From positions 70,421,501 to 70,485,500 of the forward strand of contig CM027381.1 of the NCBI GenBank assembly GCA_015680905.1: a stretch of DNA of 64,000 nucleotides. Reading direction: 5' to 3'. Both the position numbers and the translations under genes were made by a program. The stretch is from Coptis chinensis (taxonomy: Eukaryota > Streptophyta > Magnoliopsida > Ranunculales > Ranunculaceae). Under the pieces are notes generated by a model that had not been told where the DNA came from, ran no database searches, and saw nothing but the letters and a program-made list of their open reading frames with translations. Below are positions 1 to 64,000 of the stretch, in pieces (within the stretch, counting starts at the first letter, position 1; the number at the start of each line of letters is the position of its first letter).

Positions 1-2
1 AG

Positions 3-506
3 TTAGGTCTTCATGAATTAAAACCTACCAATATGACTCTGCAACTCGCGGATCGATCCATCAAGTACCCAAAAGGCATAGTAGAGAACATTATAGTAAA
101 GGTCCAAGATTTTTACTACCCAGTGGATTTTGTCATTCTAGATACTGAAGTAGCATGTGACTCCATCCCTATCATCTTGGGACGTCCTTTTCTTGCAACT
201 ACTAACGCTCTCATAAATTATCGGGACGGTTCAATGACATTGTCTTTTGGGAACCTTTCTGTCGAACTCAACGTGTTCAAATTAATGAAACAATTTCCCG
301 ATCCTATAATGGAGGGCGAGATTAGCCTGGTTGATAGTCTGGAACATGATTATTTCACAAACTCATTTCCCCCAGACGAGATACACCAATTTCTTTATTT
401 TGATAATCCGGAGTTTGACGATGACTCGTACATAAGGGATGTCCATGCATTATTAGAGTCGCATTACCATTTGACCCTAATGCTTGGTCTGCAAACCGAT
501 TCGTAA
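3..506 (+). pseudogene. Athila gag-pol: protease-region fragment
   Basis: The frame is open from the window edge to the TAA at 504-506, so the true start is outside. It reads as the retropepsin-like region between gag and RT of plant gypsy polyproteins. The segment FVILDTEVACDSIPIILGRP is the characteristic block where the usual wording is ILD-x-E-x(n)-IPIILGRPFLAT, and LGRPFLATTNALI follows directly. The catalytic aspartate motif expected in retropepsins is represented only by the LDTE stretch. The RT segment follows in another frame. It is a fragment of a dead polyprotein and not a free-standing gene. Confidence 0.75.
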
Positions 507-519
507 GAACCGGATTCGC

Positions 520-1542
520 TTTTTTCCATTGAAGAGCTGATCCCTCACGAATCCTTGATCCCCAATCCTCCAACTCCGGATTTAAAACCTCTACCCTCTG
601 ATTTGAAGTACGTGCATTTCGATCTCGATGGTAGTCACCCTATAATAATTTCTGCTCACTTGACTACAGACGAAGAGGCACGTTTGATTCATGTCATTCG
701 TGAACACCGCTCCGCTATCGGATGGTCCTTAGATGATATCAAGGGAATAGACCCTAGCATATGCACGCATTGTATACATCTTGATGATGGCACAAAGACA
801 TCGCGAGAACCACAACGCTGCCTTAATCCCGCCATGAAGGAAGTAGTGAGAGAGGAAGTTTTACGTTTACTTGATGCGGGTATCATATACCCTATCTCGG
901 ATAGTGATTTGGTTAGTCCCCGGCCCACGTTGTTCCCAAAAAGTCCGCATTCAAGTTGTACAAAATGAAAATGGTGAGTGCATCTCCACTCGCATTCCTT
1001 TGAAATGGAGAATTTGCATTGACTATCGCAAACTTAATGCCAGAACCCGTAAAGATCACTTCCCTCTCCCATTCATTAACCAGATGCTAAAACATTTAGC
1101 CGGTCATGCTTACTACTGTTTTCTTGATGGCTATTCCAAATACTTCCAAATTGTCATCGATCCCGCCGATCAAGAAAAGACAACGTTCACGTGTCCCTTT
1201 GGAACCTTTGTATACAGACGAATGCCTTTTGGTCTTTGTAATGCCCCAGGCACTTTCCAACGCTGCATGCTTCACATTTTTAGTGATATGGTGGAACGTT
1301 ATATGGAAGTCTTCATGGACGACTTTTCCATTTATGGAAATTCCTTTAACGACTGTTTATCAAACCTTTCTAAAGTATTAACACGTTGCGAAGAGAAAAA
1401 TCTGGTACTCAATTGGGAGAAGTGTCATTTCATGGTTACCAAGGGACTTGTTCTAGGTCATATTGTTTCAAAAGACGGGATAGAGGTCGATAAAGCTAAA
1501 ATTGTTAAAATTTCTTCGCTTACCTTTCTCGCATATAGTTAA
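520..1542 (+). pseudogene. Athila reverse transcriptase, frameshifted
   Basis: Two overlapping frames together cover a gypsy reverse transcriptase. The first (to 968) carries the entry region with the block IRVIREHRSAIGWS-like (seen as HVIREHRSAIGWSLDDIKGI) and a PAMKEVVREEVLRLLDAGIIY segment. After a frameshift near 930-960 the second frame gives WRICIDYRKLNARTRKDHFP, then FLDGYSKYFQI, MPFGLCNAPGTFQRCM and the catalytic motif FMDDFSIYG, which is the F/Y-x-DD box. The frame closes at 1542, early relative to an intact polyprotein. The enzyme would copy element RNA into cDNA inside the virus-like particle. The frameshift makes this copy inactive. Confidence 0.85.
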
Positions 1543-2290
1543 TGATATCCGTGCCTTTTTAGGCCAATACTGGGTCTTACAGAGATTCATTCAGATTTTT
1601 CTAAAGTTGCTCGACCCTTTAACCAATCTCCTCGCTTAAGGATGCAGATTCGACTTCAATTTCAATTGCAAACAAGCTTTTGATACTCTAAAACCGCCTC
1701 GACTACCGCCCTATCATTCAACCCCTTGATTGGTCTCAACCATTCGAATCGATGTGTGACGCTTAGCGACTTTGCTATTGGTGTCGTGGTTAGGCCAACG
1801 ACGGCGGACGACAAACCCATTGTCATTTACTACGCTTAGTAAAACTCTTAACGACGCCAACGTAATTATACCACAACCGAGAAAGAGTTCCTAGCTATTG
1901 TCTATGCTTTGGATAAGTTTCGCCCTACCTAGTTGGAACATCGACCATCGTATATACCGACCATGCAGCAATTCGGTACTTACTCGCTAAAAGGACGAAA
2001 ACAACGATTGTTCCGGCTGGATCCTTCTCTTACAAGAATTCACCCCGGAAATCAAAGACAAGAAAGGAACGAAAATGTCGAGCCCGACCCATTTATCAAG
2101 GCTGGTTAGTGACATCGATAGTGATTCTAAAATTTATCGGTGATTCCTTCCCGGACGAATACTTGTACTCTATTTTCTCATTCCCATGGTACGCGGATAT
2201 CGTTAACTACCTAGTTACCGAGGAAGTCCCTCCTTTTTGGTCACGCCCCGATCATAAAAAGTTCTTATCCATCATGTAAATATTATTTCG
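1543..2290 (+). pseudogene. Athila RNase H remnant
   Basis: No frame is open for long, but pieces of the gypsy RNase H domain can be read in shifting frames. There is a stretch resembling IRAFLGQYW-x-LQRFI after the RT, a CKQAFDTLK segment, the block TTEKEFLAIVYALDKFR around 1870-1920, a YTDHAAIRYLL-like segment near 1950-1985, and WILLLQEFTPEIKDKKGTE near 2020-2070. All lie in the expected order between RT and integrase. Many stops and small indels separate them. The identification rests on that order plus these blocks. Confidence 0.6.
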
Positions 2291-3500
2291 ATGAAACCTA
2301 CCTCTTTAAGTATTGTTCGACCAACTCATTCGTTCGTCGTTTGCATTCCCGACCGGGAACACACCGACGTATTATCCTTTTGCCATGAACAATCTTGGAG
2401 GTCATTTCAAATGGGAAGAAAATCTGCGGCCAAGGTGTTACAATGTGGTTTTTATTGGCCCACCCTTTTTTTCGATGCACACCGAACATTGCATAGCTTG
2501 CATTCGTGTCGGCACCTAGGTCGAATTACCAAACGAAATATGATGCCCCTAAATCCTATCTTGATTGTGGAAATTTTTGATGTTTGGGGCATTGATTTTA
2601 TGGGACCTTTCCCTATTTCTCAAGGTTTTCTATACATTTTAGTCATTGTAGACTATGTGTCCAAATGGATTGAGGCACTCGCATGTCGCTCAAATGACCA
2701 TAAGACTGTCGTGAGATTTGTAAAAGAAAACATTTTCTCTCGTTTTGGTGTTCCCAAAGCTATCATCAGTGATGGGGGTACACATTTTTGTAACAAAATT
2801 TTTGGGTTTTTAATGAAGAAATATGGAGTTACTCACAAGGTTGCTACTCCATACCACCCACAAACGAAAGTGGCCAAAGTGGAAGTCTCCAACAGAGAGA
2901 TAAAGTCTATTTTGGAGAAAACTGTCAACCCCTCAAGGAAGGATCGGTCTCTCCGCTTTTGTCGGATGCCTTGTGGGCATACCGAATAGCATTTAAGACA
3001 CCTATAGGGATGTCTCCTTACCGCATTGTTTTGGAAAACCTTGTCATCCGCCAAATGAACTTGAGCATCGTGCCTTTTGGGCCATCAAAAGCCTCAATTA
3101 CAATATCATCGAGGTAGGCGAAGCGAAAACCGCAATTAAATGAAATGAGGAGATTCGGAGTGATGCTTATGATCTCTCAAATCCTACAAAGCTAATATGA
3201 AAAGAGTGCACGACAAGCATTTTTGCGTAAGGATTTCAAAATTGGCCAAAGAGTTTTTATTGTCTAACTCCGTGTTACACATCTTTCCCCGGTAAAATTG
3301 AAAACCGCGATGATCCGGTCCTTTCATTGGTCACCGTGAAACATTATGGGGCAATCTCTTTGCTTAATCCAAAAGATAACAAAGAATTTCAAGTCAATGG
3401 ACAACGCCTAAAACATTACCACCAATTTACGCCACCGATGTTGAACATACTCTTCTTCGAATCCAAAGATACACCGACTAGATGTTTCGCTTTATGCGTC
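2291..3500 (+). pseudogene. Athila integrase with C-terminal tail
   Basis: The open part (to 2989) contains the integrase core. GIDFMGPFPISQG is followed by IVDYVSKWIEAL (first Asp), AIISDGGTHFCNK (second Asp) and the VSNREIKSILEKTVN block, which carries the Glu. The N-terminal zinc-binding region is only partly recognisable (CHEQ, HSLHSCRHLG). After 2989 the reading continues in broken frames: AFKTPIGMSPYRIV near 2990-3030, a KIGQRVFI segment near 3240-3260, and LLNPKDNKEFQVNGQRLKHY at about 3360-3415, the usual C-terminal end of Athila pol. Integrase inserts the cDNA into host DNA. This copy is disrupted. Confidence 0.8.
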
Positions 3501-3530
3501 TCAATCTTGTTTCTATAGAGGGTAATGCAT

Positions 3531-4860
3531 TTTGGTAGCCGAAGTCATCTTCTATCTTATGATCTCCAAAGTTCTTTGAAGTGTGTGGTTGCAAGCCAAA
3601 CCTTAGTCCACAAAAACTTTTTTAACCGAGTATAAATGTCTTCTTCAACATGAGCAAAAAACGCCTTTTCGTAAAACGATGGGTACCTAAAATTTCACCT
3701 CCTTCCTTCTCTTCCCTTTTCTACTCTCTACCTCGCGAACTTCAGCTAATCATTTGGTGTAAGTCTCACTTATCACGAATAGGGAATGGTCGTAGTTCTT
3801 TTGCTTGTAAACGACGTGCGCGAAGAATGGACTGGTGTATGCATTGCCAAACACCCTTCTGTCTAGGCCCTGACTTCCTATCCGATACTAGCCAGTTTAA
3901 GGTATACTTTTGTTCTCGACACCAGCCGCAAGAAGAATATAATCTTTGTCGCCGCGCCGTTTCTCCCATAGGTTGGGACTCGTCTTGAGGATCTGACGTT
4001 AAAAGACTCACCTTGTAGATATGTTTATATTGTTGCCTTTTCCCTTTGCATTAAGTTTTGCACATGAGATTCGTGGTCCAACCTCGGATGTTGCACACTT
4101 GGAACACAAACGGCAATGGATTCCACCGCACCAACCCTAGAGAATTGGTTACTTTGAGTTCCCTTTGGGGCGGTTTGAGGATAACCGTATGTAATAAGGG
4201 CAATTTTATTAGGCAGAGTCGCGACGGTCCAGATGGTACCGCCCCCGCCCCTAACCCCATAATACATAGAGGTGAAGCCACACCGGTTGGATTTGGGTTC
4301 GCTCCAGAGCCGACATGACAGTTGTCTATGATTTAAGATGGTGACTCCCTTGGACATCCAGTGTTTTTCACGTATATCTCCCTTGTATGTAAATAAAACC
4401 TTTGTTTATAAATAAAACACTCTCGTTTTTCTAAAAAAAAAAATTGTGACTTTCAAGAAAGACTCATACAATTGGATAGCATTTTTCGTGCCGATCGTTT
4501 CGGTATCTCATTCGTCCAATTCGGAGTCCAAACGAGTCGTGGGTAAGCATTTAGATTTTTTAGGTTTAAATTGGGCTTTAGGCTTGATTTGGGCTTCGGG
4601 AAATTTTTTGGCCCAACCAAAATACCGATTTCTCGGTCCATTTAAACTCAAAAAACCGGAAAACACGCGTCACAAATACACCATTCTTCTTCCTAAAAAC
4701 CCGGATCTTGCACCCTCTCGAATTAGTCTCGCACGAGACAGCCCACACTAAAACCGGGTCTCGCGAGACCCTCTCACAGCCCGATCAAGATTTCCTTCCG
4801 TCCGGATCATCCCAATTCTCCCCATCAAGAATCAATAGCCATCCTCTCTCTACGACCAGA
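3531..4860 (+). other. Post-pol spacer of the Athila element
   Basis: No recognisable gene. Two short open stretches (3650-3988 and 4058-4318) lack any family motif I know. The sequence turns AT-rich around 4390-4445, with a poly(A) run at 4431-4443. A CTCGCACGAGAC / CTCGCGAGACC pair lies at 4726-4770. Athila elements are known to carry long non-coding or weakly coding stretches here. Confidence 0.5.
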
Positions 4861-5770
4861 ATGGCCGGAAACAAAGCGGATTTGTGTTGAAATTTTTTTG
4901 GGAATTTGTTTGAAAACGGGATGTTTGCTCCATTCTTTGATCACGAAATTCACTCTAGAGGATGGGAGAGTTTGTTATATGCCAATGGAGGGCTTTATTC
5001 CAAGGATTTGGTGATGAAATTCTACGACAATGGGAGCTTTAATGGCGACCATTTTGGGTCACCGTCGAGGGTGTAATGGCGGTAACACCACGTTTGCTCT
5101 CCGGGATCACGGGCATTCCTCCCGACCATGTATGTTCGACTTCGGCGGTCAAATACCCATGTACCTTACTACTTACTACTAATGCTCGACACGCTAATCG
5201 AGGGAGAGTACAACATCGACGGAAATGCGCGTGTCGGTATTTCGGTCGCGACGGAATCAACTAGCAATGACCCAATGGTCGGGATCGAACGCGTCATTGG
5301 CACCTTGAAGCCTTCGGACATCAATAAGACCTTCCTCCACCTTCTCTGGATCCTCCAGGGCGAAAAGGGTAACTTCTACATTGTTACCTTTCTTTTGATA
5401 TTATCACACATGCCACTCTTAGGTCACCCCCCTTGCCGCTTCTAGTAACGCAAGTCATGATTAATCTGGGGTTTTTCATGCGCCACCCCACTACTCCCTA
5501 TACCACAATATGAGAATATGCTTGTCTTCAAGAAATGCATCACAGGGACCCTTTGGGAACCCACAAAGCACCCTAGGGCTGCCGAAAGCACGCTAGCATA
5601 GGATCCTCTCACCCACCATACTTTGATGAGATCGCCCATGAGTAAGATCACCCAACCCATAGAGGCCCTACGTCTTTGTGAACGATGGTCCGAGAGACAT
5701 GTACACTCGCCCGGTATCGATGAGGCGTACCTTGGGCAAGTTAAGGGCGGAGATATGACCACTCACCACG
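4861..5770 (+). pseudogene. Athila downstream ORF, plant-transposon-protein-like, broken
   Basis: An ATG at 4861 and a second at 4921 open short frames. The order of blocks resembles the additional protein encoded downstream of pol in Athila-type elements and annotated in plants as a putative plant transposon protein. Readable pieces are WESLLYANGGLYS-like text near 4970-5000, VMKFYDNGSFNGDHF at about 5010-5055, a WVTVEGV-MAVTPRLLSGITGIP block at 5055-5120 across a frameshift, then LDTLIEGEYNIDG-ARVGIS at about 5185-5245, and FLHLLWILQGEKGNFYIV near 5330-5385. The function of this protein family is unknown. Several indels break it. The family call is from memory of block order and should be tested by profile search. 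Confidence 0.45.
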
Positions 5771-6328
5771 AAGTCGATGACGCATAAAGATGGGCGAATT
5801 CCAAAGAAATGAGAGCCTCCATGATCGCATTTTTCAGATTAATATGCTTACTCGCGGAACCGGTTTAAATGTTCATGGCGAGCCAAAGATCGATTTTAGG
5901 CTTCGTGTGTGATGGATACTCTTGGTGATATCCAGAGAGCAGTTAGCCTCCCACGGGGAGCTCAGATTTGCACGACGTCACGGACTCACGGTTCTTCTTC
6001 TTCGCAGCCCCGAGGATTACTTCACTGCTGAGGATCATCAAGTAGCTAGATTTATTTTTCCGGTCTTGTATAATATTTATATCGAGATATTTTATTTACG
6101 TGTTTGCATTTTCTAGCTTAATAGTAGATGGTTCCTAAATATTTCTATCTTGATATATTAGCTATATATAATATTATAGTATATAGGTAGGAACATATAT
6201 TGGTAATAATAAATTATATACATATATATAAATATATTTCACATGTCATACTTAAACAACAAATTTTAACGTAACTAACACGTTCAGAAACCGATAATGA
6301 AAACAAATCAAAAAACGGTCAGAAAACA

Positions 6329-6376
6329 GTCATGAACCACATCTAAAAAACGGTCATGAACCACATCTAAAAAACG
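6329..6376. repeat. Two direct copies of a 24-bp unit
   Basis: The unit GTCATGAACCACATCTAAAA(AACG) occurs twice back to back. Shortened forms with AACGGTCAGAAAAC lie on both sides. It lies 25 bp upstream of a TATA-like site. Confidence 0.85.
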
Positions 6377-6400
6377 GTCAGAAAACGGCAATTTTCTTTC

Positions 6401-6408
6401 TATAAATA
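6401..6408 (+). promoter_or_regulatory. Possible TATA box in the Athila 3' region
   Basis: TATAAATA follows a pyrimidine stretch and precedes a CT-rich segment (6418-6470) that would suit a transcript start. Nothing long and open follows directly, so the role is only a suggestion. It could drive the downstream ORFs at 7519-9197. Confidence 0.3.
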
Positions 6409-7518
6409 AGTTCAAGTCTTCCTCCATATTCACTCATTTCATATTCTTCCCTCTACACTTCTTATTCTAAAAACCGTTTTTGGATCACTCCAAGCTCAAG
6501 ATTCATGGATGCACTAAAAAGTTTGAGCAAGCCAGCAGATTGAATATGCTACTCAAGTCTTCATGCTCGGTTGTTTTATTATAGTCATGTTGTTCATGTG
6601 GCATATAGTTCAATCTAACATTTAGGTTTGTATTTAAGTCATCGTATCATTATGTTGTGTTTCCATACCGTTGTACGTTCTTACCTCTTATTGTAATCGT
6701 ATATTTACAGTTTCCTTGTCCTTCTACTTACGTTTTTCTAAAAAAAAAAAAGGGGGCACTCCTTGTCACATGCCCCATTCTTCTCATCCACACTACACCC
6801 ACTTTTGCGCATATCTTAGAAGATACACGTGGTCTAACTACCCTGTGACACCTCGAAACGTATCTTTTACATTTTCGGATGGGTGCCTTTTTATAACAAG
6901 GATAGACATCTCCAAAATTTAACTTCCCTTTTTCCAAAATAATCTTTTTTTCACCACTCCATCTTTAATGGCCCTTACTCGAAGTTTCGTGCCCGAGCAA
7001 AATTTTATGGAAAATTTCCAAAATGGTCTTTTTCATCCCTTTTTTGACACTGAAATATTACGTCGAGGGTGGTACCCTCTTTTACACCATAAGTAAGCAT
7101 TTTATTCCAGAGAATTGGTCTTGTTATTTTATAAAAGCGGTTATTTCCAAAACGGACAATTCTTTGTCCGTGTGTGCTAACGGATCTTGAACATGAATTG
7201 ACTATGAAAATCATCTCGAGGTAACTTCAAATTCCTATTACAAACCAAGGAGTACACCTTCAAGATTCACCTTTCGATAATATCACGGCATCGATGTTTG
7301 CAACTATCCTTCACGGCGAATACAACCGAAAAACCGTATTGTTTATCGAGATCTTTACAAAAGAACCAATTATCGTGATCCAATGGGTAGCCTCATAATG
7401 TCCTAGGCACGCCTAAGACTTTTGAAATAACCAAACCCTCCTCCATTTACTCTCGGGTGTTGCAGAGTAAATCGCAATGATTTTGCATTATTAAATTTCT
7501 GCGGAATCGCGATCGCGC

Positions 7519-8066
7519 GTGCGAGGGAAAAAGGCACTCCTTTTACCAACCATTGTGACACTTATCATGATATATTGGGGTTTTTCTAGTACTTCTCCTC
7601 ATACACCTCTTCGAACAGCTAACATTCTTACCATTCACTCAGTATGTAGGAACGGATTCTGGAACCCCGACGTTGCAAAGAACCATGTCGGTATAGGACC
7701 AAACGAAGATTGTTCCACCGACAACATCTTTACTGAAAATGCATTATGCAACGTATTTATTCCAATGGAAGGGCTTCGCTTAATTCAACAAGGACTGATG
7801 ACATTATTCAAACGTCAGAATATTATTATCACCAGCCTTCTTGAATTTCAGGACCTGCGGACAATAAACGAAGAGGAGCAAGCACAATTCTTGCACAGCC
7901 ATAACTAGTTCTTGGCAAATCACACTCTCATAATGGAGAACCACACCGAGATTTACCAGACAGAAAGCAAAATGTTGCAACAGGCTGTTGCACGGATTGA
8001 CGGCATAGAAAATCTTATAAACGGATCCTTCCCACAAAAGGATCCTCGCCGTTACTTGGGCCAATG
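7519..8066 (+). pseudogene. Unrecognised ORF in the Athila 3' region, one stop inside
   Basis: An open frame runs to TAG at 7906-7908 and continues in the same frame to TGA at 8064-8066, so a single nonsense codon divides about 182 codons. The second half is hydrophilic and helical in character (IYQTESKMLQQAVARIDGIE), which would suit a short coiled coil. I recognise no domain. Position between pol and the PPT suggests an element-encoded accessory protein rather than a host gene. The start codon is uncertain, as the first codon seems not to be a strong ATG context. Confidence 0.35.
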
Positions 8067-8466
8067 AAACCATTTAAATTTTGCAATTCTATATTATTTA
8101 TCATTTTCCTTTTAGTTTTTAATTTTCGTATGGTAATTTGTTTTTACTTAATTATTCTCATCATACTCTAATATTTGTTTATCCTTCTCTAAACAAGTCA
8201 CAATTTTTTCACACAATGGAAGCTCCAAAGATGATTCCGAACAATCACCCCACTCGTTCTTTGAATTCTCCCAAGATATGGACATCTTTTCGTGAGACTA
8301 CATCACTTTCGAGTTGGTTGGAACTCTTTATTTTACACCCGAGCGGACATACTCCCCAGGTTTGGCAACTTATTTTTATGATAACATGGAAGATCTACCA
8401 CCGTCCCAATAATAAGCCCTTTGAATGGTTTTACACTCACGTATTGGTAACACCCGACATGCTTTT

Positions 8467-8883
8467 ATGAGCCAACAAACAAGCTATGGCTCTAGACCTT
8501 CCTCCTCTTCACCATATCTCCCCATTCAATACATGATAGAGAATGACCTTAATGACTATTCTAGGGAAGATTTTGTCGCCCGGTATGGCGATGGCCTTGC
8601 CCACGCCAAAGAACGCGTCTGCGAAGGCCCAATGGCCTAATTCACTATTCCACTAGCCAAGATGACCATGAATGTTGAAACTACCATGTTATTTATTCTT
8701 CCGAACATCATGGGGATTTGGCATTTTTCCACGCATCAAAGTCAAGCATGTAAGACATTCCATGCATTGGCCCAAAAACATACCACCTTCGACATTCTGG
8801 AACTAGTAATTGAGAATCTTAAAAGGCCCTGTCTTTTCGGTAACACTATATCACCCCCGCCAATGAATAAAGATGCGGGATAG
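8467..8883 (+). pseudogene. Unrecognised ORF in the Athila 3' region, one stop inside
   Basis: ATG at 8467 opens a frame beginning MSQQTSYGSRPSSSSPYLP. A TAA at 8638-8640 interrupts it, and the same frame goes on to TAG at 8881-8883, giving about 138 codons with one stop. The first part is Ser/Gln/Tyr-rich, then comes an acidic and polar part (DLNDYSREDFVARYGDGLAH). No known motif. It is probably a decayed accessory ORF of the Athila element. Confidence 0.35.
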
Positions 8884-8990
8884 TGAGGACGCGTTTCCCC
8901 GAAGTTTCGCGCCACCTTTTCGGATTTGGGTAAAGGTCGAATTTATGTGTCCAACAAACAAGATAATTAGTTCTTTTCGCGATTTCGGAC

Positions 8991-9197
8991 ATGGACACGC
9001 ATACAAAGTATCTTAAGAAAGTTCGTTCTTTCCCTAATGATGATAAAATGATAACTCATCTAGACAATGCAAAGAAGAGGAAGTGGAGTGAAGTCCGGAA
9101 AGCTATGATAGATTGGCGGGATCACGAAGGAATGGCATTTCTACTGGGGACGAGGCAAGGAGGGACCCCGGTTCAAGGATGGGGCAATGTGAGTTGA
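8991..9197 (+). CDS. Short unrecognised ORF
   Basis: A 68-codon frame from ATG at 8991 to TGA at 9195-9197, rich in Lys, Arg and Asp (KVRSFPNDDKMITHLDNAKK, RKWSEVRKAMIDWRDHEG). It could be the last exon or the end of the accessory ORF series at 7519-8883, in which the same style of charged sequence appears. I recognise no family. A frameshift relative to its upstream neighbour is possible. Confidence 0.25.
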   Translation: MDTHTKYLKKVRSFPNDDKMITHLDNAKKRKWSEVRKAMIDWRDHEGMAFLLGTRQGGTPVQGWGNVS

Positions 9198-9402
9198 TGC
9201 ATGTACATATTTGTTTTACGTTTTGATGTGAAATAAATAAATAACCTAACGATGTGCTACTCTAACGATTAATAGCTTCTACTTTTATGATGCATAATAT
9301 ATAGTGTGTTACAATAAATTTCGTGGAAGATGTCGACTTTATTTATGCTCAAAGCCTCCGTATACTCTTTCTTCCTCTTAACACTTTGAGGACACAATGT
9401 CC

Positions 9403-9422
9403 ATTGTTTGGGGGTGGTGAGA
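9403..9422 (+). promoter_or_regulatory. Internal polypurine-tract-like motif
   Basis: TTGTTTGGGGGTGGTGAG repeats nearly exactly the core of the true PPT at 10862-10875, and the preceding words (gaggacacaatgtcc) echo gaggacaagcaaag upstream of it. It may act as a second priming site for plus-strand DNA synthesis, or be a duplicated relic. Confidence 0.5.
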
Positions 9423-9975
9423 ACCTTTTGCAAAAATTAGGCATGCATAGTTGTATATAGTTATTTAATGTCTAAATAAACGTGTTTAGTGACAAATTCT
9501 CGTTTCTCTTTCTATGATGAAAAAAATATTTAGAAATCTCACCCTAGCATCAAAATTAGGACTTGTTCTTAGAAACTTAATTTAATACGTTATGCAATAG
9601 TTTTACATCTTTTCATGAGCATTCATGCACCGACTATCATTAAATGTACACGCAAAGATGAAGTTTAAGGACCCACGGTTAGACAACTTAGTTTCCATAT
9701 CCTGTAAGAATCTAACCAAAAGCCTCAAAATGTATGATATATGAGTAATGACACAGAGGAGTAGTTCTTCCGAATAGAGAAGTTCATATGTCTACTTACT
9801 TGATCACTACCCAAATCCTAGGCGAAAATTTAGGCCTTCTTTGGATCGATATAGCAAAAAATTCGCACCTGTAAAAAATAAGCCTACCTAGATGATGAGT
9901 ATGAGAAATAGGATAAAGTGCAGAAAAATAAAGAGAAAAACCTTGTCACAAATCAAAATCAGTTACCTGTTTCAG

Positions 9976-10070
9976 GAAAAAAAAAAAAAAAAAAAAATAG
10001 AAATATGTTTCCAAAAATCAAAAGAAATGTCAAGGTTAGAATTCTCTCCCCCCCCCCCCAAAAAAAATCA
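9976..10070. repeat. Homopolymer cluster (A, C, A)
   Basis: A run of about 20 A (9977-9996) is followed at 10048-10067 by about 12 C and then about 7 A. Simple sequence, with no coding meaning. Confidence 0.8.
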
Positions 10071-10845
10071 AATCAAAAGGGAATACAAAAGCTTGAAAAA
10101 TCCAAGTATGGAAACCCATGTTAGAAGCAGGAAAGAAAATAAGGATTCTCTAGTATAAATATCTCGAAGACCTTATTCTCTCATACTTATCATTTTGAAC
10201 TTTCCATTCCATTTTCTTCTACACTACCACCTAAGCCCCATAACACCTAATAAAGACCTCTAGCTCAATTAGGAATAGGATAGTGTGATAATAAGTAGTA
10301 GTTGTGACTTTTCGACCTCGGCTCCTCTAACTGTCATTGAGTATGTGAGGAAACGTGTGCCCACTGCACACCGGAGATAGCAAAGCTTGAGTGGAAAAAT
10401 AAGAGATAAATTGTGTTTTCACACATACCCGCGAGAACCTAATTAAGGACGCTTATCCAAAGGATCCGAAAAACCCCCTTTCATTACATTTCATTATTAG
10501 ATTCTTGCATGCATGCTCATAATGTAGATGTTTCAATTATTGTATGTATATTAACTTGAATTTCGAAAGAATAAAATCCTTGTTTCCCCTGCTAATGAGA
10601 TGTCTAGATACCTGAGATTAATTAAGGAAACAAGCCTTTGTTACTAAGTCATTGTAGTATAAATGAAGTTTGTGAGTATCTTCTCGAAAAACTCTCACGA
10701 TGCTATAACTCGTCCACTAGGGAATTCCCAGTGGTTTAAGGCCTTGTTGCATACGGTCAATGCAACCGCACTCTGCGAAATGAGATTTAACTTAGGACAA
10801 CACATTTTTGATCACTTATCGTTTTAATGTCTCTTCTTTGCTTGA

Positions 10846-10875
10846 GGACAAGCAAAGTGCTGTTTGGGGGTGGTG
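10846..10875 (+). promoter_or_regulatory. Polypurine tract of the Athila element
   Basis: AGCAAAGTGCTGTTTGGGGG TGGTG lies directly before the TGATAAGC that opens the 3' LTR. Purine tracts at this position prime plus-strand synthesis in LTR retrotransposons. Confidence 0.75.
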
Positions 10876-12840
10876 TGATAAGCACCCAAAACTGTAATAT
10901 TAAACCCCGAGAGACATAGCATTTTGGTTGATTATGTGTTTAATAATTATATTTTCGTACTTTTGCAGGATTCCGCAATTAAAATAAATATAGTGATAAA
11001 ACATGCATCGAAGTACAGGAATACGGGAATATTTGAAGTTTCCCACTCAACCCCCGTGAAGCCCAACAAAGCCTGACTAGAGCCGAAATTTCCAAAAGAA
11101 CAAAACCAGTGCAGAGCGAGTCCACATATAAAGAAGCAACAAACTTCCGAAGCTCAAATCGGATAAATCTAGATGCCGACGTTGGCTAGTGAAGCTGCCA
11201 AGTACAGGAATACAGGAATATTTGAAGTTTCCCACTCAACCCCCGTGAAGCCCAACAAAGCCTGACTAGAGTTGAGTTTCCAAAATAACAAAACCAAGTC
11301 AGAAGCGGGGTCACATATAAAGAAGCGAAAACTTCCGAAACAAATCGGATAAATCTAGATGCCGACGTTGGCTAGTGAAGCCGCCAAGTACGAGAATACG
11401 GAATATTTGGAGTTTCCCACTCAACCCCGTGAAGCCCAACAAAGCCCGACTAGAGCCGGAAGTTTCCAAAATAACAAAACCGGTCAAGAGTGGGTCTACA
11501 TATAAAGAAGCGAAGAACTTCCGCTCAAATCGGATAAATCTAGATGCCGACGTTGGCTAGTGAAGCCGCCATAGCGACGATTCTGACGAACTTCAACAAG
11601 AAAGACAAAAAGTCGTAAAACGCCAAAATCGGCGCGACCATCGACACACTAAAGGTGGATCCACTCAAGGGCCCGTAAGGCATGATGAGTCGAGATAGGC
11701 AGTAGCAAAGGATGGTTTCAATTTGATACCACCTCGGCAAGAGAGAAGATATCGCACCAATTCAAACCGTGTGGTTTGAATTGACATGAAACTAAAACAA
11801 AACTTTAAATCGAAGAAAAGACAAAAATTAAAACAGCGGTTAAAACAAAGTTTTGTTTGAACCATTCAATTAGCATAAAACCAAAATCTAAAACATTCAC
11901 GGATAGCACTCCTCAGTATCGGCTATATATATATGAGGGGGTCGCCTTCATTATTACCCCCCCGAAAGATATTAATGCTTTAGCTTCCGCTTAGTTAGAT
12001 TTTCTTCTTCAAGACTTTACATTCTCGCCATTTCCATTTCAAAGCAAACTTAAATACTATAAGTTATTTTACCCTTAATAAATTCATTTCTTTTCTAGTT
12101 TAATTTATGTCCCGTGATTTATTTACTTAATGTATACAAACAAGTTTTATTATTCCTTTTATGACCATGAGCTAATCCCCCCGAGGAGGGGTTATCTTTA
12201 CTTCGTGTGAAAATCCTGGATTGACTCATTAATATTCTAGAATCACTACTTAGAATTAGGCATAGAATTGACATCCGTCCCAAAATGACTAAAGACAGTA
12301 CAAAGTTGATCGGCCGATGCTCGGGGACCGATCTTGCCCGCGACCCAAAAATGTCTCCGCTAGCGACTCTGCAGTGTCGAGGCATGACTCTCCAATTCGT
12401 CCAAATGATGTGAAATCGAGCCGAGAGCTGAAATAATATACCGAGATGAGGTATTATTGAAACTCCTTATGCTAGTGAAATCGACCTAGAGATGTGGGCA
12501 TGCACTAGGGATCAATACTCGACGCCGTCCTCCTGGACGCAGAGATCTAACTAGAGATGTAGTGATTTGGTAATAAAACCTGTTAAAAATTATTCTTGCA
12601 TGAGCATGATTAACTCTCTCCCTGTTTCTCCACCTTTGTTTACCTACATAAAAATCACCGTAGTAATTTACATTAATTGCATTACCGTAAAATTTATTAA
12701 ACCAATTAAAAAACCTAAAAATCCTACTGACCAAAAGTTGTAATTCCAATTGTGAACCTATTCGAGCCCTAAGGTTTGGACGATCCCTTACTCGACCTAT
12801 CCTACCAATCCCACGTGAGTAAGGTAACTTGACTAAAACG
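10876..12840 (+). repeat. Athila 3' LTR (right border approximate)
   Basis: The left border is set by the PPT and the TGATAAG start. Within it lie a threefold ~187-bp tandem repeat (11011-11570), a TATATATATGAGG sequence near 11921-11935 that could be the promoter TATA, and a GGGGTCGCCTTC leader-like sequence after it. The segment near 12765-12820 (a CCCTAAGGTTTGGACGATCC block and CTCGACCTATCC) matches the style of the U5 part of other Athila LTRs. The end dinucleotide CA was not identified with certainty. Confidence 0.55.
11011..11570 (+). repeat. Three tandem ~187-bp units inside the Athila LTR
   Basis: Units begin AAGTACAGGAATACGGGAAT at 11011, AAGTACAGGAATACAGGAAT at 11200 and AAGTACGAGAATACGGAATA at 11386, and each ends with GACGTTGGCTAGTGAAGC(T/C)GCC. 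Lengths are about 189, 186 and 185 bp, with small indels and substitutions between units. Confidence 0.9.
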
Positions 12841-12854
12841 TACGACTATACGGA

Positions 12855-12930
12855 CGTTGGACTTTGGACTTTGGACTTTGGACTTGGGTCTTTGGACTTC
12901 GGACTTTGGACTGTGGACCTCGGACTTAAG
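12855..12930. repeat. GGACTTT heptamer repeat
   Basis: About nine imperfect repeats of GGACTTT with variants GGACTTC, GGACTGT and GGACCTC. Simple tandem repeat. Confidence 0.85.
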
Positions 12931-14879
12931 AAAATAAATAACTGAAACCAATAAACGTGAATAAAAACTATTTTACCAGTCCTCGTAGCCAAAATACTCC
13001 TAGGATCATAGCTCTCGAGTCTCATCCAAGTAGCTGATCTAAATCCTAAGCCTACCATGATCTTTGTGGCTATCACCGGGAGTGCTATTTTAGAATGCTC
13101 CGTCTTCTTTGTCTTCATATTCCCTAGCCTTCCTAGAATAAATCTACACATAGATTCTAATGTCCCTAGTCATCAACATCCAAAGCAAATGTAGGTCGGG
13201 CTGGTATAAAGTGTTCTCAGTCACCATGCCTACTACGTTGTGACAAAGCTATCTGTATGCTAGCTGCTGGTTCTTCTGCAGTGACGTGGTCTTCGTCTGG
13301 CCCAATCGATTAACTTCTACATGTGGGCCTTGACGTCCATGGTACTCCCTCAATCCTCCTAGTACAGGTGTCTCATCCCCCTTGTACATCAGAATCTAAG
13401 TAAACTCCTGGAGCATCTCCCCTCGTCAACTTAAAATCCTCCACCTCAAACCTGAGCACAAGCTCACTCATCTCCAGTATGAATCGGTCTACAGCATTGA
13501 AAAACTGTCGAACTAGACCCTCATCATACGAGTCGCTATCGTCATTGTTTCGACCCCCACCTACGTGGCAAACGTCCATTAGTAGGGGTCTCTATTTTAT
13601 TCATTTAATCGACAGGGCTAAAGCCCAATTTGCAATACCATGGATCAATGTACAGGCCCATTAACTCATCTGTCTAAGGCTGAACCTTAGCCACATGGCT
13701 TGCCACTAATGTACATTGATTTATGTCCAGATTCATTTCTTATCAAATAGATAATTATTAGTTGAAAGTTATAGTCTATCACAATTACTCAAGCTACAAG
13801 ATTACTTGAGCTACAAGAACTCTCTACTCTACCTATATAAATACCAAACTATTTTTCATTCAGAACTACGTTCTTGAGACTTGATCCCATTGATAATTTT
13901 GGAATGCGTGGGCAACCGCAAAGGTACGCCCTCATCATTCCCCCGATCACCATCATTTTTCTAAATTACTTTTCTACGTTCTTCATCTCTTTTATCAACA
14001 CTTGATGTTTTGATCATATCTGGTCGAAACAGTCATACAAAGACACATTGCAACTCAAACTCGAGATGGCATTCCCAAAGTGTGTCGAGAGACCCTTTCT
14101 CTTGAACAAATCATTGAACTTTAACTCCGGGTGTATCTCTCGTAAGGTTTCCATAATGATCAAATAACACAAACTAACAACGAAAACCAAACTGTAAAAA
14201 ATTGCACTGGTCGGGCTAATACGTATGGGTGCAAAACTCAATACAATCCTATGCGTCCCAGATGCACAAGTCAAGTTTAAATTTTTAATTTTTGGCGGGG
14301 TGAAAAATTTGATGGTTTCTTGTGAAAATGGCAATGGTGGGTAGTTTATGGATGTGGTGTTAATGATATATAAGAAAATGGAATGAAGTGGTGGTGCCAA
14401 AATCGAAAAATCCAACAATTTGGGGTGGTTGGGCCTAGACGCATGGGACAGGCTTTATCGATGCGACCCAGACGCACAGTTGAGTGGTGGGTTTTGAAAT
14501 TTGTGTGGGATGATTTCTTAACTGTTTTTGTTGGGTAAGGTGTGGTGGTGGTGGCGAATCTAGGTTAGGGTTTTGGTGGTGCGTGTGGAAGAAAATAGGT
14601 TGGTGGGCCAAAATATGAACTAGTTTGGCCCAATCCCATAATTTTTATTTAAAAAAAAAATAATAAAACAATTTTTCTTCAACTGGGTTGGGCTTCGCAG
14701 CAATTATCTTACTCGAATGTCTAAAGCTGTATATTCTAGGGTTATAGTGAATCACAAGGATTGCTTAAATACCACGGCCCACAGATGATAGTCCGTTTGT
14801 CAAGATTTAGACTGGAAACACTAGAGTTTGATATTTTACTGTGTTGGCTTGCAACGTCAATTGATAAAAATGTTCCTAC
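12931..14879. other. Region without a recognised gene
   Basis: No family recognised. A minus-strand frame at 13373-13579 reads DAPGVYLDSDVQGG at its end but has no known motif. A good TATA box (TATATAAATA, 13834-13843) is followed by a leader-like sequence, which could be part of an old LTR. At 14245-14470 the words GCGTCCCAGATGCAC and GACGCATGGGAC recur. These also occur in the Athila-type LTRs at 18750 and 54790, so part of this stretch is probably internal or LTR sequence of the same family. Confidence 0.4.
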
Positions 14880-15129
14880 TATGCAACTAAACTACGATGA
14901 TATGCTACTAAACTAAGAATGCAAAAGAATGAAGATACGACTAACCTGGATGGTAGATTTTGTCTTTGAGATGTCCTCCAAGCTTCTCTCTTTCTCAAAA
15001 GGATTGATGATGCGGCTAAAATTATCTCAAGATCCAAAGTTATAATCTTAAAAGAAAACGTTAAACATAAACAACTTAAAACGGCAGCGACGCCATTTGA
15101 CATGCTCTTGTAGGGCTACAATTAATTAG

Positions 15130-15148
15130 ATCCCCGGTAGCGGTGCCA
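15130..15148 (-). promoter_or_regulatory. Primer-binding site of the Athila-type element
   Basis: On the minus strand TGGCACCGCTACCGGGGAT follows the LTR end by two bases. It is the TGGCGCCGTTGCCGGGGA-type sequence known from this position in Athila and Tat elements. A second, diverged copy of the LTR-end/PBS junction lies 53 bp further inside. Confidence 0.75.
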
Positions 15149-15813
15149 TTTGACATGCGTTCGTTTTATGTGTAGAAATGAATGGAATATGGAATGTGTA
15201 GATGGATGATGGATGATGGTCGTTGAACAAAACAGAAACATATCAAAACTATCTCTCAATGAGTAAAGGATGAGTAGGATATTGTTCCACTTTTAAGTGT
15301 ATGTTATATGAAGAATAGGACTAGAAAGGGGGTGAGGGATTAAAAACTATGATTGTAGATATTATAAATTGCGTAACTAAACTAAACTATTGAGAATTTA
15401 TAAGGGAGAGAATTCCAGAGATTAGAATCCACCTTTACCTTTGATCTGCGATCTTTTGCTTCATGGTTATTCTCACGGGTAGACTACAATTAGGCAATCG
15501 AGCGAGTGCCGATGCCCTCTTGGACGAAACATCGTTAACAATTAACTGTACTCAAGGTTGTTCCTATGTTTATGTTATTAGTATCTTCTCTCCTTTTATG
15601 TAAGCTCGGGCAGTCATTCAATGTATTACCGAGAGAAACATAAAAAAATACTTCCTAATAGGGAGGCCATTTAATGAATCACCATTTAAGTCAAACACAA
15701 ATAATACTTCCCCTAGGCAGCTACTCCCTGAGCTACCCCTACTAGGGCAACACAAATAATACTTCCCTAACTCTAAAGAACTACACTACTAGAAGAAAAG
15801 TAAAGAACACTAG

Positions 15814-18248
15814 TGTAACGCCCGTATTTAAAATACATATTTATTAATTAATTATTTAATTATTTAATTATTTATTTAAAATTGGTTGGATTGGATTTGG
15901 GATACGCGGGCCTGATTTATGGGCCCGAGTCTGTGTTGGGCTTGGGTTTCAAACCCAAGTATATATTCGTATTGTTCTGGAGAATAGGGTTCTAAGAAAA
16001 AATAAAATAATAAAAATGGAGGCAGAGATAGAAACTCGTTTGCTGGAGGAGGAAGCTTGGAGAAGATGAACTGTTGACCGGCTGGGCTTGGGCTTGAGCC
16101 GAGTTCAGTTTTTGGGCCCGGTTTGTTTTAGTTGTTTGGGCCAACCTTTTATTTGTTTTGTTTGGGCCCGGTTTTGATATTAGTTAGTGGTTTGGGCCAT
16201 TTTCTATTTGTTTAGTTTGGGCCTGTTTAATTTAAAGTTTTTGGGCCGGTTTCAGTTCAATTTTTGAGCCGAACCACTTAACTATTTTGGGCGGTTCTAA
16301 TATTGTTTGGGGCGAGTCCATAGGACTTAATAGAGATCCAAATGGGTCTTTCAACGTTTAGACTTTTGGGTTCTAAGGTTTGGGCTTGGCCAGTTGGGTC
16401 CGAACCATTACCTTGGTCATGAGCCCATGAGCCATGCACCTTGACCTTAGCCATGAACCATGGCTGTGACCACGCACCTGTTGAACATAGAAACTACAGT
16501 TTGACTTCGACCATGATGCGTTGACTTTGACCTTTGACTTTGACCGTTGACTGTGGAATGTTGACTTTTTCCAGTTTTCTCATATTTAAGAATATGGACA
16601 AATATAGTAATAAAATATTATCAAAAATTATATAACGTTGTTTGTCATTATCTAATTAAAATTTGACGTGAGTAGTGTGTAAAACATATATATATTGGGC
16701 TTTGATTGTGGACTGTGGACTGTTTAATTGTGCTACATTTTATATTGTAAATTGTATGGACAAATCAAATGCTAAAATGTTGTGGAAGCTTGTATAAATT
16801 TGGTGGTCATTATCTAATTAAGATTTGTCGTTGATATTGTGACATTATATAATATGTTGGGATATATATATTAAATGCAATAGTTTTGGAGAAATAAATG
16901 TATAGACACTCCATTATTTTATCCGTGAGATGCTAGTAGAGTATTTGTGGATATTTCCCACGGGATTGTGGCGTAGTGCAATAATATATTGACACGTGAA
17001 AGAATGAAAGTGGTTATGAGATATAATTGAGATATTTCTAAATATTGTGGCTTAGTGCAATAAGGTATTTGACCTGCACGTGATATAGTGGAATTATTAT
17101 GAGTCATTAATGTATGACATTTGAATAAATTACATAACGAAAATCCTAGAACCTAGCTACCACAACTCATGTGATTTGCCCCGTGTATTGCAGTGCAATT
17201 GATTGGCCCTTTCGGCGTTTCGATGAATCTGAATGGCCCTTCTGGCATAAGTAATGTGATTGGCCCTTCTAGCGTTTCAGTAAAGCTGAATGGTCCTTCT
17301 GGTGTAGCCGAATAGTGGCTTGATTATTTCGTTCATAAAATAGAACGAGACGCACGATATTTTATGCCGAATAGTGGCAGTACTTACATAATGGCTTCCG
17401 TGTGAGGGTTACGTGGTGTGCGGCATCCCGCTTAGGGTAGTTACGCACGGAGTGGTTCATTATGTAAGGGGAGGCATGTGGATGTACATGTTCGGCGTTG
17501 GGAAGCGATTATGGTAGCCAGGGAAACTAGGTAAGACATAGATACGACGTGATTTTAGGGACACGCAAAGAAAGCCTTAAATAATCTAATTATGGTAATA
17601 TGCTTGGTTGGTTATTTGTTTAGTTATAACCTAAGGCGCCTCGATGGAGGAACTACATGCCTTATTTATTATGCGTATAGTTTGTTGTGTGGTTAGTGGA
17701 AAGTTAAGGCGCCTCAGTGGAGGAACTACATGCCTTAATTATTGTACTTAAGGATGTTGTATTAGTCGTTGAAAGTTAAGGCGCCTCGGTAGAGGAACTA
17801 ACTGCCGTATGGATGGTGTATATATATGTATAAGTATATGTTGTATTTTAGAGCTACTCACACCAGCATTTTTATAATGCTGACCCGATTTGCATGTTTG
17901 CTTATCGGGTGTGTTCATTAAATGAGCATAGTTGATAAGTCTTGACAGGTTTAGTGTTGAAGAAGATTGGTTGCTGCTTGTGGTTTGCGTTAGCGTTGCA
18001 TCTCAGGATATGTTTTGTTTTCCTTTGAGGTGATAAAGATTTTCAGTTGAGATAAGGTTATTTGCATTTTCATTTGTTAATTTTAGTAATGAAGAGGACT
18101 TTTGTTAATTTGAAATTTTTACTGGTTTTTCCGCATATTTAAACTGTTTATGGGTTTTTGGGAGTTGAGAGTGCGTCACACCTCGAAGATCGAAGAGTCG
18201 GGAACAAATATTGTTTTTCCGAATTCTGTCGAAATTCGGGGTGTGACA
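15814..18248 (+). mobile_element. Solo LTR, Tekay/Del-like termini, 2435 bp
   Basis: It starts TGTAACGCCCGTATTT and ends ATTCGGGGTGTGACA, termini typical of large plant chromovirus LTRs of the Tekay/Del type. It is flanked by a perfect 5-bp target duplication ACTAG (15809-15813 and 18249-18253). No PBS, PPT or coding sequence is present, so it is a solo LTR left by recombination. It interrupts the minus-strand Athila-type LTR, whose sequence resumes exactly on the other side. Internal features are a TTGACTTTGACC-rich stretch (16500-16565) and two sets of short tandem repeats (17195-17310 and 17626-17815). Confidence 0.9.
17626..17815 (+). repeat. Three ~73-bp spaced repeats in the solo LTR
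   Basis: AAGGCGCCTCGATGGAGGAA, AAGGCGCCTCAGTGGAGGAA and AAGGCGCCTCGGTAGAGGAA occur at about 17632, 17706 and 17778, each followed by CTA(C/A)ATGCC or a variant. Confidence 0.8.
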
Positions 18249-19226
18249 ACTAGCATGATATTAATATTGGAAAACATAAACCCTATTATATACTTCCATC
18301 CCCTGGTGTGGGCAATGGAACTAATAACTAAAAACATAAATAACTAACGTGATTGGAGAACACCATGAACTAGAAGAATCATTAAACCCTAAGCACCGGC
18401 TCCATCTTCTCCCTTGAAGAAGAAGATTAGCTTTCCATGAAGAAGGAATAACACGAAGAACGAGAAGAAGAAGAGCCGAAGAACATAAGACTAGAAAGAC
18501 TAATTTATCAAGACTCAACTAGTTAAAACTAATATTTTATTATTAATCTCTCTCTGCCTCAAGTTTTGGAGACAAGAATGTAAGTGAATTGGCGAGTTTC
18601 ATGAGGCACTTAGGTCCTCTATTTATAGGTTACAATGAGCTCTAGAAACATCTCAAACCGTGGCTTGTTTCCTATTACAAATTAACCTCCTTTCCATAAG
18701 GGTTTGGTTTCCAAAATTGTATAAGAGGTGGGAACAGTGTCGGCTTCATGCGTCTGGACGCACGGGCTAGTGCAATTCCTTGCGTCCCAGACGCAAGAGT
18801 CTGTTCTCCTTTTTTTTGCTCCATATATCATTCTTTCCTCTTTTGCGGGCTTTGGTCCAACCAACGAATCCTTTTTCCGTAGGCTTCCAAATAAGCTTTA
18901 AAACAAGTCCAAGTCATATCTTTCATGGCTTCAAATCCTTGGCCTTCTCCATTATTATGCACGGGCTTCCTATATGGTCTTTAATACTCCGAATTGCTCC
19001 ATTTTGCCAATTTTTCTCTAATATTCTACAAAACTCTCTTTTTCACTTGTAGAATCATAAAACATGACTTACAAGCACTGTTAGTCCACTAAGATGGCTA
19101 AACAAAAGGTGTAATCGAGGGTTAAAATGCACTTTTTGAGCACTTATCTTCAAAGAGTTGCAAATCCAATTGACATAGCGGAAGTGATATAAATTGTACA
19201 TTGGAGCATAAAATAGATAAATTAAA

Positions 19227-19512
19227 GGGTTAACTAGTATTACCTCCTAGATGGGAAATTAGGGTCTCCCCCCTAAACACACGGTTAACTTAGTTTGATC
19301 GTTAACTTTCAAGTTAAACAATTGAAAATTACACAAATCCCCTTATTGTTTTCAAAAAGAAATATTCAATTTTAATTAGGTGGGGGCATTTATGTCATTT
19401 TCAGTTGTTTGACTTAAAAGTTAACGGTCAAACCAAGTTGACCGTGTGTTTAGGGGGGAGACCCTAATTTCTCATCTAATTGGGGGGGGCGGGGGGTAAA
19501 ACTAGTTCATCC
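19227..19512. mobile_element. Mutator-type MITE, 286 bp
   Basis: Terminal inverted repeats run for about 70 bp. The left end is GGGTTAACTAGTATTACC and the right end read inward is GGATGAACTAGTTTTACC, with a shared inner block GAAATTAGGGTCTCCCCCCT. A perfect 9-bp duplication TAAATTAAA flanks it (19218-19226 and 19513-19521). A 9-bp duplication with long terminal repeats points to the Mutator superfamily. No coding capacity. Confidence 0.85.
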
Positions 19513-19521
19513 TAAATTAAA

Positions 19522-22456
19522 ACATAAGTTTATTGATAATATTGAAGAGTTGATTATAATTTTCGTTCATGATGCTCTTTATATAAAGAACTTCATCAAA
19601 TCATCTTAGAAACCTACTAAAACACTAAGAAACACTTTCTTAATCTATCTATACCATAATACTAACATTCTAAGACTATTGTAACTTACAAACTAGACTT
19701 CTAGACACTTCTAAATTAGGCTTAAAGAATAAAAACGAAAATAACTTGTTTTTAGTATACTTGGATTTACTAAAAATAATTAAACAATAAACATAGGCTC
19801 TATGTTCTACATCAGAATTGATGGATGGTTTTCTTCCTGGAACTCCACAGTTCCTCTTTCCAGCAGGCAAAGAGACCAAACAACTTCTTCACCTATCAAA
19901 GATATACCTCTAATTTCATGGCATTTATTAAATTACAAGGGAATTTATAAGAACAAGTCTAATGGGGTGCTATATGACACCTCCAAACGCTAAAATGTCA
20001 TTCCAATGGTGCTACTATAGTGTTGTTAGAATAGTCTTAAATTTGGCTAATAAACCCAACTAAATTTGTGAGCATGTCTAATAGCTGTTATAATGAAATT
20101 TCGGGAGACGATCGACACGACTAAACAATTTCTGCCATCTGTGCGTTAAATTTCGACAAACGACAGAAATTGTACCGTCTGTCTAAAAAAATTCGACCTA
20201 TACTTGCAACTAATGGACCGACTCGACCTATACTTGCAACTAATGGACGGACGGCAGAAACTGTGCCTTCCATATCCCTTTAGCACTTCAAACTTTAACA
20301 TGACCATTAAAATGATTTTTGGCTGGGCAACCAAAAATGCCAAAAATCTTATGTGGCAGTACCATAGCACCTCCATATAGCAGCTCTAACAACTAAGGGC
20401 GTGGTAAAAACAACGCTAATTGTTCTTGCTTCTACTATTTACTGACTCATTCACATCATCTCCTATTATATCTGCGTCTTTGTGATATGAACCATATGAT
20501 AGAGCTAGATGATGTGAAATGCCCGTGTTTTCAACACTTGAACTACTTTGTTTCAAACAATACAAATTTAACAAAGCTTCAACCTTATTCTTTAATGAAC
20601 TTGACAGATTCTTTTACATTAACACCAGTTAATTGGACTTATCAGATTTTTAAGCGTTGGTTTAACAAAACAAATTTATTATAATCACTGAACTAACCTT
20701 AAAGAAAGACGTTTCTGGTCATGGTTTCATGTTATCGAGGAGAAGACAACTTGCTCAAGTAGTATAGTAGTGTGTTTAGCTCCATGCCTCCATAGCAATA
20801 GCAAAGAATGCTAAAATAAAAACAGTCAAGACAGTGGCTCAGTTATCCATGAATTTTCTTCTTTGATCAAACGTGAGAACTCACGAATGAGATGCACCCA
20901 TTATTATTTAATTAACAGTTGAGAGTTTAGACTTGAGAGACATAATTAAGCCCGTTCTCTGTGTTCTCCAGACCTGTTTGTAGTAACTTTAGCTTCTATT
21001 CTGTTTTTGACCACAGATCGATAAATAAAATAGGGGTTTGGTCAAGTGGTCCTTGGTTCTTTTATGGACTGTTTTGTCTGGCCGCTTTGAGCTTTCATTT
21101 TCATTGTTTCTGTCACCAGAATGTGGCTGGACTTTTGTCCCTTATTGTAGCTCTATGCCTCTAGCTATCTGATTATTTGTTCTAGTCATCAAACTCACAT
21201 TTTTATTTCTCTTTCCTTATCACATACATGACATATATGACCCACCCAAATAATTTGATCTTCATCTTAAGATTTTGTTATTTTCAGTATCTTAGGTGCT
21301 TTCACTGCTTTGTCTTTATCTTTTTTGGGCCTCATACTCGTCTCACAGCAAATCTTGCCTGATGATGAAACTGTTCATGTGTGATTATGAGAGAACTTAC
21401 ATTTTTCATCTTGTAGGAGTTGTAGGTGTGGCTTTGTATGAACTACTTGTGCTCTCCAATACCACTCATTGTTGCCTTAATGATCTATGTGAGTTCCAGT
21501 TTTTTTGTTAGTCAACTTGATACGTAGCAGCTTTGTTTGCAATTGCCTAGTTGCATCAGGTTGCATTTGGCCACAATGTCCACTTGCATGTCACAAACGA
21601 CTACGCTACATATGGGACTATTAATTCATGATCTTACTGAGAAATCACTTGAAGCTTGTAGTTTAAACTCTGGAGTCTGGAAAGTGTGGATTTCCTTTCC
21701 ATTTTCAATTTGATACCCATAAAGTCATAACAAAAAAGGCTAATGTGTTAATTCACAAGGCCATGAGCTTGAGTAGGTAATTGTATATTGCTTAACATGT
21801 TATCAGGAAATCAGGAATGTGTACCGTCCCCATTGACGCCAGTGAGCTGAGGTGATGAAATGAGTAGTGTACAACTTGTACATTGCTTCAAAAACCAGAA
21901 GCAGATACATCAATATATAAGATCATTTTTTTTTTGCGATATAAACAAGATCGTTTGGTGCTAGCACGGTAGCAATCGTAACACACAGTCCCACACCAGG
22001 TTCAATAGCCATATCTGGCTCGTGCCATAACACATTAATCGATAGCTCCAAGCCCACCACCTATGGATCTTCTTCTGAAAAACTACTAATCACTCATTCA
22101 GTCTGCACTAGTGCACTACAGAGCTTGACCCCGCGTTTCGAGTTCGAGTCCTGGGACAGCTAAGTGGTTATTAGGCACTTGCAAAACGGGCATCCGTGCC
22201 CTGCCTTTCGAGTTATTCGACTGTGCTAGCACATTGTTGATTTTGATCTACCACTTTCGAGTTATTCGACTTAGCAGAAGAAATCACTCTGTGCTGTATC
22301 ACCCATATGTCACTCCAAAGTTCATGGGAATTGGGGAAACATTTTCCTCAAGAAAATTATCGTCTAATGTGAAATGACTGGAAACCTTTGTACTATATGT
22401 CTATATTCAATTATTCCTCTGGTCGTTTGGTCATTAGCATAGCTAGAGGAACTGAA
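19522..22456. other. Region without a recognised gene
   Basis: AT-rich DNA with only short open frames (for example 20487-20684 and 21296-21511) and no domain I know. It includes a 30-bp tandem duplication at 20193-20252, and a GTTCGAGTCC box near 22142 that looks like a polymerase III B box but lacks a matching A box. Confidence 0.5.
20193..20252. repeat. 30-bp unit duplicated in tandem
   Basis: TCGACCTATACTTGCAACTA plus ATGGACCGAC/ATGGACGGAC occurs twice in direct succession. The neighbouring words CTGCCATCTG and GACGGCAGAAACTG form an imperfect inverted arrangement. Confidence 0.85.
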
Positions 22457-22464
22457 CACTTACT

Positions 22465-22630
22465 CATAGTTCGTGATTTTTAACCAAATTTCATAATTCC
22501 GCCGAATATTTTGGTTTTTGAAAAAATAAAAAAATAACGGTACAGGGTCGGAAAAGTGTAAATATAATTTCATAATTTATTGGAATCTGCTGGAATTTCA
22601 GTTATCGAAATTCTAAAATCCTTCACTATG
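22465..22630. mobile_element. hAT-type MITE (CATAGTTCG family), copy 1
   Basis: It starts CATAGTTCGTGATTTT and ends CCTTCACTATG, with a perfect 8-bp target duplication CACTTACT on both sides (22457-22464 and 22631-22638). The 8-bp duplication fits hAT. The interior contains TTTTGGTTTTTGAAAAAAT and GGGTCGGAAA words shared with the other copies. Confidence 0.85.
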
Positions 22631-22683
22631 CACTTACTTCATCATGCAGCAGGTGGAGAAGTCTAGGTATGAATGTATGAGCA

Positions 22684-22842
22684 TAGTTCGTGATTTCGAC
22701 TCGGTATTCCAGTGAATATTTTGGTTTTTAAAGAAATCGAAATAACAATATTAGAGTAGAAAAATGTAAATTTCAAAATTTAGTTGAAATATGTTGGGAT
22801 TCCGTCTGGAATTTCGTTAAAACCAAGTTAAAACTATATTTA
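22684..22842. mobile_element. hAT-type MITE (CATAGTTCG family), degraded copy 2
   Basis: It begins CATAGTTCGTGATTTCG and shares the interior TATTTTGGTTTTTAAAGAAA. The right end is eroded (AAAACTATA), and I see no target duplication. Confidence 0.6.
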
Positions 22843-22945
22843 TCAATTCAGCATAATCCATTAGCCCCTGGCGATTTCCTAGATTTATAAGTTTGGTATA
22901 CTGCAAGAAGAAAAAGTTAACATAAAATATAAGTTTTATTGTTGG

Positions 22946-23144
22946 CATAGTTCGTGATTCGAACGAAACTCTAGAATTCCGCTCGGAATTTCGGTTTTCC
23001 AAAAAAACGGAATTCTAAATATAGTGTTGAAATAATTGAAATTTTGAAAAAATTTGAAATTTCAAATATAACAGGGTCGAAATTTATTAGATTTCGGTTT
23101 TTAGATTTATCGAAATTCCAAAAATTCTGAAATCCCGAACTATG
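22946..23144. mobile_element. hAT-type MITE (CATAGTTCG family), copy 3, 199 bp
   Basis: It starts CATAGTTCGTGATTCGAACG and ends AATCCCGAACTATG, flanked by a perfect 8-bp duplication ATTGTTGG (22938-22945 and 23145-23152). The inverted ends extend inward through AATTCC-type words. It is the best-preserved copy with that at 36551. Confidence 0.9.
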
Positions 23145-23638
23145 ATTGTTGGACTGTACGACGGAATCATTATATATTTCTATTTTTATTGGGTTAAGTA
23201 TTCACAATGGAATATTTCATACATTATTTTGTTGGAGGTATATAACTACATTTTTTTTGTCTCTTTCACAAAATCTAAAACATTGTATGTACAATTAGAT
23301 ATTGCTATAGGTTTAGTTGGGATTCGAGTCAGATCTATTGTATCATCACTCAAAGATTTAGCTAACTTTATTAGTTCGTTCAATTTCCATTAAATATGTG
23401 TCTTGCAAATAAATATGTCAGCCCCTAAATAAATGTTTTGAGTCTTCATGTTTGTGTAACCTCAAAAAACACCAAGCTCCATGAAAATTGTACAACTCCG
23501 TAGATCAAAGTTAAATGAAGAGCAAGAATAATTACCTTGTTCTCTACATCTCTAATTCGAAAATCAGCATCCTTTGATTAGTAAGTGAGGTACTTCCAAA
23601 TAGAAATATCATAAATGTAATTGGGCTACTTGCCCTTC

Positions 23639-23664
23639 TTTTATTTTATTTTATTTTATTTTTT
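23639..23664. repeat. (TTTTA)n microsatellite
   Basis: About five copies of TTTTA, ending in a T run. Confidence 0.9.
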
Positions 23665-24108
23665 ATCCAAATAGGCCGGCAAAAAATTAAAACAAGTATT
23701 GAAGAGCTCGGGATATAGAAGACTGTTCACCAAAATGACCACAAATTTAGAGTGTTTTTTTAGTGTTACTTCTTATTTGAGGCTTCATTTGAAGACTGAT
23801 TTTGAGTATGCCTTTTATATTTGAGAATAAATAACCGCTGTATAGACTCTAGTAGTTATTTGGTGCACCGTAACCTCAAATGAATAACACTACAAATGCT
23901 CATACGCCATTCTCACTGGCGTGCAAGCCTTTTCAACATGGGACTGAAAATGAATCCCCTCAGTCAATACACTCTTCTCTAAAACTTCAGGATCGGAGAA
24001 TCATTCGGAATGAAAAAAGTAACTTGGTAGGTCAGATAGTAAGCATAGGCAAGGATCCGAAAGTGTTTAGTCATTTTGAAAATTTCATTGCCTCTATCAA
24101 TTATATTT

Positions 24109-24260
24109 GGGTTATTTAGGGATTGGTCTTAAAATTATCGATTATTAGGGATTGGTCCTACTTCTATCAATTGACCTTGAGTCGTCTCAGTTGACCGTGG
24201 TCAACCCATTTTATAATAATAAAATTTTCGTTTTTTATCAAAATGGCCAAACTACCCTTC
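24109..24260 (+). repeat. MULE left terminal inverted repeat
   Basis: It matches the reverse complement of 36175-36357 through the blocks ATTATCGATTATTAGGGATT, GACTCAAGGTCAA (as its complement), GTTGACCGTGGTCAACC and ATCAAAATGGCCAAACTACC. The repeat ends near CCCTTCA. Confidence 0.9.
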
Positions 24261-25149
24261 AGCGTGCTTGGCACGCTACATTATATTGAATTGTTTGTGA
24301 ACACCACGCGTCTAACAAAGGAGGAATGAAATTATGTAAGCCTTTCGATCATTTCAGATTCAGATCTCGAGGAAATAAGTGAGATAGAGGGGAAAAATCT
24401 ACGCCTCCCCATTTTGTCCACTTACTTAATCTTAGTTACAATAGTTCGCCTTCACTCCACCTAATCTTAGTCTTAATCTTCTCCATTAAAATGATAACTT
24501 GAAGATCTCTTTGTTTGCTACCAAACGCTTAACCTTCACTCACCTAATCTTAGAAAGAAACTTCAACTCAGAATTGTTTGCTTTGAAAAAACTTCAACCG
24601 GAAATGTTTGAAAAACTTCAACCTGAATTGTGAGTGTTAGCTAGTCGGTCGTCAATTTTGTTCGTGGACATCTCTCTTGTGGTGGTCGTGGGATTTTTTG
24701 GAGTTGCTCATTGTAAGTCGGTTCAAACTTTGTATCGCTTACATGTCAAAACATCGCTTTTAAAGTGAAAAGCATGGATCTTTAGGATTGTTTATAAAAA
24801 AATCGTGTTTTTATTCCATTATTTGTTTGTATTGATTGAACCCTATGTTTAAAAACATTTTTGTAAGAAGATTGCCGTGTGGATGGTTGGGTGGATATAT
24901 ATGCATGTATTTTGTTCTTAGGGTACTCTTGTTATTGCATGTTCTTAAAAGTAGGACTATTTTATTGTGATAAGTGTATAATGTCGATTTTTGTTGCTTT
25001 GTTATGTCCAAGACTATTATGAACTATGGCCAAGACGGTGCTAGGTGTAAAACAGTTTGTTGTACATTATGGGGTTCTTGGGGACAACTACCCCTCGGAA
25101 GATTAAGGGTAGTGATTACAAAGGTGGTAGGAGAAGCGACTATGGAATT

Positions 25150-28100
25150 TGATGGGGATGAATTCGTATGTTTGATTTGAAAAAGGATGTGCAAAACTTG
25201 GTTGGTGTGGGAGTTGAATTTCAAATGGCAAGTATCATTCAAGGGGTATATTTGCAGGGTTAACAAAAGATGAACACCTATTACATATGTGGCATGAGCT
25301 TAAACCCCGATAGAGACAAAAATACCACCAGATGTCTTTCCAAACTCCAACAACTTCTAAACCCACTAGAGCTCCTATAATCCCCACCACCGCTTCTCGA
25401 CAAATGCCTTCCACCAATGAAATCACCAAGAAAGGCCCAACCAAGAAAAGCCCAACCAAGAAAGGCCCAACCAAGAAAAGCTCAACCAAGAAAGGCCCAC
25501 CCAGCTAAGTCCACACCAAGAAAGGCCCACCCATTACCCACTACCCCAAAAAGAAAAGTGTCCAAGTAAGTGCTAGTGTTAGAAAATCCCCTAGATTTAC
25601 TCCCACCACTCCTATACCACCACTAAGTCCTATACCACCACCAACTCCTATACCACCACCAAGTCCCATACCACCACCACCAAGTAAGACTATCACCACT
25701 TCTGTACTTCCAACAACCCCCAACAAAAGTATAAAAATGGGTGAGGCAATTAGAGTTAGAAGATCCCCTAGGGAACCCAGATTCCCTGTATACAACCAAA
25801 GTTCTTCAAATAATGTCCAACCTACTGAGAAACCCCTTACTGAGAAACCCCTTAGTGTGAAACCCTCTACTGTGAAACCCCCTACCAAAAAGCAAGAAAA
25901 ACCTTTAAGAAGGTCAGGTAGGCTGCAGAAGTTGAAACCACTTGTAGGCCCTAATGGAGAGACTTTGATGTTGGACCTTGTGTCTTCCTCACGATGATGA
26001 AGTAGAAAAATAGTTGAAGTTGAGCATGTTGTGGAAGTTCTTGAACCCGGGTTGCTTACAATCGGCCAATGATGTTGTGGATGATTGGGAACATGTATTG
26101 GGTTCACTTGATCAAGAAACATTTGATGAGGTTACTTTAGGTGAGACTTTTACAGATGGTGATGCATTAGATGACAAGGATAGAAGTGATGATGGAGGTG
26201 ACAAGATGTATGAATATGGTTATAGTTTTGGACCAGTTTTTGGTACTGTCACAAATAATGATGAGTGGAGTGTTGAAGATGAGGATGAAGAAGATTACAA
26301 CTACAATCCTTCAGATAGTGACTACTCAAGATGTGGTGTCTTGATGATGAGGCCTTGGATGACATGGAGCCAATGGAGGAAGAAGTACAAAATTTAGAAG
26401 AAGAGATACAAGGTAGTGACTCTAGTGTTGTGAGGGTCAGTACAAACATATTTGAGGCAGAGGAGATGGCTAAACTTGCAAGACCAAAAGTTGAGAATGT
26501 TTTTGTGTGTGACTTGAAGCCTAAAATGTCTTGGCCAACAACTTGAGGCTTGTAGGGATTTTTTCATAAATTTGGCAATTAGAAAGAAGTTTAGCTATAG
26601 ACATCCGAAGAATGACAAGGAGAGGCTCATTTTAGAATGTAAAGATTTCAATTGTCGATTGGAAAGTAAGTGCCTCTACATTACCAAAAGAGACAATCAC
26701 ACATTCATTCTTAGGAAGTTTTGGACCAAAGATACATGTGAGGTGATGATGAAAACAAGTATGCACAGCTACATCACCATGGGTAGCTAAAACACTTGTT
26801 GACAAAATGAGAGATCATCCCGATTACAAACCAAAGGATATACTGAAAGAGATTTTTGTGAGTTTGGAGTTAGTATATCTTATTGGACCGCCTCGGTCTA
26901 GTAGAGTTTTGATGCTAGAAAAAATTAATGGAAATTATGAAGTTGGGTATCAAGTAGTCCCGAGATGTGTAGACAGATAGAGAAGTCCAATCTCGGGTAG
27001 CCTTGTTAAATGGTTTGTGAAAGATAACAATCGACATTTGTTGGTGTAGTCATTGCATTCAAGGGTTCACCGGATGGGTGGGTGACTGGGTGTAGACCGA
27101 TGATTGGGCTTGATGGCTGTTTTTCTCAAAGGTAAGTATGGTGGGTGTTGTTTGACCGCTATAGATCGGATGCCATGAATGGGCTTTTCCCTATTGGTTT
27201 TATGTGTGCAAAAAGTGAGAACAAAGATACATGGAGGCTTTTTTGTCCAATTGAAGCCACATCTCATCAAGCACAAGGAAAAGTTGACATTCATTAGTGA
27301 CAAAGTGTAAGGGATTGGTACCACCGCTGCGAGAATACTTCCCGATTCTAATCACAGTGTTGTTGTTTTAACTTATACATGTATTTTGTTATAAATCTCA
27401 TCAAGCCATATCTAATGTTTTAGACATGTGCATTTCTTGTTGCAATGTTGTTTTAGGACTTTGTTATAATGTTGTTTTAACTTGTACATGTATTTCTTGT
27501 TGCAGATTTTGTTTCGCACATATGTATAAAAATTTTAAAGCTAAGTTTCCGGTGAATTATGGGAGAGTCTTGCTTGGGAAGCTGAATGACATACAAGCTA
27601 CCGAATTGACTAGGATCTTAGGAACCATAAACAAAACCGATAGTGCAAAGATTGGATTGGTTAGATAATGAGCCAAGGGAGTGTTGGGCTAGAGCACACT
27701 TTGATTGGACATCAAAGTGTGATGAGTTGACTAACAATTTCAGTGAGTCTTTCAACTCATGGATTTTGAAAATAAGAGATAAACCTTTGGTCCAAATTTA
27801 TAGACATGTATAACCCGCTTTTGTTGAAGTCCATCTATGATAGGAGAATGTTGTCAATGAAGTCTTTTGAACATGGTGTTGTTCCAAATGTTTTGTACAT
27901 GATTAAGAAGAGAGAGGAGAGGTATAACAATTATGAGATCGAGGTGTAATCGAGACTCAAGATTTAGCAATAAGCCACCTAACTGGGAAGAAGTATAATG
28001 TGGAAATCCAAAAGCAAGAATGCTCTTGCATTGAGTGGCAAATGTCAGGAGTGCCCTGTGTGCATGCAGTTGCAGTACTCAGGTCAAGGAGGGAACCATG

Positions 28101-28295
28101 GTCTAGGTAAATCACTTGTGTCTATACTTGTGTCTATATGTGCATTCTCTTGGGGTACTTTCTTTACATTTTTTTCATTATATGGCAGGTATTGTAGTCC
28201 TTATTTTAGTGCTGAGGCCTTCAAAGCAACTTACGCAAGTTATTTGTATCCACTTGATAATATAGAAGATTGGCCAAAAATAGTGAGTGATGCCC
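25150..28295 (+). pseudogene. MuDR-type MULE transposase, N-terminal and central part, broken
   Basis: The pieces follow the usual order. First comes an N-terminal stretch (LTKDEHLLHMWHELKP near 25260-25305), then a low-complexity basic part with KKGPTKKSPTK repeats and proline-rich text (25430-25990), then an acidic segment (26080-26330, WSVEDEDEEDYNYNPSDSD). At 26560-26760 lies a MuDR DNA-binding-like domain (AIRKKFSYRHPKNDKERLIL, LECKDFNCRL). The catalytic region follows in broken frames (LVDKMRDHPDYKPKDILKEI, KGKYGGCCLTAIDRM, FKAKFPVNYGRVLLGKLNDI, CDELTNNFSESFNSWI). A SWIM zinc finger comes last (CSCIEWQMSGVPCVHAVAVL near 28020-28080, partly frameshifted), with YCSPYFSAEAFKATYASYLY after an apparent intron. 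Multiple stops show it is dead. The chromovirus insertion follows at 28296. Confidence 0.85.
25430..25515 (+). repeat. 18-bp repeats encoding KKGPTK / KKSPTK
   Basis: AAGAAAGGCCCAACCAAG and AAGAAAAGCCCAACCAAG alternate for about five units. The period is a multiple of three, so the repeats stay in frame within the transposase N-terminal region. Confidence 0.85.
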
Positions 28296-28613
28296 TGATG
28301 TATCTTTGTCGCGGAAGCAAGAACAATAGATACACAATGTATAAAGATACCCAAAACTAGGGTTTAATGAATAAAAACGAATTCTCTTAATTCAATAATA
28401 ATAATCAAGTCTCAAAATCTTAAGGTTTACATCTGCTTATATAGAGAACTAGTTAACAAATCCTAATCATAATAGAACTTGGGAAACTAAAATAGAAACT
28501 AGTCTAATTCTAATTAACTAAGGATTCAAAATAGAAGTAGAATAAAAGATAAACTCTAGCTGTAGCATTATGCATGTGCTGTGCTCATGATAATCTATTG
28601 CGTCCTCGCATCA
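28296..28613 (-). repeat. Chromovirus 3' LTR
   Basis: On the minus strand it begins TGATGCGAGGACGCAATAG and ends GACAAAGATACATCA. It is preceded by the PPT (AGCTGGGGGGAT on the minus strand, at about 28614-28625). Confidence 0.92.
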
Positions 28614-29777
28614 ATCCCCCCAGCTTGAGAAGAGCTCGTCCTCGAGATTAAGCCCTTGTATTTCTGGTAGAAAGTAGGATCCATGAGTTGAAATGTAGCA
28701 TCAGAAATCCAAGAATTTTCTGAGAATGGACGGTCACACCACTTCACCAAATAACGATCATAAGTACCCTGGCGAGTCGTAGTAGTAGAAACATCAATGA
28801 CAATTTCAATCCGATCTGTAGCAGTAGCAGGAACAACACTATGATCTACAGGTAGGGGAATAGGTGGAATACTATTGCCAACAAAAGGAGTGAGGTCCGC
28901 TACATTATGAGTGCGAGATATAAGCATCTCGGGAGGGAGGTCCAATTCATAAGCATTTTCTCCATGACGGGCGACAATGGGAAATGGGCCAAAACGTCGC
29001 ATCATCAACTTGTGAGATGAAGGCCGACGTTCTTTTCTCAAATAAACCATCACCAAATCACCAACCTCGAAAAGTCACCAAGCTTGGTTTGTGCGCATTA
29101 GTCTTATACATGGCATAAGATTTCTCCAAACGCTTCTTGACATCCTCATGAATAAGGTGAATCCGGGAAGCAAATTCCTCTGCGATGCACAAACGGAACA
29201 AATCGATGGAATAAGAGCAAGATCAAGAACAGATAAGAGGAGTTATTCCAGGTTACAATCATGAAAGGAGAAAGGCTTGTAGAAACGGTTGACAGAGTTA
29301 TTATAAAGCAAACTCGCTTGTGTTAGAACAAACTCCCAAGATTTGGGATTATCATCAATCAAACACCTCAATAGGTCACCCAAACTACGATTTACAACCT
29401 CGGTCGCCCATCACCAGGGTGGAAAGTCAGTAGAAAATTGAGCTTACTCTTAAAAAAGCTTCCATAATGTTTTCCAAAAATAGCTAGTAAATTTGACATC
29501 TCTCGCCGGTGATAGTCTGAGGTAAACCATGCAAACGAACAATCTCACGGAAGTATAAATGAGCAACCCGTGCAAAGATCTCAGAAGACGAAAGGGGAAT
29601 GAAATGAGCCATTTTTGAGAAACGATCCACAACCACAAAAATAGAATCCTTTCCGTGGTGTAAGCGTGGTAAACCCAACACAAAATCCATGGAGACATCA
29701 GCCCAAGGTTTGTCGGAATCGGAAGTGGAGTATACAAACCAAAGATTAGTGTGCTTACCTTTCACTGTATGGCACAC
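28595..29777 (-). pseudogene. Chromovirus integrase and chromodomain, frameshifted
   Basis: The minus-strand frame ending at 28595 gives the pol C terminus: FGPFPIVARHGENAYELDLP, then the chromodomain YDRYLVKWCDRPFSENSWI at about 28715-28775. Chromodomains bind histone-tail marks and guide integration to heterochromatin. Further upstream, at 29484-29777, is the start of the integrase core: CHTVKGKHTN, PWADVSMDFVLGLPRLHHGK and VVVDRFSKMAHFIPL. These contain the zinc-binding cysteine end and the first catalytic Asp. Between them the frame is lost at several positions. Confidence 0.85.
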
Positions 29778-30648
29778 ATAACATCGCCAATAAACCGGTT
29801 AATATCTCTACGATAGTAGGCCAAAAGTACTTCTCCCCGATAGAGGCAATGGTCTTTATGATCCCAAAGTGACCGCTTAACCCCCAAAGATGCATTTCAA
29901 TCATAATCGATCACGGAGGGAAGAAACGGAATACAAAGTCGCGGAACCCGAAATATGAAACCATCATGGAGAAAAAATTCACCGATAACGCCATGATGTA
30001 CCAAACAATCGGGCATGAATAGGACCAAAATAGGCATCCCGAAAGATATAAGTCGCGAACTCATCAAAACCAAACAAAGTGGTATGGAGAGTAACCAAGA
30101 GATGTGAACGACGACTCAAAGCATCAGCAACTCGATTATCCTTTCCAGCCTGAAACTGTAAGTGGAAAGTATATTTCTGCAAGAAAGAGTTCCACTTGAT
30201 ATGTCGAAAATCGACATCCTTCCGAAAGTATTAAGATAACGAAGAGCTTCATGGTCGACTTTATGAGGAATTCACGATGAATAAGATAATGATGCCAATG
30301 TCGCATGCGGCTTGGACAACCGCATAGTACTCCAAGTCATATGTAGAATAATTCAATTTAGCACCGCGAAAGTTTCTCACTATAGAAAGCAACCGGGCTT
30401 GCCATTTTGGCTTAAAAACGGCACCAATGCCGTGCTTACAAGCATCACATGTTACCTCAAAGAGTTGAGTGAAATCGCAAAACTAGAACAGAGAGGCGAA
30501 GTCATCTTCTTCTTAATCAAGTCAAATGCCTCATTAGCTTCGGGAGTCCATTTGAAAGATTTCTCACGCCAAAGCAGTTAAAGGAGCCATATCTTGCTGA
30601 AATTATGAATGAACCTTCTATAGAAAGAAGCTAAACCATGAAAACTAC
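29778..30648 (-). pseudogene. Chromovirus RNase H remnant
   Basis: Broken minus-strand frames. The clearest block is FHLQFQAGKDNRVADALSRR at 30110-30170, the standard C-terminal end of the gypsy RNase H. More diverged pieces lie upstream around 30240-30600 and match the expected order. Confidence 0.7.
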
Positions 30649-33600
30649 TTAACCCGAGTCATCATAGAAGGAACAGCCACTCAATAATAGCCTGAACTTT
30701 GGAATCATCAACACGAATACCATCGGCAGAAACCACGAAACCCAAAAATACCACAGAGTCAACCATGAAAGAACATTTCTTGAGTTGTAAATAAAGCTTC
30801 TCAGTACGCAAAACACCCAAAAGAATCTCAATATGCTTGATATGTTCGGACTCGGAAAATCAGAAATCAAAATATCATCAAAGTAGACAACACAAAATTT
30901 ATTCAGATAAGGCTTCAAAACCTGAGTCATAAGACGCATGAAGGTAGAAGGAGCATTAGAAAGACCAAAGGGCATGACCAACCACTCATATAAACCGTCT
31001 TTTTGTTTTAAAGGCGTTTTCCATTCATCTCCAAGGCGGATAATGAATGTGATGAAATCCAGATCGCAAATCAAGCTTGGAAAACACCTTAGCACCATGC
31101 AATGAATCAAGCATATCCTCAAGGCGGAATGGGAAAACGATATTTCCGCGTTGATTTTGTTAATAACCCCGCTATCAACACACATCCTCCAACTCCCATC
31201 TTTCTTAGGAGTAAGTAAAAGCACGCACGGCCTGAGGGACATACTCTCTCTAACAAATCCCTTAGCTAATAACTCAGTAACTTGCCTCTGTAACTCGGCG
31301 TGTTCAGAAGGAGCCATGCGATAATGTGGTAAGTTAGGGAGGGGAGCTCCAGGAATAAGATCAATAGCATGTTGGATATCTCGTAAAGGGGGCAATCCTC
31401 CATTAGCAGGCTCAGTACAAACATCAGAATATGAATCTAGCATTGGTTGTAACACAGGTGGTATAGTAGTAGGGTTTGCAAGAAATGACGCAGTAAGAGC
31501 AAGAAACATACCGCAATGACGTCCGTCTGCTAGAAAACCTGGTTTCACTGGTGGGCGTGGCTGAGAAGGTGGGCGAAATGGAGTCAGTGGTGCCAAAACA
31601 ATTTTCTCGCCACTAGAAGTGAAAGTATAAGTGTTCTCACGCCCATTATGAATAACAAGGAGATCATACTGCCAGGGACGACCAAGTAACAAGTGGCATG
31701 CGTCCATGGGTGCAACAGAACACCAAACATCATCCTTGTATTTAGGACCAATGGAGAACGAAACTAGACAACGACGAGTAACCTTGACTGTGGCACCATC
31801 CTGTAACCAAGAAATAGTGTAAGGTTCAGGATGTGGCTCATCCTTGAGTTTCAACTTGTCCACCATATCTTTAGAAACAATATTATCACTGGAACCGCTG
31901 TCAATGATAACATTACATAACATGCCATTCGAAGTGCAGCGAGTACGGAAGATATTATGACGAAGCCATGACGTAGGATCATGCTTAACAACTGGAGTAA
32001 TTAAAGAACGACGAACAATCAATTGGGGACAACCAGAATCTGCATAAGTTAAAAAGTCATCAATCTCAGTGACGTCTTCTTCCGGATGGTTGAGATTTTC
32101 TTCATCCTGTGTTAAACCCACGCGCTTGCGTTTAGGACAGTCACTACGAACATGTCCAATTTCCTTACACTCATAGCATGTGATTGGACCCACTCTGGTA
32201 GGAGGAGGTTTGGATGACGAAGGAACATGGGTAGAAGTGGCACTAGCGATGAGTCGGGAAGGGATGAGCCGGCGCATCTTGACTTTGAGAGCATATTTAA
32301 TAGCATCGGACATATCATAAACATCTTTGAAAGCTAATGCCTCTCGAAGTGGTTTTCGCAACCCATTCAAATAACGCCCAATTTTTTGATCGACAGATTC
32401 GCACAAAATCAGCCCGTGTGCACAACAAAAGAAACTCCTCAAGATATACCCGACCACACTTTGAAGCCGTTGTTTCAAGTTTTGGAGGCGCATGAATAAA
32501 TCCCTTTCATAGTCATGAGGAATAAATTCTTTTTTCAACTCTCGGCGCATCTTATCCCATGTAGTAATCTTATTGTAACCCAATTTAGCACGAGTCAATT
32601 GAAGTTCATCCCACCAAACAAGTGCATAGCCCGTTAATTTAGTCGCAACTAATTTAACACACTTGGGATCCTTAAAAATTTTATAATCAAAAACTTTTTC
32701 AATCTTATTTAACCAGTCGACAAAAGCATCAGGCTGTAATTTTCCATTAAATTCAGGCACGTCTAATTTAATATCACCCATCTGATTCTTCTCCAAAATA
32801 CGCAATAAACGATTAATATCAAAATTACCTAAGGGGTGCTGAAAATTTCGATGCCGTGGATTTCGCCGATTTCTCCCATTGCGATGAGGTGGTGATGGAC
32901 TAGATGAGGAGTCTGAAGGATCAGGTGGATCAAAATCAGGAGCAATACGGTGGGGCTGTCGTTGATTTCGTCGTGGAGAACTTGGTGGTGAAGCTCGTCG
33001 GCCACGGTTAATGGTAGCATCCTGGTGGTGTCTCAAATTCTGGTGGGCATGACCATGAGGATTGGGCCCGAAAGCATCGCGTTGTGGTCGGCCGTGGGCC
33101 CGGTCCGGATAAACCCGCAGTTGGTTATAAGGTGCAAAATTAGAACTTGGTCCAAGTGCTAGTAGCATATTGGGCTTAGTCGGTAGAAGCCCAATTTGGG
33201 GTTTCAATCTCACGAAACGGACATAGAAAGAAAAAGGCCTTCTTCCCCGCGAACTAGGCGTGGAAGACGATCCGCCTTTGGAGCAAAAAGCTTGATCCGT
33301 GAGGTAAGCTTGCTGATTTTCTTGGCGACCTCCTTGATTGCGTTGATGGTGGTGGTTGTCAACTTGATTTGGAGGAACCAAATTCGAATTTGGCGGTGGT
33401 GAGTTCTTAGATCTTCTCTCTCCTTCAAAATCAAGATTTTTGTTGTTGTTGTAAGTCTTGTGAATTCTCTCTCTAACTCCGGGTGTGGTAGGAGTTTGAA
33501 TTCCACCTAATTGGAGATGGTGGGTTTGATATGCTTTGCGATTGTGGGGTCTGCAGCAGCCACCCATTGAGCAATACGCCCGTATCGCTAGAAATTGGGG

Positions 33601-33708
33601 TGAATGTGGTCTAGAAGGTGCATGGCTACGTTGGCGCAGGTTTGGAACTATGCAACCGTGACCACTAGGGGCATCGTCTTCATCCCTTGGCACGAAGTTG
33701 TTCTTCAA
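30649..33708 (-). pseudogene. Chromovirus gag, protease and reverse transcriptase
   Basis: One long minus-strand frame (1019 codons) joins gag, protease and most of RT. Residues 1 to about 290 are Pro/Asn/His/Arg-rich and low in complexity, not a normal gag start, so the true start may be further inside. The gag core follows (LDVPEFNGKLQPDAFVDWLN near residue 320). The zinc knuckle CYECKEIGHVRSDC (CX2CX4HX4C) is near 510. The protease motif IIDSGSSDNIVS is near 600 and LLLGRPWQYD near 680. The RT blocks include MPFGLSNAPSTFM and VYFDDIL near 940, the catalytic box. The frame is corrupted after that box and before the RNase H. The product would package and copy element RNA. Confidence 0.85.
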
Positions 33709-33885
33709 CGGTTCGCGATGCGTTGTTGATAATCAGTGCACGAAGTTGCGACAACATCTCCTTAATCTCTCGCAATTCCATCTTGCTACCTTGTAGTGCT
33801 TCTCACGGTGGTGGTCGTCAAGGTCCTCTTCGTTGAGTGGCCATGACGAAAGCAAACCAGAAAAACCTAAAAATCGATACCAATT

Positions 33886-34203
33886 TGATGTATCTTTGTC
33901 GCGGAAGCAAGAACAATAGATACACAATGTATAAAGATACCCAAAACTATGGTTTAATGAATAAAAACGAATTCTCTTAATTCAATAATAATAATCAAGT
34001 CTCAAAATCTTAAGGTTTACATCTGCTTATATAGAGAACTAGTTAACAAATCCTAATCATAATAGAACTTGGGAAACTAAAATAGAAGCTAGTCTAATTC
34101 TAATTAACTAAGGATTCAAAATAGAAGTAGAATAAAAGATAAACTCTAGCTGTAGCATTATGCATGTGCTGTGCTCATGATAATCTATTGCGTCCTCGCA
34201 TCA
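33886..34203 (-). repeat. Chromovirus 5' LTR
   Basis: Same length as the other LTR and nearly identical. The PBS-like TTGGTATC follows at its inner edge on the minus strand. Confidence 0.92.
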
Positions 34204-35158
34204 TGCCCCTTTCCTAATACTTTTGTTATTTAGCAATTTATTTATTTTATTTGTATGTAATTTGTAATGTATTTTTCTTAACAGACCTTGGACAAAGAAT
34301 TGGTATCGCGCCTCAAAGTCTCCACACAACCGGGAAGACCAAGAAAGCAGAGAATTAGGGGAGATGATGAAATGCCCAAGTCAAAAAGAAATGTGCAAAG
34401 TGTCAAGAAGAAGGTCACAATTCGGATCATGTGATGCAAGGAAAAAGGAGAATTTGGCAAGAAGAAGAAAAGAAAAGGTATCCTTCAATGTCTAATGATA
34501 CTCATGATGTCATAGTTGGTTATAATGTGATTGTGATGTATCCTTCAATGTCTAATGATACTCATGATGTCACAAAGAGCCCAAGTGCAAGATGGACTGC
34601 AAGATGGACCTCGGATGCAAGATGGACCTCGAGATGCAACAACAAGCTCCTCCAATGCAAGAAGATGCACCTCCAATGCAAAGAAAGAAAAAAGGGAAGA
34701 AAAGTAAAGGTATGTTAGTTGAATATTGAAAGCAAAATGCATGAGTATGGTTAGTGCATGACTGCATAAACCTTACCTTATGCAAACACTAATTCAATAA
34801 GTGAGCAGGTGCCCAAACAGAGCAAGAAGTAAGTCAGCAACAGCCACCACCCCAAGTACAACAACAACAAGAGGCACCAGCACAAGGTAGGGGAAGGAGA
34901 GGCAGGGGAGGTAGAGGAGGTAGAGGAAGAGGAGCCCTAGTGCAAGAGGTAGCTCCAGTGCAAGAACCACAAGCTCTAGGCAGGGGAGGGAGAGGAAGAC
35001 CAAGAGGAGGCAGAACAGGAAGAGGAGGGAATGGAAGGGGAAGGGGTAGAGAATTCTCTGGCTTGTATGGCTTGTTGTTTGGTGATGACAATGTAGAAAC
35101 TCCATCAACTCCTCCAGTGAATGCAAATCAGAGAGCAGGAGAGCCACTTACACAATAG
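34204..35158 (+). pseudogene. MULE transposase C-terminal part after the chromovirus insertion
   Basis: The sequence resumes after the insertion with an intron-like AT-rich stretch ending TTTTTCTTAACAG at about 34284. It then gives PGRPRKQRIRGDDEMPKSKR and a zinc knuckle CAKCQEEGHNSDHV near 34395-34435, the usual knuckle downstream of the SWIM finger in plant MULE transposases. A 60-bp tandem duplication follows (34479-34572). After another apparent intron (AG near 34808) the tail is Gln/Pro-rich and then RGRRGRGGRGGRGRG-type, ending at TAG 35156-35158. Gly/Arg-rich tails are common in this family. Reading frames are only partly continuous. Confidence 0.75.
34478..34573 (+). repeat. 60-bp period duplication
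   Basis: GTATCCTTCAATGTCTAATG with ATACTCATGATGTCA occurs at 34478 and again at 34538. Confidence 0.9.
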
Positions 35159-35482
35159 TTGGTTTTTGAATCCTTTTGGGGATTGTCAGTGAATATTTGT
35201 CCATATTTTGTTGTTTGGGTTGTTTTGTGTTACATATACTTGAGAAATGGTCTATATGATGTTGTTCATTTTGGGTCAGGTTTATGTATGTGTCCATATA
35301 TATCTTTTGATTGTTATCAGATGCTGACATTGTTTTGGTACCCTTGTGAATATTGTCTGAGTGACATTGCTGAGTTTAAGATTTGAATTGTTGTAGGTAA
35401 ATCTATATTTCATAACCAAGAACCTTTATTTGAATCCTTTTCAATGAGGCCTTACATCAGATAGAACCTCACTTGGGATACC

Positions 35483-35790
35483 CTAATCAATAACACAACA
35501 ACACTCATTGCCACACGCATTACAATCTAGGACAAGTGTAATCTTGTTTTCAGTAGGCAGCATAGGTTGGTTGCAGTCAATGTATTGCATCTCCCTACTA
35601 AAATATCCAACCCAGTTGCATTGCAACCATATTCCAATGACTTTGCCTGTTGTTTTATCCCAACTCTTGAACAAATACATGATCCCCTTGCAATTATCCT
35701 CCCTGCATCTCCTATTAAGGTAGGGACAAGTTGGAGCATGTGGCCTTTTGCTCACATAGTAGACAGATCCATCAATAAACCAAGTTCAAA
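35483..35790 (-). CDS. Cys-rich minus-strand ORF in the MULE, unrecognised
   Basis: The minus-strand frame is open from about 35790 to the stop at 35483. It reads WFIDGSVYYVSKRPHAPTC, then CPYLNRRCREDNCKG, a KSWDKTTGKVIGIWLQC block, WVGYFSREMQYIDC and, near the end, LDCNACGNECCC. The regular cysteines suggest a small zinc-binding protein, and the spacing loosely recalls GRF-type fingers, but I cannot confirm it. No clear ATG starts the frame. A second, oppositely oriented gene near one end is known for MuDR itself, so this may be a MULE accessory gene or a captured host exon. Confidence 0.4.
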
Positions 35791-36174
35791 AAGTTAGAAT
35801 TTGATACAACATAGAATTAGTCTTTTAGGATTTAACCCTCCCTCAGATTTGAGTTAATTAGGCTTTCATCCTACTTTTCCGCCATTAAAGGAGTTTCAAT
35901 TTAAGTTAAATGGAAATACTTTTGGTGAATTTACCATTTAAGTTGATTTCATACCTTTGGTACAATGAAAGTTTGAACAGAGCTCCACCCATGTTTTTGC
36001 TTCATGTTCAAAGTTGTTGAGTGAAGAGTGTGAGTGTTGAACGCCTTCTCTTATAGTACAAAGAAAGAGACAACTTCCAACGACTCTATAATTTTGGCCA
36101 TTGGATCAAATGCTTGATTTTTTGACACGTGGCCATTTTAAACGTCTCTCTAAAGTCACATGCAAAGCACATGT

Positions 36175-36357
36175 GAAGGGTAGTTTGGCCATTTTGATAA
36201 AAAACGAAAATTTTATTATTATAAAATAGGTTGACCACGGTCAACTGAGACGACTCAAGGTCAATCGATAGAAGTAGGACCAATCCCTAATAATCGATAA
36301 TTTTAGGACCTATCCCTAAATACCCCTAAATAAGTAGGACCAATCCCTAAATAACCC
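36175..36357 (-). repeat. MULE right terminal inverted repeat
   Basis: Reverse complement of the left repeat, but about 31 bp longer because the outer block TAGGACCAATCCCTAAATA is present in an extra diverged copy (36302-36357). Confidence 0.9.
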
Positions 36358-36550
36358 ATTATATTTCTTCTACCCTTCCAATTTTTCAGACCCGCTTATG
36401 TTAAGTCTAGTTCTATGGTTCCGTTTCGTCAGCGCTTGCTACTCGCTTTTTCTTAGCCACTAATAACAATTATTTGTACAAATCACTTCACAAGTTTTAT
36501 ATCTCGGACTCCACTGGAAGTGACATCTAGATTTGGACTCCACTTGCAGT

Positions 36551-36741
36551 CATAGTTCGTGATTCCGAACGAAACTCCGAAATTCCATAGTTTTTTAAAA
36601 AAACGGAATTCCGAATATAGAGTCAAAATATCTGAAATTCCAAAATCATTCGAAATTCCAAATGTAATAAGGGTCGAAATTTAATGAATTTCAGTTTTTG
36701 AATTTGTCGGAATTCTGAAAATCCCAAAATTCCGAACTATG
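36551..36741. mobile_element. hAT-type MITE (CATAGTTCG family), copy 4, 191 bp
   Basis: It starts CATAGTTCGTGATTCCGAAC and ends AAAATTCCGAACTATG, with a perfect 8-bp duplication CTTGCAGT (36543-36550 and 36742-36749). Closely similar to the copy at 22946. Confidence 0.9.
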
Positions 36742-36922
36742 CTTGCAGTTGTGAAGCAAAGTGGCATTATGCCTTGAGGAATTCATCTAACTTCAATTGA
36801 AATGCACAGTGAATTCTTAATATACCTTAAGTCGAGATGGCGTATAACTCATTAGTGAATTATTTATATCTCATTTAACATAGTGCGTGACTTGAGGAGA
36901 ATGCTTCATATGTCTATTTTGT

Positions 36923-37980
36923 GGGGCTGGCCATCGAGCGAGTCGAGTTGAGTTTTAGTGAGTTCGAGTCAAACATGTGTGTCTCTTGAGTCGAGTTCAA
37001 ATTCTTTCGAGCCGAGCTCGAGTTGGCTCATCAAGTATCCGAGTACCTCTCTAGTTTGGATCTTGACAGTTCAGAACTATATGTTCGAACTCCATCAGAA
37101 GTTTTCAATATTGATTTGATTTGTTTTCTGCATAAATTTGAATTCGAATATATTCTAGATATAATTGAGCAAAAATAGATATATAATACTTACTAAATAT
37201 CAAAATAACATGCATAGACAATCTCATGATATACGAGAGTGTGATTACAATTCACTAAAATAGCAATGAACCTCTATCTAACAAGTATTATAAGGTGAAC
37301 ACATTATTGTTACAATCAATATGTGATAAGCTATTATAATTCAGCACACTATTATAACAATTATCTTGTGTTTTAACAAAATTATCTAAAATACGAGTAG
37401 TTTCGAGCAGAGCCAAAAATGTCGGTCGAAAAATCAATTTTTCGCAGATATTTACCCTTTTTTCAGCCTACCGACTTCGAAATATTTGAAATATCGGCTC
37501 CGAAAATTAAATTAATTTTAAACCGATATATATATATCGGTAAAACCGATATAAAGATATATATATCAGTGATATATTCTGACATATTCCGATATATTCG
37601 ATATATATCGTTTGACTTGGTTGGACAGTTTGACTTTTGACCGATTTGTTGATTGTTGACTGATATATTCCGAGATATATCGGCAATATTTATGATATAT
37701 CCTGATTTTTCAATTTTTTGAATATTATCACTAAAATGGGCAAAAACGATATATCGATCCGATTTTTCGATTTTTCTGATATATATCAGTTTTGGGAGGG
37801 TCTGAAATATCTTCAAATCTCGAAACTTTCGGCCTTGGTTTCGAGTAGCTCGTGAGCTATTTGATTTCGAGCTAGAGCTTTAAAATGTGCTTATATTTTT
37901 AAAATGAGCGAGCTCGAGCTGAGCCCAAAACGAACCGAGCACCGAGTTGCTCATGAGCATCGAGCCTAATGACCAGCCCT
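36923..37980. mobile_element. hAT-like non-autonomous element with GAGCTCG-rich ends, interrupted
   Basis: The left end is GGGGCTGGCCATCGAG and the right end read inward is AGGGCTGGTCATTAGG. Both ends are rich in GAGCTCG / CGAGCTC words. I find no clean target duplication. It contains a nested MITE at 37408-37837. Similar wording occurs in the MITE at 58979-59326. Confidence 0.6.
37408..37837. mobile_element. hAT-type MITE, 430 bp, rich in CGATATATCG, nested
   Basis: A perfect 8-bp duplication GTTTCGAG flanks it (37400-37407 and 37838-37845). The ends read inward are CAGAGCCAAAAATGTCGG and CAAGGCCGAAAGTTTCGAG. The interior is packed with short palindromes such as CCGATATATATATATCGG and GATATATC. 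No protein. Confidence 0.8.
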
Positions 37981-38018
37981 TGGTATTTTCTAGTGAGATT
38001 GCATAAGTATGCTTGGGC

Positions 38019-38205
38019 CGTAGTTTAAAATTTCAAAATTCTAAAAATTCATTCTGACAGATTCAAAAACTGAAATTCTGTTTGGAATTTTCAAATATTT
38101 CGAGTAAAATGTGAAATTCGTATTTTTGGACCCTTTACCCAATTAGTTCGATTTTTTCAAAAATTGAAATATTTGGCGGAATTTCAAGATTCCGTTCGAA
38201 CTATG
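38019..38205. mobile_element. hAT-type MITE (CATAGTTCG family), diverged copy 5, reverse
   Basis: It ends TTCCGTTCGAACTATG and begins CGTAGTTTAAAATTTC. The interior has TTTTTCAAAAATTGAAATAT, as in the other copies. No target duplication seen. Confidence 0.6.
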
Positions 38206-38640
38206 GTTTCGGTATTTTCAACCTGCCACTTTATATAGCCGTAATTCATTGAGTGTTGTTGGCTGGATTTCGTTTCTTCATATATCAGCAAATATCGCAA
38301 TATTTCGTTGCATTTTAAACAAAAAAACGGCCCAATCAGGGCAAAAATCCCCAATTTTCACAGCTATCACATTTCAATGATATGCACACACCTACTCTCT
38401 CCAAAAGGCAGTACAAGTAAGTCCACCATATCAAACCTTTTCCAATTTTTTTTTAATTTTTTCAATTTCTACGAGGCATAAAACGCCTAAAAACCGCGCC
38501 CTTTTTTTCACCAATGCAATTTTTGGCGGGTGCATCTGGTGGCTAAAATATTAGAATCAAGGTCATTTACGTCTTTTCATACCACTCAGGGCTAGGGTTT
38601 CGTGTGTATGTACTAAAACATTTCTCAATTTGAGACATTG

Positions 38641-38648
38641 TATATAAA
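38641..38648 (+). promoter_or_regulatory. Probable TATA box of the GATA gene
   Basis: TATATAAA lies about 160 bp upstream of the ATG at 38805. A (CT)n run at 38685-38704, typical of plant 5' untranslated leaders, lies between. Confidence 0.55.
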
Positions 38649-38684
38649 TTGGTAGAGAGTATGGACTAGTGTCTATGTCGGTTC

Positions 38685-38704
38685 CCTCTCTCTCTCTCTC
38701 TCTC
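38685..38704. repeat. (CT)n run in the GATA gene leader
   Basis: About ten CT units between the TATA box and the start codon. Confidence 0.9.
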
Positions 38705-38804
38705 AATCTTTTCAGTCGGTTCCTCTTTTTCTTTAGTGAAAAGTTAAAACCCAAACCTTCACTTAAACCTTATTTCCATCCCCCGGTCTCCCTAAGTGAT
38801 TATA

Positions 38805-39411
38805 ATGATGGATCTGAGTGAAAAAGTGAGTGATCATGTCTTTTTCAATGATGGGTAATTGTTTTTTAATCTGTTTATATGATTTAAGTGATGAGGCTAA
38901 TTTTTTTATTTGATTGTTTTTCAGGGATCAGGATCTCAAGATATGAAGAAATGTTGTGTTGATTGCAAAACTACTAAAACTCCTTTATGGAGAGGTGGTC
39001 CAGCTGGTCCTAAGGTCTTGATTCAAATGATCAAATCCTAATTTCTTGATTCAAATCCACTTATTTTGTTTGGTTTTTGATTGGTTTTCATTTTTGATTA
39101 TGCAGACTCTTTGTAATGCTTGTGGGATCAAACATAGGAAGAGAAGAAGAGGAGGAGGGCAAGTTAGTAATAGAGAAGGATCAGAAGAGAAACAGAAGAA
39201 AGAGATAAGAAGTAGTACTAAAGAGATCAAGAATGATAATAGTAGTAGTAACAAGCTAGACGTGTCATTGAAACTGAGATTGATGACTTTGGGAAGGCAA
39301 GTTTTATTGAGAAGATCAAACATGGAGAAACAAAGGAGGTTGGGTTTGTGTGAAGAAGAACAAGCTGCCGTACTATTAATGGCTTTGTCTTCTGGTTCTG
39401 TTTATGGCTAA
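38805..39411 (+). CDS. GATA transcription factor, B class with LLM domain
   Basis: Three exons can be joined with GT/AG borders and no frame break: 38805-38825, 38925-39014 and 39106-39411 (TAA at 39409-39411), giving about 138 residues. A tandem ATG at 38805/38808 starts it. The single zinc finger is CVDCKTTKTPLWRGGPAGPK followed by TLCNACGIKHRKRRR, that is CX2CX18CX2C with the WRGGP core, spanning exons 2 and 3. A basic and Ser/Lys-rich middle follows. The C terminus EEEQAAVLLMALSSGSVYG holds the Leu-Leu-Met motif that defines LLM-domain B-GATAs. Members of this class bind GATA sites in the nucleus and act in greening, growth and light or hormone responses. The short N terminus places it with the small members rather than the GNC/GNL type. 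No damage seen. Confidence 0.93.
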
Positions 39412-40868
39412 AAAAATAATTGGAAAATAACAAATCTTATTAAAAGCCTAACAAAACATACCTTCTATTTGCTGATTTTGTTACATCATTTCCCTTTTTG
39501 TTTACCTACTTTTAAAGTTTTAGGAGTTTTTTAAGTTAAGTAGAGCTCTCTCCCCTTTTTACTCTTTTTTGGGGGATTTTGTAATAGAATCATTAGCATT
39601 TTAAGTTTATGAAATTTATGGCAATTGTGAATGTTTATTGAAGGATCATATTCTATTTTGATTATGCTGTCTTGTGGGATTAAGTAATGATCAAATGAAT
39701 GAAAATAGAATGGGGAAAATCCCCTTTTGGTGTAGAGGCAGTATTTGAAATTTGAAATGTGATCTGAATGTGTTTGTGGTTTAGGTGGCTGTGATTGAAC
39801 CAAGTGATTAAAGATTTTAGAGATGTGATGTTATGTGACTCCTGATTGCTTAAGTGTGTATGGATTTAGACCACATATTTGGCATTTGAAATTTGAACTA
39901 CAAAATTCTGGCGTTGATTTGTTTGGCACCACTAAACTTTCATAATGACAACCCTAATATAGAAAACAGAACTGGAAAAGTACTGAAGTACAGAAGTTTT
40001 AATTGTTTGATGTGGATGCCACCCTCGCTATCCAGAGCAGGGGCTGTTTGATTTTTATCAAACTAGAGAACTGATTAGTTTTATAGCGGTTACAATTTGC
40101 ATAATTTATAGTATTGTTTTTCTTGTGAATTATCATCCGTTGATGTAGATTGGAATTTGTGGGGTATGCAAAAATTAATTAGAAGTTTAATACATTTAAT
40201 AAGCGATCTTTTGAAAAGGGTAGAATTGTAAAAAGAAAAAACAAGGGTGTTAATATTTTTACCCCTAATCCTGCTAATCTCCCCGCCCAAATCTAATTTA
40301 CAACAGTCTAACTCCTTCAAGAGCACCATTACAGCATCTCATGTCCGTTTGAAGTGCAGCAAACGAAATGATCAATGAAACTAGTAGATATTGTCATATT
40401 GATCAAACCAAAACTAGATATTGTCATATTGATCAAACCAGCTCCCTCCATAATTGTCAAGCTACGATTTAACTAAAAGAAGAGTTGACTTGTTTAAGAC
40501 CCGAGAAGTTAAAAACGTTTTGTTGTAGTGATTGATCAAGCCAATGATTTCTGCTCAAGCCAATGATTTCTGCATAGAATAAGAGCTGTAGTAATTTTAG
40601 ATGCAACAAAAGTGGTAGCCGCGTAACCGTCGTCCGTTGCTTTGCTTTGGGAAGAGGAGTTCTTCACTTCTTGCTTAGAGGTCTTCGAATTAACGTCAAA
40701 ATGGTTTCAAAGCCAACCGAAGTGAATTAACATCAAATTGGTTGAGAGCTAAAAGAGAAAGTAGTAGTAGTTGGTTGGTGGTGTTTTGATAGAAGGGCAT
40801 ATGGGGAGGTTACCGAGCTCGAGCTTGACAAGTTGCCTTTCAAAAAAAAAAAAGCTTGACAAGTTCGT
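39412..40868. other. Downstream of the GATA gene, no gene recognised
   Basis: It holds the probable 3' untranslated region and spacer. Two short tandem duplications occur: a ~33-bp unit with TAGATATTGTCATATTGATC at about 40384-40440, and a 22-bp unit with CAAGCCAATGATTTCTGC at 40535-40575. Confidence 0.6.
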
Positions 40869-41100
40869 TTGCCCCAGATTGACAGATTTTCCCTTCCTCT
40901 GTGAATTCAGATTGACAATAGCAACATCATCTTCAGGTACCAATTCCAAAATCTCAAAAACATTACTAACTAAGTAAGGAGGTTGCTTGTACAACTTAAT
41001 CTTATCTTGATTATGCTTCGTCAATCTTTGTGTCGAAAAGACGAGAACTCCTGCTGATCTCATCGGTTGACATTGAATCGAATCGGTCGTCCTCATCCAT
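40869..41100 (-). pseudogene. RPT5: 26S proteasome RPT5 (subunit 6A) fragment, frameshifted
   Basis: On the minus strand an ATG at 41098-41100 opens DEDDRFDSMSTDEISRSSRL FDTKIDEA, which resembles the N terminus of the proteasome ATPase RPT5 (SMSTE-DI-RA-RLLDNEI in that family). It stops at about 41011. In another frame the text continues NQDKIKLYKQPPYLVSNVFE ILELVPEDD and DSQRKGK-like NSQRKGKSVNLGQ. These match in order the RPT5 stretch KIKLNKQLPYLV, EILE and SQRKGKCV. A piece of the coiled-coil part between them is missing. RPT5 is an AAA-ATPase of the 19S base that unfolds substrates. This is only the first fifth of the gene, has no visible intron and is not functional. Identification is from remembered family sequence. 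Confidence 0.75.
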
Positions 41101-42179
41101 CTTGTGTTTAAAGAGATCCTAAACTTAGAGACTTATCACTAACGTTTGTTTATATAGATTGAACAATACAAACAAGAATCACTAATGAGCTTAACACGTA
41201 TTAAATCATCTACTCAACTTTTGATTTCAATTTCAATTCCTTCGTTGGCTACATCTCCTTGTGTTATTTTATGAGAGAGAGAGAGAGATTAGAATATTTT
41301 GCTGATGATAGAGTGGAGTTTGGAGAAATGGAGAGAAAGATGGTGTCATGGCGGCTGGTGTGAATGAAGCCCTAGAAATGATATGGGTTACTGAACCATA
41401 TAATTTGGGTCATAGGTCATGGTACTGGCTAAGTCTGGTTACTGGTTGGACAATTGGAGATTCTGTATTTAGTCGAGCTACTCAGGCTCGGTTTGGGCTC
41501 GTCTTGTTTATAAACTAGTTTTAATTTAAGCTCGGACTTAGCTCATATACCTAAACAAACTAGCTTTAAACCAGCTGAGCCCAGACCGCTCGGCTCAAAT
41601 TTCACCCTAAATACCCAAAAACAAACCCTAATTCGTTTCGTCAATTGGTAGATTACATGTTTTTTTTTGGAAGATTGTATTACCACTTCACACAGGAAGA
41701 CAAAACCAAAAAGGCTTCTGAACTTTATATCTAATCCAGATATGCGATGTTGACGTAATTAAGGAAGGTATTTTGGTCATTCTATTTTGTGTCAACAAAT
41801 GTTTGATGAGGTTCTCTGCCACCAATCCATTGGTAAGAATTTCGTCAATGATATCCGTAATTGTTTAGGGCGCCCAATTGTTTATGGACTTATGGTTATG
41901 GTTAGCCACTCTCAATTTCAATTTTCAAAGTTTGCGTTCGCCGATTTCGATGACCAATGACCCCTACACATTTGAACTGGACTATACAGTCTATAGTCTA
42001 TACATACGTAGGCATCTCTTCGTTTGCATTTGGGAGCAATGAGCTGAACAAGACAAAATAGAAGTTCGATTATCGAAAAAAAAAAAAAAAAATAAAACAG
42101 AAGTTTAATTATCGAAAAAAAAAATAAACAAAATAAAACAGAAGTTCAGAACTATAATTTTTTTCTTTTCTGAGTTCGT
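41101..42179. other. Region without a recognised gene
   Basis: It contains a (GA)n run at 41273-41288, GAGCTC/GGCTCGG-rich text around 41490-41610 that looks like another decayed hAT-type element, and poly(A) runs with a repeated AAACAGAAGTT(C/T)-type unit at 42060-42150. Confidence 0.5.
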
Positions 42180-42363
42180 CTACCACGAGGATATCCCTAT
42201 AAAGACGCCAGCCGAGACCGTTGGATCTGAAATCTAACGCTCCGAAAATAAAAAACAAACCCATATTGTCTCTCTTTCTTTTTGTTTTTGATTTTCGGAC
42301 CGTTGGATTCGAGATCCAACAGTCTTGAAACACTCATTCCTATAGGAATATCCTCGTGGTAGT
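42180..42363. mobile_element. Inverted-repeat element (MITE), 184 bp, family unknown
   Basis: Left end CTACCACGAGGATATCCCTATA. The right end read inward is CTACCACGAGGATATTCCTATA. Inner inverted blocks GACCGTTGGATCTGAAATC and GACTGTTGGATCTCGAATCC lie inside. I see no convincing target duplication. Confidence 0.65.
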
Positions 42364-42704
42364 CCAAATCTTTCTTAAAATTAAAACTTCTAAAATCATT
42401 CCCCATGGTCCATGCATGGATGGTTAATAATAATTATAAATCTTACTGGATAATAATCGTAAAAGAATGAAAGGACTAAAGCTGATCCCGTCAGTAAGAA
42501 TCTGCACATCTCTAATCTTCTAGACTCGTGGCGACACAAATGGAATCGCATGGATGGAGTATGAACTTTGCCACGTGGTTAGCGTACCATGTAGCACAGA
42601 AGTTTCTCAAACTTTCGCCACGTACAAAAACACCGACCAATACTCGACCACTTTTTCCATTTCACAAACAGGAAAACAAGCAAAGGAAAAACAAGAGAGC
42701 AAAA

Positions 42705-43521
42705 ATGATGCAATCAAGGCTAGCGGTTCTTCGTATCTCTTCATCCTTGACTCACAAACGAGTTCCATTATGGATACGTAACTCGACCACAACTAGTCGT
42801 ACCGCTGAGCCCAATGTCCACGCTGGTGATACAGCGGTACTAATCTTTTTACTCATTGCATTCCTATGGAATTTGGTATGCCTGTACAAATTAATCAAAT
42901 AATAATTTAATTTTTCAGGGAGTTGATGCAGAACAAGCGGTTAGGCATGTATTAGCTCTACAACAGCAACAAAAAAAGCCGAATGAGAAAGGGACTGAAC
43001 TATATCAACAACCGACAAAACCAACTCCGGGGGCTTCATCCCCGAAAATTGTAAGTTCCCCAGTGGTTAATCCACTAGACCCAACAAAGCAACAAAAGAA
43101 GCATTATGCCGCGGAACGAACAGCTATAGAGGATGTAAGCTGCGTTGGCGTGGATGGTTTTCCAAGCAATGACGATTATGATCGAAAGAAACAGGAAGAG
43201 AATGATAGGGAGTATTATAAACATCACAAACCATCGCCACTTTCGGAATTGGAATTGGCTGATACAAGGAAGCCTATTAGGCGTGCTACTGATGGGACTG
43301 TGACTAATAAAGTGCAGGGTGGTGAAGGGGAGGTGATTGTTTGGAGGGAAGAACAATTGGAATCAGCTGAAGAAACAATGTTGAAGGCAATGAGGATTTG
43401 GAAAGAGTCTGAAATGCGAGGTGATCCTACTCTACCTCATTCTAAAGTAGTTAGAGAGATTCTAAGTGCTCGTGGTGAATATCCCTGGGATTTGGAAAAG
43501 GACGATCTTAATGTAATTTAA
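42705..43521 (+). CDS. Two-exon gene of unknown function, possibly organelle-targeted
   Basis: Exon 1 is 42705-42836 and exon 2 is 42919-43521 (TAA at the end). The intron of 82 bp has GT and TTTTTCAG borders and falls between codons. The product would have about 244 residues. The N terminus MMQSRLAVLRISSSLTHKRV is rich in Arg, Ser and Leu without acidic residues, as in mitochondrial presequences. The middle is hydrophilic with a Q run and Pro/Lys. The C-terminal part EETMLKAMRIWKESEMRGDP then LPHSKVVREILSARGEYPWD looks conserved and helical. I do not recognise the family. The intact two-exon structure and absence of stops suggest a live host gene. An alternative donor at 42826 would give a stop, so I prefer the donor at 42837. 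Confidence 0.75.
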
Positions 43522-43833
43522 TTTTTGAGTGATGATAATAATTTTTGTTGTGTGTTGTAAATATTGTAATTATATGTATTAAATTGTAAGCCATGAAGTT
43601 GGAAAACGATTGCAAGTCTGCTCCAACATTTGGAGGATGGTACCTTATAATGGAAGGTTAATAATATAGAACCTGCTGGCTGCTATTTGGAAGATATTAT
43701 TTGAAGTAAGTTTGAAGTAACAACTAACAAGTAAGCCTGAGGTATAGTGTGATCAACTCTGAAGACCTACGAGCGCGCAATGGGCCATCGGGGTATGAAA
43801 AAACAGCCTAGGGGTTGCTAGATGCATGGGTAT
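43522..43833. other. Spacer between the unknown gene and the Tat element
   Basis: Probable 3' untranslated region and short intergenic DNA. No gene or repeat seen. Confidence 0.5.
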
Positions 43834-44407
43834 TGTGAGGGAGTGATATTCTCATTCAGGAATATCATGGAATATTATGCACGTGTCCAGCATAACATAA
43901 ATATCATACCGACCTTATGTCCTCGTCCTCCGAGCTGGCTTCGGAGCGACTCATTTCATCAGCTCGCACACCCGATCTACGAGATCGTTCCAAAGTAGCC
44001 CAACTTGTACATCCTCACGCAGAACGTTCCATCTAATGACATCATTCATCATCTAGATGCAATCATTATCAAAGCCGTACTTACACAATCCATTACCGCA
44101 AAATACGAACCACTGCAATTACTCCCTATCATTATGGTATTCCTACCAACACCATCAATACACTCCTTCTCAATCTCAACCATACATCTATGCTTGTCAG
44201 TACACGTGTTGTGTGGATCCTCATGTTCAGCAACTATAAATACCACCGATAAGAACTACGCCGGACCTGATTCTACTCCTCCCCCAGAAGTGAGAGCTAG
44301 ATACGTAGGCAGTTCGCTACAAACGAACTCGATTTTTCCAATCTACAAACCCCTTCTCCTCCACCTAAAACACATTTGTAAAGCCCAAACTAATTCACAC
44401 ATTTACA
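43834..44407 (+). repeat. Tat 5' LTR, 574 bp
   Basis: It begins TGTGAGGG and ends CACACATTTACA, directly before the PBS. CAACTATAAATACCACC near 44230 gives a TATA box (TATAAATA at 44236-44243) for element transcription. The first 140 bp match the truncated 3' LTR with few differences, apart from a ~10-bp deletion in the latter. Confidence 0.9.
44236..44243 (+). promoter_or_regulatory. TATA box in the Tat LTR
   Basis: TATAAATA about 170 bp before the LTR end, in the usual U3 position. Confidence 0.7.
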
Positions 44408-44427
44408 TTGGCACCGTTTGTGGTCTC
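44408..44427 (+). promoter_or_regulatory. Tat primer-binding site
   Basis: TTGGCACCGTTTGTGGTCTC follows the LTR end immediately. It is a TGGCRCCGTCTGTGG-type sequence common at this site in plant gypsy elements. Confidence 0.8.
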
Positions 44428-44493
44428 GATTTCTTAAGAAACCACTTTACACAAGAAAAGAAAAAAAAAAAAAAACTCTCAAGCCCACAAAGC

Positions 44494-45513
44494 ATGGCAA
44501 GCCTCGAAGCTCAAATCCAGATCCTAGCGAATCAACTAGGTACAATGAACGAGCACATCACCCTGCTCAGGCAGGAAAAAGTTGCATTGCGAGCACAGGT
44601 GGAAGCGCAAAACCCAAATGGTGCCTTAGCAGAGAACGGTATCAATGAAGTTAATCAGCAGATTAACGAGCTGTCACACAGAATCGATCAGAGCACAGTC
44701 AAGAAGGACGCCACTCAGATCGTCCAAAAGATGCTGAAGACGTATCGTGCTTCCCCCTTCATTGCTGAGGTACTTAGTAAACCCTCTCCTCCAGATTTCA
44801 TCCAGCCACGCTTTGCAATGTACAATGGCAGCACATGTCCCGGTCAACACGTGTCTCGCTACATTCAGAGCCTCGCACTCTATAGTGCCCAGGAGTTTGA
44901 CCATCTCCACTGCAATTTGTTTCCTGCCAGCCTTAAAGATGGCGCTCTCGATTGGTTCTTTTCACTCGAGCTAGACTCGGTAAAGAACTTCGAGAATCTC
45001 ATCAATCTATTCGCTAGCCAGTACGTCGACAACAGGCGTAAAAAAGCTAACCAAGATTCACTCTTCCAGCTAACCCTAGGCAAAGATGAAGACATCCGCT
45101 CCTTTTTAAGACGGTTCAAAACCGAGCTGCTATGTATGGAGAGTGGCCTGAAACAGTCGTTCGCCACATTGGCGTTCACCAACGCCTGCCGTGTTCGCAA
45201 CACAACACTGTCCAGATCACTACTAAAAGAACGTCCAGAAACTTTAGTAGAGCTGTATGCCCGAGTAGACAAATATATCAAGCTGCAAGAAGGCCTGAAA
45301 TGGGAAGGCCTTACCGAAGAACAACAAATGGCAGCGATTTTTGATGACGCCCCACCTTCTAAGAAGCGACCCGACGGAATGGACCGGAAGTCGAGACGGA
45401 CCGCGCAAGCGACCATGAGTTATTTGTACTTACCCAGATCTCCCGGTTACATCCCGCCATACTGGAGAAGATCAAGAAAGCTGCCTATTACCGACCTGAG
45501 GTACGTCAACTAG
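44494..45513 (+). pseudogene. Tat gag
   Basis: ATG at 44494 follows a poly(A)-rich leader. The first 80 residues are a likely coiled coil (SLEAQIQILANQLGTMNEHI, INEVNQQINELSHRID). The retrotransposon gag domain follows (ALYSAQEFDHLHCNLFPASL, KDGALDWFFSLELDSVKNFE, FLRRFKTELLCMESGLKQS). After about residue 300 a frameshift takes the reading into another frame, where a zinc-binding segment YCAFHRA-stop-HDTNEC occurs (45530-45580), with TGA replacing the glycine codon. Gag forms the particle that packages the element RNA. Confidence 0.85.
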
Positions 45514-46127
45514 AAGATCGATCAGGGAAGCCATACTGCGCCTTTCATCGAGCTAAGTGACACGACACCAACGAATGCTGGGGGCTCAAGCACTACCTCC
45601 AAAACCTCGTTGAATCAGGACATATCAAGCATTATACCAATATAGTTGATGGCGACCTGCGCCATAAGCTCATGGCTCGCAGAGAGCGTAGCAGATCTCC
45701 AGCTCGCAACAATCGCCAAGCTCGCTCTCAATCAAGAGGACGTCCCAGTGACCGATCCCGTCATGACCGCCTTCAACACTCATCCGACCGAGACAACGAC
45801 AGGACGATCAACATGGTTATGTTCCAGGATGATTCTGTAACATCCACCAGGGAAAAAAGGAGACACATAGGCGCTCTCCAGGAAATCTACCAATTCTCTT
45901 CGCAAGCAGCACCTGCCCCATGCACTTCAGGCGACATAACTTTCACTGAGGCCGACCTCAACAAAGTTTGCCTCCCCCATAATGATGCCCTAGTCGTCCA
46001 CATCAAAATTAGCGACTGGATAGTCAAACGAGTCCTGGTCGACCCAGGCAGCTCATGTGACATCTTGTTCTATCAGACCATCAAATACTCCATTAAATAC
46101 TCCGCTTTCCAGGCCTCAGAGGTATGA
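45514..46127 (+). pseudogene. Tat gag C terminus and aspartic protease
   Basis: From ATG 45672 the frame reads an Arg/Ser-rich stretch (RRERSRSPARNNRQARSQSR), then INMVMFQDD and, at about 45960-46075, a retropepsin: DLNKVCLPHNDALVVHIKIS, VKRVLVDPGSSCDILFYQT. The catalytic Asp is present, but the usual D-T/S-G reads D-P-G. The expected ILGRPWL-like C-terminal part is absent. The frame ends at 46127 and the next piece overlaps it in another frame. Confidence 0.8.
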
Positions 46128-46690
46128 TAGAGCTTCGCAGCAACCAGCTCGAGGCTTACAACTGCAATCAAATCCTCTCAGTCAGACCCAAGGGAGAGTT
46201 CGCCAGCATCAAGAGGACAGAAGACTTCGTCGCTGAGGTCAAAACCAAAATGCCAAAGGAAAATGCTAGAGCTTTTGTCAAAAAGGTCCCTTCACAAGAT
46301 AAGACCCCAGAGGTCACCCCAGCTCCTGTTGTCAAGACCCCAAAGGTCGCCCCAGCTCATGTTGTCAAGACCCCAGAGGTTGCCCCAACTCATGTTGTCC
46401 AGACCCCAGAGATCGTTCCAACTATTGGTGTCAAGACCCAGAGATTATCCTAACCCCTGCTTCCCAGACTTCAGAGGTTGCACCCACTCTTGTTGCCAAG
46501 ATATCCGTTCCTCAGGTCGAAAAAACATCACTCGAGACTAGCTCCATGAAGGTAGCTTCATCTTCTAAAGCAGCAGTTCAGACTGAGGAAAAGGAGCGAG
46601 TGAACCTAGGAACAGAGGACGATCCTAAGTTTGTTTATGTAGGAGCTAACTTTGATCTTACTTTAAAAGCACAACTTGTAAGCTTTTTAT
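46128..46690 (+). pseudogene. Tat pol linker between protease and RT, with 33-bp repeats
   Basis: An open frame reads IELRSNQLEAYNCNQILSVR and FASIKRTEDFVAEVKTKMPK. It then reads four units of a TPEVAPxHVVK type (about 46302-46435), after which the frame is lost. It is regained as EEKERVNLGTEDDPKFVYVG and FDLTLKAQLVSFL before the MITE insertion. The unit length of 33 bp keeps the repeats in frame. The final block is the usual region before a DVFAW-like motif, which resumes after the MITE at about 47085-47110. Confidence 0.7.
46302..46435 (+). repeat. Four 33-bp repeats coding TPEVAPxHVVK-like units
   Basis: Units begin ACCCCAGAGGTCACCCCAGC, ACCCCAAAGGTCGCCCCAGC, ACCCCAGAGGTTGCCCCAAC and ACCCCAGAGATCGTTCCAAC. 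A fifth decayed unit with a frame change follows. Confidence 0.85.
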
Positions 46691-47068
46691 GGCAAATTGG
46701 CATATTTCACCCTTGAACTTGTCAAGTTTTACCACTTACCCCCTTAAAGTTCAGTTTAGGCAATTTTAACCCTGTACTTGTAAAACATATCCACCTTCAT
46801 ATTTCCGTACATTTTCGCACCAAGAGTGACGTGGAGTGACGATGGAATTATATTTTATGACGTGGAATTTCTAATTTTGCCACGTGTCAAATTCTAATTT
46901 TGCCACGTCAAAAATATAATTACACGCCACTTTTCGTGCCGGAAATGAACTGAAAAATGGAGCTCGGATACGCTTTTACAAGTCCAGGGTTAAAATTGCC
47001 TGAAGTGAAGTTCAGGGGGGTAAGTGGTAAAACTTGACAAGTTCGAGGGTGAAAACTGCCTTTTTGCC
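46691..47068. mobile_element. Mutator-type MITE, 378 bp, inside Tat pol
   Basis: Both ends are inverted repeats of about 95 bp. The left reads GGCAAATTGGCATATTTCAC and the right read inward reads GGCAAAAAGGCAGTTTTCAC. Both continue with GAACTTGTCAAGTTTTACCA and CAATTTTAACCCTG. A perfect 9-bp duplication GCTTTTTAT flanks it (46682-46690 and 47069-47077). The middle has two GCCACGT(G/C) words. No protein. The pol reading resumes in frame style after the second target copy. Confidence 0.93.
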
Positions 47069-47155
47069 GCTTTTTATCATTGAATAAAGATTTTTTTGCT
47101 TGGTCATACATCGATGTCCCTAGTATAGATCCTAGTATTGCATATCATACCTTAA

Positions 47156-48679
47156 ATGTCAACCAAACCAATTCGTCAGCGACCTAGAAAACTATCCCTG
47201 AGATTTCAAAAAGCAATTAATGATGAGGTCGACAAACTAAAAAAAGTATGCTTCATCAGAAAGGTAGACTACCCAGAGTGGATCGCTAACGTAGTAGTAG
47301 TCCCAAAAAAGAACGACACAGTTCACCTCTGCATAGACTTCACCAATCTCAACCAAGAAACATCTAAAGATAGTTTCCCCCTACCAAGAATCGACTGACT
47401 CGTGGACCAGACCTATGGCCACGAACTCCTGTCATTTATGGATGCATACAATGGATACAACCAAATCTCACTTGCAGAAGAAGACCAAGAGAAAACTTCA
47501 TTCATCACAGAGCAAGGGATCTATTGTTACAATGTCCTCCTATTCGGCCTCAAGAACGCGGGAGCGACATACCAACGGCTCGTTACTGACATGTTCCAAG
47601 ACATGTTAGGCGACACCATGGAAGTCTACATAGACGATATGGTGGTCAAAAGCAAGAAATTGGTTGACCACTTAGGTCACCTCGAGCAGGCGTTCTCTAG
47701 ATTACACCAAACTCAAATGAAACTCAACCCGGAGAAATGCCTCTTAGGCGTGTTCTCTAGGAAATTCCTGGGTTATCAAGTCTCAGAACGAGGAATTGAT
47801 GCTAATCTAGACCAGATCCGAGAGTTCTTGGATATGCCTGATCAAACGACAAAGAAGGAAATACAGAAGTTATCAGGAATGGTGGCAGATCTAAACCGCT
47901 TCATATCGAGAGCATCAGATAAGTGCCAACCATTCCTACAGATTCTTAAAAAGGGCGAACAGTTCTCATGGAGCGAGCAGTGCCAGCAAGCGTTCTCCAC
48001 TCTCAAAGAATACCTGACAACACCACCCGTCCTGGCCAAACCAACCGATGGTGAAACGTTGGGGCTCTACCTCGCAGTATCTGACTTCGCCATCAGTTTG
48101 GTTCTCTTCAAAGAGGACAACGGATCAGAAAAGCCAATCTACTTCACAAGCAAGATGCTGACACCAGCGGAAAAAAACTACTCCTACATTGAAAAAGCAG
48201 TACTCGCATTGCTGTACTTTGTAAGGAAGTTCAGGCCTTACTTTCAAGCACATCCACTCAAAGTACTCACCGACCTCCCACTAAAGAAGATCCTTCTTAA
48301 ATATAACAAGATGACTCACATGGATATATGGGCAGAAGAAATCGGTGAACATCACATTGAGTTCGTCCCGCGCACTTCTCAGAAAGGACAGGTCGTTGCC
48401 GACTTTCCAACAGACTTTCTTGTCGACGACCTGAACTGGGAACCAAAAACAAATGTCCCATCCACTAAACAGCAGGACAAGTCAACCTCGTCACTCTTTG
48501 TGGATGGTTCTAGCAACCCCGGAGGAAGCGGAATCGGAGTCGTCTTAGTGTCCCCAAATGGCACTATGGTTGAGAAATCAGTTCGCATCGACTTTGCGAC
48601 CTTTAATAGCGAGGCGGAATACGAGGCTCTAATCATGGGACTCAGAATGGCGCTACAGCTCGGTGTCCAGGAGTTTTAA
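47156..48679 (+). pseudogene. Tat reverse transcriptase, RNase H and start of the second RNase H
   Basis: The first frame reads QRPRKLSLRFQKAINDEVDK and ANVVVVPKKNDTVHLCIDFT, then stops at TGA 47396-47398 in RID-stop-LVD. The same frame continues: LLSFMDAYNGYNQISLAEED, LLFGLKNAGATYQRLV and the catalytic YIDDMVVKS. The RNase H follows (LAVSDFAISLVLF, EKAVLALLYFVRKFRPYFQA). After a linker comes the second, archaeal-type RNase H (SLFVDGSSNPGGSGIGVVLV, FNSEAEYEALIMGLRMALQL), which Tat elements are known to carry. It ends at TAA 48677-48679, but the text VFSDSQLVVRQI continues after it. About 500 codons with two nonsense codons in this part. Confidence 0.9.
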
Positions 48680-50204
48680 GTCTTTAGTGACTCGCAACTG
48701 GTTGTTCGCCAGATTGCTAAAGAGTACACTACCCATGAAGGTAACCTTTCTAAATACCTTCATGTTGTTTATCAGTTACTTCTTTCTTTCAAGAAAGCCA
48801 CCATACACCACTTCTTGTGTGATGAGAATCACCATGCAGATAGTTTAGCTTATCTTGTTATTCAAACACCGAACTGCGCCCTAGACAATTACTCATCGAA
48901 GTAATTGACCGACCAGCTTACCAAATTGAGCACATCTTGGAAATCAGCGACCTATGCCCACTCTCTGACATTTAGATGAGTCAAACATGGATACAACCCA
49001 TCATAAAGTACATCCAACATGGTACAACCCCAGAAGACCGTACCAAAGCCAGACAAGTTCAATATCAGACACGTCGCTACTACCTGGTAAACAACAAACT
49101 ATTCAGAAAGTTTGCTGGTGGACCTCACTTGCGGTGTATAAGCCCAGACTAAGGTCAGATGATTTTCATAGAAATCCATGAGGGCGAATGTGGGAACCAT
49201 GCTGGAGGTCGCTCTTTGGCTCACAAAGTGACCTCCCAAGGGTATTTTTGGCCACGAATGCAGGTCGACGCCAAGAAGTACGTATTGAAATGCCTCAAAT
49301 GCCAAACATTTGGCCACAATATCATCCAGCCCGCTTGCAAATTAATCAGCATCGCTAGCCCTTGGCTATTTCACATGTGGGGCTTGGATATCATGGGACC
49401 ATTCATCCCATAGAAAAGCACTGGATTTCAATTCGTCCTTGCTGCCACTGATTACTTCACTAAATGGGTGGAAACGGTCCCCTTAACTCAAGTCAAAGTG
49501 TCACACGTCAGAAACTTCATCTGGACACACATCATTACCAGATTTGGTCTACCCCATACACTTGTGATGGACAATGGCTCCCAGTTCAAGGGAAAAATAG
49601 TTAAGAAGTTTCTAGCAAAATGGAAGATCGTTTATGCATTTTCCACTCCCCAGTACGCCCAAAGCAACAGCCAAGCAGAAGCCAGCATCAAAGCAATTAT
49701 GGGAAATTTGAAAAAAAAAGATTGAAAAGAACAAGAGCCAATGGCCAAATCAGTTGGAGAACATCCACTCATCGAACTATAGCTCGTTCTAGCACATGCG
49801 AGTCACCATTTTCACTATGCTATGGCACGGAGGCTGTTATTCCTACCGAACTGACAGTTACAACGACTCGGTCCGAGATCGTCGAATCAGGACAGAATGA
49901 CTCCATTCTTGCTCGAGAGGTTGACTTACTTGATGAACGCCGTGACCTAGCAACCATCAGAGTGGCCTCTTATTATCAGACTCTCAAAAAGTCATACAAT
50001 AAGCGAGTTAATCCTTGATCCTTTTAGCCTGGGGACTTAGTCATGAAAAAGACTAAGGATGACTCCAAGCTAGCACCAACATGGAAAGGCCCTTACATTG
50101 TGGAGCGAGTTGTTGGAAATGGAGCATATTGGATCAAAACACTGGACGGTCAAGCATTACCACCTCCCTGGAACACTTACTCTTTGAAGAAATTTTATCA
50201 ATAA
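48680..50204 (+). pseudogene. Tat second RNase H end and integrase, broken
   Basis: FSDSQLVVRQI and HFLCDENHHADSLAYLV end the second RNase H. The integrase zinc region reads IHEGECGNHAGGRSL and CLKCQTFGH (about 49165-49315). The core reads WGLDIMGPF followed by a stop at 49411-49413, then AATDYFTKWVETVP (first Asp), HTLVMDNGSQFKG (second Asp) and NSQAEASIKAIMGNL (Glu). The C-terminal part has PTWKGPYIVERVVGNGAYWI and ends NTYSLKKFYQ at TAA 50202-50204. Frame changes occur near 48900, 49730 and 50010. Confidence 0.85.
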
Positions 50205-50369
50205 AGTTTTTCATTTATATTATATTCTTACTTTTGTTGCTGTTACCATGTATACATGCCTCATAGGTATCAAAGCAGTTCATTAAATCTACAAACACCC
50301 TCACAACTCACTCTATATCGAACTAAAACACTCTCATGAGTTCAAACGTTCTCAAGCACAAAACGCTCT

Positions 50370-50658
50370 TGTCACACCCAATTCCGTGACCTATAACTTT
50401 ACTCGTATTTTGGCTCTTATTTTGGATCGGCTACACCAATTAGGTTGCCTACGTACCCATTTCGGGATCAAGCCACCGTAGTTCACCTCTCTTTTCTCAC
50501 CCCTCTCTACCTCTATTATGAGCTCCCTCTCTCTCTCCTCCCCTATTTTTCTTTTTATATCCCTCTCTTAGGTTCACTTCATGGGGCATAGTATGGTATT
50601 GGGCCTATTCTTTGGGCCCAATACATGCTATGGTCCATCTATGAAAATGGATACTACA
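50370..50658 (-). repeat. Chimeric element 3' LTR
   Basis: On the minus strand it begins TGTAGTATCCATTTTCATAG and ends GAATTGGGTGTGACA. TATAAAAAGAAAAATAGGGG near 50545-50564 (minus) offers a TATA box. Confidence 0.92.
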
Positions 50659-50675
50659 TTTGCCCCCTCTCGAGT
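50659..50675 (-). promoter_or_regulatory. Polypurine tract of the chimeric element
   Basis: On the minus strand ACTCGAGAGGGGGCAAA directly precedes the TGTAG of the LTR. Confidence 0.85.
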
Positions 50676-51429
50676 TCGGCGGTGATCACGACGGTGGACC
50701 CGAGAAGTCTCTGAACTTCCTTGTCTCCCTCTTTAAACTTTAAATATCTGCAGTATCCTGAGACTGTATGCAGTCTTCTTCTCCTCGGGATGTTTCACAT
50801 CCATGTACTCTTCTACTGGATCATATGTCTGTAAAGTACTCAGTCCCTATATATTCTCTTTGTCCGCGTACTCTTGAACTTTGCACTCATCTTTCTTGAC
50901 TCTGTGACTTTGTTGGCCGCGAATTGTATTATAATCCTCCACTCATCTCGCTCTTCCTTCATCACTACCCGAGTCCTCCAACCTCCATCGATAAACTATG
51001 TGTGTCTCAGATCTCCGTAAGTTTCTGTTATATGTAGGTGCATTACATCTCTTCTGGACCCTTTCCTTGATTACATTTTCTCTATCTTTCTAGCCTCTTT
51101 GCTATGGTTCTTTCTGCAAATCTCCAATGGTTCTGCGAGCATCAGTCATAAATAAACTCTACTCCGCGATCCCTCTTTCGATAATCTGGGACAGAAGGAG
51201 TCTTACTTTCGTAGTGTTTTCTTTGCTAAACGTCCTTGATCACGTGACCCAAAATCCGCTTTCTCTTTCTGCTATTAGGTCTCCTTACAGAATTCACTAT
51301 CAGTCCTCGAAGGGTTTCTTTCCCTTGGCACTCACTCTTCCATATCAATCATTATGTCAGCGAAGTATCTCAATCCATCGGTTCTCGTTCATATAACTCA
51401 TTAGCGTATCCACGAAGGGTCTCATCCCC
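50676..51429 (-). other. Interior of the chimeric element, no gene recognised
   Basis: Sequence between the PPT and the repeat array. No coding motif is visible on either strand. Confidence 0.5.
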
Positions 51430-51960
51430 TTCGCTCTCACTCTTCAAACTTAATCCTCATGCCAGCAAAGTGTCTCAACCCAGCTATCCATTTCCCTCTA
51501 CAAAATTCACTACCATGTCCACGAAGTGTCTCACCTTAGCAACCTTCTCTCTTTCATAGATCTCACTACCATATCCAGGGAGTGTCTCGTCCCGTTCATT
51601 TCTCTTTCGTAGAACTCAGCATTGGATCCGCGAAGGATCTCATCCCCTCCGCTTTCATTCGGAAAGCGCGAAGCATATCTAGAGACAACTTCACTTGCCC
51701 CCATATCTGTGGAGTGTCTAACCTCAGCCACCATATCTCTTTCATAGAACTCGCTACCACGTCCGCGGTGTGTCTCGTCCCCTTCATTTCTCTTTCTCGG
51801 AACTCACTACCCTGTCCGCGGAGTGTCTCAGCCCAGCCATAAACTCCCCTTCACAGAACTCATTGCTATGTCCGCGGAGTGTCTCAGCCTAGCCATAAGC
51901 TCTCCTTCATAGAAATCACTACCATGTTCGCGGAGTGTTTCCCTTTCATTTCCCTTTCAT
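51430..51960 (-). repeat. Array of ~60-65-bp degenerate repeats
   Basis: Repeated words on the + strand are TCCGCGGAGTGTCTC, CTTTCATAGAACTCACTACC and variants. Minus-strand frames in it read repeats of the type EREMKGTRHxxDMVV and SMKE, so the units can be coding. Confidence 0.7.
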
Positions 51961-52118
51961 AGAATTCAACATTGTATCCGCCAAGGGTCTCATCCCCTTT
52001 GCACTTACTCATGGAACTCGATATCCCGTACGTAAAGGGCCTCATTCCCTCTATTTCTCTTTTGTAGAACTCAATAGTATTGTTCCTTCTAGATATGTTG
52101 CTTGCTCCCAATTGTAAT

Positions 52119-52820
52119 TTGGAACTCCGGCTCGCGGAGGGCTTAACCCCCCCTACTAAGGAGTGGAGTCTGTTGAGGGGCAACTCAGTTGCCCCCAAGC
52201 TTGATTTGGATATCATGACCGCGGAGGGCTCATCCCCCCCGTTGTCTATGCTCTGGAGTGGAGGCTGATAAGGGGCAACTCAGCTTGCCCCCATGTTTGA
52301 TTCAGATCTCATGTCCGCGGAGGGCTCATCCCCCCCATTGTCTATGCTCTGGAGTGTAGTCTGATGAGGGGCAACTTAGTTTTCCCCCACGTTTGATTCA
52401 GATCTCATGTCTGCGGAGGGCTCATTCCCCCCTTTGTCTATGCTCTGGAGTGTAGTCTGATGAGGAGCAACTCAGCTTGCCCCCACGTTTGATTCAGATC
52501 TCATGTCCGTGGAGGGCTCATCCCCCCCGTTGTCTATGCTCTGGAGTGTAGTCTGATAAGGGGAAACTCAGCTTGCCCCCTCGTTTGATTCAGATCTCAT
52601 GTCCGTGGAGGGCTCATCCCCCCCGTTGTCTATGCTCTAGAGTGGAGGTTGATGAGGGGCAACTCAGCTTGCCCCCACGTTTGATTCAGATCTCATGTCT
52701 GCGGAAGGCTCATCCCCCCCGTTGTCTATGCTCTGGAGTGGAGGTTGATGAGGGGCAATTCAGCTTGCCCCCACATTTGACTCGGACACGAGGGTCTGCG
52801 GAGGGCACATCCCCCCCGCA
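52119..52820 (-). repeat. Array of seven 96-bp repeats
   Basis: On the + strand the phrase (T/G)CGGAGGGCTCATCCCCCC recurs with an exact 96-bp spacing. The equivalent base is at 52215, 52311, 52407, 52503, 52599 and 52695, and the next unit at 52791 is more diverged. Units also share GATTCAGATCTCATG and TGTCTATGCTCTGGAG. The period equals 32 codons. Confidence 0.92.
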
Positions 52821-53225
52821 CTCATTCGGATAACCCCGCGACATATTCGCGAAGGGTCTTCTCGAACCCTTTTGCTCTCTTTCGGAATGCACATCCAGGG
52901 ACAACTCAGCCTGCCCCATGTTTGATTCGGACACGAGGGTCTGCGGAGGGCTCATCCCCACGCACTCATTCGGATAGCCCCACGACATATCCGCGAAGGG
53001 TCTTCTCGAACCCCTCCGCTCTCCTTCGGAATGCTTATTCGGGAATAGCTCAGCCTGCCCCATGTTTGATTCGGACACGAGGGTCCGCGGAGGGCTCATC
53101 CCCTCCGCACTCATTCGGATAGTCCCACAGCATATCTGCGAAGGTTCTTCTCGAACCCCTCTGCACTCATAGAGGCAACTCATTTTGCCCCAAGCTTGAT
53201 TCGAACGCAGTGGTCCACGAAGGGC
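52791..53225 (-). repeat. Three 144/145-bp repeats with coding character
   Basis: Units start with AGGGTCTGCGGAGGG or a variant at 52791, 52936 and 53080. Each combines a relative of the 96-bp unit with a second motif (CATATCCGCGAAGGGTCTTC). A minus-strand frame at 52710-53183 reads them in phase, with repeated phrases TLVSESNMGQAEL, RGSRRPFADMS and GYPNEC. The period of 144 is 48 codons. Confidence 0.88.
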
Positions 53226-53867
53226 TCACTGATCTCCTGGCTTAGAGGCAGCTCCTCTCTATATCTTCCCACATAAGAGTAGACCCAACATCCTCACTAC
53301 ATAGAGACACCATCAGATTTTGAAGTTCCCCGTATAGCTAGTACGGGGTTCAACCCCGGTCTTACTTAATGTTATATCTTACAATAAACCCGCTCAATCT
53401 CAACTCTGTTCTGCAGATCTTTATCTTTCTCTGTAACCATCCATATTCGGACGCTCGAAGCTGGTGATCTCTGTCCCAACCTATTAATCTCATCTTTTCT
53501 CTACCTCGAACTTCCTCGCCGTCGATGTTGTCGAACACTCTTACTCCAGCTCTAGAATTGATTAAAAAGTACTTCGGTTTAAGGTTGACTACATGATAGG
53601 ATGTCGGCACTGGACTCGTAGCCGCGAATGGAACTATGGATAGCGGTGGTGTTCCATTCTGTTTGATAGCGCAACACATATGCAACTGCCCCAAATTCTA
53701 TATTTATATGTGGGTCTGCAGATGGCTCCTCCCCTCCTACCTCATACGTATGTGCAAGCTCAGATGAACTCGAGACACACAACTTACTGCATCATTGTCC
53801 TCATTTGTCGACCACCCCCAACAATGGACCGCATCCGAATTTACAGAGAACCAGTTGTTCACACCCC
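53226..53867 (-). other. Interior of the chimeric element, weakly coding, unrecognised
   Basis: The minus-strand frame 53579-53782 contains GGEEPSADPHINIEFGAVAY, a diverged relative of the repeat unit (EPSAD-x-RSESNVG), so the array once extended to here. The frame 53362-53694 reads KYFLINSRAGVRVFDNI and has no family I know. Confidence 0.45.
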
Positions 53868-54140
53868 TCATATCCACCTTCGAAACTGACTTCTGTATAA
53901 TGGCAGCCTATCAAGCATACAGTGCCTGCATAATAACGTGTAGCACACCCAAAATAGGAGTACAACAAACACAACATTCCTGTAAAAGTTGTATAATATC
54001 ATGTATCCCATATGCTGGTAATTCCAATGCCCATGGACCAGTAACAGGGGAACCAAGAATCTGAACTGCCCCATTACAAAATCCGATGCCATGACAGCTT
54101 GTCTCCCCTCTTAACCACTGATGCCAATTCCCACATCAAC
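53868..54140 (-). pseudogene. P4-ATPase lipid flippase fragment (plant ALA type), captured
   Basis: On the minus strand DVGIGISG is followed by a TAA stop (54111-54113), then [39 protein letters not shown] and [15 protein letters not shown]. This is the stretch after the ATP-hinge of P4-type ATPases: the [16 protein letters not shown] loop and the start of the C-terminal membrane segments, as in Arabidopsis ALA1-type proteins. These enzymes flip phospholipids between leaflets of the plasma membrane and endomembranes. A Gln codon (CAA) has become TAA. After about 53965 the sequence loses similarity. Only about 70-80 of roughly 1200 residues are present, joined directly to the receptor fragment in the same sense. 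Confidence 0.85.
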
Positions 54141-56940
54141 CATTTTGACCACTGTAGCAACATCAAGATTACTCATATGCCTGTAGAAGTATAGGACATA
54201 GCGAAGGCTACGACAGCCACGAGATACAGCAATAAATCCTGCCTCGGTCACTCCACAACTACCCCCCAGGGCAACATATTGATCAAAGGGGTCTTCTGGG
54301 AAGACGCGGAGCTCCTCCAGCAACTGACAGCTAGAACCAATAGCCTCAAGCTCTTTGTTTTCCATGGTGTATATTATCCAAAGTCGATGAAGATTTCGGC
54401 AATTTGGAAGGAGATGAGATAGTTCAGCCCTTTGCAGAGTAGCATCATGATAAGTGCTCAATTTAACCCTCGATTATGCCTCTTGTTTAGCCATCTTAGT
54501 AGACTAATAGTGTTTGTAAGTTATGTTTTATGATTCTATAGGTGAAAGAGAGAGTTTTGTAGAATATTAGAGAAAAAGGGGTAAAATGGAGTAATTCAGA
54601 GCATTAAGGATCACATGGGAAGCCCGTGGACAATCATGGAGAAGGCCAAGGAATTGAAGTCATTAAAGATGTGACTTGGACCTATTTTAAAGCCTATTTG
54701 GAAGTCTAAGGCCAAAAGATTCATTGCTTGGACCAAAGCCCGCAAAAGAGGATAGAAGGATGGAGCAAAAGAGACAAAATAGGCTTACGCGTCTGGGACG
54801 CATGGATCGAGCGTCCAGACGCATTGATCGCGTCTGAGACACATGAATCGTGCATCTAGACGCATGAATCGACATTGTAGCCAATTCTTTCTCAGTTTTG
54901 AAACGAAGTTGGACTCTAAAAGAAGTCTATTTGTATTAGGAAACAAATGACGGTTTGGAATGCTTCTAGAGCTCATTGTAACACCTATAAATAGAGGACC
55001 TAAGTGCCTTATGTAATTTGCCAATTCACTTATACTCTTGTCTCCAGAACTTGAGGCAGAGAGAGATTAATAATAAAAGATCGGTTTTAACTAGCTGAGT
55101 CTTAATAAATTAGTCTTTCTAGTCTTATGTTCTTCGACTCTTCTTCTTCTCGTTCTTTGTGTTCTTCCTTCTATATGGAAGACTAATCTTCTCCTTCAAG
55201 GGAGGAGATAAAGCCAGTGCTTAAGGTTTAATGATTCTTCTGGTACATGGTGTTCTTCAATCAGGTTAGTTTTTTATGTTTTTAGTTATTAGTTCCATTG
55301 CCCACACCAGGGGATGGAAGTATAGAATAGGGTTTATGTTTTGCAATATTAATATCATGCTAGTGTTCTTTACTTTTCTTCTAGTAGTATAGTTCTTTAG
55401 AGTTAGGGAAGTATTCTTTGTGTTGCCTTAGAAGGGGTAGCTTAGGGAGTGGCTGCCTAGGGGAAGTATTCTTTGTGTTTGCCTTAAGTGGTGATTCATT
55501 GAATGGCCGCCCTATTAGGAAGTACTCCTTGATGTTGCTCTCGGTAGTACATTGAATGGCAGCCCGAGCTTACATAAAAGGAAAGAAGATATTAATAGCA
55601 TAAACATAGGAACAACTTTAAGTAGAGTTAATTGTTAAGGATGTTTCGTCTAAGAGGGCATCGGCACTCGCTCGATTGCCTAATTGTAGTCTACTTGTAA
55701 GAACAACCATGAAGCAGAAGGTCATAGATTAAAAGTATTGGTGGATTCTAATATCTTGAATTCCCTCTCTTATAAATTCTCAATAGTTTAGTTAATTTAG
55801 TTTAGTTTAGCATTAGAATCTAAACTCTCTACAATCATAGTTTTTAATCTCTTAAACCCCCTTTCCAGTCCTGTCCTTCACATAACATACACTTAAAAGT
55901 GGAACGATACCCTACTCATCCTTTACTTATTGAGGGATAATTAGGTTTTGATACGCTTCTATTTTGTTCAACGACCATACACCATCTACATACACAAAAA
56001 GAAGCTTGTCACATCACTCAAATTCAAGAAAGTCAAGTTGGTGCAGGCACAATATAGTGCATGGAGGCAGAGGAAATTGGCATCCCATAATCCCGAAAGT
56101 AAGTGTCATTTCTTGAGGCTACTTAATACTTGTTCAAGTTGCACGTACTGCCGACCAGTAAGATCTTGCAACAATGACCCAGTTCTAAGCTGCGTAAGTT
56201 GAGGAGCTCGCACAAGTAAAAACTGTAACTGTTCCAAGATGACATTCTTATTTACTTTCAAGAGTCAAGACCTTCAGCGACTTGCACCTTGCTACAAGTT
56301 TCTCAAGAGCATCATAACTTACATCGCTCTGCATATTTGCAAAGTTCAGAACTTCCAAAGAAGTGAATTTTTCTGGAAAGCAACTCAACCAGGTGCCTCC
56401 AAGCTTATCAATGCCATTCTCCTGTATATCCAGCTCTGTCAAGTTTTTGCAATGAGTTGCAATAGCTAGAAGCTCGTCCGTACTAACTCCCTCACAACTC
56501 ACAAGAGATAGTGCTCTAAAGTTTGGGAAAGATTGAGACAAAAACTCCAAACTCTCATCACTGATAACCATCCTCTTGAGGCGAAGCTCTTCGAGAAATG
56601 GATACGACGATGCGAAAATCCCCAACCATGGATGAATATCAGCACCATAATTAGGTGGAACAAGATTAAAATCTAAGAATCTAGGCTTCCCTTTCAACGT
56701 AACACTTCGAATATTTGGAAATCTATAAACAACAATCTCAGGTGAAACTGAGTAACAATTTCCTATAAAAACATGAGTCCTACTCCATCTTTCTGCATTA
56801 TACCAATCTTTGCAAACATGAGAAACAAAACTTCTATCCTTTTTAGACTTCAAAGACACTAACACACTTTCCAACACTTCATCTGGAAACGGAGAGAATC
56901 TTTCCTCTTCAGGCGAATCTCTTCTCCTCTTTAAATCCAT
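54141..56940 (-). pseudogene. TIR1/AFB auxin-receptor F-box fragment, captured and split by a solo LTR
   Basis: On the minus strand ATG at 56938-56940 starts MDLKRRRDSPEEERFSPFPD EVLESVLV, an F-box start, followed by DRSFVSHVCKDWYNAERWSR and VFIGNCYSVSPEIVVYRFPN. LTLKGKPRFLDFNLVP, LEELRLKRMVISDESLEFLS and LVSCEGVSTDELLAIATHC follow. These are hallmark TIR1/AFB blocks of the F-box and first leucine-rich repeats. A frameshift follows at about 56247; RAPQLTQLRTGS and LSGLWDANF continue in another frame to TFLNLS at 56018. The solo LTR interrupts here. After it, from 54447, come RAELSHLLPNCRNLHRLWII, LEELRVFPEDPF, GVTEAGFIAVSRGCRSLRYV and VATVVK, where the similarity ends. About 410 of roughly 580 residues are represented. 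TIR1/AFBs bind auxin with Aux/IAA proteins in the SCF ligase. This copy cannot make one. Confidence 0.92.
54448..56011 (+). mobile_element. Athila-type solo LTR, 1564 bp, inside the captured receptor gene
   Basis: It starts TGATAAGTGCTCAATTTAAC and ends AAGAAGCTTGTCA, with a perfect 5-bp duplication CATCA (54443-54447 and 56012-56016). It is homologous over its length to the minus-strand LTR at 15151-19149. It contains a TATA box CACCTATAAATAGAGGACC near 54985-55005 and a region with repeated GCGTC(T/C)(G/A)(G/A)(G/A)ACGCA-type palindromic words near 54788-54870. No PBS, PPT or interior is present, so it formed by recombination between two LTRs. Confidence 0.93.
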
Positions 56941-57008
56941 AATAACTCAAATCTTGTAATCTTATCTCAAAACTCAATTAGAAACGAAATAAATTAATAC
57001 CAACACTC

Positions 57009-57290
57009 CTAATGATCAAAAAAATCATTTCTTTTTATCATTTGACAGTAGAAAACCAAATGCCGGATAATAAAAATTGATGAAACATTTGCTTCAATAG
57101 TACACACATCCTCTTTCATACCATTTTCGCAATCCAATTCACTATTATTCCCTCTAAGCTGCTCAGAACCCAACCCAGAATGATTATCTTCACACCTCAA
57201 GTCTTGCTTCCCTTCAAAGTCGATAACTTTAGGTGAAACCACCTCCTCAGAGCCCGAAATAGCAAAACTCGTTTAGTAATATAAGTATTA
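57009..57290 (-). pseudogene. Unrecognised coding-like fragment between PBS and receptor fragment
   Basis: The minus-strand frame reads SGSEEVVSPKVIDFEGKQDL, CEDNHSGLGSEQLRGNNSEL and DVCTIEANVSSIFIIRHLV. It is acidic and hydrophilic at first, then hydrophobic, and it ends at TGA near 57009. It may be a further captured exon or part of an old gag. I recognise no domain. Confidence 0.35.
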
Positions 57291-57415
57291 TTCTTAATAA
57301 GATGACAGTGGATTATTTTTCTCTGGAAAGGTACCACCTTTCTTTGGTTTTTCTAAACCCCAAATAGTGTTGGCGACCAGATTTTCTTCTCACCCACCTC
57401 TCTCTACTTATCGAT

Positions 57416-57434
57416 CTCCACAGATGGTGCCATT
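57416..57434 (-). promoter_or_regulatory. Primer-binding site of the chimeric element
   Basis: On the minus strand AATGGCACCATCTGTGGAG follows the LTR end ACA directly. It resembles the TGGCRCCRTCTGTGG-type sites of plant gypsy elements, including that at 44408. Confidence 0.85.
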
Positions 57435-57723
57435 TGTCGCACCCAATTCTGTGACCTATAACTTTACTCGTATTCCGGCTCTCATTTTGGATCGGCTGCA
57501 CCAATTAGGTTGCCTACGTACCTATTTCGGGATCAAGCCGCCGTAGTTCACCTCTCTTTCCTCACCCCTCTCTACCTCCATTATGAGCTCCCTCTCTCTC
57601 TCCTCGCCTTTTTTTCTTTTTATATCCCTCTCTTAGGTTCACTTCATGGGGCATAGTATGGTATTGGGCCTATTCTCTGGGCCCAATACATGCTATGGTC
57701 CATCTATGAAAACGGCTACTACA
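57435..57723 (-). repeat. Chimeric element 5' LTR
   Basis: Same length as the partner at 50370 and about 95 percent identical by eye. Most differences are transitions. Confidence 0.92.
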
Positions 57724-57728
57724 GCTCT

Positions 57729-58390
57729 CTCAAGCTCATAGGCTTCTTAGCCTCTACAGTTCTTACTAGTTGATGATCTACAACTCTAGGCTCAACTCAG
57801 TGAGAGCGCTCTCCGTGAGCAACATGCTTTCTTAAGATAACACGCTCACTTGAGCTCATAGGCTTCTCAGCCTCTACAGTTCTTACTAGTTAATGACCTA
57901 CAACTCAAGGCTCAACTCAGTGAGAACACTTTCCGTGAGCAACACGCTTTCTTAAGATAACATGCTCACTCGAGCTCATATGATTCTTAGCCTCTACATT
58001 TCTTACTAGTTGATGACCTACAACTCTAGGCTCAACTCAGTGAGAACGCTCTCCATGAGCAACACGCTTTTTTAAGCTAACACGCTCACTCGATCTCATA
58101 GGCTTCTCAGCTTCTACTGTTCTTACTAGTTGATGACCTACAACTCTAGGCTCAACTCAGCGAGAACGCTTTCCGCGAGCAACACACTTTCTTAAGCTAA
58201 CACGCTCACTCAAGCTCATAGGCTTCTCAGCCTCTACAGTTCTTACTAGTTGATGACCTACAACTCTAGACTCAACTTAGCGAAAACACTCTCCGTGAGC
58301 AATACATTTCTTCAGCTAGCATGCCCACTCGAGCTTGTAGGCCTCTTACCCTCTACATTTCTTATTTGTTGAAGACCTACATCCCTAGGC
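57729..58390 (+). repeat. Array of 120-bp tandem repeats in the Tat 3' region
   Basis: CTCATAGGCTTCT(T/C)AGCCTC recurs at 57736, 57856, 57976, 58096 and 58216 with exact 120-bp spacing, and a sixth, diverged unit follows. Each unit contains CTTACTAGTTGATGACCTAC and CAACTCAGTGAGAACGCT. Confidence 0.93.
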
Positions 58391-58757
58391 TGCAATGATG
58401 CGATGACAAAATAATATGTGAAAGTAGTTGGACATAAGCAAAATACATGCATTCCATAACAAGATAAACGAACTACCTGAACAAACTCAGGAAACTAGTT
58501 CATAAATCAACCGCTCTGTTGGGTCTACCAAGAAATCCAGATCGGTTTGACTACAAGTTGTGAAACTATTGAACTGCCACCTACGTGGAAACCAGTTTGT
58601 TCTGTATCTTTGCAACTATAAAGAAAGGCGAACTGCCCAGGCAAGCCCAGGCCACCAGTTCTATTGTTATACAATCAAGTAAAAGCTGAAATCGGGAAAG
58701 ATAATTCAAAAATAACTCACCACTTAAACCAAGGAATAAGACATAAAGAAACAAGGG
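58391..58757 (-). other. Tat 3' region, likely 3' untranslated part of antisense module B
   Basis: No coding sequence. It shares words with 60710-60960 (CTGAACAAACT-AG-ACTAGTTCAT, CTGTTGGG), so it belongs to the duplicated module. Confidence 0.6.
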
Positions 58758-60177
58758 TCAAGCATCAAGAGTAATGTGCTTATTGTCAACAGGCGCTTCA
58801 GCTCGCTCAGCAGGAGCAGCACTGGTCGACGAAATGTTACTCGCATCTCCTGGCACAACAAGCACATTTGTACCCAGAACCCCACCATCGCGCTCTTCTT
58901 TCAACTCAAAGTACATCTCCTCCAGCATTGCATAGTCTCCACACACTCGGTTATACACCCCTGAGCCTTTCGTGCAACTAAGGGTGGAATTTGAGCCGAG
59001 GGCTCAGAGCTCGGCTTGGGCTTGGCTCGTTTAAGCTCGGCTCGAGCTCGCTCGTTTACTATATGAGCCGAGCTCGAGCTCAAATAAAAGCTCGTGTAAC
59101 AAATGAGCTTGATGAAGCTCGGCTCGTTTAGTTCAAATAGCATATTTATAGTGTAAAATAACCAAGGGCTTGGAGCTCGGGTTGGGCTTGGCTCGTTTAA
59201 GCTCGGCTCGAGCTCACTCGTTTAACTATATGAGCCGAGCTCGAGCTCAATTTAAAGCTCGTGTAATTAGCGAGCCGAGCTTGAGCATGATAAAGCTCGG
59301 CTTGTTTAGCTCGAATTCCACCCTTACGTGCAACTGACTGACAATGCTTAGCGTACTCAGTCACTACAGCAAGCTTCTCCCACAAATCAATCATCGAGCT
59401 GACCAACAACAACTTCTCATCTACAACGTCCTGATGTTTTTTCAGCAAAGCCGTCAATTCCTTCCTATCAGCCTCCCATGCAGCCCGCATGCTTACTAGC
59501 TCTTCTTTAGCTGTGCCCACATTACTTTCGACATTATCAACACGTTGGATGGTATGCTTCAACTTGTCATACCCAGCAAGGAACTGCAAACAGAACATCA
59601 ACGTTACGTCCACTAATAAAACAACAAGAAACCAAACAAGATGAAGAGCTTACCAAGCAACACGCCATGTCCATGGTCTCCAGAGTCTTCCCTAAGTCTT
59701 CATCTCCAAGCTCTTCCTTGTCACCATCCAAAACAATCCCCTCCAGAAGACAAGTCGCTATGGGTGCTGAGTGGAAGCTACAATTATAACGTTTAACCAT
59801 ACGCTTCTTCCCCGTCTTCCCAATATAGAAGAACTCCCTTCCCAGTTCGTTAGCACGCTTCCCCAAGGACCCAATTGCAGAGCTCTCACCAGCAACACCT
59901 TTTCCCTTGCCCAGTACGCCACGGTCCTTCGTGTTCAGATCGCTCCCACCCCTATGATTAGGGGACTTGAACACTACACCTCCAGTTCGCTCGTGCGAAC
60001 AAGAAGTAAAGCGACCCTCAGCTTTGGACTGTTTGGTACTCCTCGAGCCAGAAACAACCGCCTTCTGTTGACCATGATCACACTGACGACGAGGCACAAA
60101 TTCAATCTCATCCATCACAAGGGGGATGCCTCCCTCGCCCCTCCATCGTCATGAGCATTTTCACGTCGCCTGGCCAT
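58758..60177 (-). pseudogene. Antisense Tat gene, module B (duplicate of the second half)
   Basis: The minus strand reads from ATG 60177 MARRRENAHDDGGAREASPL, then after a one-base slip in a C run DEIEFVPRRQCDHGQQKAVV. The RELGREFFYIGKTGKKRMVK-type block and VLDGDKEELGDEDLGKTLET MDMACCL follow. An intron of 70 bp (59584-59653, GTAAGC and TTTGCAG borders) joins CCL in frame to FLAGYDKLKHTIQRVDNVES. A coiled-coil-like region follows (EELVSMRAAWEADRKELTAL) up to AKHCQSVAR. A hAT MITE (58979-59326) interrupts here. Beyond it YAMLEEMYFELKEERDGGVL and a Ser/Ala-rich tail end at about 58758. It matches module A (60996-62290) block by block. The function of this antisense protein is unknown. Confidence 0.75.
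58979..59326. mobile_element. hAT-type MITE, 348 bp, GAGCTCG-rich, in antisense module B
   Basis: Both ends read inward TAAGGGTGGAATT(T/C)GAGC, and a perfect 8-bp duplication CGTGCAAC flanks it (58971-58978 and 59327-59334). The interior is a tandem pair of ~175-bp halves full of GCTCGGCTCGAGCTCG-type words that can fold back on themselves. Confidence 0.92.
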
Positions 60178-60995
60178 TATGCACTCTAAAGACAACCCAA
60201 CGTTCAACAAATCAACACGAAGGTAAGCCCATCTTATTAAAAAGGAAAGAAAAGCAATTAAAGAAACCGACCTGGAACGATCAAAGAGCTTGGACAAGAA
60301 CCTTGGAGGATAACTTGAAGAAAATTCAGAGCAAATACCCCTGAACTTCTTACAAAAGTTCATTTTATGTTCAAATGTGTCCCTTCCCAAGACACACCAT
60401 TAATGCTTCGAAACCCTAAATGACACGTCACATGGCTCAAGCAAATCAACACGAAGGCAATCCCATCGAAAAGCGCTTGCTATAAGTAAGACGTTCACCC
60501 GACCTCTCAAGTTACATTGCCTTAACACCTTTCACTATTCGGACCTACAATGCTAGGACCGATTAAAGAATAGGACGCTCAGTCAGGATCACAGGCTACT
60601 TAGCCTCTTAGCCTCACCAACTCTTACCAGGGGAAGCCTACAAAGCTAAGCAGGTACAACAACATCACAAAAATAGCATTCAGAACATCACAGAAATAAG
60701 CAAGAAGAAGAAGCATCCATTTCATAAAGACAAAAGAACGAATTGCCTGAACAAACTTAGACACTAGTTCATCTACTAACTGAGCTGTTGGGACATCCCA
60801 GAAAACCTAACTCGGTTAGCCAGCATTCATCACACCACGAACTCCCCAGAACAATCCGGGAAGCCAGCTCGTTCAAGGTACAACAAAGGAAAACCACTAT
60901 CTAAAGCGAGCTGCCTAGGTTTCCCTAGGAAACTAGCTCTAATGTATCACAACTTACAAAATCAACACAAGCAAAAACACTCATAACTCTCCAAT
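60178..60995 (-). other. Spacer between antisense modules, with a stray diverged 120-bp unit
   Basis: No gene. At 60545-60660 the words GGACGCTCAGTCAGGATCAC, AGGCTACTTAGCCTC and CAACTCTTACCAGGGGAAGC recall the 120-bp unit of 57729-58390. At 60710-60960 it resembles 58440-58720. So the spacer belongs to the duplication. Confidence 0.55.
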
Positions 60996-63338
60996 TTAAG
61001 AAACAACATACAAATTCTCAGTGGACAAGGGCTCCAGGTCGCCTTCCACGGTGTTCCCATCACCAACAACAGTTGATGCACCAACATCATTCACTTCCAA
61101 GGACCCACCAGGAGCGACCTCCTCGCTATGGGGCTCAATAACCTCCAGAGTAGTTGCAGCTAAGACAGGAGCATCACATACATCCTTCCAATACGTGTAA
61201 CACTGGTGTACTGGAAACTCCGCATTCATGCTCCTCCTTTAAAGCCTTGTATTCTGCCTCCAGCTCGAGATAGTCAACATCCAGAACTTTGTAAGCCTTA
61301 GTAGCCTTCCGGGCGACATCCTTACAATGTTAGGCATAACCAGTCACCCTGTTAAGCTCCACCTTCACCACACTAAGCTCCAGCTTTGCCCCCTCAAGGT
61401 CGTTGCTCATCATGATCTTCATCTCCAAGCAAATGATCCGGTGTTGTATCTTTAGTTCCTCGAGCTCCTTGAGGTCAATGGAGTGAACGTCTTGGGAATT
61501 CCTCAAATCTTCCATCAACTTTTTTACAGACTCCTTTTCTGATTTAGCAATCTGAGCGATCTCTTTCAACTTCTGGTATCCGCTCACAAGCTACACAAAC
61601 AAAAGTACAACAACAGTCAGTCCCCGAAGTTCATATAAATAACTAACAAGTAAGCTCTGTGGAGTGTCACTTACCAAACAGTGAGCAAGATCTATTCGCT
61701 TCAGATTTTAAGCAAGGTCCTTGGAATCCAGCTCTTTACGGTTGCCATCAAGAGCCATATGATCAATCATATAGGCTGCAATCTTGCTCAACTTGTAGCT
61801 GACATCAGTTCGCTTTACCGTTTGTTGCACCCCGTGGTCGTCCACATACACCACCTGGCGATCAAAGTTGTCCTCCACCACGACAGACTTCCCACTCGTC
61901 TTACTTGGGACCCTCACCTTAACTGTCGAACTGCGGTCCCGAGGCACTGGTGGTTGGCTCTGTCCGACCCTAAAAGTCTCCAGATCCAAGATACTCAGGT
62001 CGGGCGCAGCCCTCGACCTGGAACTACGAGTTTTACCCCCAACTCGTTCACCACCAGCCGCACCTCCAACACCGGAGCTGCCCCCGATAACATGCTCCGG
62101 GGCCCTAGTAATCTTAGTAGCTCTCTGCCCAGCCGCATCAGCTTTCTTCTTCAGCGAACTGCTTCGCTCGCGAGGCATGAAGTCGATCTCCTCCAAGTCA
62201 AAGGGAGCGCTGCTGGACCCCCTTCCCCCTTCAGGTCGTCTACTCGACCCACCAGCTCCCGAGGCCCTAGCACCTCCCGTGGATCACCCCTGACCAGGAC
62301 GGGTTCGGTTTCTTTCCTCCCTGGTCACCAGATCGTTATTGCTCCTCTCCATCACTGATTCACTGGAAGCTTCACAGATAACTAGGCCCCGAGCCCTTTT
62401 CTTTTGATTCTTCCTCTTTTCCTTGATCACGCGATATCCTCTTTCCACAAAGTAGTTTGCTACTTCGGGCAGTTTCTCCCGTTTCTGAGCTCGAGTTAGC
62501 TTTGCAAATTTCTCTATCACCCCATGTTTGGTTTCCTTTTTGATAACGACCTCTGCAAAACCAACACAGAAGCATGTCAAATGCAAAATCAATAATTAGA
62601 ACATCACAACAATAAGACAATACACTAGTACCAACCCGCAAAGTTCCAGACCCTAGTATGTACGCCAAATCCTCTGGCATAGTAATTCCAAACTAACAAC
62701 AATGCCTTTCTCTCCCAAGGCACATTGCTCACACCGTCCAGCATGCTAGACTTTTTCGTCACCATTTGCAAGCTAAAGTTATAAGCGCGAGATCGCTTTA
62801 TAGAGAAATGCTCAATAATGTCAGCGACCCCTATGCGATAATCACCACTTGCATTCAGCAGGTCGAACACCCTAAGCAGTTGCCAGGTATTACCCACAAA
62901 CTGGCAAGGTGCTTTCTCATAAAAGTTCAAAAACTCACAAGTCAACTTCGAGAACGGTATCCTCATACCAGCCCTCAGTTGCCCCTCGCAGACTTCTACC
63001 CCGTAGTTCGATGGTATGTACCTCTCACTGAAAACATTTGCATCCTCTCCCAGTTCGTGTATCTCCAGGTCGCTTACATTTATACCATAAGCTTCCCTTA
63101 GATCGGCGAACGCTTTCACAGCACGTTTACCTACAACCCAAAGAGGCAACCCACTAGAAGACGACCTCTCATCGCAACTAGATATTCTAGCTACAACAAC
63201 CACAAAGTCAGATCGTACATCCTCCTCCTCATCCTCACTCCCAAAGCCCACTGAATTCTCTTTATCTTCCTCCAACTCACTACAACTCAATGATACTTCT
63301 CGAATCTTCTCAGATCGAGTATCATCAGAATCGGACAT
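60996..63338 (-). pseudogene. Antisense spliced gene of the Tat element, gypsy-type transposon domain
   Basis: Exon 1 (63338-62636, minus) starts MSDSDDTRSEKIREVSLSCS and has an acidic N terminus. It then has a domain with RYIPSNYGVEVCEGQLRAGM RIPFSKLTCEFLNFYEKAPC and QFVGNTWQLLRVFDLL, the pattern of the plant putative gypsy-type transposon domain. An 83-bp intron (62553-62635) joins it in frame to VVIKKETKHGVIEKFAKLTR and a basic stretch (EKRKNQKKRARG). A TGA at 62284-62286 interrupts. The frame continues LEEIDFMPRERSSSLKKKAD and DVSYKLSKIAAYMIDHMALD. A second stop (61708-61710) precedes an 84-bp intron (61591-61674), then comes a coiled-coil-like exon (KLMEDLRNSQDVHSIDLKEL), a third stop and a frameshifted acidic end. 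It runs opposite to pol, as known for some Tat elements. Role unknown. Three nonsense codons suggest decay. Confidence 0.8.
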
Positions 63339-63528
63339 CCCCTTTTTTCTTAACGATTACCAATCATAAACAAGAAAAGCTACAAACGACCCACCAACTG
63401 AATGCAAAAAGCAAGGGCAGAAGAAAAATGGTGAGCAACAATGGCAGAAGAACTAACCTGAGAAACCCTAGCCTTGCATTTTTGCTGGAGGAGAAACAAA
63501 AAATGACTTTTTAGATCTCTAAATTTGG

Positions 63529-63535
63529 TTTTATA
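63529..63535 (-). promoter_or_regulatory. Probable TATA box of the antisense gene
   Basis: TATAAAA on the minus strand, about 190 bp upstream of the ATG at 63338. Confidence 0.6.
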
Positions 63536-63673
63536 CAACCGACCCTTCAGTTCCCAATGCATGTCATGATTGCACCTTATACTCTAGACGACACGCCCCC
63601 TACAGCGTTGTCTTTTCAAAATCCCGAAAAAAGAGGCGGTGATTTTTTCTCTACACAACTGCTCAGATTCTCC

Positions 63674-63690
63674 CACGTGCCAGCCACGTG
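63674..63690 (-). promoter_or_regulatory. Pair of G-boxes upstream of the antisense gene
   Basis: CACGTG at 63674-63679 and again at 63685-63690, about 140 bp upstream of the TATA box. G-boxes bind plant bZIP and bHLH factors, so the antisense gene may respond to light, ABA or stress. They lie between the antisense gene and the 3' LTR. Confidence 0.55.
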
Positions 63691-63845
63691 CCAACTACCA
63701 TCTCACATCAGTTCGTCATACAACATGTACTGACCTCAGTAGCATGGTTGGTATTTCTGTTCACGTCTGTTCGCCTCCTCACTTATGCTCAACACGCGCC
63801 ACAGTTTTCTCTCAGTAGATCGCTTCAATGTACAAAATGACCTAC

Positions 63846-63858
63846 TGAGAGGGGGCTG
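63846..63858 (+). promoter_or_regulatory. Tat polypurine tract
   Basis: TGAGAGGGGGCTG directly before the TGTGAGGG start of the 3' LTR. Confidence 0.88.
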
Positions 63859-64000
63859 TGTGAGGGAGTGATATTCTCATTCAGGAATATTAGGCATGTG
63901 TCCAGCATAATAGAAATACCATACCGACTTCATGTCCTCGTCCTCTGAGCTGGCTTCGGAGCGACTCACTTCATCAACTCGCACACCCGATCTATGAGAT
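63859..64000 (+). repeat. Tat 3' LTR, truncated by the window end
   Basis: It matches 43834-43987, beginning TGTGAGGGAGTGATATTCTC, with a ~12-bp deletion near 63890 and few substitutions. Confidence 0.92.

Follow-up and report, generated by a model that had tools for sequence, protein, structure and literature searches.

Host exons fused in a Coptis chinensis LTR retrotransposon: joined TIR1/AFB and P4-ATPase fragments whose outer joins look like splice junctions

How do pieces of two unrelated host genes come to lie fused within a single retrotransposon? This question is raised by positions 50370-57723 of the window, the 64,000-nucleotide stretch of Coptis chinensis DNA analysed here. The segment is an LTR retrotransposon in which part of a TIR1/AFB auxin receptor gene directly meets part of a P4-ATPase (flippase) gene. 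Plant LTR elements are already known to capture genes, examples being exon capture by TRIM elements as outlined in PMC4717578 and the captures surveyed in rice and sorghum (PMC3726574); the mode of joining has so far been mostly inferred. Here, the parents, the introns and all three joins are readable for one chimera. We propose, with a probability of roughly 0.6 and on the basis of sequence comparison, that exons of the element were spliced to host exons and that the two RNAs were then joined by template switching.

The sense strand of the element is the minus strand of the window, and element coordinates (el) are counted from window position 57723 (el 1). Its features are:

50365..50369, no strand: target site duplication GCTCT, left copy, with the right copy at 57724-57728, outside both LTRs (by reading)
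57435..57723, minus strand: 5' LTR (repeat comparison)
57416..57432, minus strand: PBS-like stretch TGGCACCATCTGTGGAG (comparison with other copies)
57258..57434, minus strand: leader, partly common to other copies (copy comparison)
57086..57257, minus strand: segA, a shared segment with a donor-like end (copy comparison)
54143..57085, minus strand: TIR1/AFB mRNA fragment, interrupted by a nested LTR (Pfam, PDB and parent alignment)
54448..56011, nominally plus strand: nested solo LTR with duplication CATCA (boundaries inferred by reading)
54142..54147, minus strand: TIR1/P4-ATPase join with CAAA overlap (parent comparison)
53950..54142, minus strand: P4-ATPase (flippase) fragment, its end being the parental exon end (Pfam, PDB and parent exon)
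53436..53949, minus strand: segB, a shared segment (copy comparison)
50659..53438, minus strand: shared 3' region with tandem arrays (copy comparison)
50659..50672, minus strand: terminal purine tract within the shared 3' region
50370..50658, minus strand: 3' LTR (repeat comparison)

The direct terminal repeats of 289 bp each have paired TG starts and CA ends and are 95% identical, with differences at 15 of 289 sites; repeat comparison and reading confirmed both the LTRs and the GCTCT duplication described in an earlier sequence-only reading. On the minus strand, the 5' LTR is followed by the PBS-like stretch, which is without a matched tRNA, and the 3' LTR is preceded by the purine tract GAGAGGGGGCAAA. 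PBS-like and purine-rich stretches are similarly placed in other copies, several of which contain TGGCGCCGTCTGTGGG as their PBS-like stretch, and the PBS may link the element to the Retand/Tat Gypsy elements. The 3' region contains tandem arrays of 96-bp units (52160-52818) and 144-bp units (52751-53168). The host pieces are flanked by shared element segments, with segA on one side and segB on the other. In agreement with the sequence-only reading, which saw no gag or pol motif, Pfam detected no gag or pol domain in the 15 ORFs scanned among the 69 (at least 45 aa) present in 50300-57800; the proteins for this element would have to come from an autonomous partner.

Both host assignments made from the sequence alone held up. 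The receptor piece matched Pfam F-box_5 and Transp_inhibit as well as TIR1 in the PDB (2p1m; E 4.6e-77, with a second part at E 2.9e-20), and the flippase piece of ~193 nt matched Pfam PhoLip_ATPase_C (E 1e-20) and flippases in the PDB. A genome search with the minus-strand stretch 56000-57434 identified the receptor's parent gene on another contig, C8. At this locus (L042) the TIR1/AFB coding sequence is intact, spans 584 aa and contains two GT-AG introns, one of 775 bp and the other of 2195 bp. According to the coordinates, the portion of this gene in the element extends from the 5'UTR as far as codon 407 or so (of 584), with the start codon at 56940; identity is 88-94% by block and 95.8% over 672 coding nt. 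It crosses both parental exon joins exactly and without an intron (parental intron positions 56447 and 54378), and the TIR1 piece therefore derives from spliced RNA, which firmly places its capture at the RNA level. Together, the parents found and the missing TIR1 introns bear out the view that pieces of two unrelated host transcripts, joined through RNA, are carried by a non-autonomous LTR element. DNA elements commonly capture genes in plants, as described in PMC13317346 and counted for maize in PMC2774510. DNA-level capture by a Helitron, a Pack-MULE or gene conversion is highly improbable here, as the two parental introns are exactly absent, the host pieces lie in the sense of the element, and the whole is bounded by LTRs and a 5-bp duplication. 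Capture by a Helitron or Pack-MULE with introns included was rejected on the introns of the TIR1 parent that are missing from the element.

The receptor piece is split by a nested solo LTR of ~1.56 kb, flanked by CATCA at 54443-54447 and 56012-56016, and this insertion is a later event. The nested LTR belongs to another family, with relatives at window positions 15208-15813 and 18249-19148, ~2.4 kb apart.

The parent exon of the flippase piece was located on contig C28 (L051; 94% identity), a related P4-ATPase exon (L052) is 85% identical, and the next P4-ATPase exon was located in L074. The piece lies inside a single exon and so provides no intron test by itself. No copy of the element was found in the stretches read, which covered 8.0 and 4.0 kb at the TIR1 parent and 0.9 and 2.1 kb at the P4-ATPase exon.

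Comparison with these parents defines three joins. At join 1 (el 638/639), the segA end GCAAATG leads into the start of a TIR1 exon, which in the parent is preceded by TTTTTTTCCCTTCAG. At join 3 (el 3774/3775), the P4-ATPase exon end CTATTTTG, next to which the parent has a GTGAGT donor, leads into segB; the next coding exon found is preceded by TTTTTGCAG. The overlap is 1 nt only at join 1 and likewise at join 3. Scored with general splice-site weights, the four splice-like sites score near the introns of the TIR1 parent itself, with local ranks of 4/33 and 5/60 among GT sites and 4/85 and 1/45 among AG sites. Judged by these sequences, both outer joins look like splice junctions and not like jumps of the reverse transcriptase. 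Join 2, between TIR1 and P4-ATPase (~el 3577-3582), lies inside exons of both genes, has the 4-nt overlap CAAA and shows a one-base difference against either parent; a wider 20-nt resemblance at this place was equalled in 811 of 2000 shuffles. Both outer joins were checked against parents in the window element, which has the P4-ATPase/segB join in common with one further locus (L010). The sequence-only reading had proposed that the two transcripts were joined during reverse transcription; join 2, within exons and with its 4-nt overlap, agrees with this, but the outer joins have the look of splicing.

Donor-like and acceptor-like sites at the outer joins, together with a middle join inside exons, suggest splicing followed by a template switch. 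A transcript of the element would have reached the TIR1 locus, where splicing would have linked the donor-like site of segA to the 5'UTR exon of TIR1. In a P4-ATPase transcript, the exon end would have been joined by splicing to the acceptor-like site at the segB start. Both RNAs would then have been packaged together, and the reverse transcriptase would have switched template at the short overlap, yielding a single cDNA with both LTRs. Retroviral oncogene capture is thought to follow such a splice-then-switch order. By analogy, the order proposed here would share with it the LTR-driven fusion transcript, splicing, co-packaging and the template switch; it differs in concerning a plant LTR retrotransposon and two host genes in a single copy.

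In the standard model of LTR-mediated retroposition, put forward by Tan and coworkers, template switching joins packaged host mRNA to element RNA (PMC5408686). Applied to the window element, each of the three joins would mark a place where the reverse transcriptase switched, at a short similarity, between packaged RNA of the element and a mature host mRNA, and the match to splice sites would be accidental. The TIR1/P4-ATPase join fits this model, and with gaps allowed the start of segB weakly resembles the next P4-ATPase exon (90 of 2000 shuffles were as good), which makes a template switch at join 3 possible. The outer joins set the window element apart from the model as described in that source, since they coincide exactly with parental exon ends, overlap by 1 nt and fall on splice-like sites.

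The same segments in other loci bear on this choice. Of the 21 segA matches listed in the genome, 18 were compared as copies, each place being counted once. In these, GCAAATG or a variant of it is followed by three continuations, namely the TIR1 5'UTR in 7/18 (the window element and L043-L048), GTGAG in 3/18 (L035, L049, L050) and, in 8/18 (L033, L034, L036-L041), a third sequence that varies slightly. An open frame reads on through GTGAG in L049, and the segA donor is therefore a putative one. For segB, 23 starts were compared, comprising 21 listed places with a match reaching the start plus L009 and L016. A common upstream sequence precedes 16 of them and ends in CAG in 11, in CAAG in two (L057, L061) and without AG in three (L050, L062, L069). 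The seven other starts fall into five groups: the window element and L010 (P4-ATPase exon), L016 and L067, L065, L009, and L068, the latter with an offset of a few bases. SegB thus starts at one nucleotide behind the common sequence and behind four unrelated upstream sequences. One start nucleotide of segB behind four unrelated sequences and one stop of segA before three continuations both speak against template switching at every join.

The cargo of L065 resembles sequences on contigs C1 and C4, and one intron has been removed from it. Where this cargo meets segB, two gene relatives that reach the join, L070 and L071, lack a GT (GAAAG/GCTTT and GAAAA/GATTT), and splicing at the L065 join is not supported; a third relative, L072, ends short of it. 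L065 without a GT, the 5/16 common upstream sequences without CAG, the P4-ATPase resemblance, the open frame of L049 and the lack of an element copy in the parental stretches read keep template switching at the outer joins in consideration. Taken over all joins, we regard template switching as unlikely, and prefer splicing followed by a single switch. A leader break near el 405 was considered as a second donor and rejected, since L013 and L016 are alike there without a cargo join. As a separate observation, the segA-bearing locus L034 contains a 200-aa open frame in which an HSP70 piece is in frame with a PPR piece (ORF at 2491, reverse complement).

A genome search for further copies with the same LTRs, suggested by the sequence-only reading, returned at least 42 matches to the window LTR (40 scored of 759 candidates), from which seven LTR-to-LTR copies of at most 10 kb besides the window element were cut (L011-L017). 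Outside this count are two wider-spaced LTR pairs, the broken copy L020 and the single-LTR loci L018, L019 and L021. Common to the copies are the LTRs (with 23-24 bases at the start unaligned in L015 and L016), the beginning of the leader and, with the exception of the short L017, the 3' region; their middle is variable, and modules are distributed as a mosaic between copies. Pfam scans of selected ORFs in the sense of the element gave matches above the cut-off for GOST_TM in L011, for PPR, MMR_HSR1 and GOST_TM in L013, for Agenet, kinase and the PPR E motif in L014, for PPR in L015 and for 2OG-FeII_Oxy in L017. L012 has the L017 cargo at the DNA level (92.9% over 1556 bp), its own ORF being without a Pfam match. 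L016 has a PPR match below the cut-off and a DNA match of 88% identity with the L013 GTPase piece, with no Pfam match for its GTPase-like ORF. Host cargo is present in 5/7 of these copies by the Pfam cut-off and in 2/7 by weaker evidence (6/8 and 2/8, respectively, with the window element included), and comprises GPCR-like, PPR, GTPase, kinase, Agenet and oxygenase pieces in the copies other than the window element. Several copies are multi-gene chimeras. Within the GPCR-like cargo, ~380 bp present in L011 are absent from L020, by splicing or deletion.

Capture as a lone accident was rejected, as other copies carry host cargo and the TIR1/P4-ATPase join also occurs in L010. Judging from sequence, trapping of host exons by splicing is likely, with parents traced for the cargo of one element, that of the window; elsewhere, a spliced origin is indicated for the L065 cargo by its one missing intron. 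We further hypothesize that the family traps exons habitually, by means of a donor site towards the 5' end of its RNA and an acceptor site ahead of the 3' region, giving rise to multi-gene chimeras, a proposal to which we give about even odds.

The chimera may have a longer history than the window copy. SegA together with the TIR1 5'UTR (el 639-760) was found in six further loci (L043-L048), five of which have an LTR-like repeat pair of ~520-580 bp; the window LTR gave no match in any of the six at E 1e-6. Furthermore, the TIR1/P4-ATPase/segB join recurs in L010 behind an upstream part that differs from that of the window element, which places the fusion in at least two copies. These loci and the mosaic of modules favour an alternative in which the parts were assembled beforehand, within a host retrogene or a different element family, and passed to the family of the window LTRs through recombination between packaged RNAs, with the window copy as a late recombinant. 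Such pre-assembly would move the origin only one step earlier, still requiring RNA capture and the same joins, and a fused host gene is absent among the genome matches listed; we consider it doubtful. It can be combined with each of the two accounts given for the joins, and its odds overlap with theirs. Whatever the place of assembly, the mosaic structure, including the copies with the ~520-580 bp repeat pair, points to later swapping between elements.

Substitutions are taken to accumulate at 1.3e-8 per site and year. At this rate, the 15/289 differences between the LTRs would correspond to an insertion about two million years ago. The receptor piece shows 11 synonymous and 17 non-synonymous changes, with ~21% synonymous expected at random. 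The synonymous excess can stem from the parent's own branch, and evolution of the cargo therefore looks near neutral. The frame of the chimera is broken by a 7-nt insertion and by a stop in the P4-ATPase piece. That the window copy constitutes a functional new gene was rejected on the broken frame and the near-neutral substitutions. L010 (6185-6685) contains an open frame of 167 aa across TIR1, P4-ATPase and segB, in contrast to the broken frame of the window copy.

The left-hand neighbour of the window element is of Gypsy type and has gag and reverse transcriptase domains (43999-48676); the window element may have its place within this neighbour's 3' tandem region. On the right, the window element adjoins a tandem array of 120-bp units (5.6 copies, 57724-58391). 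Another retroelement at 30652-33732 has a minus-strand frame of 1027 aa with gag, protease and reverse transcriptase domains.

Among recent Retand elements surveyed, about half have arrays of tandem repeats downstream of pol and ahead of the 3' LTR (PMC11963269). The window element resembles these Retand/Tat Gypsy elements in its 3' tandem arrays and differs in that no pol was found in the ORFs scanned. A close likeness in cargo is to maize Bs1, also an LTR element with host gene pieces, which is described as carrying pieces of three host genes and a transcribed and translated chimeric gene (PMC13317346) and whose cargo consists of exons only (PMC4717578), likewise intronless. Bs1 differs in its host genes and sequence; varied cargo between related copies is a feature of the window family, and outer joins at splice sites are a feature of the window copy when set against Bs1 as known from these descriptions. 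In open-access titles and abstract openings, no report of plant LTR elements that trap at splice sites, or of a TIR1/P4-ATPase fusion, was found among the matches listed. The maize survey reports 425 elements with gene fragments and, under the conditions used, none with more than one standard nuclear gene (PMC2774510); measured against that survey as far as it is described, the two- and three-gene copies are conspicuous. If the proposed reading is true, a family that fuses varied host exons would constitute a natural exon-shuffling device.
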